DNA of 64,000 nucleotides from Salinigranum marinum (GTDB lineage: Archaea; Halobacteriota; Halobacteria; Halobacteriales; Haloferacaceae). Shown piece after piece: positions 1 to 64,000 of this stretch. Numbering within the stretch: the first letter of the stretch is position 1; each line of letters opens with the position of its first letter. The stretch covers positions 3,407,398 to 3,471,397 of the forward strand of contig NZ_CP100461.1 of NCBI RefSeq assembly GCF_024228675.1, in the 5' to 3' direction. The notes under the pieces are model-generated. The model was not told the origin of the DNA. It did not search any database and saw only the letters and a program-made list of their open reading frames with translations. A program made the position numbers and the translations under genes.

Positions 1-13
1 TGACTTCCCGTGA

Positions 14-781
14 CTACCCGGACAGCGACTTCAGCTCGATCTTCTCCGCGGCCACGAGGAGGGCGTCCGGTATCTCCGAGGAGAGCCGGTCTTCCTTCAG
101 CCGGTGTTTCGGGCCGACGACGGCGAGCGCGCCGATCAACCGGGAGTCACCGTCGGTCACTGCGACGGCGACCGACTGCTGCCGTTCGATACGCTCTCCC
201 CTGTTGATGGCGAAGCCCCGCTCCCTGATCTCGTTGATCTCGTCGAACAGCTCGGCCTCGTCGACGATCGTGTTGTCGGTGAACTCGTCCAGGGAGGTGG
301 CCCGCAGGATCTGCTGGATGCGCTCGTCCGGAAGCTCCGCCAGAATCGCCTTCCCCGCCGACATGCAGTGGATCGGGACGCGCGTGCCCGCTCGGGCGTC
401 CGGCAGTTCGTGGTTCCGGTTGTCGCAGTAGACGAAGACGCACTCGCCCTGCTCCTCGACGATGAACGAGACGTTCTCGCCGGTCTCGTCGGCCAGCATG
501 CGCGCGTATCGCTTAATGACATCGAACAGGGGGACCTGGCCCCGAACGAACTCGCCGTGAGAGAGGAAAGTCAGGCTCAACTCGTGACGGTCGCCCCGTC
601 TGACAACGTACCCTTCCCGCTGTAGCGTCGCCAGGTGGCTGTGGGCCGAACTCTTCGAGATCCCCAGTTCCGCCGCGACCTCGCCGACGGTCGCCGCCTC
701 TAGTTCACGGAGCGTCTCGACGATTGCCAGCGAGCGCTCGACGGCGCGTATCGTTTTGGTATCGTCGGAAATACTGACCAT
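14..781 (-). CDS. IclR family transcriptional regulator
   Basis: A 255-residue one-component regulator. The N-terminal winged helix (about residues 10-70, with a helix reading ELGISKSSAHSHL) binds DNA. The C-terminal IclR effector domain (about 80-250) shows the usual AGKAILAELP segment and an ERGFAINRGE segment near the ligand pocket. ATG 781 lies 22-32 bp from a TATA-like element, which suits a leaderless haloarchaeal transcript. Its neighbour on this side is gene-free, so its targets probably lie to the left, outside the window. A second IclR protein of the same length sits at 37871-38638. The ligand cannot be read from sequence. Confidence 0.93.
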   Translation of the reverse strand: MVSISDDTKTIRAVERSLAIVETLRELEAATVGEVAAELGISKSSAHSHLATLQREGYVVRRGDRHELSLTFLSHGEFVRGQVPLFDVIKRYARMLADETGENVSFIVEEQGECVFVYCDNRNHELPDARAGTRVPIHCMSAGKAILAELPDERIQQILRATSLDEFTDNTIVDEAELFDEINEIRERGFAINRGERIERQQSVAVAVTDGDSRLIGALAVVGPKHRLKEDRLSSEIPDALLVAAEKIELKSLSG

Positions 782-802
782 ACACCCATATCAACAGGGG
801 TC

Positions 803-813
803 TATTTAATATT
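803..813 (-). promoter_or_regulatory. TATA box of the IclR gene
   Basis: TATTTAATATT lies 22-32 bp upstream of the ATG at 781 in otherwise GC-rich DNA. This is the expected place for an archaeal TATA box driving a leaderless transcript. Confidence 0.5.
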
Positions 814-1812
814 TCTCCGTGGGAAACGCGATACGATGTCCGTTGTTCCCAGTCAGCCACGGACGGTCGGGGTTCCGTCCGCAGCCCCGGGACCGGTGTG
901 GCCGTGGTCGCGGCCGGTTCGGCGTGACGGTATGCGGTAGATGACAACAGTAAAGATGTAATGGGTGGCCGAGTGCCTCCGCCAACGCGCGTCTCGTTGC
1001 TTACGTGACCGGAGCCGTTCCGCTCGCGACGCCCCGTACCGCGGGTCTCACGCCGGCGCGCGCTCCGGGCGCGTCCACCGACCGCCCGGCCGTCTCGTGG
1101 CTGCCCCTCGACGAGTGGTGGCTCCGTCCCGGACGCCGCGTGGTCGACCGTATTCGTGTGGCTGGGCCCGAGAATTGATCAGAAATATTTGCACGCCTGT
1201 GACACGGAATATTCTTTAGACTGACGGGGTCACAGCCGAGGACCGCAGATCCGTCGCCGAACGTGAGGGGAGGCGGCCGTCGCCCGTCGAGACGACGTCC
1301 GACCGACCCCGTGCCGTACGACCGGATCCCGCCGCGGCCGCGTCGAGTGGCGGTCAACGGACGATAATCCACGACGAGCCGCCATCGACGACGGAACGAC
1401 GCGAACGCGTAGGAGTCCTCGTCACGGGTAGCGCTGAGAGTCGCCCGGACTCCCGCCGTTGACGCACACTTCGGTGCGAGATGGTCGGTGACCGCCGGGA
1501 GACGAGGTGTTTGGGGCTGCCAGTGTCTGATCGCGTGCGCCGACTAGAGGGCGGCCAAACGTCGTCGGACCGCCGCTGCCGAACGCCGGACTGCGTCGCC
1601 GTCGGACCGTATACACGACCCAATCGGCGTCACGCCCGACTGGTCTCGTGCGTACAGTCCTCGCTGATCGAAGCGACGCCGTGGCCCGGACGGAAGTTAT
1701 TGATTCAACTAATGAGAAACTAATTATAAATATTTTCCAGTTCGATGTGCCACCGTACAACCGCCTGTGTCGAGCGTGGCACCGGCACGCCACGGTCGTC
1801 TTGGGCCGCGTG
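814..1812. other. gene-poor region with no supported gene
   Basis: About 1 kb between the IclR promoter and a short possible reading frame. The open frames here overlap on both strands, are arginine/serine-rich and match no family I know. The only local signal is an AT-rich patch at about 1697-1740 (CTAATTATAAATATTTT) that could be a promoter for the short frame at 1813. I see no tRNA cloverleaf, transposase or repeat. It may be the decayed remains of a lost gene. Confidence 0.5.
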
Positions 1813-1947
1813 ATGACCGAGATCATCCCGGCGTTCGCGGTGGGGTACGTGCTCGTGATGAGCACCCTCGGCACCGTGTTGATGGGCGAGTCCGACCGGG
1901 TCGCGCGGTTCGTCTTTCGGGAGCCGGAGTCGGCGGTGGTAGGGTGA
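1813..1947 (+). pseudogene. 44-residue membrane peptide, possible gene remnant
   Basis: ATG 1813 opens a 44-residue frame with one clear hydrophobic helix (AFAVGYVLVMSTLGTVLMG) followed by a short charged tail. An AT-rich, promoter-like patch lies about 75 bp upstream, and the frame stays open upstream with non-protein-like composition. The helix resembles the last membrane segment of a multi-pass transporter, so this may be the surviving 3' end of a deleted transporter gene. It could equally be a real small membrane protein. I cannot assign a family. Confidence 0.3.
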
Positions 1948-2211
1948 AGCGCGGGGTTCGGACAGCATCCGCCGAGTACGAGTACGGGCTCGGAGATCGA
2001 CAACGCGGACCGAACCGGGGCGACTCGACCGGTGCGTTCCTCGTCCACCATCCTGGCGCGATCGGACCGGTCGGTGGGGTCGACCGGGAGACGGTGGACA
2101 CCGCGTTCGACGACCCGACGCGGACGTCCGTGAACTGCTGTCCGGCGGTGAGTGAGAGGACGAGGGCCCAGTCGTCGGCGCTCGGGGACCACTGAGCGAG
2201 CGCGCTGCCCG

Positions 2212-3714
2212 TCAGTCGGCCAGTCGAGCGTTGGGCATGTCCTCGACGACGGCCCGGGCGGTGCGCTCGCCGCTGACGAGACACATCGGCATCCCGATAC
2301 CGGGGGTCGTGTACGCGCCGGCGTAGTAGAGACCGTCGGGGCCGTCCCGGCGACCGGGACGGAACGGGCCGGTCTGCGAGAGCGTGTGCGCGAGGCCGAG
2401 CGCCGTTCCCTGTGGGTCGCCGTAGCGCTCGGCGAACTCGCTGACACAGGCGGACTCCTTGACCACGATGCGGTCACGGAGATCGACGCCCGTCTGCTCG
2501 GCGAGGTCGGAGAGGACGAACTCCCGATACGTTTCGCGTCGCTCCGGGCCATCGTCGAGGCCGGGGGCGATGGGCACGAGGACGACTACCGATTGGTGGC
2601 CGTCGGGGGCGACGGTCTCGTCGGTCTTCGAGGCGACCGAGAGGTAGTACGCGGGGTCGTCAGGCCACTCCGGGCGGTCGAATATGCGCTCGAAGTGGCC
2701 GTCCCAGTCGACCGGGAGCACGAGTGAGTGGTGCGCGAGGGGGTCGACGTCGCCCTCGACGCCGAGGTAGAGCATGAACGCCGAGGGCGCGTACGTCCGG
2801 TCGTCCCATGCGCTCGGGTCGTGTTCGCGCGCCGCGGACGAGAGGAGTTCGCGCTCGGTGTAGGCCGGGTTGGCGTTGCTGACGATCAGGTCGGCGCGTT
2901 CGACGCCCGCCTCCGTCTCGAGTTCGAACGACCTGCGCTCGCCACGGATGGACTGCACCTCGACACCCGTCCGTATCTCCGCGCCCTGCTCGCGCGCGAG
3001 GTCGCCGAGCGCGTCGACGACGCCCGCGATGCCACCCTCGGGGTAGAACACGTTCAGGGTCAGGTCGACGTGGTTCATGATGCTGTACAGCGCCGGCGTG
3101 TTGTGCGGCGCACCGCCGAGGAAGACGAGGGTGTACTCGAGCAGTTGCCGGAGCTTCGGGTGCTCGACGTACCGCGAGACGTAGTCGTCCATGGTGCCGA
3201 ACAGGCGGGCGCGGGTGGCCATCGGCAACAGGTCGGTGTCGACGTAGTCACGGAGGCGGTCACGGTCCTCGTACACCACCCGATCCATCGCGAGTTCGTA
3301 GTCGCGTTCGGCCCGCGAGAGGTACTCCGAGAGGGCGTCGCCGGCCCCCGCCTCGTACGACTCGAACAGGTCGTGGACGTTCCGCCGGCGGGGCTGGACG
3401 GTCACCCGGTCGCCGTCCTTCCAGAACACCCGGTACTGCGGGTCGAGCCGTTCGAGGCGGTAGTAGTCGCTCGGCTCGCGGCCGAAGTGGCCGAAGAACC
3501 GCTCGAACACGTCCGGCATCAGATACCACGATGGCCCGGTATCGAACCGGAACCCATCGCGTTCGAGCATACCCGCGTGCCCGCCGAGTCGGTCGTGCCG
3601 CTCGAGCAGTCGAACGTCGGCCCCGGCGCGGGCCAGATACGCTGCCGCCGACAGTCCGCCGAACCCGCCGCCGACGACCGTGACCCGCGTGTCGTCATCA
3701 AAGGCCGCTTGCAT
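2212..3714 (-). CDS. crtI: phytoene desaturase (CrtI-type carotenoid oxidoreductase)
   Basis: A 500-residue FAD-dependent carotenoid desaturase, which removes hydrogens from phytoene on the way to lycopene. The N-terminus carries the Rossmann FAD motif VVGGGFGGLSAAAYLARAG with the following RLGGHAG loop. The C-terminus has the GLYYAGAYTTPGIGMPMCLVSG flavin-closing segment typical of CrtI. I chose ATG 3714 over ATG 3741 because the Rossmann strand then begins a few residues in. The gene is divergent from the Brp/Blh gene, so carotenoid supply and retinal formation sit together. Paralogs in bacterioruberin synthesis (CrtD-like 3,4-desaturases) have the same fold, so the exact desaturation step is inferred. 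Confidence 0.87.
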   Translation of the reverse strand: MQAAFDDDTRVTVVGGGFGGLSAAAYLARAGADVRLLERHDRLGGHAGMLERDGFRFDTGPSWYLMPDVFERFFGHFGREPSDYYRLERLDPQYRVFWKDGDRVTVQPRRRNVHDLFESYEAGAGDALSEYLSRAERDYELAMDRVVYEDRDRLRDYVDTDLLPMATRARLFGTMDDYVSRYVEHPKLRQLLEYTLVFLGGAPHNTPALYSIMNHVDLTLNVFYPEGGIAGVVDALGDLAREQGAEIRTGVEVQSIRGERRSFELETEAGVERADLIVSNANPAYTERELLSSAAREHDPSAWDDRTYAPSAFMLYLGVEGDVDPLAHHSLVLPVDWDGHFERIFDRPEWPDDPAYYLSVASKTDETVAPDGHQSVVVLVPIAPGLDDGPERRETYREFVLSDLAEQTGVDLRDRIVVKESACVSEFAERYGDPQGTALGLAHTLSQTGPFRPGRRDGPDGLYYAGAYTTPGIGMPMCLVSGERTARAVVEDMPNARLAD

Positions 3715-3784
3715 GGGCGGGGCTAGTGACCCGTGACACAAGGGTCGGACACACGTTTTCAGATCCTTGGAACGCCGACGGTCG

Positions 3785-3792
3785 TTTATTAT
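3785..3792 (+). promoter_or_regulatory. TATA box of the Brp/Blh gene
   Basis: TTTATTAT lies 24-31 bp before ATG 3816, consistent with a leaderless transcript. The divergent crtI gene starts 71 bp to the left, so the two promoters share this short spacer. Confidence 0.5.
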
Positions 3793-3815
3793 CGACTTTT
3801 CCCTAGCCCCGAACG

Positions 3816-4880
3816 ATGCACACGCCAGGCCTCGGTTCCGTCCGACGGTGGCACCGGCGCGCCGACACGCACCCGTCCCTCGCGCTGTCGAGGGTGGCCC
3901 TGCTCGCGCTCGCAGTCGGCTTCGGCCTCGCGGGTGCCGCGGGGGTCACCGTCCCGCTGAAGGCGCAGATGGTCGTCTACCTCGTCGGAATGGTGGCGCT
4001 CAACCTTCCGCACGGCGGCTACGAACACTTCGAGAACCTCCGGCGGCGTCGGCTGACGGTCCGCTGGCGGTACGTCGTCGCCTACCTCGGCGGTATCGCG
4101 GCGTTCGTCGGCCTGTTTCTCGTCGCACCCGTCGCCGGCCTCGGACTCGCACTCGCCGTGGCGATGGCGAAAGGCGGCATCGGCGGCCTCCACGTCATGG
4201 AGGCGACGACGGGGACCGACCACCTCCGGACACGACTCCAGCGGACGCTTGCGGTCGCGGTGCGGGGTGGCGCGGTGATGCTCGTCCCCATCGTCTTCTG
4301 GCCGGAGACGTTCCACGCCTTCAGCGTGCTGATGATTGGCCTCGTCGACCCCGGCGGTCTCGCGCCATACGCGCGGTACTTCGAGTTGACCCGTTCGCTC
4401 GTCGCTGGCGGGTACGGACTCGCGCTCTTCGCGCACGTCGGCCTCGGTCTCCTCCGAGGCGGCGGCCGGTCGTGGCTCATCGACGCCGGTGAGTCCCTCC
4501 TCCTGACCGCGTTCTTCGCGCTCGTGCCCGTCCTCGTCGCGGTCGGGCTTTACTTCCCGTTCTGGTACTCGGCGCGACAGGTGGCTCGGACGCGGACGGT
4601 CGACGAGTTCGACGGGGGCGACGATGGCTGGGACCTCCTCGGCGGCGAGAAGGCTTCGACCGTCGCGCTCCGGGCGTGGCTGGTCCTCGTCGCGGGCGCG
4701 CTGGCCACGTTCTCGGTGCTGGCCGTTGTGTACTGGGCGTTCCCGAACCCACTGGCCGGGTCGTCGCTCCTCCCCGGTGCCGTCGCGTTCTGGAGCGTCT
4801 TCATCAGCATCGTCGCCCTGCCACACGTCGTCGTGGGGTCGGTGCTCGACAGAGAGCGCGGCATCTGGTACGTGCCCTGA
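3816..4880 (+). CDS. blh: Brp/Blh family beta-carotene 15,15'-dioxygenase
   Basis: A 354-residue integral membrane protein with about eight hydrophobic segments. Brp/Blh enzymes cleave beta-carotene centrally to two retinals. The signature is seen as LNLPHGGYEHFENLRR near residue 65 and a second histidine motif, IVALPHVVVG, near the C-terminus; family histidines of this kind bind the catalytic iron. It is divergent from crtI and ends 35 bp from the convergent metX. Retinal made here would supply the sensory rhodopsin encoded at 15752-16450. Brp and Blh subtypes cannot be separated by eye. Confidence 0.88.
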   Translation: MHTPGLGSVRRWHRRADTHPSLALSRVALLALAVGFGLAGAAGVTVPLKAQMVVYLVGMVALNLPHGGYEHFENLRRRRLTVRWRYVVAYLGGIAAFVGLFLVAPVAGLGLALAVAMAKGGIGGLHVMEATTGTDHLRTRLQRTLAVAVRGGAVMLVPIVFWPETFHAFSVLMIGLVDPGGLAPYARYFELTRSLVAGGYGLALFAHVGLGLLRGGGRSWLIDAGESLLLTAFFALVPVLVAVGLYFPFWYSARQVARTRTVDEFDGGDDGWDLLGGEKASTVALRAWLVLVAGALATFSVLAVVYWAFPNPLAGSSLLPGAVAFWSVFISIVALPHVVVGSVLDRERGIWYVP

Positions 4881-4915
4881 TCCGGCGGAAGCGCCCACCA
4901 CCGGTCGACTCGCGC

Positions 4916-6118
4916 TTATCCCGAGAACAGCGAGTTGTGGACGGGCGCGTAGTTCCCGCCGGTGTCTTCTTCTTCGGGTACGGTGTCGTGGATCGCGGTC
5001 CCGTCGACGCCCTCGTTCAGGAAATCCCGAACCGGCGGGCCGACCTTCTCGGGTTCCACCAGGAAGGCGTCGTGGCCGTGATCAGACTCGACGACGTGGT
5101 GAGCGACCGGTACGTCTGCCGAGCGGAACGCCGCCGCCACGTCCTCGCTCTGTTCGACGGTGAAGTGCCAGTCGCCAGTAAACGAGAGCAAGAGCGCCTC
5201 GCCCTCGAAGGCGGCGACGGCGGCGGCGTCGGACTCGTACCCCTCGGAGAGGTCGTAGTCGTCCATCGCGCGCGTCAGGTAGAGGTACGAGTTCGCGTCG
5301 AACCGCTCGGTGAACTTCTCGGCCTGGTAGTCGAGGTACGACTCGACGTCTCTGTATGGAAAAAAGGCCGCGGCGGGGTCGGTGGGGAACGTGTCGCGGA
5401 TCGCGTCCCTGCCCGCCGACCGGCGATCGAACTTCTGGGCCATGGAGTCCTTCGAGAGATACATCACGTGGCCGATCTGTCGGGCGAGCGCGAGCCCATC
5501 CCGCGGGGGTTCTCCCCCGTAGTAGTCGCCGCCGTTCCAGTTCGGATCGGTCGTGATGGCCCGCCGCGCGATGGCATCGAGCGCGAGACACTGCGCGTCG
5601 AGCCGCCCCGCGGCCGCGACGGGGACGATCCGCTCGACGTCGTCGGGATACGCCACGGCCCAGTCGAGGACGTTCATGCCGCCGACCGACCCCCCGACGA
5701 CCGCGTGCAGGCGGCCGACGCCGAGTTCGTCCAGCAGCGCGCGCTGGGCTCGCGTCCAATCCCTGACGGTCACGGGGGGGAAATCGGTGCCCCACGGCTC
5801 GCCGTCGGGGCCCCCGCTCGGTGGGCCGTCGGTCCCGTAGCAGGAGCCGGGGACGTTCGCACACACCACGTAGTACTCCTTCGTGTCGACGGCCTTGCCG
5901 GGGCCGACGATGTCGTCCCACCACGCGCGGGCCTGGCCCGCGGTCCCCGCGGTGTGGCGGCCGGAGACGTGCTGGCTCCCGGTGAGCGCGTGACAGACGA
6001 GCACGGCGTTCGAGCCGGAAAAATCCCCGTACGTCTCGTAGGCGACCGTGAGGTCGTCGACGACGTCGCCGCACTGGAACTCGAATCGGCCGACCGAGGT
6101 GCGGTCGCGGGTGGTCAC
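4916..6118 (-). CDS. metX: homoserine O-acetyltransferase
   Basis: An alpha/beta-hydrolase that acetylates homoserine with acetyl-CoA for methionine synthesis. The nucleophile elbow GGSVGGM places the serine at about residue 144; the acid and base lie in FTGDWHF and the late [16 protein letters not shown] and [14 protein letters not shown] are also family hallmarks. I chose GTG 6118 because it overlaps the upstream stop as GTGA, the usual haloarchaeal coupling; ATG 6148 would add ten atypical residues inside the neighbour. It forms an operon with the sulfhydrylase-like gene before it. Succinyl rather than acetyl specificity cannot be excluded. Confidence 0.92.
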
Positions 6119-7398
6119 GTGGCCGTCACCGCCCGGTCGATCCCCCATTCGAGATCCGCGACGATGTCCTCGGCGTCTTCGATGCCGACCGAGAGCCGGA
6201 GCATGTCGGGCGCGACGCCCGCGGCGCGCTGTTCGTCGGCGCTCAACTGGGCGTGCGTCGTCGACGCGGGGTGGATGATCAGGGTCTTCGCGTCGCCGAT
6301 GTTCGCGAGGAACGACGCGAGATCGACCGACTCACAGAGGGTCTTGGCCGCCTCGAACCCGCCCTCTAGTCCGAAGGTGACCATCCCGCCGTAGCCGCCG
6401 TCGAGATACTTCGAGGCCAGTTCGTGCGTCTCGTGGCTCTCCAGGCCGGGGTACGACACCCACGCGACCTCCGGGCACGTGGTCAAGAAGTCGGCGACCT
6501 GCGCCGCGTTCTCGCAGTGCCGTTCCATCCGCAGCGGGAGGGTCTCGATTCCCTGCAGCGTGATCCAGGCGTCGAACGGCGACTGCTGGTTCCCCAGCGA
6601 GCGGACGGCGCGCTGGCGGGCACACGCGGCGAGCGCGCGGTCGCCGAACCGGTCGGAGAAGTCGATGCCGAAGGCGGGGTTCTCCCCGGAGAGCTCGGGG
6701 TATTTGTCGGTGGCCCCCCACGGGAACGTGCCGCCGTCGACGAGGACGCCTCCCACGGTCGTGCCCGATCCGTGGAGCCACTTGGTCGTCGACTCCCAGA
6801 CGACGTCCGCGCCGTGTTCGATCGGCCGGCACAGATAGGGGGTGGCGAACGTGTTGTCGACGACGAGCGGCGTCTCGTGGTCGTGGGCGACGTCGGCGAC
6901 GGCCTCGAAGTCGGGCGTCCGGAGCGAGGGGTTTGCGACCGTCTCGACGTGGACGTACGCGGTGCCGTCGTCGATCGCTTCCTCGTACGCCCGGACGTCG
7001 AGCGTGTCGACGACGCGGGTCTCGATCCCTCTCCGCGAGGCCATCTTCGAGAGGTACGTGGCGGTGCCGCCGTACATGTCGGCGGAGGCGACGACGTTGT
7101 CACCGCTCTCGGCGAGGACGCTCGTCGCCGAGTCGAGCGCGGCCATTCCCGCCGAAGTCGCGACGGCGTCGCTCCCGCCTTCGAGCGCGGCCAGTCGGCG
7201 TTCGAGGACGCGCGTCGTCGGGTTCGCGATGCGCGAGTAGACGTATCCCTCCGCGTCGAGCGCGTACAGGTCGGCCGCGTGGTCGGCGTCGTCGAAGACG
7301 TACGAGGTGGTCTGGTAGATCGGTGGTGCGCGGGCACCCGTCGCCGGGTCCGGATCCTGGCCGGCGTGGAGGCTCCGGGTGTGGAAGCCACGGGTCAT
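6115..7398 (-). CDS. metY: O-acetylhomoserine sulfhydrylase / Cys-Met metabolism PLP enzyme
   Basis: A 427-residue PLP-dependent enzyme of the Cys/Met metabolism family. It would join sulfide to O-acetylhomoserine, the product of the downstream metX. PLP lysine is K206 in [11 protein letters not shown], a motif with the HG(S/H) form of the MetY group. [11 protein letters not shown] near residue 52 and the VVDNTFATP strand before the lysine are further hallmarks. Its stop codon overlaps the metX start as GTGA, giving translational coupling. Cystathionine gamma-synthase or lyase activity is the alternative, but length and context favour direct sulfhydrylation. Confidence 0.9.
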
Positions 7399-7425
7399 GT
7401 ATAGTACGCATATTTCTCGATTATC

Positions 7426-7431
7426 TTATAA
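7426..7431 (-). promoter_or_regulatory. TATA box of the metY-metX operon
   Basis: TTATAA (also palindromic on the plus strand) lies 28-33 bp upstream of ATG 7398 within an AT-rich stretch (7400-7433). It is placed for an essentially leaderless transcript of the metYX pair. Confidence 0.5.
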
Positions 7432-7565
7432 CCCGTAGTTACGGCAAGGCCTGCGGCTCCTCGGCGGAAGCGACGGCTGGTGGGGCGAAAACGGCCGTTT
7501 TCGGGTCCGCGTGCGGCGTGTTCACGACCGACGAAACCGTCGGTGAGCGACTCCCGGAGCGGCGG

Positions 7566-8138
7566 TCAGACCAGCAGTTGGATGTCGGCTTCGACCATCT
7601 CCTGGAAGGCGGTGGCCGCGCCGACGCCGACGGTGACGCCGCTAAAGAAGTCGTCCTCGTCGTAGTCGAGGAGGTCGATGGTCATCTGACACGCCTGCAG
7701 GTCGACGCCGCTGTCGAGCGACAGCTGGACGAGTTCCTCGACGGTGGCGACGTCGTTGTCGGCGATGCGCTTGCGCATCATCCGCGACGTCACCTCGTCC
7801 ATCCCCGGGAGCGCCGCGATGGCGTTCGGCATCGGGGTGTTGGGGTTGCCGACCGAACTCAGCTTCAGCTTCGAGGCGTGCTCTTCGTGGAGGATCTCCA
7901 GCCCCCAGAACGTGTGGAAGACGGTGACGTCGTAGCCGAACGCCGCCGCGGTCGACGCGAGGATGAGCGGCGGGTACGCCATGTCGAGCGTCCCTTTCGT
8001 CGCGATGATGACCATCTTCTTGGGGCCCTCTTCGACCGCGGTCTTGAGCTCCGCGAGCTCCCCTTCGAGCTCGTCGATCCGCGCCCGAAGGTCGGCGTTC
8101 GTGGTGTCGTCCGCCTGTGGTGGTGTGTCAGTGCTCAT
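7566..8138 (-). CDS. DsrE/DsrF/DrsH-like (DsrE2) sulfur relay protein
   Basis: A 190-residue protein with a short N-terminal coiled coil (about residues 15-38) followed by a DsrE-like fold. It begins at KKMVIIATKGTLDMAYPPLILA and ends with LQACQMTIDLL, which carries the conserved cysteine of DsrE2-type persulfide carriers. Such proteins pass sulfane sulfur to or from TusA. The tusA gene starts upstream on the same strand with only 10 bp between them, so the two form an operon. Two YeeE/YedE membrane proteins are divergent nearby. The physiological sulfur donor is not evident. Confidence 0.87.
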   Translation of the reverse strand: MSTDTPPQADDTTNADLRARIDELEGELAELKTAVEEGPKKMVIIATKGTLDMAYPPLILASTAAAFGYDVTVFHTFWGLEILHEEHASKLKLSSVGNPNTPMPNAIAALPGMDEVTSRMMRKRIADNDVATVEELVQLSLDSGVDLQACQMTIDLLDYDEDDFFSGVTVGVGAATAFQEMVEADIQLLV

Positions 8139-8148
8139 CTCGGATCAC

Positions 8149-8394
8149 TCACTCCGTCTTGCGGACGTAGTGCGTGTAGACGCCGTCGCCTTCGACTTGG
8201 TCGACGAGTTCGACGCCGTCGGTCGAGCCGGCCCACCCGGCGATGTCGCTCATGCTCCCGGAGTCGGTCGCGACCACTTCGAGGACGTCGCCGGCGGCCA
8301 GTTCGTCCGCCGCCTGTTTCGTCTTGATCACCGGCATCGGGCAGTTCTGTCCCGTCACGTCGAGCGTCTCGGTCACGTCGATGTTCGAGCTCAT
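8149..8394 (-). CDS. tusA: TusA/SirA family sulfurtransferase
   Basis: An 81-residue sulfur carrier. The signature NCPMPVIKTKQA places the persulfide cysteine at residue 18, in the canonical CPxP box. TusA proteins carry a persulfide between sulfurtransferases for tRNA thiolation, molybdenum cofactor or sulfur oxidation. It is first in an operon with the DsrE-like gene. A TATA-like GATAAAAAG at 8429-8437 and a GAGG ribosome site about 8 bp before the ATG suggest a short leader. Confidence 0.92.
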   Translation of the reverse strand: MSSNIDVTETLDVTGQNCPMPVIKTKQAADELAAGDVLEVVATDSGSMSDIAGWAGSTDGVELVDQVEGDGVYTHYVRKTE

Positions 8395-8696
8395 CTGTAG
8401 TGTTCCTCACCGTTCGTACCGGAGCGAGGATAAAAAGTCTATCGCTTGTAGTGCCCAATATATACACAACTAATTCCTGGAAAACACGAGAAGAGAGCCG
8501 ATGCCTGGTCCACCTCTGCCGACAAAGACGCCATCATAGGCGTCAAAAGGCCGATAAAGGGGCGGTGAACGGCTCGCCACCGGTGCGTCCGACATCCGAA
8601 CTCTTATTGTAACACGTGTACAAGACTTGCTCGAATGATGCACGCCGTGTCGACGCGAACCGGTGGGTACCGAACGCCGACCCAGGAGGGGCCACG
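8395..8696. other. divergent regulatory region between tusA and the YeeE genes
   Basis: About 300 bp with no gene. Near the left end is the tusA promoter. At 8455-8466 there is an AT run (AATATATACACA). On the right, an inverted repeat at 8607-8623 precedes the first YeeE gene. A reading frame open from 8616 is read as leader because the ribosome site and membrane start fit ATG 8697 better. Confidence 0.55.
8607..8623 (+). promoter_or_regulatory. inverted repeat, candidate operator of the YeeE/YedE operon
   Basis: TTGTA-ACACGTG-TACAA has perfect 5-bp arms around a CACGTG core, about 75 bp before the YeeE start. Symmetry and position suit a dimeric regulator such as the ArsR-type sulfide sensors that control YeeE genes in bacteria. 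That link is inference. Confidence 0.4.
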
Positions 8697-9188
8697 ATGA
8701 ACGGGCTCGCCCTCCAGTTGGCGGCCGAACTGTTCCCCCGTGGCGTAACCCAGTACCTCGTCGGCGGGGTCATGGTCGCGGCGGGGATCGCGGTCATCTA
8801 CCTCGGGACCGCCATCATCCCGGGCAACAGCACGTTCCTCGAGACGACGCTCTCGTACGTCTCGAACCTCTCCCGGCTGAACCAGCCCCGGTTCGTCGCC
8901 TCCCGCGACTGGCGCGTCGTCTTCGCGCTCAGCATCGTCGCGGGCGCGGCCGTGTGGGGGCTGCTCCTCGATCCCGGCGTCTTCACGACCCAGGTCCAGC
9001 CGTGGCGGCTGTTCGGCGGGGGCATCCTCGTCGGGATCGGCACGCGCATCGGGAAGGGCTGTACCGCCGGGCACGGCGTCTGCGGGCTCGGATCGGCCTC
9101 CCGCACGTCGCTCGTGAACGTCGTGCTGTTCGTCGGCGTCGCGATCGTCACCGCAGCGGTCGTTGCGGCGCTGGGGGTGACCCCATGA
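8697..9188 (+). CDS. YeeE/YedE family sulfur transport membrane protein
   Basis: A 163-residue membrane protein of four or so hydrophobic segments, equal to one half of bacterial YeeE/YedE (TsuA), which imports thiosulfate. The conserved loop GKGCTAGHGVCGLG holds two cysteines, the hallmark of the family. ATG 8697 is preceded by AGGAGG at 8684-8689, a strong ribosome site, which fixes the start. The stop overlaps the next gene's ATG (ATGA). It is divergent from tusA-dsrE, so it probably imports the sulfur that those carriers distribute. Confidence 0.88.
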   Translation: MNGLALQLAAELFPRGVTQYLVGGVMVAAGIAVIYLGTAIIPGNSTFLETTLSYVSNLSRLNQPRFVASRDWRVVFALSIVAGAAVWGLLLDPGVFTTQVQPWRLFGGGILVGIGTRIGKGCTAGHGVCGLGSASRTSLVNVVLFVGVAIVTAAVVAALGVTP

Positions 9189-9658
9189 GCGCCGACTCGA
9201 CCGACCGCCACCCGCTGTTCATGCCGCTCGTCGTCCTCGGGGGGCTGATCCAGGGGTTCGGCCTCGCGTACAGCGGCATGGCCCGGCCCGAGGTCGTCCT
9301 CGACTTCCTCCAGTTCGACGACTTCGGTCTCGTCTTCGTCATGGGCGGTGCGGCCGTCGTCTCGGGGATCACCTTCTTCGCCGCCACGCGCTTCCTCGAC
9401 CGCGCGCCGCTGACCGGCGACACGTACGGCCGTCGGGTGAAGTCGATGGACCGCAACGTCGCCGTCGGCGGCGTCGTCTTCGGGGTCGGCTGGGGCGTCT
9501 CGGGGATCTGTCCGGGCGCGGCGTACGCCAGCGTCGGCATCGGCAACCTCCCCATCCTCTGGGCCATCGCGGGGATGTTCCTCGGCGCGTACGCCCAGGG
9601 CTACTGGCGCTCGCGGCGCGCGAGCGTCTCGGGCGAGGCAGTCACGACGGGCGACTGA
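9185..9658 (+). CDS. YeeE/YedE family membrane protein, second half (DUF6691-type)
   Basis: A 157-residue membrane protein, the partner of the preceding gene. Its loop GVSGICPGAAYASVG has the single conserved cysteine of the C-terminal half of YeeE. The two halves are split genes in many bacteria and archaea and are thought to pair in the membrane. The ATGA overlap with the first half gives coupled, roughly equal synthesis. The substrate, thiosulfate or another sulfur compound, is inferred from family and from the neighbouring TusA and DsrE genes. Confidence 0.86.
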   Translation: MSADSTDRHPLFMPLVVLGGLIQGFGLAYSGMARPEVVLDFLQFDDFGLVFVMGGAAVVSGITFFAATRFLDRAPLTGDTYGRRVKSMDRNVAVGGVVFGVGWGVSGICPGAAYASVGIGNLPILWAIAGMFLGAYAQGYWRSRRASVSGEAVTTGD

Positions 9659-9748
9659 GGCGCGCGGGCGTCCCGCCGTGCTCGGGCCGGCGCTGTCGCG
9701 TCCGCGGCCACGCGAAGGGTTTTGCACGCCCCGCTCGGACTCAGGGCC

Positions 9749-10819
9749 ATGGAGATCGCGCCCTTCGCCCTCGAACGCTGGTTCGCCGAGTACGAACACG
9801 ACGCCGACATCATGCTCGCCGAGTCCGGCATCCGGTCGCTTCCCGCCGACCGGTTCGACACCGACCCCGGGGACCTCGGCTACGTCATCCCGACGAACGG
9901 CGACCCCGCGCTGCGCGAGACCATCGCCGAACGCTACGACCGCACGGCCGACGAGGTGCTCTGTACCTGTGGCACCCAGGAGGCCAACTTCCTCGCGTTC
10001 CTCGCGCTCGTGGACGAGGACTCCCACGCGGTCTGCGTCACGCCGACGTACCAGGCGCTCCACGCGGTCCCGCGCGCGGTCGGCTCCGTGACCACGGTCG
10101 ACCTCGACCCGCCTCACTGGCGACTCGACGTCGACGCCGTCGCCGATGCCGTCGAACCGAACACCCGGCTGATCGTGCTCAACAACCCGAACAACCCGAC
10201 GGGGCGGTACCACTCCGCGGAGACCGTCCGCGCGCTGTACGACCTCGCGGCCGACAACGACGCGTACCTCCTCTGTGACGAGGTGTACCGACTCTTGGCC
10301 GAGGAGCCGCTCCCGCCCGTCGCGTCGATGGGGCCACACGGCCTGTCGACGACGTCGCTCACGAAGGCGTACGGGCTCGCAGGCACCCGGTTCGGCTGGC
10401 TCGCGGGCGAGGAGACGGTGGTCGACGACGCCTGGCGGTGGAAGGATTACACGACCATCTCGCCGTCGTCGTTCGGCCAGCACGTCGCGCGGCAGGCGCT
10501 CGGCCGCCGCGAGGCGGCGATCCTCCGCGAGAACCGCGCGCTCGTCCGCGAGCACCACGCGATCGTCGCCGACTGGCTCGCCGACCACGGCCTGTCGTGG
10601 CACGACCCAGTCGGCGTCAACGGCTTCGTCGAGGTTCCAGCGGCGTTCGCGGACGGCGAGGCGTTCTGTCGAGCCGTCGTCGAGGAGGCGTCGGTCGTGC
10701 TCGCACCCGGGAACACCTTCGGTTTCCCCGGCTACTTCCGCATCGGTTTCGGCCTCCCCACGGCGGAACTCCGCGAGGGACTCACGCGCGTCGGACGGGT
10801 CGTCGAGAACGCGAGGTGA
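9749..10819 (+). CDS. class I/II PLP-dependent aminotransferase
   Basis: A 356-residue fold-type I aminotransferase. YVIPTNGDPALRETIAERY resembles the substrate loop. The PLP lysine lies in TSLTKAYGLAGTRFGW, the asparagine contact in VLNNPNNPTGRY and the phosphate-anchoring aspartate in LLCDEVYR. I chose ATG 9749 because the upstream ATG at 9722 adds nine residues unlike the family. Its short N-terminal arm resembles Cys-S-conjugate beta-lyase and histidinol-phosphate aminotransferase relatives. The amino donor and acceptor are unknown. It lies upstream of eIF5A but 129 bp away with its own promoter between. Confidence 0.86.
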   Translation: MEIAPFALERWFAEYEHDADIMLAESGIRSLPADRFDTDPGDLGYVIPTNGDPALRETIAERYDRTADEVLCTCGTQEANFLAFLALVDEDSHAVCVTPTYQALHAVPRAVGSVTTVDLDPPHWRLDVDAVADAVEPNTRLIVLNNPNNPTGRYHSAETVRALYDLAADNDAYLLCDEVYRLLAEEPLPPVASMGPHGLSTTSLTKAYGLAGTRFGWLAGEETVVDDAWRWKDYTTISPSSFGQHVARQALGRREAAILRENRALVREHHAIVADWLADHGLSWHDPVGVNGFVEVPAAFADGEAFCRAVVEEASVVLAPGNTFGFPGYFRIGFGLPTAELREGLTRVGRVVENAR

Positions 10820-10918
10820 CTGGCGAGCGATCCGGACGGACACCGTCGAACGACCCGACGGGAGCCTGTTCGGTCCGGGCCGCGAGCGACACCGACGCCA
10901 CGGCGGTGTTCCAAACGG

Positions 10919-10924
10919 TTTATA
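10919..10924 (+). promoter_or_regulatory. TATA box of the eIF5A gene
   Basis: TTTATA lies 25-30 bp before the eIF5A ATG at 10949 in GC-rich surroundings, as for a leaderless, strongly expressed gene. Confidence 0.55.
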
Positions 10925-10948
10925 CTGCCCTCGAAAGAACGCACGAGT

Positions 10949-11329
10949 ATGGCGAAAGAGCAGAAGCAGGTCCGGGAACTCCAGGAAGGAAGCTACGTGA
11001 TGATGGAGGATTCGCCCTGTAAGATCAACGCGTACTCGACCGCCAAGCCCGGCAAGCACGGGAGCGCCAAGGCACGAATCGAGGGCAAGGGCGTCTTCGA
11101 CAGCAAGAAGCGATCGCTATCCCAGCCCGTCGACGCGAAGGTGTGGGTGCCGATCATCGAGCGCAAGGGCGGCCAGGTCCTCTCCGTCTCGAGCGGCGAG
11201 ATGCAGGTGATGGACCTCGACACCTACGACACGTTCACGATGCGCATCCCCGACGGCGTCAGTGTCAGCTCCGACGACGAGATCGAGTTCCTCGAGTACG
11301 AGGGACAGCGGAAGATCGTCCGGTCCTAG
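10949..11329 (+). CDS. eif5A: translation factor aIF5A
   Basis: A 126-residue translation factor that relieves ribosome stalling and carries hypusine or deoxyhypusine. The modification loop [15 protein letters not shown] is intact, with the target lysine at residue 36 (G-K-H). An SH3-like N-terminal domain (1-68) is followed by an OB-fold (70-126), the normal architecture and length. The next gene (13 bp later) encodes an agmatinase-like enzyme and deoxyhypusine synthase lies at 18916-19944, so all recognised parts of haloarchaeal eIF5A modification are within 9 kb. Confidence 0.97.
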
Positions 11330-11342
11330 CGGTTCGAGACGC

Positions 11343-12170
11343 ATGTTCCCCGGCGCAACCACGGCCCGGGACGACGCCGACTACGTCGTCGTCGGCGCGC
11401 CGCTCGACGTCTCGACGACGTTCCAGCCGGGGACGCGGTTCGGCCCCGACCGCGTGCGAACGTTCGCCCGGACGTACGACGACTACGACCACCGGACGGG
11501 CCAGCGCTTCACCGAGCTCGGGGTCGCCGACGCGGGCGACGTCCACGCGTGGGACGACGCCGAGGAGTATCTCTCTTTCCTCTCGGGGGAACTCGGCGAC
11601 GTCGTCCGCGACGACGCCGTCCCGCTGTTGCTCGGCGGCGAACACACGGTGAGCGACGCCTGCGTGCGGGCGACCGACCCCGACGTCTTCGTCTGCCTCG
11701 ACGCCCACCTCGACCTCCGACGCGAGTACGACGGCAACGAGTGGAGTCACGCCTGCGTCACGCGGCACGTCCTCGACGTGGCCGACGAGGCCGTGATCCT
11801 CGGCGCACGGACCGGCTCCCCCGAGGAGTGGGAGCGCGCCGAGGCCGACGACGTGACCGTCGTTCCGCCCGAGGACGTGCCCGCGTGGGTCGCCGACTTC
11901 GACGGCGTCGACGGCGCGGCGTACCTCAGCGTCGACATCGACGGCGCGGACCCGAGCGTCGCCCCCGGAACGGGAACGATGGAGCCGTTCGGGCTCTCCG
12001 CGACGACGATGCGCGACGTCGTGCGAGCGGTCGCCCCGTTCGCCGTCGGCTGCGACGTGGTCGAGGTGAACGACCGCGACGACGGCCAGGCCGCGGCGCT
12101 CGGCGGGAAGCTCCTCCGCGAGTTCGTCTACGAGCACGCCGCGCGCGACGGGGCGACCGCGGACGACTGA
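11343..12170 (+). CDS. speB: agmatinase (ureohydrolase family)
   Basis: A 275-residue binuclear manganese ureohydrolase. The metal ligands are visible in LGGEHTV, CLDAHLDLR and SVDIDGADPSVAPGTG. In haloarchaea an agmatinase acts with deoxyhypusine synthase to modify eIF5A using agmatine as donor, and here it starts 13 bp after eif5A, so the two are very likely co-transcribed. Classical agmatine-to-putrescine conversion is the alternative. The 3' end, with the stop codon, is part of a 45-bp tandem duplication (12151-12240). Confidence 0.92.
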   Translation: MFPGATTARDDADYVVVGAPLDVSTTFQPGTRFGPDRVRTFARTYDDYDHRTGQRFTELGVADAGDVHAWDDAEEYLSFLSGELGDVVRDDAVPLLLGGEHTVSDACVRATDPDVFVCLDAHLDLRREYDGNEWSHACVTRHVLDVADEAVILGARTGSPEEWERAEADDVTVVPPEDVPAWVADFDGVDGAAYLSVDIDGADPSVAPGTGTMEPFGLSATTMRDVVRAVAPFAVGCDVVEVNDRDDGQAAALGGKLLREFVYEHAARDGATADD

Positions 12171-12240
12171 CCGCGGCGGCGGGCCGGGCGCGACTGGGCG
12201 ACCGCCGACGGCTGACCGCGGCGGCGAGCCGGGCGCGACT
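12151..12240. repeat. 45-bp tandem direct repeat over the agmatinase stop codon
   Basis: Two adjacent 45-bp copies, 12151-12195 and 12196-12240, differ at only three positions. The first holds the last codons and stop of the agmatinase gene. The second keeps the same frame and has its own TGA at 12213-12215. Confidence 0.9.
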
Positions 12241-12282
12241 GCAAGCAGAAGCCTTCCCTTTCGTTGGTTCCTCACGAAACGT

Positions 12283-12408
12283 ATGCGCACATCGACACTC
12301 GTCCTCGCGCTCGGCGTCGTCCTGTTCGCCCTCCCGATCCCCGGCACGTTCGTCGGCGGCACGCTCGTGGCCCTCGTCGGCGGCCTCGCGCGGTTGCTCG
12401 GCGTGTGA
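12283..12408 (+). CDS. 41-residue single-helix membrane protein
   Basis: A small frame beginning at ATG 12283. It starts MRTSTLVLALGVV, has one long hydrophobic span with an internal LPIPGTFVGG turn, and ends in ARLLGV. A TTTCGTTGG-type AT-richer patch precedes it, and codon use (GTC/CTC/GGC) fits the neighbours. The IPGT turn between two short hydrophobic stretches looks like a helical hairpin. It sits between speB and the Nif3-like gene on the same strand. I cannot assign a function; short proteins of this look recur in haloarchaeal genomes. Confidence 0.6.
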   Translation: MRTSTLVLALGVVLFALPIPGTFVGGTLVALVGGLARLLGV

Positions 12409-12463
12409 ATCGGTTCCCCGTGAGAGATACAGATACAAACGCCTGCCCGCCGACGGGCGAGGT

Positions 12464-13231
12464 ATGGAACTCACCGAACTGGTCGCGCGGTACGACGAGC
12501 GGCTTCGGACCGACGCGTACGCCGACGTCGACGCCAGCGCCAACGGACTGCAGGTCGGCCCCGACGCGGCACGGGAGATCGAACACGTCGCGGTGGCGGT
12601 CGACGCGGCGACGGCGACGATCGACGCCGCGGCCGAGGCGGGTGCGGACGTGCTCGTCACTCACCACGGGCTCTCGTGGGGCGGGATCGAACGGGTGACC
12701 GGGCCGACGTACGACCGCATCGCCCGCCTCGTCGAGGCCGATCTCGCGCTGTACGTCTCGCACCTCCCGCTCGACGGCCACCCGCAGTTGGGCAACGCGG
12801 CCGGCCTCGCGGACTTCCTCGGCGTGACCGACCGCGAGCCGTTCGCGACGATCGGCGGTGAACCGGTCGGTCAGCGGGGAACTCTCTCGGCGCCGACGTC
12901 GGCGCCCGACCTGCGAGCGCGCCTCGACGAGTTGCCACAGGGGGGCACGAAAACCCGGTTGCTGTCGTTCGGGCCCCCGGAGGTCGAGGAGGTCGCTATC
13001 GTCACCGGGAGTGGCGTCGACTTCCTCGACGAGGCGGTCGCGGCCGGCGTCGACACGCTCGTCACCGGCGAGGGGAAACAGCAGGCGTACCACCAGGCGC
13101 GCGAGGCGAAGTGCAACGTCTTCCTCGCGGGCCACTACGCGACGGAGACGTTCGGCGTGCAGGCGCTGGAAGGGCTCGCCGCGGACTGGGGGCTAGAGAC
13201 GACGTACGTCGAACACCCAACCGGGCTGTGA
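12464..13231 (+). CDS. Nif3-like dinuclear metal centre protein (GTP cyclohydrolase I type 2 family)
   Basis: A 255-residue protein of the Nif3/YbgI/DUF34 family, which forms toroidal hexamers with two metal ions per subunit. Metal-ligand motifs are visible: [11 protein letters not shown] near residue 67, [18 protein letters not shown] near 100, and [11 protein letters not shown] with [11 protein letters not shown] in the C-terminal part. The start at ATG 12464 gives the compact archaeal form without the inserted domain of bacterial homologs. The reaction is still disputed in the family (metal delivery or nucleotide hydrolysis), so only the family call is firm. Confidence 0.9.
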
Positions 13232-13397
13232 GCGCCCCGCGTCGACACGCTCGGTAGTCGGCTCCGCCCGGCGCGGCCGTTGCGGGTGGCGAGCGTGGCC
13301 GACGGCAGCCGTGACGGACGACCGACCCCGTCGCCGTCCCCGCCGGACCGTCCATCTCCGCCATCGATTCTCGCGTCCGATACTCGGGGGTGAACTG

Positions 13398-13403
13398 TTA
13401 TAC
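13398..13403 (+). promoter_or_regulatory. TATA-like element of the htrII-sopII operon
   Basis: TTATAC lies 31-36 bp before ATG 13434. No ribosome site precedes the ATG, so a short or absent leader is likely. Confidence 0.4.
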
Positions 13404-13433
13404 GAGCCGTTCGCTTGGATCCGACAGCACTCA

Positions 13434-15755
13434 ATGAACGGAGCGTCCGAACTCGTCGACCGGATCCGTGGGAGCTACGCGGCGAAGCTCGCAGTCGCGC
13501 TCCTCGCCGTCGTGGGGCTCACCGTCGGATTCGGGGCGATCGTCCACGTCCAGACGGCCGAAGAGCTACGGGAAGACGTCGAGGGGGAACTGACGACGAC
13601 CGCCGAAGTCAGGAGCGCCGACCTCGACACGTGGCTGTCCGCGGTGAAGAAACAGACCGCGGTGACGTCGGACCACCCGGTGTTCCGCAGCGGCGACGAG
13701 GCCCGGATCCGGTCGCACGTCGATGACATCGTGAGCGAAGGGAAGGCCCCCGACGGCGTCGTGGCGATCCACTACTACGACGTCGACACGGGCCGGATCG
13801 TCACGTCCTCGAACGAGCAACTGATCGGGGTCAGCCCCCGTGAGATGGGCGCACCGTTCGCCCAGGGAGCGGGCGCGATGGCGTTCGACGGGCCGAACGA
13901 CGCGTTCGTCTCGGCCCCGTTCCGCGTGCCCGTCGTCGATTTCCCCGTGGTCGCGGTCGTCTCGCCGGTCCCCGACCGTCCGGACCGGGCGGTCGTCTAC
14001 ATGGTGAACTTCGCCCAGCGGACCGAGTCGTTTACCACCGCCGTTGACGGCGGGCGCACGGTCGTCCTCGACCCGGAGGGACAGTTCATCGCCCACCCCG
14101 ACGGCGACCGGATCATGACGGAGTACGGGCGCGCCGACGAGGTCGTCGGGGAGCGGACGTACGCCGACCACGGCGACACGCTGGTCGCGGCGGCCCCGAT
14201 GGAGTCGGTCGACTGGACCGTGTTGGTGATGGCTCCCGAGGACGAGGCGCTCGCGCTCGGGACGCAGGTCACCTCACAGATCCTCGGACTCATCCTCCTG
14301 ACGGTCGTCTCGCTCGCGCTCGTCGGCGTCACGGTCGGGTCGAACACGGTCATCTCTCTGCGCGAACTCTCCGGCAAGGCGACGGCGATGGCGGAGGGCG
14401 ATCTGAGCGTCTCGATGGAGACGGACCGCCGCGACGAACTCGGGACGCTCTACCGGACGTTCGGGGAGATGCGCGACTCGCTCCGGGAGACGATCGAGGA
14501 GACGCAGGCGAGAAACGACCACATCGAGTCGAAGGCGACCGCCTACGGCTCGGTGATGCGGACGGTCGCAGAGGGGGACCTGACCCGCCGGGTCGACCCA
14601 GAGAGCGAGAACCGGGCGATGACGGAGATCGGCACGGCGTTCAACGGGATGCTCGACGAACTCGAAGCGACGCTCGGCGACGTCAAACACTTCGCCGCCC
14701 ACGTCTCGACCGCCAGCGAGGAGGTCGACGCCAGCGCCGACGAGGTGATCGAGGCCAGCGCCGAGGTGACCGACTCCGTCGCGGAGATCTCCGACGGCAC
14801 CGCCCGGCAGTCCGACCGCTTACAGGAGGTCGCCGGGGAAATGAACACGCTGTCTGCGAGCGCCGAGGAGATCGCCGCCACGGTCGAGAGCGCGGCCGAG
14901 ACCTCGAGACGGGCCGCAAGCGCCGGCGCGGACGGCCGCGACGCCGCCGAGGACGCTATCGAGGAGATGGACGCGGTCGAACGCGAGACCGCCCAGACTC
15001 GAACGGAACTGGAGGCGCTCGACCGCGAGATGGAGGCGATCGGCGAGATCGTCGAGGTGATCACGAACGTCGCGAGGCAGACGAACCTGCTGGCGCTGAA
15101 CGCGTCGATCGAGGCCGCACGAACGGGAGAGGGCGGCGACGGCTTCGCCGTGGTCGCCGACGAGATCAAGAACCTCGCCGAGGAGACGCAGGCGTCGGCG
15201 ACGGAGATCGAAGGCCGGATCGAGGAGATCCAGGCGCGGACCGCCGCGACCGTCGAGGGGATGCACGACACGACCGAACGGCTCTCGGCGGGCGTCGAGA
15301 CGGTCGAGGAGGCGATCGACGCGCTCGAACGCATCGTCGAACACGTCGACGAGACGGATTCGAGCATCCGCGAGATCAACCACGCCACCGACTCGCAGGC
15401 CAGTTCGGCGAGTTCGGCCACGGAGATGGTCGACGAGGTGGCCGGCATCGGTCAGCAGACGTCCGCCGAGGCCGAGCGGGTGGCGGCCGCGGCCGAACAA
15501 CAGACGGCGACGCTCACGGCCGTCAACGACGCTGCCGAGGATCTCGCCCGCCGGGCGACCTCCCTCGGAAGCGTCCTCGACGACTTCACGGTGAGCGACG
15601 GCGCGACCACCGACACGTCCGCGCTGCCGGTTCGCGACGGGGCCGACCCGGGATCCGTCGCGGCCGCCGACGGTGGGGCGACGACCGACGACGGCGACAG
15701 CGGGGTCGGTTGGTCCCGGACGGACGACCGCGAGACGGGGGGTGACGGGCGATGA
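13434..15755 (+). CDS. htrII: sensory rhodopsin II transducer with large extracellular sensor domain
   Basis: A 773-residue methyl-accepting transducer. TM1 is at about 17-38, followed by an extracellular Cache-like domain (about 40-276), TM2 (about 279-303), two HAMP segments (to about 415) and the signalling rod. The conserved tip is at about residues 541-585 ([20 protein letters not shown]...). It relays light signals from sopII, whose ATG overlaps this stop (ATGA). The big extracellular domain resembles Halobacterium salinarum HtrII (also a serine receptor) rather than the short Natronomonas form. The first in-frame ATG at 13311 is rejected because its added residues are not protein-like. 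Confidence 0.93.
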
Positions 15756-16450
15756 ACCACACGATCTGGCTCTGGGTCGGTGCGGTGGGCATGGTGGTCG
15801 GAACGCTCCCGCCGCTGTGGCGGCTCGTCACGGATCCGGAGAACCGCTCGTACTACGCGCTCCTGGCGGCCATTACCGGGATCGCGGCCGTCGCGTACGT
15901 CGTGATGGCGCTCGGCCTCGGGAGCCTGCGCGTCGGCGGGACGGAGCTGGTCGCCGCCCGGTACGTCGACTGGCTCCTGACGACGCCGCTGATGGTGCTG
16001 TACCTCGGCCTCCTGGGACGGTGTGGGACCCGGCTGTACGCGGCGCTCGTCGGGGCGGACGTCGTGGTCATCCTCGGCGGTGTCGCGGCCGACGTCCTCG
16101 ACGGCTTGGCCGCGGCGGCCGCCTTCGGCGTCGCGACGCTCGCGTTCTGTGCGCTCGTCTACCTCCTGCTCGTCACGGTCCCGCGACGGGTCGCACTCCG
16201 TGAGGAGTGCGTCGTCACGTTCACCAAACTCCGGAACCTCACGGTCGTCCTCTGGAGCCTCTACCCCGTCGTCTGGCTCCTCTCGGGGTCGGGGTTCGGA
16301 CTCCTCCTCCCGGCGACCGAGAACGTCGTCGTCGTCTACCTCGACTTCATCAGCAAGGTCGGCTTCGTCGTCATGGCGGTCAACGGCGACCGCGCGCTCG
16401 ACGCGCTGGAGGCCGTTCGGCTCGACGGACGCACGTCCCACGCCGACTGA
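15752..16450 (+). CDS. sopII: sensory rhodopsin II (phoborhodopsin)
   Basis: A 232-residue seven-helix retinal protein for blue-light avoidance. The retinal lysine is K202 in [10 protein letters not shown]; the counterion is D73 in [12 protein letters not shown] with R70; D198 completes the complex. Position 84, where bacteriorhodopsin has its proton donor aspartate, is tyrosine, so fast pumping is not expected. Y171 (LYPVVWLL) and S201 keep the hydroxyl pair needed for signalling; serine there is as I recall in the H. salinarum protein, while the Natronomonas one has threonine. The ATGA overlap with htrII and the adjacent transducer make the call firm. Confidence 0.95.
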
Positions 16451-16596
16451 ACGGGACCCGGCGGTCTGTTCGCGCCGCGTCCTGAACGCAGGGGGTGGTC
16501 GGTTCGCCGCGTTTCGGAGGGCCGCGGTGTCTCGACGCCACCTCTCACGTCGAACTGACCGAACACCTTTTGTTCGCATCGGGCAAACCGCGTGCC

Positions 16597-16995
16597 GTGA
16601 CAGGCGTCGACGACGACCGTGGGGACGGCGACGAGAGCGACGCCACACCCGACCCGGCCACGGACTGGCGCGCTGCACTCGCCGCGACGGGGCGGCTCAC
16701 GCCCGCCATCGTCGACGCTATCGTCTCCACGCACGGAAGTCGCGGACAGCAGGCCATCGAGGCCGTCTCCGAGGGGCGCGTCAAGCAGTACAAGGACTTC
16801 ACGGTCGTCGTCGGCCACGACGACGAGTACATCGTCGAGGACGGCCAGTGCACCTGCAAGGACGCCGAGTACAACCTCGCGCCGGACGACCCCGACCAGC
16901 GCTGCTGGCACTCGCTCGCGGTCGACGTCGCCGAGGGCGTCGGGCGGGTCGACCACCACGACATGTGGTACTCGGAGGTCCGGGAGTTCCTGTGA
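16597..16995 (+). CDS. SWIM zinc finger protein
   Basis: A 132-residue protein. The central part ends in a SWIM motif, with CTC near residue 87 and CWH about 16 residues later (CxC...CxH), which binds zinc and typically DNA or protein. Before it is a helical stretch with VDAIVSTHGSRGQQAIEAVSEG. GTG 16597 is the likely start; an upstream ATG (16495) would add 34 residues without family character. The acidic N-terminus is usual for a halophile. SWIM proteins often act in recombination or as transposase partners, but the function here is not known. Confidence 0.78.
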   Translation: MTGVDDDRGDGDESDATPDPATDWRAALAATGRLTPAIVDAIVSTHGSRGQQAIEAVSEGRVKQYKDFTVVVGHDDEYIVEDGQCTCKDAEYNLAPDDPDQRCWHSLAVDVAEGVGRVDHHDMWYSEVREFL

Positions 16996-17130
16996 GCCGG
17001 CGCGGTCGGCGGCAAGCCGCGCCGGAACGAACCGCGGGGTTCGGCTGACCGACCACGGGAGCCGCGGTTACCGCGAGGCCCGCGCGGTCCGGGCGGAAAC
17101 CCTTTGAGACCCGACAGCCGATGCCCAGGT

Positions 17131-17961
17131 ATGACCGACGACGACATCTCCATCGACGAAAAGCGCGTCTTTTCATCGAAAGCCGGCAAGACGGAGGTGT
17201 TCGTCGCCACCGGGGTCGGCGTCGTGGCGGTCGACGTCTCGGGGGACCGCATCGGGGGGTTCCGCATCGACCACCGCTGCACCGCGCGGGACGTCGCGGG
17301 ACGGGACGGGCGGATCGCCGTCGCGACCGACGAGGACGTCCTGCTCGCGCCGGGATACGAGCCGACGGGGTTCGGCCCCGCCGCGTGTGTCGGCCTCACC
17401 GACGACCGCGTCGTCGCCCTCGGCGAGGACGGCCGCGTCGGCACGCTCTCCTTCGAAGCTCCCCTCGACGGGGACGCGACGCCGTGGCGCACGGTCGGAA
17501 CCGTCGCGGGGGGCCGCGCCGTCGACGGTCGCCTCGTCGCGACCGACGGGGGCGTCGTCCGCCTCGGCGGCGACGGCCTCCGCCCCGCCGGCCTCTCGGC
17601 GGTCACCGACGTGGCCGCCGCGGGACCGTTCGCCGCGACGGACGACGGCCTGTTCTACCTCGGCAACGGCTGGATGACGATCGACGACGGCCCGTGGAGC
17701 GTCGTCGACGCCGCGGTCGACGGCGATCGCGCGCACGCCGCCGGCGTCTCGGGTGTCCTCCGGCAGGTAGGCACCGACCGAGGGGCGTGGGAGGCCGCCG
17801 AGGACGATATCGCGCCCGACGGCGAGCCGGTGGGCTTCGCCTACGGCGACGGCTTCGTCTGCGCCGTGACCGCCGACGGGGAGTTCTTCGTCGACGCCGG
17901 CGACGGCCCGCGGACGCAGGCGCTCGGGCTCCGCGACGTCGGCGGCGTCGCCGTCCCCTGA
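17131..17961 (+). CDS. HVO_0234-type beta-propeller protein
   Basis: A 276-residue soluble protein built of repeated blades (RIAVATDEDVLLAPG, RLVATDGGVVRLGGDG, AATDDGLFYLGNG), that is, short strands ending in a D/GDG turn. There is no signal peptide, so it is cytoplasmic. I recall a haloarchaeal family of this kind next to the ribose-phosphate diphosphokinase gene, and prs indeed follows 72 bp downstream. The N-terminal basic stretch EKRVFSSKAGKTEVF may be a separate motif. No catalytic residues can be identified. ATG 17131 is preferred over 17104. Confidence 0.75.
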   Translation: MTDDDISIDEKRVFSSKAGKTEVFVATGVGVVAVDVSGDRIGGFRIDHRCTARDVAGRDGRIAVATDEDVLLAPGYEPTGFGPAACVGLTDDRVVALGEDGRVGTLSFEAPLDGDATPWRTVGTVAGGRAVDGRLVATDGGVVRLGGDGLRPAGLSAVTDVAAAGPFAATDDGLFYLGNGWMTIDDGPWSVVDAAVDGDRAHAAGVSGVLRQVGTDRGAWEAAEDDIAPDGEPVGFAYGDGFVCAVTADGEFFVDAGDGPRTQALGLRDVGGVAVP

Positions 17962-18004
17962 CCCTCCGAGCGGGCCGACTCCGGTGGCCGGGAGACGAAA
18001 ACGG

Positions 18005-18011
18005 GTTTAAG
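18005..18011 (+). promoter_or_regulatory. TATA-like element of prs
   Basis: GTTTAAG lies 23-29 bp before ATG 18034, so prs has its own likely leaderless promoter even though the propeller gene ends only 72 bp before. Confidence 0.4.
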
Positions 18012-18033
18012 CCACCGCGGAGTCACAACGCAC

Positions 18034-18900
18034 ATGATCGTGCCAGGCTCGTGGTCGCAGGCGCTTTCGGCGTCGCTCGCGACCCTCCTCGACGAACCCC
18101 TCGCCGTCCCGGAGTTCGACCGGTTCCCGGACGGTGAGACGTTCGCCGCGGTGCCCCCCGTCGCCGAAGCATCGCCGGACCGGGCGGTGGTCGTCGCCGC
18201 GACGCCCTCGAACGACGCGTACGTCGAACTGCTCCAGCTCCAGGACGCCCTCCGCGAGGCCGGCGTCGACGAGGTCGTGACCGTCGTCCCGTACATGGGG
18301 TACGGGCGGCAGGACCGCGCGTTCGAGCCGGGCCACCCGGTCTCCGCGCGGGCGGTCGCCCGCGCCGTCTCGACCGGCACCGACCGGGTCGTCCTCGTCA
18401 CGCCTCACGAGGCGTCGATCCGCGACTTCTTCGACGTTCCCTGTGACGTGGTCGAGGCCGCTGGACGCCTCGCTGTCCCCCTGCACGCGCTCGACGCGGC
18501 GCTCCGCGAGCCGCTGTTTCTCGCGCCCGACGACGGCGCGACCGAGATCGCGGACGCGGTCCGCGACGCCTACGGCGGCGGCGAGACCGACTACTTCGAG
18601 AAGACCCGTCACTCGGGCACCGAGGTGACCGTCGAACCCTCCGACGCCGACGTCGCCGGCCGCGACGTCGTGGTCACCGACGACATCGTCGCGACGGGGT
18701 CGACGATGGCGGAGTCCGTGGCCGTCCTCCGCGAGCGCGACGCGGCGCGTATCTTCACCGCCTGCGTCCACCCGCTGTTGGCGCGCAGCGCGCGGACGCG
18801 GCTCGAAGCCGCGGGCGTCGAACGGGTGTACGGCACCGACACCCTCGAACGCGACGTCAGCGCGGTCAGCGTCGCCCCCGTCGTCGCGGACGCGCTCTGA
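18034..18900 (+). CDS. prs: ribose-phosphate diphosphokinase
   Basis: A 288-residue PRPP synthase that makes PRPP from ribose 5-phosphate and ATP. Both domains are present: FDRFPDGETFA (ribose-binding PDGE box) at about residue 29, the ATP-site VVPYMGYGRQDRAF at about 85, and the PRPP loop VVVTDDIVATGSTM at about 210. At this length it matches the short archaeal class. It feeds purine, pyrimidine, histidine and archaetidylinositol routes; the window also has pyrE, a PRPP user. It is convergent with deoxyhypusine synthase 15 bp away. Confidence 0.96.
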   Translation: MIVPGSWSQALSASLATLLDEPLAVPEFDRFPDGETFAAVPPVAEASPDRAVVVAATPSNDAYVELLQLQDALREAGVDEVVTVVPYMGYGRQDRAFEPGHPVSARAVARAVSTGTDRVVLVTPHEASIRDFFDVPCDVVEAAGRLAVPLHALDAALREPLFLAPDDGATEIADAVRDAYGGGETDYFEKTRHSGTEVTVEPSDADVAGRDVVVTDDIVATGSTMAESVAVLRERDAARIFTACVHPLLARSARTRLEAAGVERVYGTDTLERDVSAVSVAPVVADAL

Positions 18901-18915
18901 GCGGTCGGGTCGCGG

Positions 18916-19944
18916 CTACTCTCCGGTCCGTTCGCGCGCGGCGGCCACCACGAGCGGGAGGGTGATCGTCGCGTCCGCGACGACGGTGACGTTGCGCGCG
19001 GACTTCTCCAGTTTCCCCCACGACCGCGCCTCGTCGAGTGTCGCGCCCGACAGCCCTCCTGTACTACTGGCGTCCATCGTCAGCTGGACGGCGTAATCGT
19101 ACGCGTCGGGGACGGTGAGCATCGTCTGGAGCACGTAGTTCTTCGGGACGCCGCCGCCGACGACCATCGCGCCCGCGGAGTCGGCCGCGAACGCGAGATC
19201 CGAGAGGTGGGTCATGTCGCCGAGCGCGTCGAGGGCGAACTCCGAGGTCTGGCCGTAGATCCACGCCTGAATACCGAGCACGGAGTCCTGGATCGCGGGC
19301 ACGTAGATCGGGACGTCGCAGTCGTATGCGGCGGCGGCGATGCCGGGGTCCTCGTCCACGTCTCGCTCGCGGTTCTGTTCGAGGTTCGCTCGGCCGAGTT
19401 CGTGCGTGAACTCCTGGATGGTGACGGTGCGCTCCACCGCGGGGAAGACGTTCGCCCGGAGGTGGTTCTCGAACAGCGTGAAATGCTCCTGGGGGAGGTA
19501 GACGTTGTAGATGCGGTCGACGCCCTCGTCGCGCAGCCGCTCGTCGTGGTCCCGTTCGGTCGGAGCGTCGGTCCGTTCCTCGACGCGGTGGTCGTGCGGA
19601 CCGACGCTCCCGTGGTGGTGTTTGCCTCCCACCGCCTCGATGGCGTCGTGGGTGAGGTTCGCCCCCGTCGTCACCAGCGCGTCGATGTGTCCGTCGCGGA
19701 CCAGGTCGGTGACGACCTGCCGCATCCCCGTCGGCACCATCGCGCCGGCGAGGCCGAAGAAGTTCGTCACGTCCTCGTCGAGCATCTCGGCGTAGATGTC
19801 GACCGCGCGCTCGACGTCGGCGGCACCGATGCCCGCCTCGCCGTACTCGGCGACCAGCTCGCCGACCGTCATCCCCGCCCGGACGCGCGTGTGACCGATC
19901 GGGTCCTCCTGAAACGTCTCTCTCTCGTCGGCGTGGTCGGTCAT
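18916..19944 (-). CDS. dys: deoxyhypusine synthase
   Basis: A 342-residue NAD-dependent enzyme that modifies the eIF5A lysine. The catalytic lysine is K311 in ARSWGKLEKSA; NAD contacts include VTTGANLTHD and GGGVPKNYVLQ. A charged insertion (GPHDHRVEERTDAPTERDHD) near residue 112 is acidic and histidine-rich, probably a halophilic surface loop. In haloarchaea the donor is thought to be agmatine, with an agmatinase finishing the reaction; that gene (11343-12170) and eif5A are in this window. Downstream prs is convergent. Confidence 0.95.
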   Translation of the reverse strand: MTDHADERETFQEDPIGHTRVRAGMTVGELVAEYGEAGIGAADVERAVDIYAEMLDEDVTNFFGLAGAMVPTGMRQVVTDLVRDGHIDALVTTGANLTHDAIEAVGGKHHHGSVGPHDHRVEERTDAPTERDHDERLRDEGVDRIYNVYLPQEHFTLFENHLRANVFPAVERTVTIQEFTHELGRANLEQNRERDVDEDPGIAAAAYDCDVPIYVPAIQDSVLGIQAWIYGQTSEFALDALGDMTHLSDLAFAADSAGAMVVGGGVPKNYVLQTMLTVPDAYDYAVQLTMDASSTGGLSGATLDEARSWGKLEKSARNVTVVADATITLPLVVAAARERTGE

Positions 19945-20096
19945 GTTCGGTCGTGTGCGGGGGCGGCGTTTGAAGCTCCCGGTCCGCCGTGATCGGTCGT
20001 GCGACGGGCGGCGGCCGCCTCCCCTGTCGCGAGGGGTCCGAGTCTCCCCGGCCGCGGATCAGAACCGCTTTCCGGCCCGCTTGCGGGAGTGATGGT

Positions 20097-21218
20097 ATGC
20101 TCGTCACCGAGGGAGGCGTCGAGATCGACGTGCCCGAGGCACGCGACGGCGCGTCGGAGGGCAGCGGCGACGGCGTCTTCTTCAACCCCACGCAGGAACT
20201 CAACCGCGACGTCACCGTCGCCGTCTTGCGCGCCTACCGCGAGCGCGACCCCCGGGCGACGTCGTATCTCGACGCGATGGCCGCCTCGGGGATCAGGGGG
20301 GTCCGCGCCGGGGTCGAGGGGTACGACGTCACCTGCGCGGACGTCGACGCCGACGCGGTCGCGCTCGCCGACGCGAACCTCGCGCGCAACGGCGTCGACG
20401 GGCGGGTCGCAAACCGCGACGTCAACGCGCTCATGCACGAGGAGGGGCCGTTCGACGTCGTCGACATCGACCCGTTCGGCACGCCGATGCCGTTCGTCGA
20501 CAGCGCCTTCTCGACCACGCGCGACCTCGTCTGCGTCACCGCCACCGACACCGCGCCGCTCTGTGGCGCACACCGCAACTCCGGGGTTCGGAAGTACGCC
20601 ACGGTGCCGCAGAACACGGAGTACCACGCCGAGATGGGGCTGCGTGTCCTCCTGTCGGCGCTGGTCCGTACCGCGGCGCGGTACGACACCGCTGCCGTCC
20701 CCGTCCTCTCGCACGTGACGCGCCACTACGCGCGGACGTATCTCGAACTCGACCACCGCGCGACGAGCGCCGACGCCGCCGTCGAAGAGCTGGGCTACGT
20801 CCACCACTGTGACGACTGCCTCCACCGCACTCACGAGTTCGGGCTCGTCGCTCACCCACCGGTCGACTGCCCGGCCTGTGGGTCGTCGGTCCGGACCGCC
20901 GGCCCCATCTGGCTCGGAGCGGTCCGCGACGCCGCGTTCACCCGCGCGGTCCGCGAGCGCGTGACCGACGACATGGGCGAGGCGAAGGCGGCCCGGTCGC
21001 TGCTCGACACGCTCGCTTCGGAGGTCGACGCACCGACCCACTACGACCAACATCGCCTGTGCAAGCAGTGGGGCGTCCCTGCCCCCGGGATGGACGAGTT
21101 CGTCGGCGCGCTTCACCACGCCGGCCACGACGCCTCCCGAGCCCACTACCACGGGACGGCGCTGAAGACGCCCGCGACGGTCGCCGAGATCCGCGCGGCG
21201 ACGGCGGAGCTGTTCTGA
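20097..21218 (+). CDS. trm1: tRNA (guanine(26)-N2)-dimethyltransferase
   Basis: A 373-residue class I SAM methyltransferase that dimethylates G26 of tRNAs. [12 protein letters not shown] near residue 28 is the Trm1 signature; the SAM motif is [15 protein letters not shown]; the catalytic region is [16 protein letters not shown] zinc-binding segment with [12 protein letters not shown] and CPACGSSV lies at about 240-262. I chose ATG 20097 by this N-terminus. It is divergent from deoxyhypusine synthase, separated by about 150 bp. Confidence 0.96.
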
Positions 21219-21299
21219 GCGCGGCGGGCGTCTCTCCCGGTGCGTCGGTGGCCGGAGGCGTCGTCTTCTTGTATCGGCGGATTGAAAGCTCGCCCGACG

Positions 21300-22553
21300 A
21301 TGTCCACGCTCTCTCGGACGCAGACCGCACGGGCCGTCGTGAACACGGTCCGCGACAAGGAGGTGACGTTCCTCGCGGCGAGCATCTCCTACTACATCCT
21401 CGTCTCGCTCGTCCCCCTGTTGGTGTTGGCGCTCGTCGCCGCCGCGCTCGTCGGCGGGGAGACGTTCAGCGCACGGGTCATGGCCTTCGTCCGCGCCAAC
21501 CTGCCGGCGGGTGAGGGGCTCGTCTCCCAGGCGCTCGGCAACCAGACCTCACAGGGTGGGCTCGGTCTGTTGAGCCTGCTGCTGACCGTCTGGGGGGCGC
21601 TCAAAGTGTTCCGCGGACTCGACACGGCGTTCGGTCGGATCTACGCCGTCGCCGCGCGCGGGATCGTCGACCAGCTGAAAGACGGCGCGGCCGCACTCGC
21701 GTCGATCGGGGTCGGGGTCGCCGGGGTGTTGGTGCTGGGGAGCCTCATCGCGGTGATCGACTCCGTCGTCGTCGGACTGCTCGGGCCGTTCCTCCTCCTG
21801 GGAACGCTCGTCGTCGCCTTCCTCCCACTCTACTACATCCTCCCGGACGCCGACGTCACCGTCCGTGAGGTGCTCCCGGGGACGGTGTTCGCCGCGGTGG
21901 GCTGGTCGGTCCTCGGCACGGGGTTCGGCATCTACGCCCAGGAGGTCGGCGGGAGCGTCGCCGGCGCGCTCGGCGCGCTGCTCCTCCTGATGACGTGGTT
22001 TTATCTCTCGGGCATCCTCATCCTCACCGGTGCGGTCATCAACGCCGTCACGGGCGGCCGGACGGGCGGGGGAGACGAGAACCGGGACCGGCAGGTACAA
22101 CACCCGGGAGACCGACGTGACAGATCGACGGAAATGAGCGAGGGCGAGACAGAACGGCACGAGACCATCGAACCGCGCGGCGCACCCGACATCTCCGAAC
22201 TCGAAGATCGGGTCGAGGAGTTGCGAGCCGACCTCGACGACTTCGAACGGGACGTCGACGACCGGACGCTCCCGAAGGCGGACGTCGAGGCGGAGCTGAA
22301 ACGCTACGTCCGCCGTCGGATGCGCCGCGGCAAGGCCCGCGGTTGGGGGCCGTACCTCGTGCTCCTCTACGGAACGGTGATGACGCTCGGGGCCTTCTTC
22401 TTCCTCGACGGGGTCTGGGCCATCGTCGCCATGCTCGTCCTCTTCCTCTCCACGCTGGGACTGTACACCCTCTTTCTCATCGTCGGGATCGGGTTCAACG
22501 TCCTCTCTGTCCCCGGCAAGGCCGCCGACGCGGTGCGTGACCGCCGGAGCTGA
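21300..22553 (+). CDS. YihY/BrkB family membrane protein with C-terminal coiled-coil and membrane extension
   Basis: A 417-residue membrane protein. Residues about 1-255 are a YihY/BrkB domain (ISYYILVSLVPLLV, TVWGALKVFRGLDTAFGRIY, MTWFYLSGILILTGAVIN). A hydrophilic linker, a coiled coil (DISELEDRVEELRADLDDFERDVDD, about 299-325) and two further membrane helices (about 360-410) follow. The two halves look like separate genes joined; ATG 22134 could start the second part alone. YihY proteins were once called ribonuclease BN, now doubted; function unknown. The frame shows no sign of a frameshift. Confidence 0.86.
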   Translation: MSTLSRTQTARAVVNTVRDKEVTFLAASISYYILVSLVPLLVLALVAAALVGGETFSARVMAFVRANLPAGEGLVSQALGNQTSQGGLGLLSLLLTVWGALKVFRGLDTAFGRIYAVAARGIVDQLKDGAAALASIGVGVAGVLVLGSLIAVIDSVVVGLLGPFLLLGTLVVAFLPLYYILPDADVTVREVLPGTVFAAVGWSVLGTGFGIYAQEVGGSVAGALGALLLLMTWFYLSGILILTGAVINAVTGGRTGGGDENRDRQVQHPGDRRDRSTEMSEGETERHETIEPRGAPDISELEDRVEELRADLDDFERDVDDRTLPKADVEAELKRYVRRRMRRGKARGWGPYLVLLYGTVMTLGAFFFLDGVWAIVAMLVLFLSTLGLYTLFLIVGIGFNVLSVPGKAADAVRDRRS

Positions 22554-22651
22554 GTCTCCCCTTCGATCACCGCTCGTCTCGCCCGCGCCCCGCGGCGCTG
22601 CTTCCTCGTCTCGTTCGATCGACGTGACCGACCGGCGTGGCCGGCCCGGTC

Positions 22652-23584
22652 TCAGCCCTGCGGCGTCACGGTTACGTCGATCACGTCCGCGACTGCGGGG
22701 TAGCTGAAGCCGTCGTCCACCTCGGCGATCGGTCTGACGCCGGCCATTTCCTCGTCGCCCGTGTCGGGGCCGGACTGTCGCGGTGCCTGGTTCGGGCCCG
22801 TCCCCGGCTCCTCGTTGACTTCCGTTCCGGCGTCCCACAGCGTCACCCGCTCGGTCACGTCGCCGTCGATCGGCTCGCCGTCCGCGAAGAGCGCGATCCC
22901 CGCCGGATCGGGCGCGTAGAAGAGGTCGTTCGACTGGACGAACATCGTCGCGAACGAGAGCCGTGCGTCGTGCCCGCCCTCGATCTCGAACTCGTAGGCG
23001 TCGCCGGGTGCGAGTGGACCGGCCGAGGCGGCCCCCGCGGGTGTGTCGAACGCCGCGCTGGCCGCCGCCGTCTCCATCCCGCCGAGCGACTCGGCCAGCC
23101 TGCCGGGCATCCCGTCCTCGGCGAGCCGTTCGAGCCCCTCGCTCGCGGCCCCGCCTCGCTCGAAAAGGACGCCCGGCTCCGTGTGGACCGCGAACAGCCC
23201 CGGCGAGAGGGGGACGGCCACGCTCGCCTCCATCGTCCGGATCGTACTCCCCGTCGAGACGTTCTCGATCCGAACCCGGAAACGCTGGACGGCCGAGCCG
23301 TCCATCGGCCCGTCGGTCATCTCCGACTCGGTCATCTCTTGGTCGTCCATCCCGGACTCGGTCATCCCCTCGCCGTCCATGTCGGCGTCGGTCATCTCCG
23401 ACTCGGTCATCTGCCCGTCGCTCATCTCGGTGCCGCTCGTTCCTGACTCGGTCATCGCCGACTCCGTCGGGGTGGTGTCGCCACCGCTCCCGCCGGCACA
23501 GCCGGCCAGGCCGGCCAGTAGCGCGCCGCCACCGAGTCGTAAGAAGCGTCGCCTGTTCGGGGCACTGGTACCGTCGTCGGTCAT
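22652..23584 (-). CDS. Tat lipoprotein with Met pentapeptide repeats and a spondin domain
   Basis: A 310-residue exported lipoprotein. NRRRFLRLGGG is a Tat signal and LAGC a lipobox (C29). Residues 40-94 are eleven acidic pentapeptides, nine of the last ones ending in Met at exactly five-residue spacing. Residues about 99-310 match spondin_N-domain proteins (RVRIENVSTGSTIRTMEASVAVPLSPG near the start, and FVQSNDLFYAPD). The start at ATG 23584 fits the signal peptide. Spondin-like domains in microbes are of unknown function; surface exposure is inferred. Its only near neighbour is the convergent YihY gene. Confidence 0.85.
   Translation of the reverse strand: MTDDGTSAPNRRRFLRLGGGALLAGLAGCAGGSGGDTTPTESAMTESGTSGTEMSDGQMTESEMTDADMDGEGMTESGMDDQEMTESEMTDGPMDGSAVQRFRVRIENVSTGSTIRTMEASVAVPLSPGLFAVHTEPGVLFERGGAASEGLERLAEDGMPGRLAESLGGMETAAASAAFDTPAGAASAGPLAPGDAYEFEIEGGHDARLSFATMFVQSNDLFYAPDPAGIALFADGEPIDGDVTERVTLWDAGTEVNEEPGTGPNQAPRQSGPDTGDEEMAGVRPIAEVDDGFSYPAVADVIDVTVTPQG
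23297..23467 (-). repeat. 15-bp periodic repeat encoding acidic Met pentapeptides
   Basis: Eleven consecutive five-residue units (for example TESEM, TDADM, DDQEM, TDGPM) at residues 40-94 of the lipoprotein, nearly all ending in Met. Only one unit (TESGT) lacks it. On DNA it is a 15-bp period. Confidence 0.9.
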
Positions 23585-23942
23585 CGTTGACTCACGATCC
23601 GGACGTGGCGACGTCTCCGCATGAAAATTTTTCAAACTTCTTATACAATGACCCTCGACTTCGGGGGGACTCTCTCCCAAATTCGACTCGACTCCCGCGT
23701 CCCTCGGGAGCCGTTGCGGCGGACGCTCGCGAAGAACACGCTCTCGTCGTTCCCGCCGCGCGAAGGCAGCCCGCCGGTGACCGTGACCGACGACTCGTGG
23801 CGGGCCGCCAGACGCCACCGCCGGGGCGACGATACAACCGACGAGGGGGACGCCCGATCACGCGGCGCGGGCGCGGCCGTCCGGACGCCGTCATCCCCGA
23901 CAGTCCGCCGGACACGACCCGCCGGGCCGGCGTCTCGCCGTC
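23585..23942. other. upstream region of the spondin lipoprotein gene, no gene seen
   Basis: About 360 bp between two minus-strand genes. A patch at 23621-23648 (AAAATTTTTCAAAC, then TTATACAATG) is AT-rich and would be a promoter 35-65 bp before the lipoprotein start. Further left-to-right the sequence is GC-rich, with no convincing frame. Confidence 0.5.
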
Positions 23943-24584
23943 TCAGACGGCCCGCTCGCGTCGGAGCCACCACGCGACCGCGCCCGCGCTCGCGACGACC
24001 GCGAGGGCGGCGACGACCGCGGGGTTCGACTCCACCGTCCGCGACAGCGGCCCGAGGACGTAGTCGATGGGCGCGCGCTCGCCGCTGCCCGAGTAGACGA
24101 GCCACACCAGCGCCGCGTTGTAGATCGCCCAGCCACCGAAGGAGTAGACGGTGAACCGCTGGAGGTCCATGCGGGCGAAGCCGGCGGGCACCGAGATCGG
24201 CGTCCGGAGGACGGGGACGACCCGTCCCCAGAACATGAGTCCCTCGCCCCAGCGACGGAACCACGCCTTGCTCCGTTCGACCTCCGACTCGGGGACTCTG
24301 AGAACGTGGCCGTACCGCTGGAGGATCCGGTCGCCGTTGACGCCGAAGAGGTAGTACGCCAGCAGGCTCCCGATCACGGCCCCGACGGTCCCGACGACGA
24401 CGAACAGCGCGAACTCCGTCGGGGTCGAGACCAGATACGCCGCGGCGAACGGGATGACGACCTCCGAGGGGGCGAAGTGGATGATCCACGCCGTCTCGAG
24501 CACGATGAAGACGAACAGCGCGAGGTAGCCGTACGCCTCGACGAAGGCGATGATCCCGTCGGTGAGCGCCTGGACCGTGACCAC
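23943..24584 (-). CDS. DedA family (VTT domain) membrane protein
   Basis: A 213-residue membrane protein. The early helix AYGYLALFVFIVLETAWIIHF, the FAPSEVVIPFAA motif with its re-entrant loop, and the later WFRRWGEGLMFWGRVVPVLRT-FISVPAG-type segment define the DedA/VTT domain; members move phospholipids such as undecaprenyl phosphate across membranes or aid membrane homeostasis. It is divergent from a PAP2 phosphatase, which also acts on polyprenyl or lipid phosphates, only 53 bp apart; the pair may recycle the same carrier lipid. The substrate is unproven. Confidence 0.88.
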   Translation of the reverse strand: MVTVQALTDGIIAFVEAYGYLALFVFIVLETAWIIHFAPSEVVIPFAAAYLVSTPTEFALFVVVGTVGAVIGSLLAYYLFGVNGDRILQRYGHVLRVPESEVERSKAWFRRWGEGLMFWGRVVPVLRTPISVPAGFARMDLQRFTVYSFGGWAIYNAALVWLVYSGSGERAPIDYVLGPLSRTVESNPAVVAALAVVASAGAVAWWLRRERAV

Positions 24585-24637
24585 ATCACCGGGTAGGAAC
24601 CACCGCAGTATATGTCTCTTGTCTCGTCTTCTCTTCC

Positions 24638-25492
24638 ATGCGCGGACTCGGTGAACTCGCAGTCGTTGCTGAGTTCCCCCCTGTCGTCGTCGAACTGTTC
24701 GGCCTCCTCACCCGCCTCGGCGACCCGTGGGCGCTCCTCGGCGGCCTCGCCCTGCTGTACGCCGTCGCCGACCGGATCGGGCTCGACCGGCGTCGCGTCG
24801 GGTTCGTCTTCGCCACCGCCTTCGTCGCCCTCGGGGTGACGCTCGCGCTGAAGTCCACCTTCGCGCTCCCGCGTCCCCCCGGCGCGCTCGAAGACGGCTA
24901 CGGCTTCCCGAGCGGCCACGCTCTCGGGGCGACCGTCGTGTGGGGGACGGCCGCGGTCGCGCTCGACGTCGGGCGTCGTCGCCGCCGTCTCGCCCTCGCG
25001 GCGAGCGTGGTCCCCGTCGTCGCCGCCTCCCGCGTCGTCATCGGCGTCCACTACCTCGTCGACGTCGTCGTCGGCACCGCCGTGGGACTCGCCCTCGTCG
25101 GCGTCGTCCTCGCGGCCACGTGGCGCGACCGCGGCCAGCCACCCACCCACGCCGCCGTCGACCGGGTGTTCGCCATCGCCGCCGCTGCCGCCCTCGTCGC
25201 CCTCTTCCTGTCGGGCTCCGTGAACACGCTCCTGACCGTCGGCGGAGCGCTCGGCGGGTGGGTCGGCTGGCGCGCCGTCGAACCGACGGTCGCGTCCGTC
25301 GGCCCGTCGCTCTCCCCGCGCGGGACGGCGGTCGCGACCGTCGGCCTCCCGGTCGTCCTCGGGGGCCTCCTCTCGGTCGGTGCCGCCGCGGAGGCGTCGG
25401 CCATCCCCGACCTGCTGACGATGGGGCTCGCCGGCGGGTGCGTCGGGCTGCTGTTCGTGCTACCGCGCGTAGCCGCACGGCTCGTCGAGTGA
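24638..25492 (+). CDS. PAP2 family phosphatase
   Basis: A 284-residue membrane phosphatase. The three active-site motifs of the acid phosphatase/PAP2 superfamily are present: KSTFALPRPPG (about 75-85), FPSGHALGA (about 89-97) and SRVVIGVHYLVDVVVG (about 131-146). Substrates are lipid or polyprenyl pyrophosphates. Five or more hydrophobic helices follow, with a longer C-terminal extension (about 175-284) than the simplest PAP2 proteins. It is divergent from the DedA protein. Confidence 0.88.
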   Translation: MRGLGELAVVAEFPPVVVELFGLLTRLGDPWALLGGLALLYAVADRIGLDRRRVGFVFATAFVALGVTLALKSTFALPRPPGALEDGYGFPSGHALGATVVWGTAAVALDVGRRRRRLALAASVVPVVAASRVVIGVHYLVDVVVGTAVGLALVGVVLAATWRDRGQPPTHAAVDRVFAIAAAAALVALFLSGSVNTLLTVGGALGGWVGWRAVEPTVASVGPSLSPRGTAVATVGLPVVLGGLLSVGAAAEASAIPDLLTMGLAGGCVGLLFVLPRVAARLVE

Positions 25493-25565
25493 ACTCTCGG
25501 GACTGCCACGGCGTTCACGCCCCGGGGACGGCCGACGCGGACGCCGTCGGCTCCGTAGTCAGTAT

Positions 25566-25571
25566 AAAAAA
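25566..25571 (-). terminator. poly-T terminator of glnA
   Basis: A run of six T on the minus strand 26 bp past the glnA stop in GC-rich context, the type of intrinsic signal that ends archaeal transcripts. Confidence 0.4.
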
Positions 25572-25596
25572 CGCGGTCGTGGGTGTGGCGTCGCGG

Positions 25597-26967
25597 TCAG
25601 AACTTCTCGAGGTACTGGTCGAGCTCCCACTGGGAGACGTCGACGCGGAACTCGTCGTACTCGTGCGTCTTGGCCTCGATGAACTTCTCGGTGACGTGCG
25701 ACCCGAGCGCGCTCTGGACGACCTCGTCGGCCTCCAGCGCGTCGAGCGCCTCGCCGAGGTTCGACGGCAGGGTAGTGATGCCGTACTCCTCGCGCTTGGC
25801 CTCGTCGAACTCGTAGATGTTCTCGCGGATCGGGTCGGGGGCGTCGAGGTCCTGCTCGATGCCGTCCAGGCCGGCGTGGATGAGCGCGGCGAGCGCGAGG
25901 TACGGGTTGCACGACGGGTCGGGGAAGCGTGCCTCGATACGCGAGGCGGCCGGGACGCGTGCGGCCGGCTTGCGGATGAGCGCCGAGCGGTTCCGGTCGG
26001 ACCACGCGACGTAGACGGGTGCCTCGTAGCCGGGGACGAGTCGCTTGTAGCTGTTGACCGTCGGGTTGGTGACGGCGGCGAGCGCCGGGGCGTGTTCGAG
26101 GATGCCCGCGAGGAACGCGTGGGCCGTCTCGCTCAGGTTGAACTCGTCGTCGTCGTCGTGGAACGCGTTCTCGCCGTCCGTGAACAGCGAGATGTGCGTG
26201 TGCATCCCGGAGCCGTTGATACGCGGGATGGGCTTCGGCATGAACGTCGCGTGGAGGTCGTGTTCGGCCGCGATGGCGCGGACGACCATCCGGAAGGTCG
26301 CGACGTTGTCCGCGGTCGTGAGCGCGTCGTCGTACTCGAAGTTGATCTCGTGCTGACCACGGGCGACCTCGTGGTGGCTGGCCTCCATCTCGAAGCCCAT
26401 GCTCTCGAGGCCGTAGATGATGTCACGGCGAACGTCCGACGCGAGGTCCTTGGGGGCGACGTCGAAGTAGCCGCCCTGGTCCGCGGTGTTGGTCGTCGCA
26501 CGGCCGTTTTCGTCCTCCTCGAAGAGGAAGAACTCCGGTTCGGGCGCGGCGTTCACTTCGTAGCCCATCTCCTCCGCCCGGGCGAGCGCCTGCTTCAGGA
26601 CGTATCGCGGGTCGCCCGTGAACGGCTCGCCGGTCGAGGTGTCGATGACGTCACAGATGAGTCGCGCGGAGGAGCCCGACTCGTCGGTGCGCCACGGCAG
26701 AACCGCGAACGTCTCCGGATCGGGCTTGAGCCGCATGTCCGACTCCTGGATACGGACGAACCCTTCGATGGAGGAGCCGTCGAAGTAGATTCCCTCCGTG
26801 AACGCTTTCTCTGCCTGCGATGCAGGTACTGCAACGTTCTTGATCGTTCCGAGGATGTCCGTGAACTGGAGGCGAAGGAAGTCGACGTCTTTCTCGTCGA
26901 TCTCGTCCAGGACAGCCTGTGCTTCGTCAGTCAAACCGCCGTCTGGTGCTGTATGTTCGTCCGTCAT
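25597..26967 (-). CDS. glnA: glutamine synthetase, type I
   Basis: A 456-residue enzyme that makes glutamine from glutamate, ammonia and ATP. Motifs seen: [10 protein letters not shown] (residues about 62-71), [11 protein letters not shown] (metal site, about 142), [24 protein letters not shown] and [18 protein letters not shown]. No insertion relative to the archaeal GSI form. It is divergent from an Lrp/AsnC regulator 126 bp away, a conserved arrangement in haloarchaea, where Lrp-type proteins control glnA in response to glutamine supply. It ends in a poly-T stretch. Confidence 0.97.
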
Positions 26968-26997
26968 CTTCTGGACACTCTACGCCTATACAGCCAG

Positions 26998-27003
26998 TAT
27001 AAA
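26998..27003 (-). promoter_or_regulatory. TATA box of glnA
   Basis: TTTATA on the minus strand, 31-36 bp before ATG 26967, within the glnA-lrp spacer. The Lrp protein encoded alongside is the likely regulator. Confidence 0.5.
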
Positions 27004-27062
27004 GACCTTGTCGCTTAGTGCAAGGTCACCAGTGGCGTTCAGAGAACTGGTCATTCGTAAAG

Positions 27063-27070
27063 TTCTAAAC
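27063..27070 (+). promoter_or_regulatory. TATA-like element of lrp
   Basis: TTCTAAAC lies 24-31 bp before ATG 27094, giving a leaderless transcript divergent from glnA. Confidence 0.4.
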
Positions 27071-27093
27071 CCCCCGACGTGTTTTGAACTGTA

Positions 27094-27555
27094 ATGACGT
27101 ACGAAAACCTCGACGCCAAGCTCATCAACGCGCTGCTCGGCGACGGTCGCGCCAGCCTCCGAAGCCTCGCGGAAGATCTCGACGTCTCCGTGACGACCGT
27201 CTCGAACCACCTCCGCGACCTCGAAGACGAGGGGGTCGTCGAAGGCTACACACCGATCGTCAACTACGACGCGCTCGGCTACGACGTCACCGCCATCATC
27301 CAACTGAAAGTGGAGGGAAGCGCGCTCCCCGAGATCACGGAGCGGCTGAAGGACCAGCGCCAGATGATCTCCGTCTACGAGGTCACGGGCGACTACGACA
27401 TCATCGCCATCGGCAAGTTCACCGACACGGACGGCATGAACAGACAGATCAAGGCGCTGCTGACCGACGCGGATATCCGCGAGTCGAACACGTCGGTCGT
27501 CCTCAACGCCGTGGTCGAAAACGAACAGTTCGAGTTGGACATCCAAGACGAGTAA
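27094..27555 (+). CDS. lrp: Lrp/AsnC family transcriptional regulator
   Basis: A 153-residue regulator. The N-terminal HTH (residues about 5-55, [30 protein letters not shown]) binds DNA; the C-terminal RAM domain (about 68-145) begins AIIQLKVEG and contains [18 protein letters not shown], the amino-acid-binding and oligomer surface. It starts 126 bp from divergent glnA, so regulation of nitrogen assimilation and of its own gene is likely. Members form dimers to hexadecamers. Confidence 0.95.
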
Positions 27556-27578
27556 CGTCCGTCGCTCCGATCGCGACG

Positions 27579-27731
27579 TTACGCCAAGCTGTCAGTGACG
27601 TCCTTGACGTCTTCGTGACAGAACGGGCACCGGTATCGGGTGTCGAAGCCGCCGCGCCGTGCGACGGTCTTCGCCTCGAGTTCGTGCATCGCGATGTCGC
27701 GGCCGCACCGTGCACAGGTGACCTTCGCCAT
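27579..27731 (-). CDS. small zinc-ribbon protein
   Basis: A 50-residue protein starting at ATG 27731. Two CxxC pairs (CARCGRD and CPFCHED) 33 residues apart form a zinc ribbon, with basic residues between. Many haloarchaeal genomes encode such micro-proteins as zinc sinks or nucleic-acid-binding partners, but function here is unknown. It converges on lrp, 23 bp away, and shares no operon. Confidence 0.72.
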   Translation of the reverse strand: MAKVTCARCGRDIAMHELEAKTVARRGGFDTRYRCPFCHEDVKDVTDSLA

Positions 27732-27922
27732 GGTCGACAGACACCACTGTACCGACATAAACCTTCGCCGCGAATCGGCCCACTGTCGGGTGGTTTCCCC
27801 GTTCGGGACGGTCACGGTCGCTATTCGTCGATTTTACTTTGAATATTGAAGTTTATACTTAAACGAGCCGCTCGTCCACTCGGTCGCTCGGCAAAACCAG
27901 GATCAAAAGTACCCCTCTCGGG

Positions 27923-29026
27923 CTACTCGAACCCGTCTTCGAACACGAACGTACCGTTGCGCTGGACGACCTCCCCGTCGACTTCGATGATCGAATCCTC
28001 GGACATGTCGACGATCATGTCGACGTGTTCGGCCGACTCGTTCGCCTCGTTCTCGTCGCCGACGCACTCCTCGTACGCCGCGCCGACGGCCATGTGGACC
28101 GTGTCGCCCATCTTCTCGTCGAACAGCATGTTGTAGGTGAACTGGTCGATGTTCCGGTTCATGCCGATGCCCAACTCGCCGAGATACCGCGCGCCCTCGT
28201 CCGTATCGAAGACGCCGTCGAGCACTGCCTCGTTCCGTTCCGCCGAGTACGACTCGACGCGGCCGTCCTCGAACCTGACGCGCACGCCCTCGATCTCGCG
28301 CCCCTGGCGGTACAGCGGCATGTCGAAGTGGACCTCGCCCTCGACGGAGTCGCGCACGGGGGCGGTGAACACCTCTCCTCCGGGGAGGTTCTTCTCGCCG
28401 TAGTCGTTCAGCGTGGTGTTCCCCGCGACCGACATCGTCACATCCGTCCCCTCACCCGACCTGATGCGCACCTCGTCGGCGTCGTCGAGGAGTTCGACCA
28501 TCGCCGCTTGGTGGTCGCGCTGGGCGTCCCAGTCGAGCGTGACGGCGTCCCAGACGAAGTTCTCGTACGCCTCGGTGCTCATCCCCGCGAGCTGGGCGTG
28601 GCCGGAAGTGGGGAACTGCGTGAGACACCACCGCTTCGAGAGCCGCTCTTTCAACACCGGCTGCATCGCCCGGCGGTACGCCGCCGTCGTCTCCGGTGCG
28701 ACGTCCGACTGTTCGCTCACGTTGGCCCCGCCACGGGCCACGACGACGACGTCGCTCTCCTCGTACAGCGCCAACTGATGGGCGGGTGTCTCGAACTCGC
28801 CGCCGTCGCTCTCGTCGTCGGCGCGTGCCCGCATGAACGCCCGCGAGGCCCGCTCGGAGTTGTTCAGGTAGATCGGGTTCGCCCCCCGATCCCCGACGAT
28901 CTCGTGGAGCGCGACGGCGAGCGCTTCGGCCTCTCGCGGCATCGAGATGACGACGTTCTCGCCCGCCTCGATGCCGGTCGAGTGGTCGGCGATGATCTCC
29001 GCGTGTTCGCGAACGCGTGGGTCCAT
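27923..29026 (-). CDS. M29 family aminopeptidase (AmpS-like)
   Basis: A 367-residue metallo-aminopeptidase of the thermophilic M29 type. The C-terminal region carries the metal-site residues: GEVFTAPVRDSVEGEVHFDMP (glutamate), LGELGIGMNRNIDQ (glutamate), DEKMGDTVHMAVG (histidine) and HVDMIVDM (histidine, aspartate). The N-terminal half (1-195) is a dinucleotide-like fold. It releases N-terminal residues from cytoplasmic peptides. ATG 29026 is chosen because DPRVREHAEIIADHSTGI is typical. It stands alone, 190 bp from the zinc-ribbon gene. Confidence 0.9.
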   Translation of the reverse strand: MDPRVREHAEIIADHSTGIEAGENVVISMPREAEALAVALHEIVGDRGANPIYLNNSERASRAFMRARADDESDGGEFETPAHQLALYEESDVVVVARGGANVSEQSDVAPETTAAYRRAMQPVLKERLSKRWCLTQFPTSGHAQLAGMSTEAYENFVWDAVTLDWDAQRDHQAAMVELLDDADEVRIRSGEGTDVTMSVAGNTTLNDYGEKNLPGGEVFTAPVRDSVEGEVHFDMPLYRQGREIEGVRVRFEDGRVESYSAERNEAVLDGVFDTDEGARYLGELGIGMNRNIDQFTYNMLFDEKMGDTVHMAVGAAYEECVGDENEANESAEHVDMIVDMSEDSIIEVDGEVVQRNGTFVFEDGFE

Positions 29027-29091
29027 ACTCCACCGTTCCGCCCCCGGCCCATCGGTCTTTCGGCGTCACATCGGGTGGTTGACGCTCTCGA

Positions 29092-30135
29092 TCAGGGCCG
29101 CGTCCGGAGTACCCCGCCCTCCTCGGGGCTCTGGTTGGCGAAGTTGCAGACGAACAGCGTCTCCTCGTACGGCTCGGTCGTGCCGAACAGCACGTCGGAG
29201 GGGAAGACCAGCCCATCGTCGGCGTCAGCGACCGCCTCGACCGCCCCGTCGGGCGACACCGTCACGACCCGGTTCTGTCTGTTGACGGCGACGTACACGT
29301 CGTCGCCGCGGGCCGTGATACCGTCGGCACCGAACAGCTCCCCGCCCTCGTAGAACGTCGTCGGCTCGCCCGCCGTCCCGTCGCCGTTCGTCGGGACCTC
29401 GACGAGCCGGCCGGTCTCGTCCGGTGCCTGGGTCACCGCGACGAAGACGCTGCCGTCCGCGCCCACGGTGAGCCCGTTCGCGCCGAACCCCTCGGTGTCG
29501 AGGCGGTCGTCGTCGAGCCACGTCGTCACCTCCCCACCGGTCGACACTGCCGAGACGGTGCCGTTCTGCGACTCGGTGACGAGCACGCGGTCCCGGGCCG
29601 CGTCGAACACCAGATCGTTCGGGAAGCCGTCGATCGCGCCGAGCAGCGACGGCTCACCCCCGCTGGGGACGCGCCAGACGCCGCTCTGCTCGCCCGGAAC
29701 GGCGACGTACACCGACCCGGCCGGGCCGGCCTCCACGCCGATCGCACCCGGGAGCGTCGCGACCTGTTCGGTGTCGTCGAGCGTCAGGTCCGTCTCGCCG
29801 AGACGCTCACTCGAGAGCCGTCGTACCTCCCCGGCGGTGATCCCGAACAGGAGGTTCCCGTCGGCGTCGAACCCCAGATTCTCCGGGACCCGTTCGCCGG
29901 GCACCGAAACGAGGACGTCGGCTCCTGCACCGGGCGTCGTGGTGTCGGCCGGCGTGTCGGTCACGGTTGCCGTGTCGGTCGGTGTGTCGGTCGCCGCCGC
30001 GGTCGCGGTGTCGGTCTCGGCCGCTGTCGGGCTGTCGGTCGTCCCCGACTGCGCGCCACAGCCGGCGACGCCGACGAGCGCCGTCACCCCGGTCGCGAGC
30101 ATCGCCCGCCGTGTCAGTGAGTCGTGACCCGCCAC
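29092..30135 (-). CDS. secreted six-bladed beta-propeller (NHL/SMP-30-like) lipoprotein
   Basis: A protein of about 347 residues. RRAMLATGVTALVGVAGC is a Tat signal with lipobox, followed by a Thr/Asp-rich linker (TDTATAAATDTPTD) and a propeller with repeated blades ending in PNDLVFD-type turns (NGLTVGADGSVFVA, ADGITARGDDVYVA). It is exported and tethered. The start is uncertain: GTG 30135 puts the signal peptide at the N-terminus, while ATG 30210 would add 25 residues before it. Substrate unknown; SMP-30 relatives are lactonases, but catalytic residues are not clear here. Confidence 0.78.
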   Translation of the reverse strand: MAGHDSLTRRAMLATGVTALVGVAGCGAQSGTTDSPTAAETDTATAAATDTPTDTATVTDTPADTTTPGAGADVLVSVPGERVPENLGFDADGNLLFGITAGEVRRLSSERLGETDLTLDDTEQVATLPGAIGVEAGPAGSVYVAVPGEQSGVWRVPSGGEPSLLGAIDGFPNDLVFDAARDRVLVTESQNGTVSAVSTGGEVTTWLDDDRLDTEGFGANGLTVGADGSVFVAVTQAPDETGRLVEVPTNGDGTAGEPTTFYEGGELFGADGITARGDDVYVAVNRQNRVVTVSPDGAVEAVADADDGLVFPSDVLFGTTEPYEETLFVCNFANQSPEEGGVLRTRP

Positions 30136-30247
30136 GGGTACGGCTTGGACGCTGCCGGTATCCGCGTTACGGTCGACCTGACACTCCGCTCTCCGTCGAA
30201 AAAAGACCATGCCACTCGAGCACGCATCTCACGATCGGGGAGAAACC

Positions 30248-30538
30248 ATGCCGACGTATCTCACGCTGATCGAGTACACGGAGCAGGGAATCGCACACAT
30301 GAACGAAAGCCCCGAGCGGCTCCAGCGGGCGCGGGAGATCGCCGCCGAACACGGCGGCGAACTGAGCCAGTTCTTCCTCACGATGGGCGAGTACGACGCC
30401 GTCGTCGTCTCGACGTTTCCGGACGACGAGTCGTACGCGAAGACGATGCTCACCATCGCACAGGGCGGGGCCGTCCGGACGGAGACGCTACGGGCGTTCA
30501 CCGAAGGCGAGTACCGCGACGTCTGCGACGCGCTCTGA
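30248..30538 (+). CDS. GYD domain protein
   Basis: A 96-residue cytoplasmic protein. The sequence YLTLIEYTEQGI near the start and GEYDAVVVSTFPDD in the middle match the GYD family, named for its Gly-Tyr-Asp motif (here GEYD). It folds as a small alpha-beta barrel dimer. Members occur alone and have no known reaction. ATG 30248 is chosen over 30209 because of this N-terminus. A poly-T stretch follows at 30573. Confidence 0.85.
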   Translation: MPTYLTLIEYTEQGIAHMNESPERLQRAREIAAEHGGELSQFFLTMGEYDAVVVSTFPDDESYAKTMLTIAQGGAVRTETLRAFTEGEYRDVCDAL

Positions 30539-30572
30539 GCCGGGACAGCCGCGCCGTCGCGGCCGTGGTGGG

Positions 30573-30579
30573 TTTTTTT
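30573..30579 (+). terminator. poly-T terminator after the GYD gene
   Basis: Seven T in a row, 35 bp past the stop, in very GC-rich DNA. The following TTAAAAGG could instead be a promoter, but no gene starts within 30 bp of it. Confidence 0.4.
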
Positions 30580-30805
30580 AAAAGGTTACGGACTACGGGG
30601 CGAATCGAATCAGGATCGAGCGACGGGACCGAGACCGGGGGCCGACACCGACCGACGGGATCGGACCGTGCCAGGGGACTGTCCCACGCGCCAACCGCCA
30701 CTGCACCCCGGTACCGCGTGGCGTCGGGGCTCCTCCGACCCGAGAACCACATCGCTTCGACGTCCGACCAACACCGCTTTGACGCTCGGTCGACTCCCGA
30801 CAGCC

Positions 30806-31837
30806 ATGATCGACCTCCGCTCGGACACCGTCACTCGTCCCTCCGAGGAGATGCGCGCGGCCGCCCGCGACGCCGAGGTGGGCGACGACGTCTACCGCGA
30901 CGACCCCACCGTGGCCGAACTCGAACGCCGCGCGGCGGACGCGGTCGGGATGGACGCGGCGCTGTTCGTCCCCTCGGGGACGATGGGGAACCAGATCGCC
31001 GTCCGCACACACACCGATCGCGGCCAGGAGATCGTCGTCGACGACGAGGCCCACGTGGTCAAGTGGGAACTCGGCGGCGTCGCGGATCTCTCCGGCGTGC
31101 AGGCGCGGATGACCGACTGCGGCCCCCGCGCGGTTCCGACGGCCGAACAGGTCCACGACGCGTACGTCGCGGAGTCACTGCACCGCCCCGGGACGGGGCT
31201 CCTCTGCTTGGAGAACACCCACAACAGCCGCGGCGGCGTCGCCGTCTCGGCCGACGAGACCGCGGTCGCGGCCGACGCCGCTCACGACCTCGGCGTCCCC
31301 GTCCACCTCGACGGAGCCCGCCTCTTCAACGCGAGCGTCGCGCTCGACACGCCCCCCGAGGAACTGGCTGCACCCGTCGATACGATCAACTTCTGCCTGT
31401 CGAAGGGCCTTGGCGCGCCCGTCGGGTCGATCCTCGCGGGTTCCGAGGCGTTCGTCGACCGCGCTCGCAGGGTTCGCAAACTGTTCGGCGGGGGGATGCG
31501 GCAAGCGGGGATCATCGCCGCACCGGGCCTGCTCGCGTTGGAGAACGTCGCTCGTCTCGCGGACGACCACGCGAACGCCCGCGCGCTCGCCGCGGGGCTC
31601 GACGACGTCCCGGGGCTCGCGGCGCCCGAGCCGGACACGAACATCGTGATGCTCTCGGTCGAGACGGGATCGGTCTCGGCCCCGGATCTCGTCGAGGCGG
31701 CCGCGGACCGCGGCGTCGCGTTCAATGCGCGGGACGCGCACTCGGCCCGGCTGTGCACCCACCTCGACGTCTCCCGCGCCGACGTCGACGAGGCGGTCGA
31801 GCAGATCGCCGCGGCCGTCTCGGAACGACGCGCCTGA
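30806..31837 (+). CDS. low-specificity L-threonine aldolase / beta-eliminating lyase
   Basis: A 343-residue PLP enzyme of the threonine aldolase type, splitting threonine into glycine and acetaldehyde. Seen: DLRSDTVTRPSEEM at the N-terminus; LENTHNSRGG with DGARLFNASVAL (aspartate holding PLP); PLP lysine in NFCLSKGLGAPVGS; and the RKLFGGGMRQAG loop, all typical. ATG 30806 gives the standard start; the upstream frame is not protein-like. It belongs to no operon and has about 270 bp of non-coding DNA before it. Confidence 0.93.
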   Translation: MIDLRSDTVTRPSEEMRAAARDAEVGDDVYRDDPTVAELERRAADAVGMDAALFVPSGTMGNQIAVRTHTDRGQEIVVDDEAHVVKWELGGVADLSGVQARMTDCGPRAVPTAEQVHDAYVAESLHRPGTGLLCLENTHNSRGGVAVSADETAVAADAAHDLGVPVHLDGARLFNASVALDTPPEELAAPVDTINFCLSKGLGAPVGSILAGSEAFVDRARRVRKLFGGGMRQAGIIAAPGLLALENVARLADDHANARALAAGLDDVPGLAAPEPDTNIVMLSVETGSVSAPDLVEAAADRGVAFNARDAHSARLCTHLDVSRADVDEAVEQIAAAVSERRA

Positions 31838-31924
31838 CCCCGACGGGAGACGTCGCCCGCGGAGACACCTCGGCGTTCCGCTGCGGACGGGAGAATCGAT
31901 GCGTGGTCGGCCGGCTGCTGACCT

Positions 31925-34255
31925 TCAGACCTCGTCGTAGAGAGTGACGATGTCGGCGTAGTCCAGCCGACCGTTCTCGTTGAAGTCGTACGCCTCCTTG
32001 TTCAGCTGTACCGCGTCGCTCTCGATGTTTCCGAACAGCGCGACCACGTCGTCGTAGTCCAGCCGGCCGTTCCCGTTGACGTCCTCGTACGCGCCGTCGC
32101 CGTCGACGTCGACCGGCGGTTCGGTCCCCGTGACCACCGGCGGGCCCGTGACGACGAGTCCCCGATCGACGGTCGGGTCGATCCGGTTGCCCGCGTCGTC
32201 GTCGAACGCCTCGACCTCGACGCCGATGTCGGCCGTCCCGGCGCTGACGCCTTCGAGCGTGATCGACGCCAGGGTGACGCCGTCGGTCCCGGGCTCGATT
32301 GATCGGTCGACGTCGGACAGTTCCAGCGTGACCGACGCGCCGTCGGCGGCGACCTCGGGCTCGGCGGTGAGGCCGAGCGCGTCGCCGTACGTCGCCCCCC
32401 TGATCCGGGCGACTTCGGGGTGGTAGACGGTGACGCTCAGTCGCCCCCCGGACAGGCCCGAGCGCGCGGAGAGGAGGTCCAGGTCGACGGTCGCGGCCTT
32501 CTCGGGCCGAACAGCTACCGACCCGACACCGAGGACGCTGGTCGCCACTCGGAAGACCACCGTGGTCCCGCTTATCTCGTGGCCCACGAAGACGAGCGGC
32601 TCGTCGATCGGGCTCTCCGCTGCGGTCGCGAAGGCCAGCCCTTCCGGGCCGAGGTCGCCGGCAGCACCCGCGGGGGCGTCACCGTCTTCGATCTCCGCCT
32701 CGATGTCGACTGAGAAGTCCCGCTCGTTGATGTACTGGACGAACGAGGGCGACTCGGGATCGGTGATCTCGTACACCATCACCCCGCCGATGCGTTCGAG
32801 ACCGATGAACGCGTAGTGGTGGTCGCCGACCTGGCCGAGCGTGAGCCCCTCGGGCTCGGGGCCCTTGTTATCGCTGCGGCCGTCGGGGTCGCTCTCGTTG
32901 TTGTCGTTGTTGAACTGCTCGGGGAACCGTTCGGCGGTGATGCGCTCGAAGTCGCTCCCGCTGTCGAACACCCGCTCGCCGTCGGTGCTGAAGATGCTGA
33001 ACGAGCGTCCGCCGAAGACGTAGATCTCCTCGTAGCGGCCGTCGCCGTCGGTGTCGCCGAGCGTCGTCGTCACGCCCTTCGCACCGAGGTTCTCTGGCCG
33101 TTGGAGTTCCTCGACGCTGTCGATCCCCTCGATCGCGTCGAAGTCGAACGCGTCGGGGTCGAGGTCGAGATCGGCGACCTCGCTCTCTTCGCTGAACCCG
33201 TCGTAGTCGCGGCTGTCGCCCTCGTTGGCCGTGACGAGATACGTCTCCCCGTCGGGACTGTACGCGCCGATCGAGTCGGGCTGGAGGATGCCGTTGATCG
33301 GCCAGTTCCGGATATTGACGCCGCCGTCCTCGTTGCTGGCGTCGAGTTCGTTCCCCGCGAGGCTGTAGTCTTTGAATCCAAGCGGCAGGAGTTCTGTCAC
33401 CGTCGCGCTCTCGACGTCGATCTCGGCGATCGCGTTGTTCTCCTGCAGCGAGACCCACGCGGTCGCCGAGTCGTCGCTCACCGTGACGTACTCGGGCTCG
33501 AAGTCCTGCGAGGCGCTCGCGCCCGGCCCGAATACTCTGATCCCCCGCTCCCGCAGTTCGTCCTCCATGCCGTCGAACCGGCTGAAATCCGCCGTACTGA
33601 CGGTGGCCGCGTCCGCGCCCGCCGAGACGTCGATGACGCTGACCGATCCCTGGGGGTCGACGGAGTAGTCGTCGCTCGGTTCCCCTTCGTTGGCGACGAG
33701 CGCCGTCTGTCCGTCGGGCGTGAACGTCACCTTGTCGGGCAACGCGCCGACCGTCGCCGTCCCGAGCAGTTCGAGCGTGCTGGGGTCGTAGAAGCCGACC
33801 TGTCCCGGGTCCTGTGCGTTCTCGGCCTCGATCGCGACGGCGACGGCGTCGGTAGAAACCGAGACGCTGTTGGCGCTGCTCACGCCGGCGAGTTCGCCCG
33901 CCACGTCGAGCGCGGCGACTTTCGCCGGGTCCGTCGGGTCCGAGACGTCGAGCACGTCGACGCCGCCGAGGTCGGCGTTGATCACGAACAGTCGCTGCGT
34001 GGGCGGGTGGTAGTCGACGATTTCGGCACCGCCCTCGTCGAACAGCCCCGACTCGTACCGGCCGATCGATTCGAGGCGGACGGTCCCGCGCTGTGGGACC
34101 GCACCGCCTTCGGCCTGGAACACCGCCTGTCCGTCAGCCGCCGTCACGTCGCTGTCCGCGGCCGCCGGCGCGGCCAGCAGTGCGAGTGCAGTACTTCCGG
34201 AGAGGCCGAGAAAGCCCCGGCGTCCGAACCGTGTGAGTCGCTGTGAATCTCTCAC
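31925..34255 (-). CDS. secreted choice-of-anchor-I protein with cohesin-like and dockerin-like domains
   Basis: A 776-residue exported protein. A Tat signal (RRGFLGLSG) at residues 12-30 precedes a large beta-propeller of the choice-of-anchor I type (about 50-570; GVDVLDVSDPTDPAKVAALD, EPEGLTLG, DLGPEGLAFA). Residues about 577-703 resemble a cohesin domain; residues 716-776 hold two calcium-binding dockerin/EF-hand repeats, DVNGNGRLDYDDVVALF and DFNENGRLDYADIVTLY. No membrane anchor follows, so it is probably secreted and may bind other cohesin or dockerin partners. Related propellers are linked to phosphatase-like exoproteins; its activity is not known. Confidence 0.85.
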   Translation of the reverse strand: MRDSQRLTRFGRRGFLGLSGSTALALLAAPAAADSDVTAADGQAVFQAEGGAVPQRGTVRLESIGRYESGLFDEGGAEIVDYHPPTQRLFVINADLGGVDVLDVSDPTDPAKVAALDVAGELAGVSSANSVSVSTDAVAVAIEAENAQDPGQVGFYDPSTLELLGTATVGALPDKVTFTPDGQTALVANEGEPSDDYSVDPQGSVSVIDVSAGADAATVSTADFSRFDGMEDELRERGIRVFGPGASASQDFEPEYVTVSDDSATAWVSLQENNAIAEIDVESATVTELLPLGFKDYSLAGNELDASNEDGGVNIRNWPINGILQPDSIGAYSPDGETYLVTANEGDSRDYDGFSEESEVADLDLDPDAFDFDAIEGIDSVEELQRPENLGAKGVTTTLGDTDGDGRYEEIYVFGGRSFSIFSTDGERVFDSGSDFERITAERFPEQFNNDNNESDPDGRSDNKGPEPEGLTLGQVGDHHYAFIGLERIGGVMVYEITDPESPSFVQYINERDFSVDIEAEIEDGDAPAGAAGDLGPEGLAFATAAESPIDEPLVFVGHEISGTTVVFRVATSVLGVGSVAVRPEKAATVDLDLLSARSGLSGGRLSVTVYHPEVARIRGATYGDALGLTAEPEVAADGASVTLELSDVDRSIEPGTDGVTLASITLEGVSAGTADIGVEVEAFDDDAGNRIDPTVDRGLVVTGPPVVTGTEPPVDVDGDGAYEDVNGNGRLDYDDVVALFGNIESDAVQLNKEAYDFNENGRLDYADIVTLYDEV

Positions 34256-34289
34256 ACGCGACGGTTTCGGCCGACCGAGTTATTTCTGT

Positions 34290-34440
34290 TCATCATATTA
34301 TATTTTCAGATATAGAATAGTTTTGAGGTCGTTGTAGCCGTCAACAGCGAACTGGTTCATCAGAGCACACCGCAGTCCACTGATGTACTCCTCATACACA
34401 CATGGTACACTGTCCCGTACGTAGCCTCTGACACGGGAGG
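34290..34440 (-). pseudogene. possible remnant of foreign ORF in AT-rich spacer
   Basis: The minus strand at about 34300-34440 reads VRGYVRDSVPCVYEEYISG, then MNQFAVDGYNDLKTILYLKI to a stop at 34298. It is rich in Tyr, Asn, Ile and Cys, unlike the arginine/alanine-rich noise of other spurious frames, and lies in locally low-GC DNA. It has no start outside the neighbouring cation transporter. I do not recognise it; it may be the end of a decayed mobile-element gene. The remaining bases of the 235-bp spacer show nothing else. Confidence 0.25.
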
Positions 34441-34490
34441 CCTCACCACTACTCGGAAGGCCGCCACCCCGATCGACGGGGGAGAGTCGC

Positions 34491-35435
34491 TCACACCTCG
34501 GGTTCGATGTAGACCATCCCGATCCGGTCGTCGAGCCCGCGGAGTTCGTCCTCGATCGCCGTGACCTCGTCGTCGATATCGCCCGTGTCGCGGTCACCGT
34601 CGAAGCTCACGTCGGCGGCGACAAGCACGTCCCCCGGGCCGAAGAAGACGGTCCGGAAGCGATCGATGTGGACGACGCCGTCGTGGGCGGCGATGGTCTC
34701 CCGGAGGCGGTCTTCGACGTCCTTCGGGAGCGACTCGCCGAGGAGGAGCCGCTTGTTCTCCCACGCGAGCGCCACGGCGAACCCCATCAGCAAGAGGCCG
34801 ATGATCACGGCGGCGAACGAGTCGTAGATCGGGTTGCCCGTCACCCGCGTGAGGACGATACCGACGAGGGCGATGGCCGCGCCGGCGAGGGCGATCGCGT
34901 CCTCGGTGTACGCCGTCAGGGTGGTGACGTCGCTGGTCTTCTTGAACGCCTCGACGATCCCCGACCAGCCGTACGCCGTGATCTGCCGGTTCATCTCCGC
35001 GTTCGCCTTCGCGAACGCGTACGTCTCGAAGGCGATCGCGCCGACGAGGACGACGACGTTCACGAAGAAGGGATCGATCGTCGTCCCGAACAGGGTGAAG
35101 GTGCTTCCGCCACCGCCGTGACCGGGGTGGAGGACGGCGTCGTAGCCGTGTTTCAGCGACTCCCAGCCGGCGATGCCGAACAGGAGGACGGAGACGAGAA
35201 ACGCGTAGAAGAACTGCGCCTTGCCGTAGCCGAACGGGTGCTTGCGGTCGGCTTTCCGGCCGCTGTAGCGGATGCCGACGAGCAGGAACACCTGGTTGCC
35301 GGTGTCGGAGATCGAGTGGTACGTCTCCGAGAGCATCGAGGGACTGCCGGTGAGGAGGAAGCCGCCGAACTTCAGGATCGCGATGGCCCCGTTGGCCACG
35401 AGCGCGGCGAGGACGACGGAGGTACTACTGCCCAT
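34491..35435 (-). CDS. cation diffusion facilitator family transporter
   Basis: A 314-residue heavy-metal efflux protein. Metal-binding residues are seen in helix 2 (LSETYHSISDTGNQ, the HxxxD type) and helix 5 (TEDAIALAGAAIALVG). About six helices precede a C-terminal cytoplasmic domain (about 215-314), with DDEVTAIEDELRGL at its end. The family exports zinc, iron or manganese for protons; which metal cannot be told. A long glycine/histidine-rich loop (LHPGHGGGG) near residue 105 may bind metal. It starts 93 bp from a divergent phosphodiesterase. Confidence 0.92.
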   Translation of the reverse strand: MGSSTSVVLAALVANGAIAILKFGGFLLTGSPSMLSETYHSISDTGNQVFLLVGIRYSGRKADRKHPFGYGKAQFFYAFLVSVLLFGIAGWESLKHGYDAVLHPGHGGGGSTFTLFGTTIDPFFVNVVVLVGAIAFETYAFAKANAEMNRQITAYGWSGIVEAFKKTSDVTTLTAYTEDAIALAGAAIALVGIVLTRVTGNPIYDSFAAVIIGLLLMGFAVALAWENKRLLLGESLPKDVEDRLRETIAAHDGVVHIDRFRTVFFGPGDVLVAADVSFDGDRDTGDIDDEVTAIEDELRGLDDRIGMVYIEPEV

Positions 35436-35527
35436 ACGCCCCGGAGTCGCGGACCCGTGTTACCTGTTTGGGTCTTTCGTCCGGTCCGCGCCGGTACCTT
35501 CCTGTACCGTCGCCGCTTCCCCCCGGT

Positions 35528-36043
35528 ATGCTCGTCGTCGTCTCCGACACGCACGCCCGAACCGACCATCGACTCGCGGGCCGCACGCTCGACGCCGTCC
35601 GCGAGGCCGACCTGGTCGTCCACGCGGGCGACTTCAACCGCGAACCAGTGCTCGACGCCTTCCACGACGTCTCGACGGAGCTGCTCGGCGTCTACGGCAA
35701 CACAGACGACGACGCCGTCCGCGACCGGCTCCCGCGCGCGAGGAACTTCGAATACGGCGGGCTGACGTTTGCCGTCACTCACACCCGACGAGGGGGACCG
35801 ACGGCGCTATCGCTGTTCGGCCGCGAGCGCGACGCGGACGTGGTCGTTTTCGGGCACTCCCACCGGCCGATGCTCGACCGATCCGGTCCGGTTGCGCTGC
35901 TCAATCCGGGAAGCCACGCCCAGCCACGGGGCAACCGGTCCGGACACGCCGAACTCGACGCCGTCACCGACGGCGTCCGCTGTCGACTGGTGACGCCCGA
36001 CGGCGAGGCGTTCGAGCGGACGACGCTCACGCGTCGGCGGTGA
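35528..36043 (+). CDS. metallophosphoesterase (YfcE/MJ0936 type)
   Basis: A 171-residue calcineurin-like phosphoesterase. Metal ligands: VVSDTHAR (start), HAGDFNREPVLDAF, VYGNTDDDAV, VTHTRRG and FGHSHRPM, all in order. This is the archaeal MJ0936-like form, which hydrolyses phosphodiesters in vitro. ATG 35528 is preceded by a short C-rich leader; no upstream start fits the fold. Cellular substrate unknown. Confidence 0.9.
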   Translation: MLVVVSDTHARTDHRLAGRTLDAVREADLVVHAGDFNREPVLDAFHDVSTELLGVYGNTDDDAVRDRLPRARNFEYGGLTFAVTHTRRGGPTALSLFGRERDADVVVFGHSHRPMLDRSGPVALLNPGSHAQPRGNRSGHAELDAVTDGVRCRLVTPDGEAFERTTLTRRR

Positions 36044-36231
36044 GGAACAGGAACTGAACCGCACCCGGTCGGTCTGGGTGGGAGCGTGGGAGGGCAGCGA
36101 TGGATGGAGGGCCGATGCGTCAGGGGGACCGAACCGGGCGCACTCGGACGTACGACGTTCGGACTCAAGAGGTCACCTAAGAGTCAAATAGCGGTTTTAC
36201 CTATCTCCCACGCGCCGCGAGCCGCGTCATC

Positions 36232-37227
36232 TCATCGCGTCACCCACCAGAGGGCGAAGCCCCCGAACAGCACGGTCGCCCCGCCCAGAAAGAAGACCAG
36301 TCCGGGCGACGCCGCGAGGCCGTCGACGACTGACGGCTGGGCCGCGGCGGCCGTCTCGACCGTCGTGGTCAGATCGGCCTGCGGGATCTCGGTGGCCGTC
36401 CGCGTCGCGATCGGTGCCGGGGTCGGCGTCGATCCCGCGGTCGGCAGCGGGGTCGTCGTCCCTGCCGTCCCCGCCAGTTCGGTCGGGGTCTGGGTCGCGG
36501 CCGTCGCGGGCTCGGCGGTCGAGACCGTCTCGGCGGCCGTGCCCGCTGGAGTCGACGCCTCGGTCGGCCCGGTCGTGGTCGTCGTCGCCTCGGCGATGTT
36601 GAAGCCGCCGCCGTCGGTCGGGGGCTGGGTCGTGATTTCGGTCGCCGTCGGCGTCTCGGTCTCCGTCGCCGCGTCACCCACGCTCGCGCTCGTCCCCGCG
36701 TCCCCTGCGGCTTCGGTTTCGGGCGCTTGCGCTGGTGCGGCACCGCCGTCGGCACCACCTCCGCCACCGGCCGAACCGAGGCCGACCGAGAGGCCGCGTC
36801 GGGCGAGCCGGTCGACGAGGACGCTGGCGACGCCGAGGACGCCGACCCCGCCGAGGAGGCGCGAGAGCGCCGCTTTCACCCCCGTCGTCTCCTCCTCGCG
36901 TCCGGCGACGACGACGAGGGCGCGGTCGGCGGGGACGTAGACGTTCATCTCCCGGCCCTTCTCGGAGTACACCGTGTCGCCCACCTCCACGAGACCCGCG
37001 TCCTCTAGCTTGCGGAGGTGGTACTGCACGTTCTGCAACGAGGTGTCGACGCGCTCGGCGAGCGCCGAGGCGGCAGCGGGCTCTTCGTGGAGGGCGGCGA
37101 GCACTTCTCGCGTGGTGGTCGACGAGAGGGCGTCGATGAGTTCGTCGGCGGCGTCCGAGTCGAGGCCGACGACCCGCGGTTCGTCGCTCGGGTCGATATC
37201 GGGTTTGGAGGGCAGCAGACCGGCCAT
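36232..37227 (-). CDS. membrane-anchored ArsR-type winged-helix protein with Thr-rich linker
   Basis: A 331-residue protein. Residues about 25-105 are an ArsR-like winged helix (STTTREVLAALHEEPAAASALAERVDTSLQNVQYHLRKLEDAGLV, then a wing). A hydrophobic stretch (about 125-143) is followed by a low-complexity region of about 160 residues rich in Thr, Ala, Pro and Glu (TPTATEITTQ..., TPTPAPIATRTATEIP), and a C-terminal transmembrane helix (GLVFFLGGATVLFGGFALWWV). The DNA-binding part is presumably cytoplasmic and the linker outside the membrane. The family of haloarchaeal HTH proteins with a C-terminal helix is known, but I do not know its targets. Confidence 0.85.
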   Translation of the reverse strand: MAGLLPSKPDIDPSDEPRVVGLDSDAADELIDALSSTTTREVLAALHEEPAAASALAERVDTSLQNVQYHLRKLEDAGLVEVGDTVYSEKGREMNVYVPADRALVVVAGREEETTGVKAALSRLLGGVGVLGVASVLVDRLARRGLSVGLGSAGGGGGADGGAAPAQAPETEAAGDAGTSASVGDAATETETPTATEITTQPPTDGGGFNIAEATTTTTGPTEASTPAGTAAETVSTAEPATAATQTPTELAGTAGTTTPLPTAGSTPTPAPIATRTATEIPQADLTTTVETAAAAQPSVVDGLAASPGLVFFLGGATVLFGGFALWWVTR

Positions 37228-37870
37228 CGGTCGGGCGTTTTCGCGCCGCGCGTATCAGTGTTGCTTCACGAGTCGTCCTCGACCGACCGTCGCGGCAACC
37301 CCGCGCAGGACACACGGGACCGCCGTCGCGTGGCTGCACGCGCGATTCGCGGTTCCCCTGGAACCACCCAGTCGGCCTATTCGACAATGTCGAAGAGCGC
37401 TTGACGACGGAGTCATGGGCTCGTTCAATACGCTTTGTCGCCGCCGTGAGCGTCGAAACCGCGGAACTCCCGACGTTTCCCGGTTCCGACCGGTCGCTGC
37501 TGGGTGTGGTTCCGTTGACCGGCACTCGTCGTAGCAAATATATCTATTTGCACTACTGCCAGGAGGAACAAATATAATACGAGGTAAAAAGAAGAAAACA
37601 ATCTTAAATACTAGATATAATACGAATATAAATGGTTAATAGGGACAAAAACAAAAATAAAGTTGAAATACTGAGTGCCACAAAAACAACGATTTAATTG
37701 TATACGTCGAAACGTGTCGTTTATCGAACCAATACGGTTCGAAAATATCGAACTATTTGATGCGCCACGACGCACACACCGTCCCGACGGCGAGACACTG
37801 TGGCCGGCTGCTGTTACACTCATACTGCTGTAATATGATGCCGTCGAAGCGGAGACCCTGGCCGGTCAGT
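37228..37870. other. AT-rich gene-free region at the left edge of the catabolic region
   Basis: About 640 bp without a supported gene. From 37540 to 37760 the DNA is strikingly A/T-rich (runs such as GGTAAAAAGAAGAAAACAATC), unlike anything else here. ATATAATACGA occurs twice (37572-37582 and 37615-37625). Short open frames here have no protein-like character. I see no ORB-type origin repeats and no orc1/cdc6 nearby. It could be a decayed insertion, a large promoter area, or a boundary of an acquired region. Confidence 0.6.
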
Positions 37871-38638
37871 TCACAGGTAGCTCATGTTGAGTTCGATCTC
37901 GTTCGTCAGCCCGAGGATCATGTCGGGGAGTTCCCGTTCGAAGTACTCGCCTTTCAGGCGGTTGCTGGGTCCGGAGAGGCTGAACGCGCCGAGGACGTGT
38001 CTGGCGGGGTGTCGGACCGGCGCACCGACCGCCCGGAGGCCGGCGTGTGACTCCTCGCGGTTGAGGGCGAACCCGCGCTCGCGCACGGTGGCGAGTTCGT
38101 CGTACAGCTCCGCGCGGTCCGTGATCGTCTCCGCGGTGAACTCGGGCAGCCCCCAGCGGTCGATGATCTCGTCGACCCGCGCCTCGGGCAGGTGTGCGAG
38201 GATCGACTTGCCGGCGGAGCTGTCGTGGAGGAAGATCCGTTTGCCCGCCCGCGCGTCCGCCTCGACCGCGTTCTCCCCGATCGCGGTGTAGATGTAGTAG
38301 CCGCGCCCGTTCTCCTCGACGACGAACTGGACCCGCTCGCCCGTCCGCTCGGCCAACTGCTCCACCTTGTCCTCGACGAGCGCGTACCCCTGTTTCCGGG
38401 AGCGCGCGTACCCTCCCTTGTTGAGGAACTCCAGCCCGACGTAGTAGCTGTCGCCCTCCTTCACCAGATACGAGTTGTAACGGAGCGTCGAGAGGTAGCC
38501 GTGGACGGTGCTCGGCGGGAGGTCGAGGTGCGAGGCGAGTTCGGTGACCCGCGCCCCGTCGAGTTCCTGGATGGCGTCTACGATCTCGAACGCCGTCGAG
38601 AGGGTCTTGAGCGAGTCGCCGTCTGTACCGGGTGTCAT
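37871..38638 (-). CDS. IclR family transcriptional regulator (catabolic cluster)
   Basis: A 255-residue regulator. HTH at about 12-68 (TELASHLDLPPSTVHGYLSTLRYNSYLV); effector domain with SSAGKSILAHLPEARVDEII and ERGFALNREESHAGLRAVGAPV. It sits at the edge of the catabolic gene region, the usual place for an IclR sensor of the substrate. A perfect inverted repeat overlaps its promoter. Not closely similar to the first IclR gene (14-781) beyond the shared family motifs. Confidence 0.94.
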   Translation of the reverse strand: MTPGTDGDSLKTLSTAFEIVDAIQELDGARVTELASHLDLPPSTVHGYLSTLRYNSYLVKEGDSYYVGLEFLNKGGYARSRKQGYALVEDKVEQLAERTGERVQFVVEENGRGYYIYTAIGENAVEADARAGKRIFLHDSSAGKSILAHLPEARVDEIIDRWGLPEFTAETITDRAELYDELATVRERGFALNREESHAGLRAVGAPVRHPARHVLGAFSLSGPSNRLKGEYFERELPDMILGLTNEIELNMSYL

Positions 38639-38661
38639 ACCACGCCTTTAGGCCGCTCTTG

Positions 38662-38668
38662 TATATAA
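38662..38668 (-). promoter_or_regulatory. TATA box of the second IclR gene
   Basis: TATATAA on plus strand, read as TTATATA on minus, 24-30 bp before ATG 38638. It directly abuts the inverted repeat at 38669-38683. Confidence 0.5.
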
Positions 38669-38683
38669 TTCGGTATTGCCGAA
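38669..38683 (-). promoter_or_regulatory. perfect inverted repeat, candidate IclR operator
   Basis: TTCGG-TATTG-CCGAA, 5-bp arms with a 5-bp spacer, immediately upstream of the TATA box, over the BRE position. IclR proteins bind as dimers to such palindromes; autoregulation is inferred. Confidence 0.45.
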
Positions 38684-38855
38684 AGACTTTCACCCGATCT
38701 AGACCCGGGATTCGGGCCGTCAATGGGGGACACGAGGCCGACGATACCCGATCGGATTTCGTTCGGGTTTCTCGAATGGCTCACATCCCGTGGCCGCCGT
38801 CGGCGTGTGGGTTCGGGCGGACGACGCCCCCCGACGATCCCGACGCGCGTCGCCG

Positions 38856-38876
38856 GTTCCGGACGGGCGACGGAAC
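38856..38876 (+). promoter_or_regulatory. inverted repeat upstream of the LLM monooxygenase gene
   Basis: GTTCCG-N9-CGGAAC, perfect 6-bp arms, 49 bp before the LLM ATG and upstream of a T-rich TATA-like run (38893-38900). It may be an operator, but differs from the TTCGG repeat near the IclR gene. Confidence 0.35.
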
Positions 38877-38924
38877 CCATGCTACTGTCGGGAGTTTTTT
38901 GACTGGCGGGCGCGTTGCCGTGAC

Positions 38925-39947
38925 ATGGCGCTCGAATTCGGTATTCACTACAGCTGTCAATCCCCGGAGGGCGAGTGGGAGCGGGTCTACCGAGAGACGC
39001 TGAACCAGGCGGCCGAGGCCGAATCCCTCGGCTACAGCACCCTCTCAGTCGCCGAACACCACTTCCTCCCCGACGGGTGGGTTCCCGAGCCGTTCGTTTT
39101 GCTCGGCGGGCTCGCGGCGGTCACGGACGAGGTCGATCTGGTGACCAACATCGTCATCCTCCCGCTCCACAACCCGGTGAAGGTCGCCGAGCGGGCGGTG
39201 GTGCTCGACCTCCTCTCCGGCGGGCGGTTCAAACTCGGGGTCGCTGTCGGCTGGCGGGACGAGGAGTTCCGCGTCTTCGGGGTCGACAAGAGCGAGCGCG
39301 CGGGTCGCACGATCGAGGGAATGAAGCTCATCCGGCGGCTCACCACCGAGGAGTCCGTCACGTTCGACGGCAAGGTGTTCGACGTCGAGGACGTGACGCT
39401 GATGCCGCGGCCCGTCCAGCAGCCGATCCCGCTGTGGTACGGCGGGCAGTCGGAACTGGCGATCAAGCGGGCGGCCCACCGGGCGGACGTCTGGAGCATG
39501 AGCCCGATCGAGTCGCGCGCCGAACTGGCCGATAGCACCGACGTCTACCGCGAAGCGCTCGACGACGCCGGCCGCTCGTTCGACGAGGTCCGCAAGCCGC
39601 TCCGGCGGGAGGCGTACGTCGCCGAGGACGACGAGACGGCGTGGGAGGAGGTCGGCGACGCGCTCCTGTACGAGTACGCCGACGTCTACGGCGACTACGA
39701 GGACATCGGCCACTCGTTCGACCCCGAGAACCGCGAGGAGGCCGTCGAGGAGCTTCGCGAGCACGCCGACGGGCGGTTCATCATCGGCGGGCCCGAAACC
39801 GCCATCGAGGAACTCGAACGGTACGAGGACGCAGTCGAGATGGACGAGGTGCTCCTGCGGATGCACTTCCCGGGGCTCGACACCGACAAGGCCGCGAAGT
39901 CGATGCGGATCATCGCCGACGAAGTCATGCCTCACTTCGCCGAGTGA
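38925..39947 (+). CDS. LLM class flavin-dependent oxidoreductase
   Basis: A 340-residue luciferase-like monooxygenase, using FMNH2 or F420. Seen: the TIM-barrel start LEFGIHYSCQSPEG, SVAEHHFLPDGW (histidine pair), NIVILPLHNPVKVAERAVVLDLLSGGRFKLGVAVGW, and ADVWSMSP. Members oxidise many ring and sulfonate compounds, including pyrimidine (RutA), alkanesulfonates and aminopolycarboxylates. Its place at the start of the catabolic region suggests it opens or oxygenates a substrate. ATG 38925 is chosen; an upstream in-frame extension lacks family character. Cofactor type cannot be told. Confidence 0.9.
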   Translation: MALEFGIHYSCQSPEGEWERVYRETLNQAAEAESLGYSTLSVAEHHFLPDGWVPEPFVLLGGLAAVTDEVDLVTNIVILPLHNPVKVAERAVVLDLLSGGRFKLGVAVGWRDEEFRVFGVDKSERAGRTIEGMKLIRRLTTEESVTFDGKVFDVEDVTLMPRPVQQPIPLWYGGQSELAIKRAAHRADVWSMSPIESRAELADSTDVYREALDDAGRSFDEVRKPLRREAYVAEDDETAWEEVGDALLYEYADVYGDYEDIGHSFDPENREEAVEELREHADGRFIIGGPETAIEELERYEDAVEMDEVLLRMHFPGLDTDKAAKSMRIIADEVMPHFAE

Positions 39948-39973
39948 GGCGGCGGCCGGCCCGACGCCGGCGG

Positions 39974-41389
39974 CTACTGTTCGGCCGAACGGGGCGTCGC
40001 GAGGTAGTCGTCGACCGACTCGGCGGCTCGCCGCCCGTACACCGCGGCGTTGGTGAGTCCGGTGCCCCCCGGGTAGTTGTCGTAGAACAACTGCCCGGTG
40101 GCGTTTCCGGCGGCGAAGAAGCCCGGGATGGGCTCCCCACGGTCGTCGATCACCGCCGCGTCGGTCGTGATCTCGACGCCGCCGAAGCCGAACGTGATCC
40201 CGCCGGTCACCGCGTACGCGTAGAAGGGTGGCTCGTCCAGCGGGAGCGCCCAGTTCGACTTCGGCGGTCGACAGTCCGCGTCGTTCCCGTCGAGGGTGTG
40301 TGGGTCGAACTCGCCGGGATCACACGCCTCGTTGAACGCCACGAGCGTCTCCAGTGCGACCTCTTTGTCGACGTCGATCGTCGCACAGAGCTCCGGCAGC
40401 GACTCAGCGACGTGCGGTTCCGACGGCCCCGTCGCCCGGACGAGGTCGTGTGTCTTCGCGTCCAGCAGGATGTACGCGAGATGCTCCGGCTGCTGGAAGA
40501 TCTTCCGGCCGAACTTCGCGTACGTGTGTGCTCGGGCGTTCTCCCCCTCGTCGACGAACCGCCGTCCGTCCACGTTCAGGATGACGCCGTACTGGTAGCC
40601 GTCGACCCGGTTGGCACCGCCGCCGGTGTCGGGCGCGTTCGCGTCGATGATCGCCATGTGCGCGCCGCTCCACTGTCCGACCGCGTTCGCCCCCGCGTCG
40701 ATCGCCGCCTCGATCGCCTCGCCGGTGTTGTAGCCGCTCCCACGGACCTTCATGTCGTCGAAGCCGGGCCCGTAGTACCGCGTCCGCTTCTCGGGGCTGG
40801 ACTCGTACGCGCCGCAGGCCAACACCGCCGCGCCGCAGTCGAACCGGAGCCGTCCCTTCGGGTCCCTCGCCTCGACGGCCGCGACGCTCCCGTCGTCGGC
40901 GAGTTCGATCGATCGCATTCCCGTGCGGTAGAACACGTCGCCCCCGTGGTCCGCGATGGCGTCGAGGAGCGCCGCGAGCAGTTGATCGTTGTCGAACCAG
41001 GTCCGCCCGACGGTGTAGCCGACGGCCAGGGGCTCCATGTCCCAGTCGACGCCGTGGCCGGTCAGCCACTCGACCGTCTCCGCGGCGTCGTCGACCAGCG
41101 TCCGGGCCAACTCCGGGTCGGCGTGGCCGCTCGTCCGGTCCATGATGTCCTGGTAGAACTCGTCGGCGGTGTAGTCCGGGACGTCGAACTCGTACCCCCA
41201 CGGCGACAGGTCACAGTCCGCCGAGGGGACGCGGAACGACTCGCTGTACCCCGTCTGCCCGCCACGATCCTCCTTCGGTGCCTTCTCCAACACGGCGACC
41301 GACCGACCGAGCTCCGCCGCGCGGAGGCCGGCCGAGAGCCCGGCCATGCCGCAGCCGATGACGACGACGTCGTAGCTGTGTGATCGCAT
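39974..41389 (-). CDS. FAD-dependent oxidoreductase (fumarate reductase/TcuA-like)
   Basis: A 471-residue flavoprotein of the succinate dehydrogenase/fumarate reductase flavoprotein group. FAD motif DVVVIGCGMAGLSAGLRAAELG; late active-site segment VTGGITFGFGGVEITTDAAVID; and LFYDNYPGGTGLTNAAVYGRRAA near the C-terminus, which closes on FAD. Relatives oxidise tricarballylate, 3-ketosteroids or urocanate. It is divergent from the asparaginase gene. Substrate unknown. Confidence 0.88.
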   Translation of the reverse strand: MRSHSYDVVVIGCGMAGLSAGLRAAELGRSVAVLEKAPKEDRGGQTGYSESFRVPSADCDLSPWGYEFDVPDYTADEFYQDIMDRTSGHADPELARTLVDDAAETVEWLTGHGVDWDMEPLAVGYTVGRTWFDNDQLLAALLDAIADHGGDVFYRTGMRSIELADDGSVAAVEARDPKGRLRFDCGAAVLACGAYESSPEKRTRYYGPGFDDMKVRGSGYNTGEAIEAAIDAGANAVGQWSGAHMAIIDANAPDTGGGANRVDGYQYGVILNVDGRRFVDEGENARAHTYAKFGRKIFQQPEHLAYILLDAKTHDLVRATGPSEPHVAESLPELCATIDVDKEVALETLVAFNEACDPGEFDPHTLDGNDADCRPPKSNWALPLDEPPFYAYAVTGGITFGFGGVEITTDAAVIDDRGEPIPGFFAAGNATGQLFYDNYPGGTGLTNAAVYGRRAAESVDDYLATPRSAEQ

Positions 41390-41533
41390 AGGTCTCGAAC
41401 GGCTGAACCGCTGGACGGGGAGGGCTTAAACCTTCCTGCACCTGTCAGCCGCTCCGGCCTGTCGGCCGGCCCGACCTCGACGGCCGAGCCAACCCTGGGG
41501 AGACGTTTTGTACCCTCGTGGGTATCTCAGCGT

Positions 41534-42499
41534 ATGAACGACCGCGTACTGGTTCTCGCGACGGGCGGAACGATCGCAAGCACGGCCGGAGACGGGGCGG
41601 GTGCCCGCCCCACGGAGAGGGGCGACGAACTCGTCGCCGCGGTGCCGGCGCTCGACGGACGGGTCGTGGTCGAGGACGTCGCCCGGTGCCCGAGCGTGGA
41701 CATGACGTTCGAGACGCTCGCCGGCGTCCGCCGGCGCGTCCGCGACTGGGGGAGCGGGTCGGGCGTCGTCGTCCTCCACGGCACCGACACCGTCGAGGAG
41801 AGCGCGTACTACCTCGACCTGACCGTCGACGACGGGCCGCCGGTCGTGTTCACGGGGGCCCAGCGTCGGCCCGACCAGCCGGGTGCCGACGGACCGGCGA
41901 ACATTCGCGACGCGGTCGCGGCCGCCGCGACGCCGGACGTCGTCGCGGGCGGCGGGAGCTACGTGCTGCTCAACGGCGAGCTCCACGCCGCCGCCGACGT
42001 GGTGAAAGCCCACACCTGGCGGCCGGACGCCTTTGCCTCGCCCGACGCGGGGCCGGTCGCCTCGTTCGGCCCCGCCGGCGTCGAGCGACACCGCGCGTTC
42101 GGAAGCCGGACGCCCACGGTCCCGCTGGCGGAGCCACCGACCGGGACCGTCGCCGTCGTTTCGACCGGCATCGGCGTCACCGACCGCCAACTCAGGCGGG
42201 CGGTCGACGCGGGCGTCGACGGGGTCGTCCTTGAGTGCACCGGGCTGGGGAACGCGCCCGAACCGGTCGCGGACGCGGTCGCGGACGCGGTCGACGCGGG
42301 CGTCCCGGTCGTCGTGGCGAGCCGGTGTCACGCGGGGTCGGTCGCGCCGGTGTACGGCGGCGGCGGCGGGCAGGTGCTCGCCGACCACGGCGCGCTGTTC
42401 GCCGGCGCGCTCTCGGCGTCGAAGGCGCGGATCAAACTCCTCGTGGGGCTCGCCGCTGGGATGGCCCTCGACGAGCTGTTCGCGTCGCCCGGCGCGTGA
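41534..42499 (+). CDS. L-asparaginase family amidohydrolase
   Basis: A 321-residue amidohydrolase. The first catalytic motif is VLATGGTIAST (T13 nucleophile); the second VVVLHGTDTVEESAYYL (about residue 78); a third region is GGSYVLLNGELHAAADVVKAHTWR. It may be a true asparaginase (asparagine to aspartate) or act on another amide made by the catabolic pathway. It is 52 bp before the MmgE/PrpD gene on the same strand, so the two may be coupled. No signal peptide: cytoplasmic. Confidence 0.9.
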   Translation: MNDRVLVLATGGTIASTAGDGAGARPTERGDELVAAVPALDGRVVVEDVARCPSVDMTFETLAGVRRRVRDWGSGSGVVVLHGTDTVEESAYYLDLTVDDGPPVVFTGAQRRPDQPGADGPANIRDAVAAAATPDVVAGGGSYVLLNGELHAAADVVKAHTWRPDAFASPDAGPVASFGPAGVERHRAFGSRTPTVPLAEPPTGTVAVVSTGIGVTDRQLRRAVDAGVDGVVLECTGLGNAPEPVADAVADAVDAGVPVVVASRCHAGSVAPVYGGGGGQVLADHGALFAGALSASKARIKLLVGLAAGMALDELFASPGA

Positions 42500-42521
42500 G
42501 TCGGATCGACCCGCCCCGACA

Positions 42522-42530
42522 GTATATATA
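42522..42530 (+). promoter_or_regulatory. TATA box of the MmgE/PrpD gene
   Basis: GTATATATA lies 22-30 bp before ATG 42552, so the gene has its own leaderless promoter although the asparaginase gene ends just before it. Confidence 0.5.
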
Positions 42531-42551
42531 CCGCGGGCCGGAAGGTGGGGC

Positions 42552-43946
42552 ATGTCACCGACAGCCACGACCGACGAGGACGGACCGGATATCGCCCGAC
42601 GCGCCGCCGCGTACGCCGTCTCGTTCGACCCCGACGACGCCCCACAGGCGATCTGCGACCGCGCCGCACTGGTATTGCTCGACACCGTCGGCGTCTCGCT
42701 CCGGGGGAGCACGACGCCGCACGTCGTCGACGCCGCGGGGGCGCTCGCGCGGCTCTGGGGTGGCACCCAGGCGGACGGAGCGACGACGTTCGCGACCGCG
42801 GACCGCCGGTCCCCGGCGGTCGCCGCCTACCTCAACGCCGCCGGCGGGACGACGCTCGAACTCGACGAGGGGAACCAGCGCTCGGCCCACCCGGGAATCC
42901 ACACGGTGCCGCCGGCGCTCGCGGTCGCCGAGTCGGTCGGTGCCTCGGGGGACGCGCTGTTCGGCGCGCTCGTAGCCGGCTACGAGGTCGGTGCTCGGCT
43001 CGGCGACGTTATCCGCCCGATGCGCGACGGCCTCCACCCACACGGGGGGTGGGCACCCGTCAGCGGGACGGTCGCGGCGGGCCGACTGCTCGGGCTGGAC
43101 GAACGGGCGATGACGGCGGCCATCCGGATGGCTGTCACGCCCTTCGTCGTCGGACACTGGGACGCGGCGCTGACCGGCGCGACCGTCCGCGACGTCTACA
43201 CCGGTGCCTGCTGTCACCACGGGATCACGGCGGCCGGCCTGGCCGACGCCGGCCTCACGGGCGTCGAGGGGGCGATCGAGGGGTGTCTCCTGCCCTACAC
43301 CGCCGCGCGACCCGTGACGCCGGCGCTCCTCGCGCCCTTCGAAACGCTCGGCGAACGCTACTACCTCGCCGACAGCTACGTGAAACAGCACGCGGCCTGC
43401 CGGTACGCCCACGCCCCACTCGACGCGCTCGATCGGATCCGCCAGCGGACGACGGTCGACCCCGCCGACGTCGAGCGGATCGCGGTTGAGACGTTCGAAC
43501 TCGGGCTCCGTCTCGACTCGACGCGCCCGGAGAACGTCCTCGCGGCGAAGTTCTCGACGCCGTACGCCCTGGCCGCGTCGCTCGTCACCGGTGGATCGGG
43601 CGTCGACGCGTTCACCGAGGCGCTCGTCGCCGACGACCGCGTTCGGTCGCTAGCCGAGCGGGTCGACGTCGTCGCGGACGAGGCGTTCGAGGCGCGCAGC
43701 GCCGACGGCGAGTGGGGTGCCCGCCTCACGATCGACCTCGCGGACGGGACGACGCTGACCGAGACCGTCCGCGACGCCCGCGGGGGCGGCGACAGCCCGT
43801 TCACGCGCGAGGAGGTGCTGGCGAAGTTCGATCGCCTCGCGGGCGACGTTCTCCCCGACCGGGACGTCGACCGGCTCCGCGACCGACTCCTCGACGTTCG
43901 CTCGGTCGCTGACGTCTCGACGCTGCTCGCGCCCGTGCTGGCGTAA
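42552..43946 (+). CDS. MmgE/PrpD family protein
   Basis: A 464-residue member of the 2-methylcitrate dehydratase/cis-aconitate decarboxylase/iminodisuccinate epimerase family. Hallmarks: LDTVGVSLRGS, TTLELDEGNQRSAHPGIHTVPPALA, HPHGGWAPVSGTVAAGRLLG, and VKQHAACRYAHAPLDAL (histidine/cysteine in the active site). It acts on small tricarboxylate or dicarboxylate-like substrates. The presence beside amide hydrolases, a flavoprotein and an importer suggests it works on a carboxylated intermediate. The exact reaction cannot be read from the sequence. Confidence 0.88.
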   Translation: MSPTATTDEDGPDIARRAAAYAVSFDPDDAPQAICDRAALVLLDTVGVSLRGSTTPHVVDAAGALARLWGGTQADGATTFATADRRSPAVAAYLNAAGGTTLELDEGNQRSAHPGIHTVPPALAVAESVGASGDALFGALVAGYEVGARLGDVIRPMRDGLHPHGGWAPVSGTVAAGRLLGLDERAMTAAIRMAVTPFVVGHWDAALTGATVRDVYTGACCHHGITAAGLADAGLTGVEGAIEGCLLPYTAARPVTPALLAPFETLGERYYLADSYVKQHAACRYAHAPLDALDRIRQRTTVDPADVERIAVETFELGLRLDSTRPENVLAAKFSTPYALAASLVTGGSGVDAFTEALVADDRVRSLAERVDVVADEAFEARSADGEWGARLTIDLADGTTLTETVRDARGGGDSPFTREEVLAKFDRLAGDVLPDRDVDRLRDRLLDVRSVADVSTLLAPVLA

Positions 43947-44014
43947 CCCTAACGCGGTTTTCTCACTGTCCGCTGCGTTCGGCTCCGACTCTGCGAGTGG
44001 GCGCGGGGCCGTGA

Positions 44015-45037
44015 CTACAGCTCCTCGGAGGTGTCGCCGTGTTTGCCCTCGTACACCTCGGAGGCGTCGGCGAACTCGATCCGGCGGCCACGGCCGGCCG
44101 CCTCGGCCTTCCGGTAACAGAGCGCGGCGGCCGCGAGCGTCTCCAGCGCCGTCCCGCCGCTGTCGAAGACGGTGAGTTTGTCCGGCGACGTTCGGCCGGG
44201 AGCGTGCCCGGCGACGACCGCGCCCAGTTCCGCGTGGATGTGATCGTCGTCGACGACACCGGCCTCGCGCGCCTGGAGAAACGCGCCGGCGTCCTGGAAG
44301 ACCCGCTCGCGCAGGTCCGGCACGTACGTCGCGCGACGGATCGTCTCGGCGTCGAGTTCGCGCTTTTCGGGGTCGTACTGTCCGATGGCGTTGACGTGTG
44401 CGCCGTCGGCGAGGTCGTCGCTCGCGACCACCGGCTCGCTCGCGTTCGTCGCGGTGACGACCACGTCGGCCCCGTCGACGGCGGCGGCCGCCGAGTCGCA
44501 CGCCTCGACCGGGAGCCCGGTCACGTCGGTCATCTCGTCGGCGAACTGCTCGCGGTGGGCCGGCGTCGGCGAGAACACCCGGGCCGCCTCGAACTCCCGG
44601 ACCGTCGCGACGGCCCGCAGCTGGCCGCGCGCCTGCGCCCCGCTGCCGACGACGGCGACCGTCGTGGCGTCCGGCCGGGCGAGCGCGTCGACGGCGACCG
44701 CACCCGCCGCCCCCGTCTTGTAGGTGTTGAGGTACGCGCCGTCGACGATCGCGAGCACCGCGCCCGTCTCGGCGTCGAAGAGGGGCGTCGTCAAGCGGGC
44801 CTCGCCGTCGGCGAAGCCCGCCGTGTAGACGTAGCCGCCCGCGACGCCGGTGTCGGGGAGGATCGCCGTGTAACTGTTGAGGAGCCCGGCCGGCTCGTCG
44901 CGCCGGAGCGTCACCCGGGGGTGCGTCGGGGCGCCGTCGCCCCGCTCGCGGTACGCCCGTCTCACCGCGTCGACGAAGTCGGTCGTCGTCGCCAGTCCGG
45001 CGACGTCCTCGCTGCTGAGGTAGAGTGCGCCACGCAT
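44015..45037 (-). CDS. ornithine cyclodeaminase / mu-crystallin family protein
   Basis: A 340-residue NAD(P)-linked enzyme. Rossmann motif VAVVGSGAQARGQLRAVA at about 125; substrate side RGALYLSSEDVAGLA, VTLRRDEPAGLLNSY, TYKTGAAGAVAVDALARPD; the late GQYDPEKRELDAETIRRA segment. Members include ornithine cyclodeaminase, alanine dehydrogenase, 1-pyrroline-2-carboxylate reductase and ketimine reductases. ATG 45037 matches that N-terminus; the upstream ATG adds 24 residues. It is the last gene of a minus-strand run that starts with a permease, so its substrate is likely imported or produced there. Confidence 0.88.
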   Translation of the reverse strand: MRGALYLSSEDVAGLATTTDFVDAVRRAYRERGDGAPTHPRVTLRRDEPAGLLNSYTAILPDTGVAGGYVYTAGFADGEARLTTPLFDAETGAVLAIVDGAYLNTYKTGAAGAVAVDALARPDATTVAVVGSGAQARGQLRAVATVREFEAARVFSPTPAHREQFADEMTDVTGLPVEACDSAAAAVDGADVVVTATNASEPVVASDDLADGAHVNAIGQYDPEKRELDAETIRRATYVPDLRERVFQDAGAFLQAREAGVVDDDHIHAELGAVVAGHAPGRTSPDKLTVFDSGGTALETLAAAALCYRKAEAAGRGRRIEFADASEVYEGKHGDTSEEL

Positions 45038-45121
45038 GTCCACCCCTGCGTCGGGGGAGTTAAAAGGGGTTCCGGCGCGGTGTCGCCGCGGCCGACTCGC
45101 GTTCGACACGACGGCGACGGA

Positions 45122-46519
45122 CTACTCGAGGGCGCTCGCGTCGACGGTCTCGCCGACGGGCACCCGCTCGCCGTCGCCGGGGCTGGCCAGCACCTCGCCC
45201 TCGGCGTAGACGACCGACCCGCGGACGACGGTCATCGTCGCCCGCCCGCGGAACCGTGCGCCGTCGAACGGCGTCGCCGTGCTCTTCGAGTGCAGGGACC
45301 GCCGATCGAGCGTCCACTCGACCGCCGGATCGACGACGGTGAAGTCCGCGTCGGTTCCCACTTGCAGCGAGCCTTTCTGCGGGTAGAGCCCCCAGAGCTT
45401 GGCCGGGCGGACACAGTGAAGCCGGATCCACTCGCCGAGCGAGAGCCGCCCCTCGTCGACGAACGTCGCCATCGCCGGGACCTCGGTCTCGACGCCCACG
45501 AACCCCGAGATGGACTCCCAGGTGTTCCCGAACGGGTCGGAGAGCCCCTTCTCCTCGTCGGTGTGGGGGGCGTGGTCGGTCGCGACGCAGTCGACACCGT
45601 CGCCGTCGATTCCCACCTCCCAGAGCCGGTCGCGCTCCGCAGTCGACCGGATCGGCGGCTGGACGCGGGCGGCGTTGCCCTTCTCGGCGTAGACGTCCTC
45701 GTCGAACCAGAGGTAGTGCGGGCACGTCTCCGCGCTGACGTTCACGCCGCGGGCCTTCCCCCTGGCGACGATCTCCGCGGCGGTCCCCGACGAGAGGTGG
45801 AACATGTGGACGGGACAGCCCGTGTGCTCCGAGAAGAGCGTGGTGCGCTGGACCGCCTCGGCCTCCGCGACGACGGGGCGCGACCGCGCGTGGTCGAGCG
45901 CCCGGTTCCGCCCCGCCGCCTTGGTCTCGGCCTCGTAAAACGAGAGGATGTCGTCGTTCTCCTCGTGAAAGCCCACCCGGAGGCCCGTCTCGGCGATCTC
46001 CTTCATCGCGTCGAACAGCTGGCCGTCGTTCGGCGGCTCGATCTCGCCGAACGTCGTCCCGAGGAACACCTTGTAGCCGGCCGCGCCGGCCTCCGCCAGC
46101 GGCGTCACCTGGGCCGTGTTCTCCGCCGTGAGCACGCCGTACGACTGGAAGTCGACGAGCGCGTCCCGGTCGGCAATCTCGTACACCCGGCGGAGTCGGT
46201 CGGGCGTCGAGACGATCGGGTCGGTGTTCGGCATCGCGATGAGCGTCGTGACGCCACCCGCGGCCGCCGCCCGCGTGATGGTCGTCCAGTCCTCCTTGTG
46301 CTCGTCGCCCGGCGACCGGGTGTGCACGTGACAGTCGACGACCCCCGGGAGCAGATACTGCCCGTCGAGGTCGACGACGCGATCGGCGCTCGGCAGGGAC
46401 GCCGGTGTGCCGATGGCCGCGATGGTTCCATCGGTGACGCCGACCGCGACGTCCCCGTCGAGGGGTCCATCGGGCGTGATGACTCTCCCGTTTACGAACA
46501 GACTGTCGAGTTCGTCCAT
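45122..46519 (-). CDS. allantoinase/dihydroorotase/hydantoinase family cyclic amidase
   Basis: A 465-residue metal-dependent amidohydrolase that opens cyclic amides or ureides. Seen: DCHVHTRSPGDEHKEDWTT (metal histidines), AGYKVFLGTTF (carboxylated lysine bridging two metals), ETCPHYLWF, and ATDHAPHTDEEKG (metal aspartate and histidine). It resembles allantoinase/AllB and HyuA more than dihydroorotase, which is separately present (55263-56624). The gene lies between the SsnA-like and cyclodeaminase genes on one strand. Substrate candidates: hydantoins, allantoin, dihydropyrimidines. Confidence 0.87.
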   Translation of the reverse strand: MDELDSLFVNGRVITPDGPLDGDVAVGVTDGTIAAIGTPASLPSADRVVDLDGQYLLPGVVDCHVHTRSPGDEHKEDWTTITRAAAAGGVTTLIAMPNTDPIVSTPDRLRRVYEIADRDALVDFQSYGVLTAENTAQVTPLAEAGAAGYKVFLGTTFGEIEPPNDGQLFDAMKEIAETGLRVGFHEENDDILSFYEAETKAAGRNRALDHARSRPVVAEAEAVQRTTLFSEHTGCPVHMFHLSSGTAAEIVARGKARGVNVSAETCPHYLWFDEDVYAEKGNAARVQPPIRSTAERDRLWEVGIDGDGVDCVATDHAPHTDEEKGLSDPFGNTWESISGFVGVETEVPAMATFVDEGRLSLGEWIRLHCVRPAKLWGLYPQKGSLQVGTDADFTVVDPAVEWTLDRRSLHSKSTATPFDGARFRGRATMTVVRGSVVYAEGEVLASPGDGERVPVGETVDASALE

Positions 46520-46612
46520 GCCGGACCATCCCCGCGGAGTACTATAACCTTCGGGGGCGACGCGGGTCCCCGGCTCTCGCCGCCCGTTCCTGTGGCCTGC
46601 TCGCCCGACGGA

Positions 46613-48118
46613 TTACGACGACCCCGAGGGCGAGAGCGAGGGGGACCACTCCGCGTCGCCGAGCGCGTCGAGCCCGGCCCGGTCGGCGATAGTCGACGCC
46701 CGGCGGTCGGCTTCGGCCGCCAGCTCCGGGTAGCGGTCGACGACGCCCGGGGCCCGTCCGTCCTCGTAGACGACGCGGCCGTCACAGACGACGGTGTCGA
46801 CCTCGTGGCCGAGCGCCTGATAGACGACGCACGCCGCGGGGTTCGGCTCCGCGCGGAGGTGTGCGAACGACGTGTCGAGACAGACGACGTCCGCTCGCTT
46901 CCCGGCCTCCAGGGAGCCGAGGTCGTCGCCCCGGCCGATCGCCCGCGCTCCCCGGATCGTCGCCATCTCGAGGACCCGTTCTGCGGTCACGGCGGCGGGG
47001 TCCCCGGTCTTCCCCTGGTGTGACAGTGCCGCCAGCCGCATGTCGGCGATCACGCTCGTCGTGTCGTTCTGACACGAGTTGTCGGTGCCGAGACCGACCG
47101 CGACTCCCGAGGAGAGGAGCGACGGCACCGGTGCGACGCCGGAGCCGAGCGCGAGGTTCGTCGCGATGTTGTGTGAGACGCTCGTGTTCGACCGCGCGAG
47201 CAGTCCGATGTCACGCTCGGACACCTGCACGCAGTGGCCGAGCAGCGTCCGCTCGCCCAGGTAGCCGGCGGCGTCGAGGTGCTCGATGCTCGAGGCGAGG
47301 TGTCGCTCCTGCTCCGGCGTCTCCGCGGCGTGGGTCGTCGTCATCACGTCGTACCGCTCGGCGAGGTCGTACGCCCGTTCGAGACCCTCCGCCGAGACGC
47401 CCCAGGCGAGGTACGGCGCGGGCCAGACCGATTGACGCCCGTCGCTCGTGCCGTGGTACCGCTCGATCAGGGACTCGGTTCGGCTGATCGCCTCGTCGGT
47501 ATCGACGGGCTCGCTCTCGGGGTGGACGACGTCCGACTCTTTCCGGAGCTGCGTCCGGACGTACGCGTCGAGCGCGTCGTCGGACGCCTCGTCGAGGAAG
47601 CCGTGGGCGTAGATGTTGCGCACGCCGGCCGCCTCGTAGACGGCCAGCTTCCGAGCGATGACGTCGTCGTCGTACCCCGTTCCCGTCCCCCCGGCGTTCT
47701 CGACGAAGGTCGTGATGCCGCCCTGCAGCGACTCCGCGCAGTACAACGCCGCGGCCACCGCGTGGTCGTCGGCGTCCATTGCCGCCACGAACGGCCGCTT
47801 CGCGTTGAACAGCCAGTCGTACAGCCGTCTCCGCTTTCCGAACCCGCGGGACAGAATATCGGCCACGTGGACGTGTGCGTTGATAAAGCCCGGGAGCACG
47901 ACGTGTCCACGCGCGTCGACGACGCGGTCGGCGTCGTGTGCCGCGGTGAGTTCGTCGACGGGCCCGACGGCGCGAATCGTGCCGCCGTCGATCGCCACCG
48001 CGCCGTCTTTCACTACCGTCCGACTGGGATCCATCGTGACGACGGTCCCGCCACGTATGAGTATGTCAACCACTGTTTCAGGCTCCGGTGCGGTGTTGAC
48101 CGACGCGCCACTTAACAC
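46613..48118 (-). CDS. amidohydrolase of the SsnA/TRZ/ATZ deaminase group
   Basis: A 501-residue metal-dependent deaminase. Hallmarks: LPGFINAHVHVADIL (metal histidines), TTTHAAETPEQ (histidine), LGHCVQVSERDI (histidine), and LGTDNSCQND (aspartate). The family removes amino or halide groups from aromatic N-heterocycles (guanine, cytosine, triazines, 5'-adenosyl compounds) and includes E. coli SsnA, an aminohydrolase in uric acid breakdown. The start is uncertain: ATG 48118 is used, but GTG 48073 gives a more typical N-terminus. It is downstream of the permease genes on the same strand. Confidence 0.87.
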   Translation of the reverse strand: MLSGASVNTAPEPETVVDILIRGGTVVTMDPSRTVVKDGAVAIDGGTIRAVGPVDELTAAHDADRVVDARGHVVLPGFINAHVHVADILSRGFGKRRRLYDWLFNAKRPFVAAMDADDHAVAAALYCAESLQGGITTFVENAGGTGTGYDDDVIARKLAVYEAAGVRNIYAHGFLDEASDDALDAYVRTQLRKESDVVHPESEPVDTDEAISRTESLIERYHGTSDGRQSVWPAPYLAWGVSAEGLERAYDLAERYDVMTTTHAAETPEQERHLASSIEHLDAAGYLGERTLLGHCVQVSERDIGLLARSNTSVSHNIATNLALGSGVAPVPSLLSSGVAVGLGTDNSCQNDTTSVIADMRLAALSHQGKTGDPAAVTAERVLEMATIRGARAIGRGDDLGSLEAGKRADVVCLDTSFAHLRAEPNPAACVVYQALGHEVDTVVCDGRVVYEDGRAPGVVDRYPELAAEADRRASTIADRAGLDALGDAEWSPSLSPSGSS

Positions 48119-48228
48119 CGCGGAATCCCTCGGACACGTCGGTCAGGGAGGCACGCGAGGCTCGGTCGTCGGTCCGGGCGTCGGATCAGCGTGTGAAAAG
48201 GAAGCGAGGAGGAACGGACGGGCGGCGG

Positions 48229-49269
48229 TCAGGGGTCGGGCGGTGACTCCGTCGAACTCGCCTCGGACTCTGCGGGGGCACGCCGGGGGGCGTGGCGGTT
48301 GACCCACTCGCCGATGAACCGGAGCTTCGGGAGGACGCCGTCGGGCGCGTAGACGATGAGCACGATGAGGAGTGCCCCGTAGACCATGTAGGTCGCCGAC
48401 CCGTACGCCCCGCCGAACTCGGTGATCGCCATGTGCTGCATCGGGAAGACGAGGAACGTCCCGATGATCGGACCGAGCAGCGTCCCGGCGCCGCCGATCA
48501 CCGGGGTGATGGCGTACAGCACGGACTGGTTCACGGAGAACATGTACTGCGGGTCGAGGTACTGGATGTACGTCGCGTACATCGCACCGGCCAGCCCCGT
48601 GAGCACCGCACAGAGCAGCCAGGTGTACATCTTGTACCGTGGGACGTCGATCCCGAGCGACGAGGCCGCCACCTGGTCGTCGCGGATCGCCATCATGTAG
48701 TAGCCGATCTTCGAGTAGCGGAACCAGACCGACATCAAGAACGCGACGACCAAAAGGCCGAGGGCGAGGCGGTAGTGGCCGGTCTGCGAGAGGTTCAGGA
48801 GGGGATCGCCGGTGACTGTCGCGGGGACCAGCGAGAAGCCCCGCTCACCGCCAGTGAAGTCCCTGAAGTAACGGGCGAGAAAGCGCATCCCTTCGACGAC
48901 CGTGATCGTCGCGAGCGCGAAGTAGTGGCCCGTCAGCTTGAACGACGGGTAGCCGATGACGAGCGCCGCCATGACGGTCAGGACCATCCCGACGGCGAAC
49001 GCGACGATGTACGGGAGCTCGAACGTCACCATGAGGATCCCGATGCTGTAGCCGGTGAGCCCGAAGAACACCGAGTTCCCGAGCGAGATTTGCCCGCCGA
49101 ACCCACCGATGAGGTTCCACGAGATCGCCGCGACCGTGATGATGTACGTCAGGATCAGGAGGTGGACCCACTTCGTGGCGAGGACGCCGGGCAGGAACGC
49201 CGCGGCGATCACCAGCGCGATCCCCAGGTAGACGGGCGGCCGGGCCAGCGCCGAGGCGACGTCTCGCAC
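48229..49269 (-). CDS. livM: branched-chain-type ABC transporter permease LivM
   Basis: A 346-residue permease with about nine helices. The signatures NLIGGFGGQISLGNSVFFGLTGYSIG and SKIGYYMMAIRDDQVAASSLGIDV are the LivM-type cytoplasmic loop (about 150-220) that contacts the ATPases. A soluble C-tail is charged. Gene start is 16 bp after the stop of livH. Together with livH, livG, livF and a substrate-binding protein it makes a complete importer. HAAT-family members take amino acids, urea or amides, so substrate is not fixed by family. Confidence 0.93.
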   Translation of the reverse strand: MRDVASALARPPVYLGIALVIAAAFLPGVLATKWVHLLILTYIITVAAISWNLIGGFGGQISLGNSVFFGLTGYSIGILMVTFELPYIVAFAVGMVLTVMAALVIGYPSFKLTGHYFALATITVVEGMRFLARYFRDFTGGERGFSLVPATVTGDPLLNLSQTGHYRLALGLLVVAFLMSVWFRYSKIGYYMMAIRDDQVAASSLGIDVPRYKMYTWLLCAVLTGLAGAMYATYIQYLDPQYMFSVNQSVLYAITPVIGGAGTLLGPIIGTFLVFPMQHMAITEFGGAYGSATYMVYGALLIVLIVYAPDGVLPKLRFIGEWVNRHAPRRAPAESEASSTESPPDP

Positions 49270-49285
49270 GCCACCTTGCAGAGTG

Positions 49286-50200
49286 CTAATGGCTCATCCC
49301 CCCGGTTCGACCGGCGAACAGCTGATTGATCCGATAGCGGATCATCGTCCCCCGACCGGTCGACCGGAGGATCAACACGGCGATGAAGAGGGCGAAGTAG
49401 ATCGGCGGCGCGAGCGACGGCGAGATGTAGTAGCTGATGAACGAGTCGATGACGCCGATCCCGAGTCCGGCGGTGAGCGCGCCGGTGATGCTCCCGAGCC
49501 CCCCGAGCGTCACGATGACGAACGCCACGAGGAGGAGAAAGTTCGCGCTGATCGGCACGACCGAGCGCGTCGCGATGAGGACGCTTCCGCCCACGCCGGC
49601 GAGGCCGATCCCCAGCCCGAACGTGAGGGTGTAGATGCGGTCGATGTTGACGCCGAACGGCCGGGCGAGCGTCGGGGACTGCGCGGTCGCCCGGATCGCC
49701 AGGCCGATCTTCGTCCGGTACAAGAACAGGTAGAGGATCCCAGTCAGGACGATCGCGACGACGAAACCGTAGAGACGGACCTCCTGGATGTCGACACCGA
49801 GCACCGAGATCCCGCCGTAGCCGGCACCGGCGCTCCGCGGTGCGGAGCCGAACAGCAGTTGCGCGAAGTTCTGGAAGATCCACAGCAGGCCGAGGGTGGC
49901 GAACACCTGTGCGGCGATCGACTCGTCGATGACGCGCTTGATGACTACCTGCTCGCTGACGACACCGAACAGGAAGAACACCGGACCGACGACGAGCGTC
50001 GCCACGAACGGGTCGATCCCGAAGAAGGCCCACAGGACGTGTGCGAGATACATCGCGAGCAACACGTACGTGCCGTGTGCGACGTTGACGATGTCCATCA
50101 CGCCGAACACCAGCGTGAGCCCCATCGCCATCAGTGCGAGGATACCACCGGTAAGGAGGCCATTGGTCACGAGCTGTGCCCATAACCCGAGGTCTATCAT
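49286..50200 (-). CDS. livH: branched-chain-type ABC transporter permease LivH
   Basis: A 304-residue permease of eight or so helices. Seen: MALGLTLVFGVMDIVNVAHGTYVLLAMYLA (classic LivH start), YLFLYRTKIGLAIRATAQSPTLARPFGVN (coupling loop), and SITGALTAGLGIGVIDSFISY near the C-terminus. It is first of five minus-strand genes (livH, livM, deaminase, cyclic amidase, cyclodeaminase), divergent from the binding-protein gene. A TATA element precedes it. Confidence 0.94.
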   Translation of the reverse strand: MIDLGLWAQLVTNGLLTGGILALMAMGLTLVFGVMDIVNVAHGTYVLLAMYLAHVLWAFFGIDPFVATLVVGPVFFLFGVVSEQVVIKRVIDESIAAQVFATLGLLWIFQNFAQLLFGSAPRSAGAGYGGISVLGVDIQEVRLYGFVVAIVLTGILYLFLYRTKIGLAIRATAQSPTLARPFGVNIDRIYTLTFGLGIGLAGVGGSVLIATRSVVPISANFLLLVAFVIVTLGGLGSITGALTAGLGIGVIDSFISYYISPSLAPPIYFALFIAVLILRSTGRGTMIRYRINQLFAGRTGGMSH

Positions 50201-50222
50201 ACCTTGTCAGGGATGCCCGTGA

Positions 50223-50230
50223 TAATTAAA
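50223..50230 (-). promoter_or_regulatory. TATA box of the livH operon
   Basis: TTTAATTA on the minus strand, 23-30 bp before ATG 50200. It starts the minus-strand operon through the amidohydrolases. Confidence 0.5.
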
Positions 50231-50320
50231 GCTGTTGTCGACGGCCAGTGTCACCCTCGGTATGCCGATACGACGACCGCGAGTGGGTTCCGAAGTTCAG
50301 TCTCTTATGCCCCTTAGCAT

Positions 50321-50341
50321 CTACATACACAACCTATGTGG
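50321..50341. promoter_or_regulatory. imperfect inverted repeat between the divergent liv operons
   Basis: CTACATA-CACAACC-TATGTGG, arms match at six of seven positions (ACATA/TATGT exact), midway between the two promoters. A dimeric regulator could control both operons from here. Confidence 0.35.
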
Positions 50342-50390
50342 GTAAGGAGTTTTCATCCGATGCATTCTCGATGACCGCCGTAGGAAAAGA

Positions 50391-50398
50391 TTTAAATA
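50391..50398 (+). promoter_or_regulatory. TATA box of the livK operon
   Basis: TTTAAATA lies 29-36 bp before ATG 50427 and heads the plus-strand operon of binding protein, ATPases and CapA-like gene. Confidence 0.5.
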
Positions 50399-50426
50399 AG
50401 GGTGACAGATTACGTGTTACGTAGCT

Positions 50427-51833
50427 ATGACAAATACTATCAACCGCAGGAGAGTGTTGCAGACGATCGGTGCAGGCGGTGTCGCCGGGCTCGCCGGCTG
50501 CGCCGGTGGCGACGGTGGCGACGGCGGTTCGTCGGACGGTGGCTCGTCCGACGGCGGTTCCTCCGACGGCGGCTCCGACGAATCGACGGGAACCGCGACG
50601 GGCTCTACCGGAGGCGAGGGACCGATCACGCTCGGGCTGAACTTCCCGCTCTCGGGCGGACTCGCCCTGTCGGGCACCGAGTCGGCGCGCGGCGTCGAAC
50701 TGGCCGTGCAGACGATCAACGCCAACGGTGGCGTCAACGGTCGGGAGTTCGAGATCATCAAGCGGGACGCCCAGAACTCCGACGCGGGCGTGAGCAACGT
50801 CCAGGCGTTCGCCACGTCCGACGACGTCGACGTGATCATCGGCTCGTTCTCGAGCAGTATCGCCAAGGCCTCCTCTGAGGCCGCGGCCCGCTACGACAAG
50901 GTGTACTGGGAGACCACGGGCTTCGCGCCGTCGATCAGCGAGCCGGGCTACCAGAACGTCTTCCACAGCAACGCCCGGACGACGACGTACGGGCAGTTGG
51001 CCGGGCGACTCCTCGACAACGTGATCGCACCCGCGCTGGAGAAGCCGACCGAGGACCTCTCGCTCGTCATCCTCTACGAGAACGGCGAGTTCGGGAGCGC
51101 GACCCGCGACGAAGTGAACGCCCAGCAGGAGGAGTACGGCTACGAGGTCGCCGAGGAGATCGGCTACCCGGCGTTCGAGACGAGCGACCTCTCGTCGGCG
51201 ATCGAACGGTTCAAACAGGCCGAACCCGACGTGGTCTACCACTCGGGCTACAACGCGGACACGAACCTCTTCTGGCAACAGGCCGCGGACCTCGACTTCT
51301 ACGTCCCGGCGTGTCTCGGCAACGGGACCGCGTACGTGCTGGGAAGCTTCGTTGACGCCGTCGGCTCGACGACCGCCGAGGGGATCATCAACTCCAGCCA
51401 GCCCCACTACAACCTCAACGAGTCGTACGCCCCCGGCGTCGCCGACATCCTCTCGCAGTACACCGACGAGTACGGCGAGACCCCGATCTCACAGCTCCCC
51501 AACACGACGTACTCGTGTATGGAGATCCTGGCCGAGGTCGCGCGGGACACCGCGTCGTTCTCGCCCGCGGACGTCGAGTCGGCGGTGCTCGATCTCGACA
51601 TCCCCTTCGGCGAACTCGCAAACGGCTTCGGCGCGAGCTACGACGAGGAGTACCACCGCAACGAGCGGGTGCGCGTCGCCGGGATGCAGTGGCAGCCGGA
51701 CACGTTCACCGAGGACACCCACCACCCCGAGCAGAGCGACGGGACGCTGGACGTGTACGGCGTCTATCCGGACGAGGCCAAAGTCGGCTACACGGAGACG
51801 ACGTCGATCCCACGCCCGGACTACACGCAGTAA
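50427..51833 (+). CDS. livK: Liv-type ABC transporter substrate-binding lipoprotein
   Basis: A 468-residue exported binding protein. NRRRVLQTIGAGGVAGLAGC is a Tat signal with a lipobox, followed by a GGSSD-repeat linker (about residues 33-53) of four units typical of haloarchaeal surface lipoproteins. The periplasmic-binding-protein type I domain begins ITLGLNFPLSGGLALSGTESARGVELAVQTINANGG. Fold relatives bind branched-chain amino acids, urea or amides. It is divergent from livH, and livG follows 69 bp later. The substrate probably matches that of the nearby cyclic amidase and deaminase. Confidence 0.92.
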   Translation: MTNTINRRRVLQTIGAGGVAGLAGCAGGDGGDGGSSDGGSSDGGSSDGGSDESTGTATGSTGGEGPITLGLNFPLSGGLALSGTESARGVELAVQTINANGGVNGREFEIIKRDAQNSDAGVSNVQAFATSDDVDVIIGSFSSSIAKASSEAAARYDKVYWETTGFAPSISEPGYQNVFHSNARTTTYGQLAGRLLDNVIAPALEKPTEDLSLVILYENGEFGSATRDEVNAQQEEYGYEVAEEIGYPAFETSDLSSAIERFKQAEPDVVYHSGYNADTNLFWQQAADLDFYVPACLGNGTAYVLGSFVDAVGSTTAEGIINSSQPHYNLNESYAPGVADILSQYTDEYGETPISQLPNTTYSCMEILAEVARDTASFSPADVESAVLDLDIPFGELANGFGASYDEEYHRNERVRVAGMQWQPDTFTEDTHHPEQSDGTLDVYGVYPDEAKVGYTETTSIPRPDYTQ

Positions 51834-51902
51834 GCCGGCAGGAACCGAGCGGATCAGATAACTTATCGGGGTGCCACGGCTACGCACGCACTCTCATACA
51901 CC

Positions 51903-52607
51903 ATGTTACTCGAAATAGACAACGTGACGAAACGGTTCGGTGGGATCGTCGCGATCGACGGCGTCAGCGTCGACATCGACGCCGGACCGATCACGGGGAT
52001 CATCGGCCCGAACGGCGCGGGGAAGACGACGCTGTTCAACCTCATCGCTGGCACGTACACCCCGACGGAGGGGTCGATCCGGCTCCACGGCGAGGACGTC
52101 GCCGGTCTCCCCGCGAACGAGATCGCAAAGCGCGGCATCGGGCGGACGTTCCAGATCCCTCGACCGTTCGGCGAGATGACCGTCGAGGAGAACCTGCTGG
52201 TCGCCAACTACGACCTCCCGGCGGAGGAGCGATCCGCGCGGGTCGACGAGACGCTCGACCTGCTCGATCTGACGCACCAGCGCGACACCGAGGGAGAGAA
52301 CCTCTCGGGCGGCCAGCAGACGCTCCTGGAGATCGGGCGCGTGCTGATGCTCGACCCCGATCTCATCCTCCTCGACGAACCCGCGGCGGGGGTCAACCCG
52401 AAGCTCGTCGACCGGATCGCGTCGCTCATCGAGACGAGTCGCGGCGACCGGACGTTCGTCATCGTCGAGCACGACGTCACGCTTATCTCGCGGCTCTGCG
52501 ACCGGGTGCTCGTGCTGAACGAGGGACGGCTCATCGCCGACGGCGACATCAACGAGATCAAGAACGATCCGGAGGTCAGACAGGCGTATCTCGGGGGTGG
52601 CGCATGA
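51903..52607 (+). CDS. livG: Liv-type ABC transporter ATPase LivG
   Basis: A 234-residue ATPase. Walker A GPNGAGKTTLF, signature ENLSGGQQTLLEIGRVL, Walker B DLILLDEPAAG and switch histidine EHDVTL are all intact. At 234 residues it is slightly shorter than bacterial LivG, losing part of the insert. Its stop overlaps livF start (ATGA), so the two ATPases are translationally coupled. Confidence 0.94.
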   Translation: MLLEIDNVTKRFGGIVAIDGVSVDIDAGPITGIIGPNGAGKTTLFNLIAGTYTPTEGSIRLHGEDVAGLPANEIAKRGIGRTFQIPRPFGEMTVEENLLVANYDLPAEERSARVDETLDLLDLTHQRDTEGENLSGGQQTLLEIGRVLMLDPDLILLDEPAAGVNPKLVDRIASLIETSRGDRTFVIVEHDVTLISRLCDRVLVLNEGRLIADGDINEIKNDPEVRQAYLGGGA

Positions 52608-53329
52608 CCGACGCGGTCCTCGAAGTCAGAGGCCTGGCGGCGGGCTACGGCCCGGTCGACGTACTGCAGGACGTCAACCTCGACGTCCCGGCCGGGAAGA
52701 TAGTCGGCATCATCGGCCCGAACGGGACGGGCAAGTCGACGCTGCTCAAGACGATCATCGGAATCGCCGACAAGCAGGCCGGCGAGATCCGGTACGACGG
52801 CGGCCCGCTCGAAGCGGTCGCCCCGCACAACCTGATCGAACGGGGGATCGCGTACATGCCCCAGGGTGACCGGGTATTTCCGGACATGACGGTCAAGGAC
52901 AACCTCCGCGTCGGCGGCTACGTCGTCGACGACGACCGCTTCCAGGAGGCACTCGCCGACGTGTACGACCTCTACCCCGTCTTGGAGGAGAAACAGGACC
53001 AGAAGGCGAGCACGCTGAGCGGCGGCCAGCAGACGATGTTGAGCTTCGGGATGGCGCTGGCGAACCAGCCACAGCTCATCCTGCTCGACGAACCCTCTGC
53101 CGGTCTGGCACCCGATCTGGTGGACGAACTCTTCGCACAGATCAAACGGCTCCGCGACACCGGCATGCCGTTCCTCGTCGTCGAACAGTCGGTTCGCGCG
53201 TTGCTGGACAACTGCGACTACGTGTACGTCATCGAGGGCGGGACGACCGTCTTCGACGGCACCCCGGGCGACCTCCGGGGAGAGGAAGACCTCATGCGGA
53301 TGTACCTCGCGCTCGAGGAGAACGAGTGA
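52604..53329 (+). CDS. livF: Liv-type ABC transporter ATPase LivF
   Basis: A 241-residue ATPase. Walker A IGPNGTGKSTLLKTI, signature LSGGQQTMLSFGMAL, Walker B QLILLDEPSAGLAPDLV, and a Q-loop MPQGDRVFPDMTVKDNL are present. The start overlaps livG. Only 1 bp separates its stop from the CapA-like gene, so that gene is probably part of the same transcript. Confidence 0.94.
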   Translation: MTDAVLEVRGLAAGYGPVDVLQDVNLDVPAGKIVGIIGPNGTGKSTLLKTIIGIADKQAGEIRYDGGPLEAVAPHNLIERGIAYMPQGDRVFPDMTVKDNLRVGGYVVDDDRFQEALADVYDLYPVLEEKQDQKASTLSGGQQTMLSFGMALANQPQLILLDEPSAGLAPDLVDELFAQIKRLRDTGMPFLVVEQSVRALLDNCDYVYVIEGGTTVFDGTPGDLRGEEDLMRMYLALEENE

Positions 53330-53330
53330 G

Positions 53331-54743
53331 ATGCCGGACGCAGCGACGCCCGACGAGGGCCGACCGGTCCACGTCGACGACACCTTCTCGTTCGTGGCGA
53401 CCGGCGACGCCATCCTGACCCGCCGACTGGCACCCTACGAGGGGACCACGGACCGGTTCGACGACCTCCTCGCGCTGCTCCGGGAGGCGGACGCGACGGC
53501 GACGAACCTCGAAGTCATCGTCCACGACTACGAGCCAGCACCGGCGGCCGCGAGCGGCGGGACGTACATGCGAGCGCCGCCGGCGGTGCTGGACGACCTC
53601 GCCGCCGCTGGCGTCGACCTCTTTCCCGCGGCGACGAACCACACCTACGACTACGGCGAGGGCGGGGTCGAACGGACCCTCGCTGCGCTCAGAGAGCGGG
53701 ACCTGGTCTACGCCGGCATCGGACGGAACCGGTTCGAGGCCCGCGAGCCGGGGTATCTCGACACCCCGGGTGGACGGGTGGGGCTGGTGAGCGTCTGTAC
53801 CAGCTACCAGCCGGCGGCCGTCGCGGGCAAGCGGACGGCCGCGATGCGCGGCCGCCCCGGGCTGAACCCGCTGGGGGTCGAGCGTATCTATCGGCTCGCG
53901 CCCGACCGCCTTGACGCGCTACGCGAGGTGAGCGAGGCCGCCGGGATCGAGGCGATCAAGCGCGCCTGGCTCGACCGCGGCATCTACTACAACCACGACT
54001 GGAACGACCCCTCCTACTTCCACTTCGGCGATATGAAGTTCGTCCCCGCCGATGAGGCGGACGGCTCCAGGGAGGCGGAAGGGCCGACGTACGTCGTCTC
54101 CGACGCCGACGTCGAGTCGTTGACCGCTGACGTGGCCGAGGCGGACGCGAACGCCGACTGGGTCGTCGCGTCGATCCACACCCATCAAGGTGCTGGCGGC
54201 CGGCAGACGACCGTCGAAACCCCCGACTTCCTGGTCGACGTCGCCCATCGGTGTGTCGACGCGGGAGCGGACGTCGTCGTCGGCCACGGCCCACACGTCT
54301 GCCGCGGCGTCGAACTGTACCGCGGCGCCCCGGTGTTTTATTCGCTGGGGAACTTCGTCGTGCAGAACGAGACCGTCTCCCGACTCCCCCCCGAGAGCTA
54401 CCGGCGCTACGGGCTCGACGACCCGACGCGCGTCTCGGACGTGTTCGACCAGCGGCTGTACGACGACCAGGGCCAGCCCACCGGCGACCTCGCCAACCGC
54501 CGGTTCTGGCAGACGATCGTCCCCCGGTGCGTGTTCGCGGGCGGCGACCTCGACCGGGTCGAACTCCACCCGGTCACCCTCCAGCGCAACCAGCCCCGGT
54601 CCCAGCGCGGCGTCCCGGTGGTCGCGACGGGCACGGAGGCGGCCGAGATCATCGACGAGATCGAGGCGGCGTCGGAACCCTTCGGCACGTCGATCACCGT
54701 CACCGACGGCGTCGGCGTCCTCGACGTCGACCTCGTCGCGTAG
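53331..54743 (+). CDS. CapA family metallophosphoesterase-like protein
   Basis: A 470-residue member of the CapA/PGA synthesis group (poly-gamma-glutamate capsule). Motifs: FVATGDAILTRRL, NLEVIVHDYEPA, ATNHTYDYGEGGVERTLAALRERDLVYAGIG, VASIHTHQGAGG, VVVGHGPHVCRGVELYRGAPVFYSLGNFVVQNE. Capsule-making CapB and CapC are absent and there is no signal peptide, so a capsule role is unlikely. As the last gene of the liv operon it may hydrolyse a substrate brought in, or a phosphoester/gamma-glutamyl compound. Function is inferred only from fold and position. Confidence 0.86.
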   Translation: MPDAATPDEGRPVHVDDTFSFVATGDAILTRRLAPYEGTTDRFDDLLALLREADATATNLEVIVHDYEPAPAAASGGTYMRAPPAVLDDLAAAGVDLFPAATNHTYDYGEGGVERTLAALRERDLVYAGIGRNRFEAREPGYLDTPGGRVGLVSVCTSYQPAAVAGKRTAAMRGRPGLNPLGVERIYRLAPDRLDALREVSEAAGIEAIKRAWLDRGIYYNHDWNDPSYFHFGDMKFVPADEADGSREAEGPTYVVSDADVESLTADVAEADANADWVVASIHTHQGAGGRQTTVETPDFLVDVAHRCVDAGADVVVGHGPHVCRGVELYRGAPVFYSLGNFVVQNETVSRLPPESYRRYGLDDPTRVSDVFDQRLYDDQGQPTGDLANRRFWQTIVPRCVFAGGDLDRVELHPVTLQRNQPRSQRGVPVVATGTEAAEIIDEIEAASEPFGTSITVTDGVGVLDVDLVA

Positions 54744-54760
54744 GCGACCCGAGTCGCGCG

Positions 54761-55150
54761 TCAGGCGTCGAGCTGTGACTCCGGGACCTCGACCGCGAGG
54801 CTCTCGACGATCTCTTCGTGCGTGTACCGTTCGACCTCTCGCCACTGCTGGACGAGGTCGGCGACGCGTTCGAGCGGCTCCTCACCGGTCGGCGGGGACA
54901 GCTCACCGAGCAGACGTTTCCGCTCTTGGCCCCGGGTGAGTCCGATCGTCTTCTCGAACTCCGACCCCACGAGGTCCAGGTAGTCGACGAACTCCCCGAC
55001 GAGCTGTGCGAGGGCGAACTGTGCGACGTCCTCGTGATGGGTCGTCCCCGGCTCCGTCCGGAGGCTCCGGTAGAGTTCGAGGAGCTCTCGGTACGAGGGG
55101 TCGTCCTCGGTCAGCCGGTCGATCGCGCGCGCGGTGAGCGTCGTTTCCAT
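54761..55150 (-). CDS. conserved hypothetical helical protein
   Basis: A 129-residue acidic protein starting METTLTARAIDRLTEDDPSY. It appears all-alpha (ELLELYRSLRTEPG, AQFALAQLVGEFVDYLDLVG, ERVADLVQQWREVERYTHEEI) with no cysteines, no membrane segment and no known motif. ATG 55150 is preferred; 55183 adds 11 residues. It lies 18 bp from the convergent CapA-like gene and is upstream-adjacent to pyrC on the same strand (113 bp). I do not recognise the family. Confidence 0.65.
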   Translation of the reverse strand: METTLTARAIDRLTEDDPSYRELLELYRSLRTEPGTTHHEDVAQFALAQLVGEFVDYLDLVGSEFEKTIGLTRGQERKRLLGELSPPTGEEPLERVADLVQQWREVERYTHEEIVESLAVEVPESQLDA

Positions 55151-55262
55151 GGAGACTCTTCCTTGCACCCCCGTAGTTATCAAACTTTGGTAGGTTCTGG
55201 CAGGGTGCGCTCGGAACGACTCCGTCTCTCACAGGAGCGGACGGTCGACGGTTCCGTCTCCG

Positions 55263-56624
55263 TCACGCGTCCCCGTCGGCGGGTCCGTACCCCCGGCCGT
55301 CGCCGGGGTCGGCGAGCGCCCGGCCGTCGGCGGCGACCTGGACGCCACGCTGGTACGTCGCGACCGGCCGGCCGCGGAGGGTTCGGCCGTCGAAGGGACT
55401 GTACGCCCCTCTCGACTCGAACGCCGCCGCCTCGACTGTCCACTCCGCGTCGGGGTCGACGACGACGAAGTCGGCGTCTGCACCGACCTGTAGCGTCCCC
55501 TTGCGGGGGTAGAGACCGTGGATCTTCGCCGGCCGGGAGGCGTAGCGGTCGACGAGCCGCGGCAGGGAGAGCCGCCCCCGGGCGACCGCGTCGAGCAACG
55601 AGGGGAGCGCCGTTTCGAGCTGTGGCATGCCAGGGGCGACGTCGAGCGGCGCGCGGTCCTTCTCTTCGAGCCGATGGGGCGCGTGGTCGCTCCCGAACAG
55701 GTGGACGTCGCCGGCGGCCACCCGGTCCCATAGTGCTTCGCGGGTCGCGGCGTCTCTCACCGGCGGAGTCCCGATGGCGTGGGTCCCCAGTTCCTCGACG
55801 ATCGCGCGGTCGAACGCGAGGTGGTACGGGGTCACCTCCGCGTGGATCGGGAGGCCATCGGCGCGCGCGGCGGCGATCCGGTCGAGCGACGCGGCAGTCG
55901 TCGTGTGCGCGACGACCGTCTCGGCTCCCGTCTCCCGGACGACGTCGACCACGTCGGCGACGGCAGTCGTCTCCGTGATCGGCGGCCGGGAGTGGAAGAA
56001 GGCCGCCATCCCCTCGCTCCGCTCGGGCGCCCGGGGACCGAACAGGTCGAGATACTCCTGGTCTTCGGCGTGGAGGTAGATCGGGAGGCCGGTGTCGGCG
56101 ACTTCCTCGAGCGCCCGGTAGAGGTCGCCCTTGTCGTCGACGAGGAGCGGGCCGAAGCTCGTCGCCATGAACGTCTTGAACGCGGTGACGCCCGCATCAG
56201 CCAGCGCGGCGATGTCGCCCGTCCCGAGGTTTTCGTCCGTGATCGCCCCGAAGAGCGCGTAGTCGACCCGCGACTTCTCGTCGAACAGCGCCGCCTTCCG
56301 TTCGTACTCGTCGACGGTCAGTACGGGGGGCGTCGTGTTCGGCATCTCGACGACGGTCGTCACGCCGCCGGCCACGGCCGCCGCGGTGCCGGAGGCGATC
56401 CCTTCCTTCTCGACGTAGCCCGGTTCGCGGAAGTGGACGTGGCCGTCGACGAGCCCCGGGAGGACGAGTTCGCCGTCGAGCGAGCACACCGATTCGGCCG
56501 GCAGGTCGGCGGTCGGATCGACGACGTGGCTCACGCGGCCGTCAGTCACGCCGAGCGTTACCGCGCGGACCGCGCCGTCGAGGACGACGCGGCCGCCTTC
56601 GACGCGGAGATCGATCGCAGGCAT
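55263..56624 (-). CDS. pyrC: dihydroorotase
   Basis: A 453-residue class I dihydroorotase, closing carbamoyl-aspartate to dihydroorotate in pyrimidine synthesis. Seen: VDGHVHFREPGYVEKEG (metal histidines), AFKTFMATSF (carboxylated lysine), HAEDQEYLDLFG, HAEVTPYHLAF, GSDHAPHRLEEKD (metal aspartate). Upstream pyrE is on the same strand (104 bp), which confirms the biosynthetic role. The start at ATG 56624 is set by a TATA box; a longer open frame beyond it is not coding. A hydantoinase activity is less likely. Confidence 0.9.
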   Translation of the reverse strand: MPAIDLRVEGGRVVLDGAVRAVTLGVTDGRVSHVVDPTADLPAESVCSLDGELVLPGLVDGHVHFREPGYVEKEGIASGTAAAVAGGVTTVVEMPNTTPPVLTVDEYERKAALFDEKSRVDYALFGAITDENLGTGDIAALADAGVTAFKTFMATSFGPLLVDDKGDLYRALEEVADTGLPIYLHAEDQEYLDLFGPRAPERSEGMAAFFHSRPPITETTAVADVVDVVRETGAETVVAHTTTAASLDRIAAARADGLPIHAEVTPYHLAFDRAIVEELGTHAIGTPPVRDAATREALWDRVAAGDVHLFGSDHAPHRLEEKDRAPLDVAPGMPQLETALPSLLDAVARGRLSLPRLVDRYASRPAKIHGLYPRKGTLQVGADADFVVVDPDAEWTVEAAAFESRGAYSPFDGRTLRGRPVATYQRGVQVAADGRALADPGDGRGYGPADGDA

Positions 56625-56646
56625 GCCCGTTCGGTCGGGGGCGCGA

Positions 56647-56653
56647 ATAAAAA
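56647..56653 (-). promoter_or_regulatory. TATA box of pyrC
   Basis: TTTTTAT on the minus strand lies 23-29 bp before ATG 56624. It may also act as a weak terminator for pyrE. Confidence 0.4.
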
Positions 56654-56728
56654 GGTGTGTGCATCGTCGGGGCGACACGACGCTCTTGGCGACGACCGAC
56701 GGGCCGACGACCGACCGGGTGACGTCGC

Positions 56729-57259
56729 TCAGGGGGAGCCGATGTCGAGGTCCTCGCCGACCTGGGTGAGGTACTCGAGTTCGTAGCCGGCGTCGGCGAC
56801 GTTCGCGATCGCCTCGGCGTTGCGGTCGACCACGACGATGATCCGCTCGACGACGCCGCCGACCTCCTCGATGAGCGACATCGTCTCGAGGCAGGTCGCC
56901 CCGGTCGTGGTGACGTCCTCGATGACGGCGACGGTCATCCCCTTCTGGATGTCTCCCTCGATCCGGGCCTGTGTCCCGTAGTGTTTCTCGCCCTTTCGGA
57001 TGTACGCACTCGGGATCCCGGTCCGGAGCGACACCGCCGTCACCAGCGGGACGGCACCGAGTTCGGGGCCCGCGATCACGTCGATGTCGGACGAGGAGAG
57101 TCGGTCGGCGATCTCCTCGGCGATCACGTCCAGCACCTCGGGATGGGTCTCGAAGACGTACTTGTCGACGTAGTAGTCGGTCAGCGACCCGTTCGAGAGC
57201 TTGAACTTCCCCTTCTTTACCGCCCCGACCTCTTGGATGAGCGTCGCGATGTCGGACAT
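56729..57259 (-). CDS. pyrE: orotate phosphoribosyltransferase
   Basis: A 176-residue PRPP-dependent enzyme giving orotidine monophosphate. The PRPP loop is TVAVIEDVTTTGATCLE; the OPRT-type motif is IDVIAGPELGAVPLVTA; KGKFKLSNGSLTDYYVDKY is at the N-terminus. It lacks an extra HTH domain, so it is the metabolic PyrE rather than the GfcR-type regulator. ATG 57259 follows a T-rich promoter-like run (57281-57286). It lies next to pyrC and is divergent from the M20 amidase. Confidence 0.93.
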   Translation of the reverse strand: MSDIATLIQEVGAVKKGKFKLSNGSLTDYYVDKYVFETHPEVLDVIAEEIADRLSSSDIDVIAGPELGAVPLVTAVSLRTGIPSAYIRKGEKHYGTQARIEGDIQKGMTVAVIEDVTTTGATCLETMSLIEEVGGVVERIIVVVDRNAEAIANVADAGYELEYLTQVGEDLDIGSP

Positions 57260-57446
57260 TGCGGTTACGACCCGGCAGGAACAAAAAAGTGTTCTGGTGC
57301 GCGCACGTGGCTTCACCGGCGGGGCGCTTGCCGTTCCGGCATCCGGAGCCGTCGTATCGTTTTTGTACCCCCGGGTCGTTCGGTGCGTATGATCGTGCCA
57401 CCAGTACACACAGCGCCGAGATCACGGTCCGGGCCCGCGAGGGGTC

Positions 57447-58733
57447 ATGAGTGACGCGGACGTCGCCGCCGAGGTGAGTCTCGACCGGATCCAGCGACGC
57501 CTGGACGCGATCTGGGAGATCGGCCGCACCGACGACGGCGGTGTCACACGGCTCGCGTACAGCGACGAGGAGACCGCCGCCATCGAGTACGTGCTGGGCG
57601 AACTCGACGAGCGGTTCACCGTCCGGACGGACTCGATCGGGAACGTCTTCGCCGACACCGACCCGGCGGCCGACCGCGCCGTCTACCTCGGCAGCCACCT
57701 CGACTCCGTGTTCAACGGCGGCCGTCTCGACGGCGCGCTCGGCGTCGTGATGGCGCTCGAAGCGATCGAGGTCGCCCTGGCGGTCGGCGAGCCGCCCGTG
57801 TCGCCGACGCTCGCGGTCCTCCGGGCGGAGGAGTCGACCCGGTTCGGGCAGTGGGCCATCGGGAGCCGGGGGGCGCTGGGTCAACTCACGGTCGAGGACT
57901 TCTCGGCGACCGACCAGAGCAGCGTCCCGCTGTGGCAGGCGATGCAGGACCAGAACCTCCAGCCGCGGGACCTCGACCGGCCGACGATCGACCTCGACCG
58001 GATCGCGTGTTTCCTCGAGACGCACATCGAACAGGGACGGGTCCTCGACGAACAGGACGAGCACGTCGGGGTCGTCACGAGCATCCGGGCGCCGGTCCGC
58101 TACCGGGTGACCGTCGAGGGTGACTCCGACCACTCGGGCGCAACGCCGATGGGGATGCGCCGCGACGCCATCGCCGGCGCGGCCGAGATGATCACGACCG
58201 TCGAGCGCGTCGGGGACACCGCCGCCGGGTCGGGCGACCTCGTCGCGACCGTGGGTGACATCACCGCCGACGGCGGGGCGATCAACAAGGTCTGTGGCCG
58301 GGTCACCTTTCCGATCGACGTCAGGAGCACCGACCGATCGCACCGCGACGAGGTCGAAGCGACCCTGCTCGACCGGCTCGAAGCCGTCGCCGACCGCCGC
58401 GACCTCGACCTCGACCTGTCGCTCGTCGATCGGTCCGATCCGGTGGAACTGGACCCGTCGACGACCGGGACGCTCGCGTCCGTCGCCGACGACCTCGCGG
58501 TGCCGTACCGGCGGCTCCCCAGCGGGGGCGGCCACGACGCGATGAACTTCCAGCACCGGGGGATCCCGACGGGTATGCTGTTCGTGCCGAGCGTCGACGG
58601 CGTCAGCCACAACCCGAACGAGGCGACGCCCGACGACGCCATCCGCGACGCGACGACGGTCCTGACGCACGCGCTCCTCGGCGACCCGACCGCCGGCGAG
58701 TCCCCGATCGCCGAACCCGAGTCGAACGACTGA
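57447..58733 (+). CDS. M20 family Zn-dependent amidase (N-carbamoyl-L-amino acid hydrolase / allantoate amidohydrolase type)
   Basis: A 428-residue dizinc hydrolase. Metal motifs are seen: YLGSHLDSVFNGGRLDGALGV (histidine, aspartate), LRAEESTRFGQWAIGS (glutamates) and the later LPSGGGHDAMNF (histidine). ATPMGMRRDAI is the dimerisation region. The subgroup splits N-carbamoyl amino acids, allantoate or ureidopropionate, which are exactly the products of a hydantoinase, allantoinase or dihydropyrimidinase. GAGGGG at 57439-57444 fixes ATG 57447. It lies at the right end of the catabolic region. Confidence 0.88.
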   Translation: MSDADVAAEVSLDRIQRRLDAIWEIGRTDDGGVTRLAYSDEETAAIEYVLGELDERFTVRTDSIGNVFADTDPAADRAVYLGSHLDSVFNGGRLDGALGVVMALEAIEVALAVGEPPVSPTLAVLRAEESTRFGQWAIGSRGALGQLTVEDFSATDQSSVPLWQAMQDQNLQPRDLDRPTIDLDRIACFLETHIEQGRVLDEQDEHVGVVTSIRAPVRYRVTVEGDSDHSGATPMGMRRDAIAGAAEMITTVERVGDTAAGSGDLVATVGDITADGGAINKVCGRVTFPIDVRSTDRSHRDEVEATLLDRLEAVADRRDLDLDLSLVDRSDPVELDPSTTGTLASVADDLAVPYRRLPSGGGHDAMNFQHRGIPTGMLFVPSVDGVSHNPNEATPDDAIRDATTVLTHALLGDPTAGESPIAEPESND

Positions 58734-59341
58734 CCGCGCTGTCGCTGTCGGACGACGGTGACCTGCTCCCGCCGACCTGCGTCCGCTCTCACGCGCGGGT
58801 CAGCGACGGCGCTCACCGGTCGCCTCCGTGGCTCGCTGGTCGACGATCCCACTCACCCGGTGCGGCCGAGCGCCAAAAATATATTTTTTCTGCTATTTAT
58901 GAAAATATATAAGAAATATTACTAAAGTCCCGTCGGAATACGTGATCCGGTCCCGTCTCCCGAGTCGGATGGCGATCGGGTCGGGCGGTCGCCGGTCTCC
59001 CCTCCCCGAGACGCCAGTATCGGGCGTCGCCGCCTCGGTCCGGATCACGGTCGACAGGGTACGGACGAGTGGATCTCCGAACCGCCGCGGATCGGTTCCC
59101 GACGCCGCCGCCGGCTTGTCGTCGTCGCGCCGGCCATCGCGTGCGACTCCTCCGTGTCGGAACGCCGGGGAGATCACACCCCACGACCAATAATACGAAT
59201 TCTGTTATATATTTACATCTGTTAGTTTTGACGAGTGTTCCACGGCTAGCGGACTGGTGGACGCGCTCGTCGTCCGACGCACCGCGCCGTCCGGACGCCG
59301 ACCCCGAAACGGCTTTACCCGCGCCGCGGATAGCGCCGTGC
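58734..59341. other. AT-rich gene-free spacer at the right edge of the catabolic region
   Basis: About 600 bp without a supported gene. Strong A/T runs at 58875-58925 (AAAAATATATTTTTTC...) and 59190-59225 (TAATACGAATTCTGTTATATA) stand out. Between them the DNA is GC-rich and its open frames on both strands look spurious. ATAATACGAAT at 59190-59200 also occurs in the AT-rich region at 37617. Patches may be promoters or decayed mobile DNA. Confidence 0.55.
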
Positions 59342-59512
59342 ATGCTCCCCGTCGCACCCGCGATCGGAGTCGTCGACACGCTCACGAACGACCCGATCCT
59401 GGTCGCGCTCGTGCTCGGGCTACTCCTCACCGTGTTCTTCGGTTACCTCTACGTCCGCCGGACGCTCATGAACCTTCGCGACGGCTACGAAGACGCCTAC
59501 CGCGGGAAGTAG
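59342..59512 (+). CDS. 56-residue membrane protein upstream of the phosphate transporter
   Basis: A small frame from ATG 59342. It has one clear transmembrane helix (LVALVLGLLLTVFFGYLYVRR) and a charged C-terminal tail (NLRDGYEDAYRGK). Its stop is directly followed by the ATG of the transporter (zero gap), so the two are one operon. The tail is basic and acidic, probably cytoplasmic. It may be an accessory subunit of the transporter; I know no defined function. Confidence 0.72.
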   Translation: MLPVAPAIGVVDTLTNDPILVALVLGLLLTVFFGYLYVRRTLMNLRDGYEDAYRGK

Positions 59513-60712
59513 ATGGTCGCGACAGCGACCATCGCGACGTTCGTCGTCGCCGCGCTCGCCTCGCTGTTCATGGCGTGGTCCATCGGCGCGGGCTCGTCGG
59601 GGTCGACACCGTTCGCCGCGGCGGTCGGGGCGAACGCCATCTCCGTGATGCGGGCGGGCTTCGTCGTCGGCGTGCTGGGCTTTCTCGGGGCCGTCCTGCA
59701 GGGAGCAAACGTCACCGAAGCGGTCGGGACCGAACTCATCGCGGGCGCGACGCTCACGGCGACCGCCGCCATCGTCGCGCTACTGGTCGCCGCCGTCCTG
59801 GTCGCCATCGGCGTCTTCGCCGGTTATCCGATCGCGACCGCCTTCACCGTCACCGGCGCGGTCGTCGGCGTCGGCCTCGCGCTCGGCGGCGACCCCGCGT
59901 GGGCGAAATACCGCGAGATCGGGACGCTCTGGGTGCTCACGCCGTTCGTCGGCGGCGGCATCGCCTACGCCACGGCCCGGCTCCTGCGGAACGAGGGCGT
60001 CCCCGAGCGGGTCGCCGTCCCCCTCCTCGCCGGCATCGTCGGCGGGATCGTCACCAACATCGAGTTCGCGGTTCTCCCGGGCCCCGACGGGAGCGGGTCG
60101 ATCGCCGGCGCGGTCGCCCGGACCGGCGTCGTTCCGGCGTCTCCGCTCGCCGCCCGACTCGCCGTGACGGTCGCGCTGTCGGCGGTCGTCGTGGCCGCGC
60201 TCGCCGCGGAGATGCGGAACAACGCCGCACGCGGCCAGCGCCGGTTCCTCCTCGTGCTCGGTGGGCTGGTCGCCTTCTCGGCGGGGGGGTCACAGGTCGG
60301 CCTCGCCATCGGGCCGCTCGTCCCCCTGCTGGGCGAGTTCGCTGTTCCCCTTCCTGCGGTGCTCGCCGGTGGCGGGCTCGGCCTCCTCGCGGGATCGTGG
60401 ACGGGCGCGCCGCGCATGATCAAGGCGCTCGCGCAGGACTACTCCTCGCTCGGTCCCAGACGCTCCATCGCCGCCATGATCCCCTCGTTCGCGATCGCAC
60501 AGACCGCCGTCGCGTTCGGTATCCCCGTCTCGTTCAACGAGATCATCGTCAGCGCGATCATCGGATCGGGCTACGCCGCCGCGAACGAGGGCGGCGGTGG
60601 CGTCAGCGCGTCGAAGATGGGGTACACAGTCTTGGCGTGGCTCGGCTCGCTCGCGCTCGCGTTCGGACTCGGCTACGGTGCGTTCACCGCGATCGACTCA
60701 CTCCTCGGCTGA
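59513..60712 (+). CDS. pit: inorganic phosphate transporter (Pit family)
   Basis: A 399-residue membrane transporter of about ten helices. The Pit repeats are visible: FMAWSIGAGSSGSTPFAAAVGANAIS (first) with GAVLQGANVTEAVG, and MIPSFAIAQTAVAFGIPVSFNEIIVSAIIGSGYAA (second). It imports phosphate or metal phosphate with cations. The helices are alanine/valine rich. It starts directly after the small membrane gene. Its last 15 bp overlap the 3' end of the convergent gene at 60698-61015. Confidence 0.9.
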   Translation: MVATATIATFVVAALASLFMAWSIGAGSSGSTPFAAAVGANAISVMRAGFVVGVLGFLGAVLQGANVTEAVGTELIAGATLTATAAIVALLVAAVLVAIGVFAGYPIATAFTVTGAVVGVGLALGGDPAWAKYREIGTLWVLTPFVGGGIAYATARLLRNEGVPERVAVPLLAGIVGGIVTNIEFAVLPGPDGSGSIAGAVARTGVVPASPLAARLAVTVALSAVVVAALAAEMRNNAARGQRRFLLVLGGLVAFSAGGSQVGLAIGPLVPLLGEFAVPLPAVLAGGGLGLLAGSWTGAPRMIKALAQDYSSLGPRRSIAAMIPSFAIAQTAVAFGIPVSFNEIIVSAIIGSGYAAANEGGGGVSASKMGYTVLAWLGSLALAFGLGYGAFTAIDSLLG

Positions 60713-61015
60713 GTCGACGCTCTCGTCCGTCGGGTCCCCCGCCGTGACTGTCTCCTCGCGCTCTCCCCTCGTCGACAGCGCGTCCGCCGTCTCGGCGTCG
60801 GCCACCCGGGTGGCGGCGTCGGCGAGCCGTTCGTGGGCGCGGACGAACCGCCAGACGAGATAGACGACGAACAGCCAGACGAGGAGGACGATCGCCGCGA
60901 GTATCTGCTGTGTGACGACGACGCCGTAGAGGAGGACGAACGCCCCGACCACGACGACGGCGAGTTTCAGCCGTCGCTCGGTGCGGTCGTCGGGGTCGGT
61001 GGAGGGCTCGGACAT
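60698..61015 (-). CDS. small membrane protein downstream of the CBS/CorC-HlyC gene
   Basis: A 105-residue protein. Two hydrophobic segments (LAVVVVGAFVLLYGVVVTQ and ILAAIVLLVWLFVVYLVWRF, about residues 18-60) are followed by an acidic soluble tail. ATG 61015 is preferred. It is co-directional with and 52 bp downstream of the hemolysin-family gene, so probably in one operon. No known family recognised. Confidence 0.7.
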   Translation of the reverse strand: MSEPSTDPDDRTERRLKLAVVVVGAFVLLYGVVVTQQILAAIVLLVWLFVVYLVWRFVRAHERLADAATRVADAETADALSTRGEREETVTAGDPTDESVDSAEE

Positions 61016-61067
61016 CGCTTCGGGGCTCTCGGCGGTCTCACAAAAACGGTTCGCGTTCGGTCGGCGC

Positions 61068-62456
61068 TCAGCTCTCGACTTCCGCTTCGGTCTCGTCGTC
61101 ACCGCGTTCGACCGGGTCGTCGTTGGGCAGTTGCGTGACCCGCGCTTTCATGATGCGGGTGTTGTCGACCTGCTCGATGCGGATGACGACGCCGTCGTAC
61201 TCGATCTCCTCGCCCTCCTCGACGAGGCGGCCGGCGCGGTTGAAGATGAAGCCCGCGAGCGTCTCGAACTCCTCACCCTCGGGGAGTTCGAGGTCGAGCA
61301 CCTCGTTCACCTCGTCGATGTTCACCTCGCCGCGGACGAGACACGTGCCGTCATCGCGGAAGTCGAACGGCTCCTCCTCGTCGCCCTCCAGGATGTCGCC
61401 GACGATCTCCTCGACCATGTCCTCCATGGTGATCAGCCCCTCGGTCGTGCCGAACTCGTCGATCACGACGACCATCTGCATCCGCTCGTTCTGGATCTCC
61501 TGGAGCAGTTCGTCGACGTTCTTCGACTCGGGGACGTGCAGCGTCGGGTGGACGAGGTCGGTCAGGCGCGCGGTCCCCTCGCCGTAATGTTTCTCGCGGA
61601 CCAGGTCGCGGATGTTGACGATGCCGATGACGTTGTCGAGGTTTCCGTCGTACACCGGCACGCGCTCGTGGTCGGACTGGACGCACGTCTCGATGGCCTC
61701 GTCGAGCGTGGCGTCCTTCGGGACCGCGGTCATGTCGAGTCTGGGCGTCATCACCTCCTTGGCGATGGTGTTGTTGAACCGGAAGATGCGGTCGAGCATC
61801 TCGCGCTCGTCCTCCTCGATGACGCCCTCCCGTTCCCCGGTCTCGATCATGTTCTGGATCTCGTCCCGCGTGACGTACGTCGTCTCGATGGCGGAGCGCC
61901 CGCCGGTGACACGGTTGATGAGCCGGGTGAGATAGTCGAAGACGACGATGAGCGGAAAGAGGAGGTACTCCGAGAGCTTCAGGGGGCGCGCGATGCGGAG
62001 CGCCCACGACTCGGTGTTCTCGACGGCGTACGACTTGGGCGCGCTCTCACCGAACAGCAGGACGAGTGCGGTGATCCCGAACGTCGAGGCGATGACGGCC
62101 AGCCCCTGGTTGTCGAGGAGGACCGCCAACAGCCCCGTGGCGATCGAGGTCATCGCGATGTTGACGAGGTTGTTGCCGACGAGGATCGTCACCAGGAGGC
62201 GGTGTGGGTCCTCCTTCAGCTGTTTGACTGCCGCGGCACCCGGAACCCCCTCTTCGACCATGTTGTCGACGCGGTGTTTGGCGAGCGAGAACATGGCGAT
62301 CTCCGAGGAGGAGAAGAACGCGGAGAGACCGATCAGGACGACGATAGCCACTGCTCCGGCGACCGTGACGGTCGTGTCGGTGAGCGGCACCACGTCGGTC
62401 AACTGTCCGAGAGCGGTCTGGACGACGGTGGGTGTTTGGAGCAGCGACAAACCCAT
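61068..62456 (-). CDS. hemolysin (CNNM/CorC-HlyC) family transporter with CBS pair
   Basis: A 462-residue protein. Residues about 25-210 are the CNNM (DUF21) membrane domain with LSAFFSSSEIAMFSLAKHRVDNMVEEGV and LLVTILVGNNLVNIAMTS. Two CBS domains follow (about 220-345; VMTPRLDMTAVPKDATLDE and FGTTEGLITMEDMVEEIVGDI), then a CorC_HlyC domain (about 355-440). It is thought to move magnesium, cobalt or sodium; CBS domains would sense nucleotides. Start at ATG 62456 matches the N-terminal helix; an upstream extension is spurious. Confidence 0.9.
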   Translation of the reverse strand: MGLSLLQTPTVVQTALGQLTDVVPLTDTTVTVAGAVAIVVLIGLSAFFSSSEIAMFSLAKHRVDNMVEEGVPGAAAVKQLKEDPHRLLVTILVGNNLVNIAMTSIATGLLAVLLDNQGLAVIASTFGITALVLLFGESAPKSYAVENTESWALRIARPLKLSEYLLFPLIVVFDYLTRLINRVTGGRSAIETTYVTRDEIQNMIETGEREGVIEEDEREMLDRIFRFNNTIAKEVMTPRLDMTAVPKDATLDEAIETCVQSDHERVPVYDGNLDNVIGIVNIRDLVREKHYGEGTARLTDLVHPTLHVPESKNVDELLQEIQNERMQMVVVIDEFGTTEGLITMEDMVEEIVGDILEGDEEEPFDFRDDGTCLVRGEVNIDEVNEVLDLELPEGEEFETLAGFIFNRAGRLVEEGEEIEYDGVVIRIEQVDNTRIMKARVTQLPNDDPVERGDDETEAEVES

Positions 62457-62576
62457 ACAACACCTCCCATTGTCTGGGCGCGAAATTAAGAGTTGTCCAT
62501 CGACGGTCGTGTCGCGGCCGTCCCAACACCGTCCGGTGGCGACACGCTTAGGCCGGCGACGGTCCAACCGGAGGGC

Positions 62577-62834
62577 ATGACCGACCCGGCACTCACCCTG
62601 TACCGACTGCAGGCGTGTCCGTTCTGCGAGCGCGTCGTCCGCACGCTCGACGAACACGGCCTGGACTACCGCTCGCGGTTCGTCGAGCCGATGCACGCCG
62701 ACCGGAACGTCGTCAAACGGATCTCGGGCAAGCGCACCGTTCCCGCCCTCGTCGACGAGAACACCGGCGTGACGATGTCCGAGTCCGCCAACATCGTCGA
62801 CTACATCGAGAAGACGTACGGGGAGGGATCGTAG
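62577..62834 (+). CDS. glutaredoxin-like / GST N-terminal domain protein
   Basis: An 85-residue thioredoxin-fold protein. CPFC at residues 14-17 (LYRLQACPFCERV) is the redox pair, and RTVPALVDENTGVTMSESANIVDYIE carries the cis-proline and glutathione-site-like residues. Haloarchaea make gamma-glutamylcysteine rather than glutathione, so that thiol is a likely partner. One base separates it from the peroxiredoxin-like gene (62836), forming an operon. Confidence 0.88.
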   Translation: MTDPALTLYRLQACPFCERVVRTLDEHGLDYRSRFVEPMHADRNVVKRISGKRTVPALVDENTGVTMSESANIVDYIEKTYGEGS

Positions 62835-62835
62835 G

Positions 62836-63345
62836 ATGGTCGACTTCGAGGTCGTCTCACTCCCCGAGACGGACCACGTCGGCGTGGGCGAGGTCGCGCC
62901 CGACTTCACCCGGCCGCTGGTGACCGACGAGTACTGGGAGGACGTCTCCCTCGCCGACCTCACCGAGGAGGGACCGGTCTGTCTCGTCTTCTACCCGATG
63001 GACGGCGCGTTCCCGGCGACGTACATCTGGAACGAGATCCGCGACCGCGCGTGGGGCGATTCGCTGACGGTCGTCGGCGTCTCCATCTCCACGCCGTACG
63101 AACACAAGACGTTCATCCACGAACGCGGGATGGACTACCGGCTCTTCTCCGACCCCGCCAACGGCGTGGGCGGGGAGTACGGCATCCCCAACCCGCTCGA
63201 CGGAATGACGGGCGTCGAAGAGCCACGCCCGGCGGTGTTCCTCCTCGACGGCGACCGCACCGTGACGTACGCCTGGGTCGCCAGCGAGTGGCCCGACTTC
63301 CCCGACTACGACGCGGTCGAGGACGCCATCGAGGCGCTCGTCTGA
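62836..63345 (+). CDS. peroxiredoxin-like (AhpC/TSA fold) protein lacking the peroxidatic cysteine
   Basis: A 169-residue thioredoxin-fold protein. The region VAPDFTRPLVTDEYWEDVSLADL and GVSISTPYEHKTFIHERGMDYRLFSDPANGVGGEYGI show the AhpC/TSA family. However, the usual P-x-x-x-T-x-x-C motif reads FYPMDGAFPATY: the T is A58 and the catalytic C is A61. Only one cysteine (C49) is visible, in the strand before it. It may be a non-peroxidase, a chaperone-like or a substrate-binding relative. It is 1 bp after the glutaredoxin-like gene. Confidence 0.88.
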   Translation: MVDFEVVSLPETDHVGVGEVAPDFTRPLVTDEYWEDVSLADLTEEGPVCLVFYPMDGAFPATYIWNEIRDRAWGDSLTVVGVSISTPYEHKTFIHERGMDYRLFSDPANGVGGEYGIPNPLDGMTGVEEPRPAVFLLDGDRTVTYAWVASEWPDFPDYDAVEDAIEALV

Positions 63346-63371
63346 GCCGGCCCGACGCCGAGGAGACACCC

Positions 63372-63995
63372 GTGACCGACACCCACGCCGACGACACCGA
63401 CCGACTCAACGCCGCGGCGAGCGCCATCGCCGCCGGCGACCTCGTCGTCTACCCCACCGAAACCGTCTACGGCCTCGGCGCGGATGCGTCGAGCGCCGAC
63501 GCGATCGAGCGCGTCTTCGACTGCAAGGGGCGCGACCGCGACAAGCCGCTCTCTCTCGGTGTCCCCGACATAGACACCGCTCGTCGGTACACGCGCTTGA
63601 CGCCGCGCGACGAGCGGTTCATGCGTGCCTTCCTCCCCGGGCCGGTGACGGTCGTCGTCGCCGCCGACCCGTCGCTTCCCGACGCCCTCACCGCGGGCCG
63701 CGACCGCGTCGGCGTCCGGATCCCCGATCACGACCTCGCGCTCGCCCTCCTGCGCCGGGTCGCACCGACGCCCGTGACGGCGACGAGCGCGAACGTCTCT
63801 GGGACCGGGAGCGTCCGCCGCGTCGCGGACCTCTCCGCACGCGTTCGCGACGCGTGTGCCGTCGTCGTCGACGGCGGCGAGACGCCCGGGGGCGGGAGCA
63901 CCGTCGTCGACCCCGAACGAGGGGTGATCCACCGCCGGGGCGCGCTGGGCGACGTGGTCGAGGCGTGGCTGGCCGAGGACGCCGCCGGCGAGTAG
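63372..63995 (+). CDS. L-threonylcarbamoyladenylate synthase (Sua5/YrdC)
   Basis: A 207-residue enzyme that makes threonylcarbamoyl-AMP for tRNA t6A. Hallmarks: VVYPTETVYGLGADASSADAIERVFDCKGRDRDKPLSL (substrate site), FLPGPVTVVV, RVGVRIPDH and TATSANVSGTGSV. GTG 63372 is the start. The length matches a stand-alone YrdC domain; the C-terminal Sua5 extension is absent. It lies 26 bp after the peroxiredoxin-like gene and ends just before the window edge. Confidence 0.94.
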   Translation: MTDTHADDTDRLNAAASAIAAGDLVVYPTETVYGLGADASSADAIERVFDCKGRDRDKPLSLGVPDIDTARRYTRLTPRDERFMRAFLPGPVTVVVAADPSLPDALTAGRDRVGVRIPDHDLALALLRRVAPTPVTATSANVSGTGSVRRVADLSARVRDACAVVVDGGETPGGGSTVVDPERGVIHRRGALGDVVEAWLAEDAAGE

Positions 63996-64000
63996 GACAG

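Follow-up and report, generated by a model that had tools for sequence, protein, structure and literature searches.

Archaea are known to use one-component regulators that are bound to the membrane (PMC10269533, PMC6396743), and in one survey archaeal genomes are credited with an average of 4 transmembrane transcription regulators (TTRs; PMC10269533). TTRs such as ToxR and CadC are described there as having a DNA-binding domain and a transmembrane (TM) segment in one chain. ArnR and ArnR1 of Sulfolobus acidocaldarius are archaeal proteins with an N-terminal helix-turn-helix (HTH) and two C-terminal TMs, the TMs of ArnR being preceded by putative HAMP and sensor domains (PMC6396743). In Haloferax volcanii, HVO_1944 and HVO_0306 are both listed as 'probable transmembrane glycoprotein/HTH domain protein', and mass spectrometry of glycopeptides gave an N-glycan for HVO_1944 and an O-glycan candidate for HVO_0306 (PMC8241124). 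By these accounts, neither a transcription regulator in the membrane nor a membrane HTH protein with glycans is a new kind.

The protein described here is encoded in the window, the whole stretch of 64,000 nucleotides of Salinigranum marinum DNA that was analysed. Like the TTRs, it has a DNA-binding domain and at least one predicted TM in a single chain, but it has two TMs around a disordered loop and is without a folded outside sensor domain. Unlike ArnR, it gave no HAMP or sensor Pfam match between the HTH and the TMs, and its winged helix continues straight into the helix at residues 111–143. The Haloferax proteins are likened to it by description, as membrane HTH proteins; their domain order is probably the opposite, because Sec/SPI processing is predicted for them (PMC8241124). 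The whole architecture is shared with the Pfam family PF24267 (HVO_1552_C), although the linker of the window protein is much longer and more Thr-rich than that of most members. PF24267, PF25258, DUF7859 and HVO_1552 are named in no paper of the literature searched, so within that scope the family is known as a Pfam entry only, and searches for work on membrane-anchored haloarchaeal regulators gave no study of it. New here are the sequon evidence for an outside loop, the variable loop length and the divergent pairing with DUF7859. Family, architecture, topology signals and synteny were established by computation.

Domain architecture and the PF24267 family

Pfam searches with the window protein matched HTH_20 (E 4.8e-15) and HTH_5/ArsR (E 1.5e-6) in the N-terminal part and HVO_1552_C C-terminal to the HTH (E 2.4e-15; 56.9 bits, cut-off 27). 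The HVO_1552_C match to TM2 is weak and stands apart from the rest (25.2 bits). The protein is a member of PF24267: its score lies above the curated cut-off, and the N-terminal winged helix and both membrane helices are kept. In an AlphaFold model built with 56 sequences, the winged helix had a pLDDT of 90–97, and helices at 111–143 (holding TM1) and 308–330 flanked a disordered linker with a pLDDT mostly below 50 over residues 155–260. Residues 148–306 are 24% Thr, 23% Ala, 13% Gly, 10% Pro and 7.5% Glu, with a single Arg and no Lys. Hydrophobic stretches lie at about 119–142 and 303–330; TM1 alone is a weak membrane helix (best 19-residue mean hydropathy 1.9), yet a hydrophobic stretch is kept at its position in all family members examined. 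The architecture proposed in the first-pass annotation, an ArsR-type HTH followed by a membrane segment, a Thr-rich linker and a C-terminal membrane helix, was thus confirmed by Pfam, composition, hydropathy and AlphaFold. The reading frame is real, as orthologues in three other Salinigranum genomes gave a dN/dS of about 0.1 in the HTH part. Feature coordinates are collected in Table 1.

Table 1. Features of the regulator gene and its surroundings, in window coordinates
Feature	Position	Strand	Basis
Membrane-tethered winged-helix regulator (predicted), PF24267 family, 331 aa	36232..37227	-	ORF, ATG start; Pfam; AlphaFold
Winged helix of ArsR type (aa 17-108), with near-invariant recognition helix SLQNVQYHL	36904..37179	-	Pfam, AlphaFold, Foldseek, alignment
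TM1 (aa 121-142), Gly-rich, within predicted helix 111-143	36802..36867	-	Hydropathy, AlphaFold, alignment
Disordered linker (aa 148-300), Thr/Ala/Gly/Pro-rich, predicted extracellular	36328..36786	-	Composition, AlphaFold, sequon and K/R statistics
Conserved linker motif GGGFNIAEATTTTTG (aa 206-220)	36568..36612	-	Motif comparison
TM2 (aa 308-330), PGxxFFxGG at start, then short basic tail	36238..36306	-	Hydropathy, AlphaFold, alignment
Metallophosphoesterase (Metallophos_2), convergent conserved neighbour	35468..36043	+	Domain assigned on S. salinum orthologue
Cation efflux (CDF) transporter, conserved neighbour	34491..35435	-	Domain assigned on S. salinum orthologue
DUF7859 (PF25258), small one-TM protein, 22 kb from regulator here	59342..59512	+	Profile, synteny
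CGAAACGGCTTTA, core-promoter-like element conserved ahead of DUF7859	59305..59317	+	Locus comparison
PHO4-family transporter, directly after DUF7859	59513..60712	+	Domain assigned on S. salinum orthologue

Foldseek searches with the AlphaFold model placed ArsR-type winged helices of Pyrococcus (1uly, 2p4w) at the top ranks. The winged-helix fold is also that of the ArsR/SmtB metal sensors, PH1932 and Phr, but the window protein has no Cys anywhere and scored 35.7 bits with the metalloregulator model NF033788, below the cut-off of 55. An ArsR/SmtB metal sensor was therefore rejected, on a criterion that covers Cys ligands and not sites made of Asp/His only.

Of 292 genomes sampled from the class, 275 had PF24267 above threshold. 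A phylum-wide draw gave 48 of 246 genomes, 42 of them in the order of the window genome; the remaining 6, from other orders, scored weakly. The architecture is thus that of a family near-universal in the class, and the earlier view that Thr stretches are not usual in regulators fails. The window genome has two PF24267 genes. One is the window gene, which the search reports in two stretches; the other encodes a short paralogue of 208 residues with a 34-residue linker, for which AlphaFold predicted helices at 113–144 and 180–206 with a small helix between. In a FastTree phylogeny of 69 members rooted at the midpoint, a long clade of Haloferacaceae type (signature DRALVVVAG), which includes the window protein, is separated from a short clade, and the two diverged paralogue groups occupy different loci.

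An alignment of 56 of the 69 members shows the recognition helix to be near-invariant, between paralogues too, with Q65, N66, Y69 and H70 in all 56 sequences. The window genome and related genomes also carry soluble winged-helix paralogues (L181, at G000:C1:1268600-1270600, L183 and L186); these are without membrane helices. Their recognition helix and wing (YSxxGxEM) are nearly the same as those of the tethered family, so the tethered and free forms may share DNA sites. No operator was found for the window regulator.

The arrangement of a DNA-binding part followed by a TM, an outside loop and a second TM resembles that of SREBP, and it would suit regulated intramembrane proteolysis, in which a cut in or near TM1 frees the winged helix as a soluble factor. 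Such release is quite unlikely here. TM1 is Gly-rich, and the soluble paralogues suggest that a free form could work; however, no conserved cleavage site was seen, the identified conserved neighbours include no protease gene save an M29 metallopeptidase past the adjacent genes, and archaeal DNA can be reached from the membrane without release.

Topology signals and the variable linker

Sequons were counted in 45 members (the 69 less 24 near-identical rows) and in a held-out set of 60 further members, from which none was dropped. In the linkers, 17 of 31 Asn of the first set (shuffle mean 6.7) and 44 of 79 of the held-out set (16.1 expected, shuffle maximum 29) lay in N-X-S/T sequons, counts reached by 0 of 5000 shuffles in either set; as the rows are homologous and hence not independent, shuffle counts are not formal probabilities. 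Asn is rare in family linkers and, where present, is mostly within a sequon. Long orthologues occur in Haloferax profundi (L196), with three sequons in its linker, and in H. larsenii (L244). By contrast, sequons were below expectation in the first 108 residues (5 of 97 Asn, mean 12.6, and 7 of 134, mean 18.4), and such a difference within a single protein speaks for a linker on the outer side of the membrane. Lys and Arg make up 2.2% and 1.6% of linker residues in the two sets against 8.0% and 7.1% of the first 108 residues, and C-terminal tails are basic: 44 of the 45 members of the first set and 54 of the 60 held-out members have Lys or Arg within the last six residues. Sequon enrichment, K/R depletion and basic tails across the family support the proposal that the DNA-binding part is inside and the linker outside.

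In the window protein itself, TM1 is followed by DRLARR, which runs counter to the positive-inside rule and against the proposed topology. These charges and the modest hydropathy of TM1 across the family (1.48–2.59 over 19 residues) would fit TM2 as the sole membrane span, with a cytoplasmic linker and TM1 serving as a dimer helix or an amphipathic one. We regard that arrangement as very unlikely, given linkers that are sequon-enriched and K/R-depleted and a basic C-terminus that would fall outside the cell.

The stalk had also been called glycosylatable, which fits the sequon-enriched linkers of the family but not N-glycosylation of the window protein, whose linker has one Asn and no N-X-S/T sequon; only O-glycosylation could therefore apply to it. 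Judging from the family's sequences, this loop probably serves as a flexible spacer that is glycosylated. A PGF-CTERM archaeosortase anchor was considered, as TM2 looks similar. None was matched in the window protein among NCBIfam models up to E 10 or among the best 25 Pfam rows, and the candidate was rejected for this protein; single family members, for which 25 of 80 model families were covered, may still match. The 'PG' before TM2 is conserved, and Phe comes next only in L006 and L079 among the 69 members.

Linker length ranged from 32 to 185 residues in the 69 members and from 34 to 185 at 80 loci of named genomes, which overlap the earlier genome set. At the syntenic locus common to Halorussus and Halobacterium, the linker can be about 40–45 residues, and in Salinigranum and Haloferax it is about 154–185 residues at that locus. 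Within Salinigranum, dN/dS was about 0.4–0.6 in the linker, about 0.1 in the HTH and TM1 and about 0.1–0.2 in TM2. The linkers of L025, L155, L168 and L173 are 38–43% Asp/Glu in place of Thr-rich. Neither the length nor the Thr-richness of the linker is conserved across the family. Stalk growth through tandem DNA repeats was not borne out, as just short imperfect arrays of 2–5 copies were found.

A short motif, FxIAEAT, lies inside the linker in a minority of members. The form [FVGIM]xIA[EQ]xT was found in 5 of 60 held-out members against 0.05 expected by shuffle, a strong excess for a form devised after the held-out rows were seen; a looser form was weak (6 of 60; shuffles gave 1.2 on average, and 6 of the 2000 reached the observed count), the patterns having been devised after the first set.

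These data bear on the possibility that the glycosylated Thr-rich stalk is a true surface sensor that contacts the S-layer and relays the state of the envelope to the promoter. Many archaeal S-layer proteins are reported to have Thr-rich disordered regions (PMC8559796), the family linkers are sequon-enriched, and some members share the short motif; but the linker shortens to about 43 residues at the same syntenic locus, some linkers are acidic, and the motif is confined to a minority. A sensing stalk is accordingly rather unlikely, and the comparison of linker length, composition and rate of evolution lends no support to the idea of a stalk that by itself signals the state of the cell surface.

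Gene neighbourhood and DUF7859

The convergent metallophosphoesterase was present in 52 of the 80 named loci and the cation efflux gene beyond it in 51; the first locus sets gave 23 and 22 of 41 (one locus being without a family match near its middle). A gene for DUF7859, a protein of about 40–73 residues that has a single TM and a tail of basic character, lies divergently upstream within 500 bp in 49 of the 80 named loci (by pattern), all 49 of which also have the convergent metallophosphoesterase. By profile and hand count, the divergent pair was found in 18 of 60 genomes. DUF7859 occurred as a single copy in each of 54 of the 60 genomes searched. In 36 of these 54, the window genome among them, it is not adjacent to the regulator. 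PHO4 was near DUF7859 in 17 of the 80 named loci and 11 of the 41 first-set loci. This synteny may be inherited gene order, and DUF7859 is likely, from its position, to be a target or partner of the regulator at the ancestral locus.

Similarity between the window and the three other Salinigranum genomes ends at about 37262 and resumes at about 59282; thus, in the window genome a 22-kb insert within the upstream region that they share lies between the regulator and DUF7859–PHO4. The segment at 37263–59281, about 22 kb, is absent at that place in the three other genomes. It carries an IclR regulator (37871–38638) and AT-rich stretches near its ends, and no tRNA was found anywhere in the window.

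The element CGAAACGGCTTTA starts about 37 bases ahead of the DUF7859 gene. By hand count, 33 of the 38 copies found have CGAAAC or CGAAAT as their first six bases, including 16 of 18 copies from loci where the regulator is non-adjacent; 2 of 20 such loci gave none. As it is kept at those loci, the element reads as a core promoter and is no proven operator. The upstream AAAGCCGTTTCG was likewise not supported as an operator of the regulator, being a core-promoter-like DUF7859 element kept even with the genes far apart.

A protein that is mainly a tether, keeping part of the chromosome at the membrane and regulating little in response to signals, would account for a near-invariant recognition helix, a linker free to vary and the lack of a folded sensor domain in the AlphaFold model. 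This role is improbable, as both the two diverged paralogue groups at different loci and the divergent gene pair suit a regulator better.

The membrane hairpin and a proposed model for signalling

In the same 56-sequence alignment, the invariant or near-invariant positions C-terminal to the winged helix lie mostly within the two membrane helices, with P308, G309, F313, G315 and G316 kept in 54–56 sequences. Since conserved positions concentrate there, and the linker varies whereas the recognition helix and hairpin do not, we think the membrane hairpin (PGxxFFxGG) a likelier sensor than the loop, which is probably a spacer.

On balance, the window protein is probably a membrane-tethered one-component transcription regulator with an outside spacer loop, sensing through the hairpin and acting on DUF7859 and its own promoter. 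DNA binding, the sensed signal, the targets and glycosylation of the window protein itself are inferred. The ArsR-type winged helix would be cytoplasmic and bind DNA in its existing form; TM1 would leave the cell, the disordered loop would lie outside beneath the S-layer, and TM2 would re-enter to place the basic C-terminus inside. As a flexible, probably glycosylated spacer, the loop would be free in length and letters within limits, with few Lys or Arg and a composition rich either in Thr/Ala/Gly or in Asp/Glu. The conserved Gly-rich hairpin would most likely read the signal, either the state of the membrane or a membrane partner, and a signal there would alter DNA binding. The regulator would be likely to act on its own promoter and on the divergently placed DUF7859 gene, which in Haloferacaceae is followed by PHO4.

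A bolder version, a two-part and near-universal haloarchaeal envelope switch in which glycosylated loop and hairpin both read S-layer or membrane state and DUF7859 is partner or main target, is doubtful; if true, glycosylation or S-layer state would be written directly onto a promoter. Nearly every sampled haloarchaeon has a PF24267 regulator, paired with a divergent tiny membrane protein where the ancestral locus is kept. If the topology holds, these are DNA-binding proteins with an outside, probably glycosylated loop, and envelope-to-promoter reporting in archaea that have no outer membrane would be directly testable in Haloferax.
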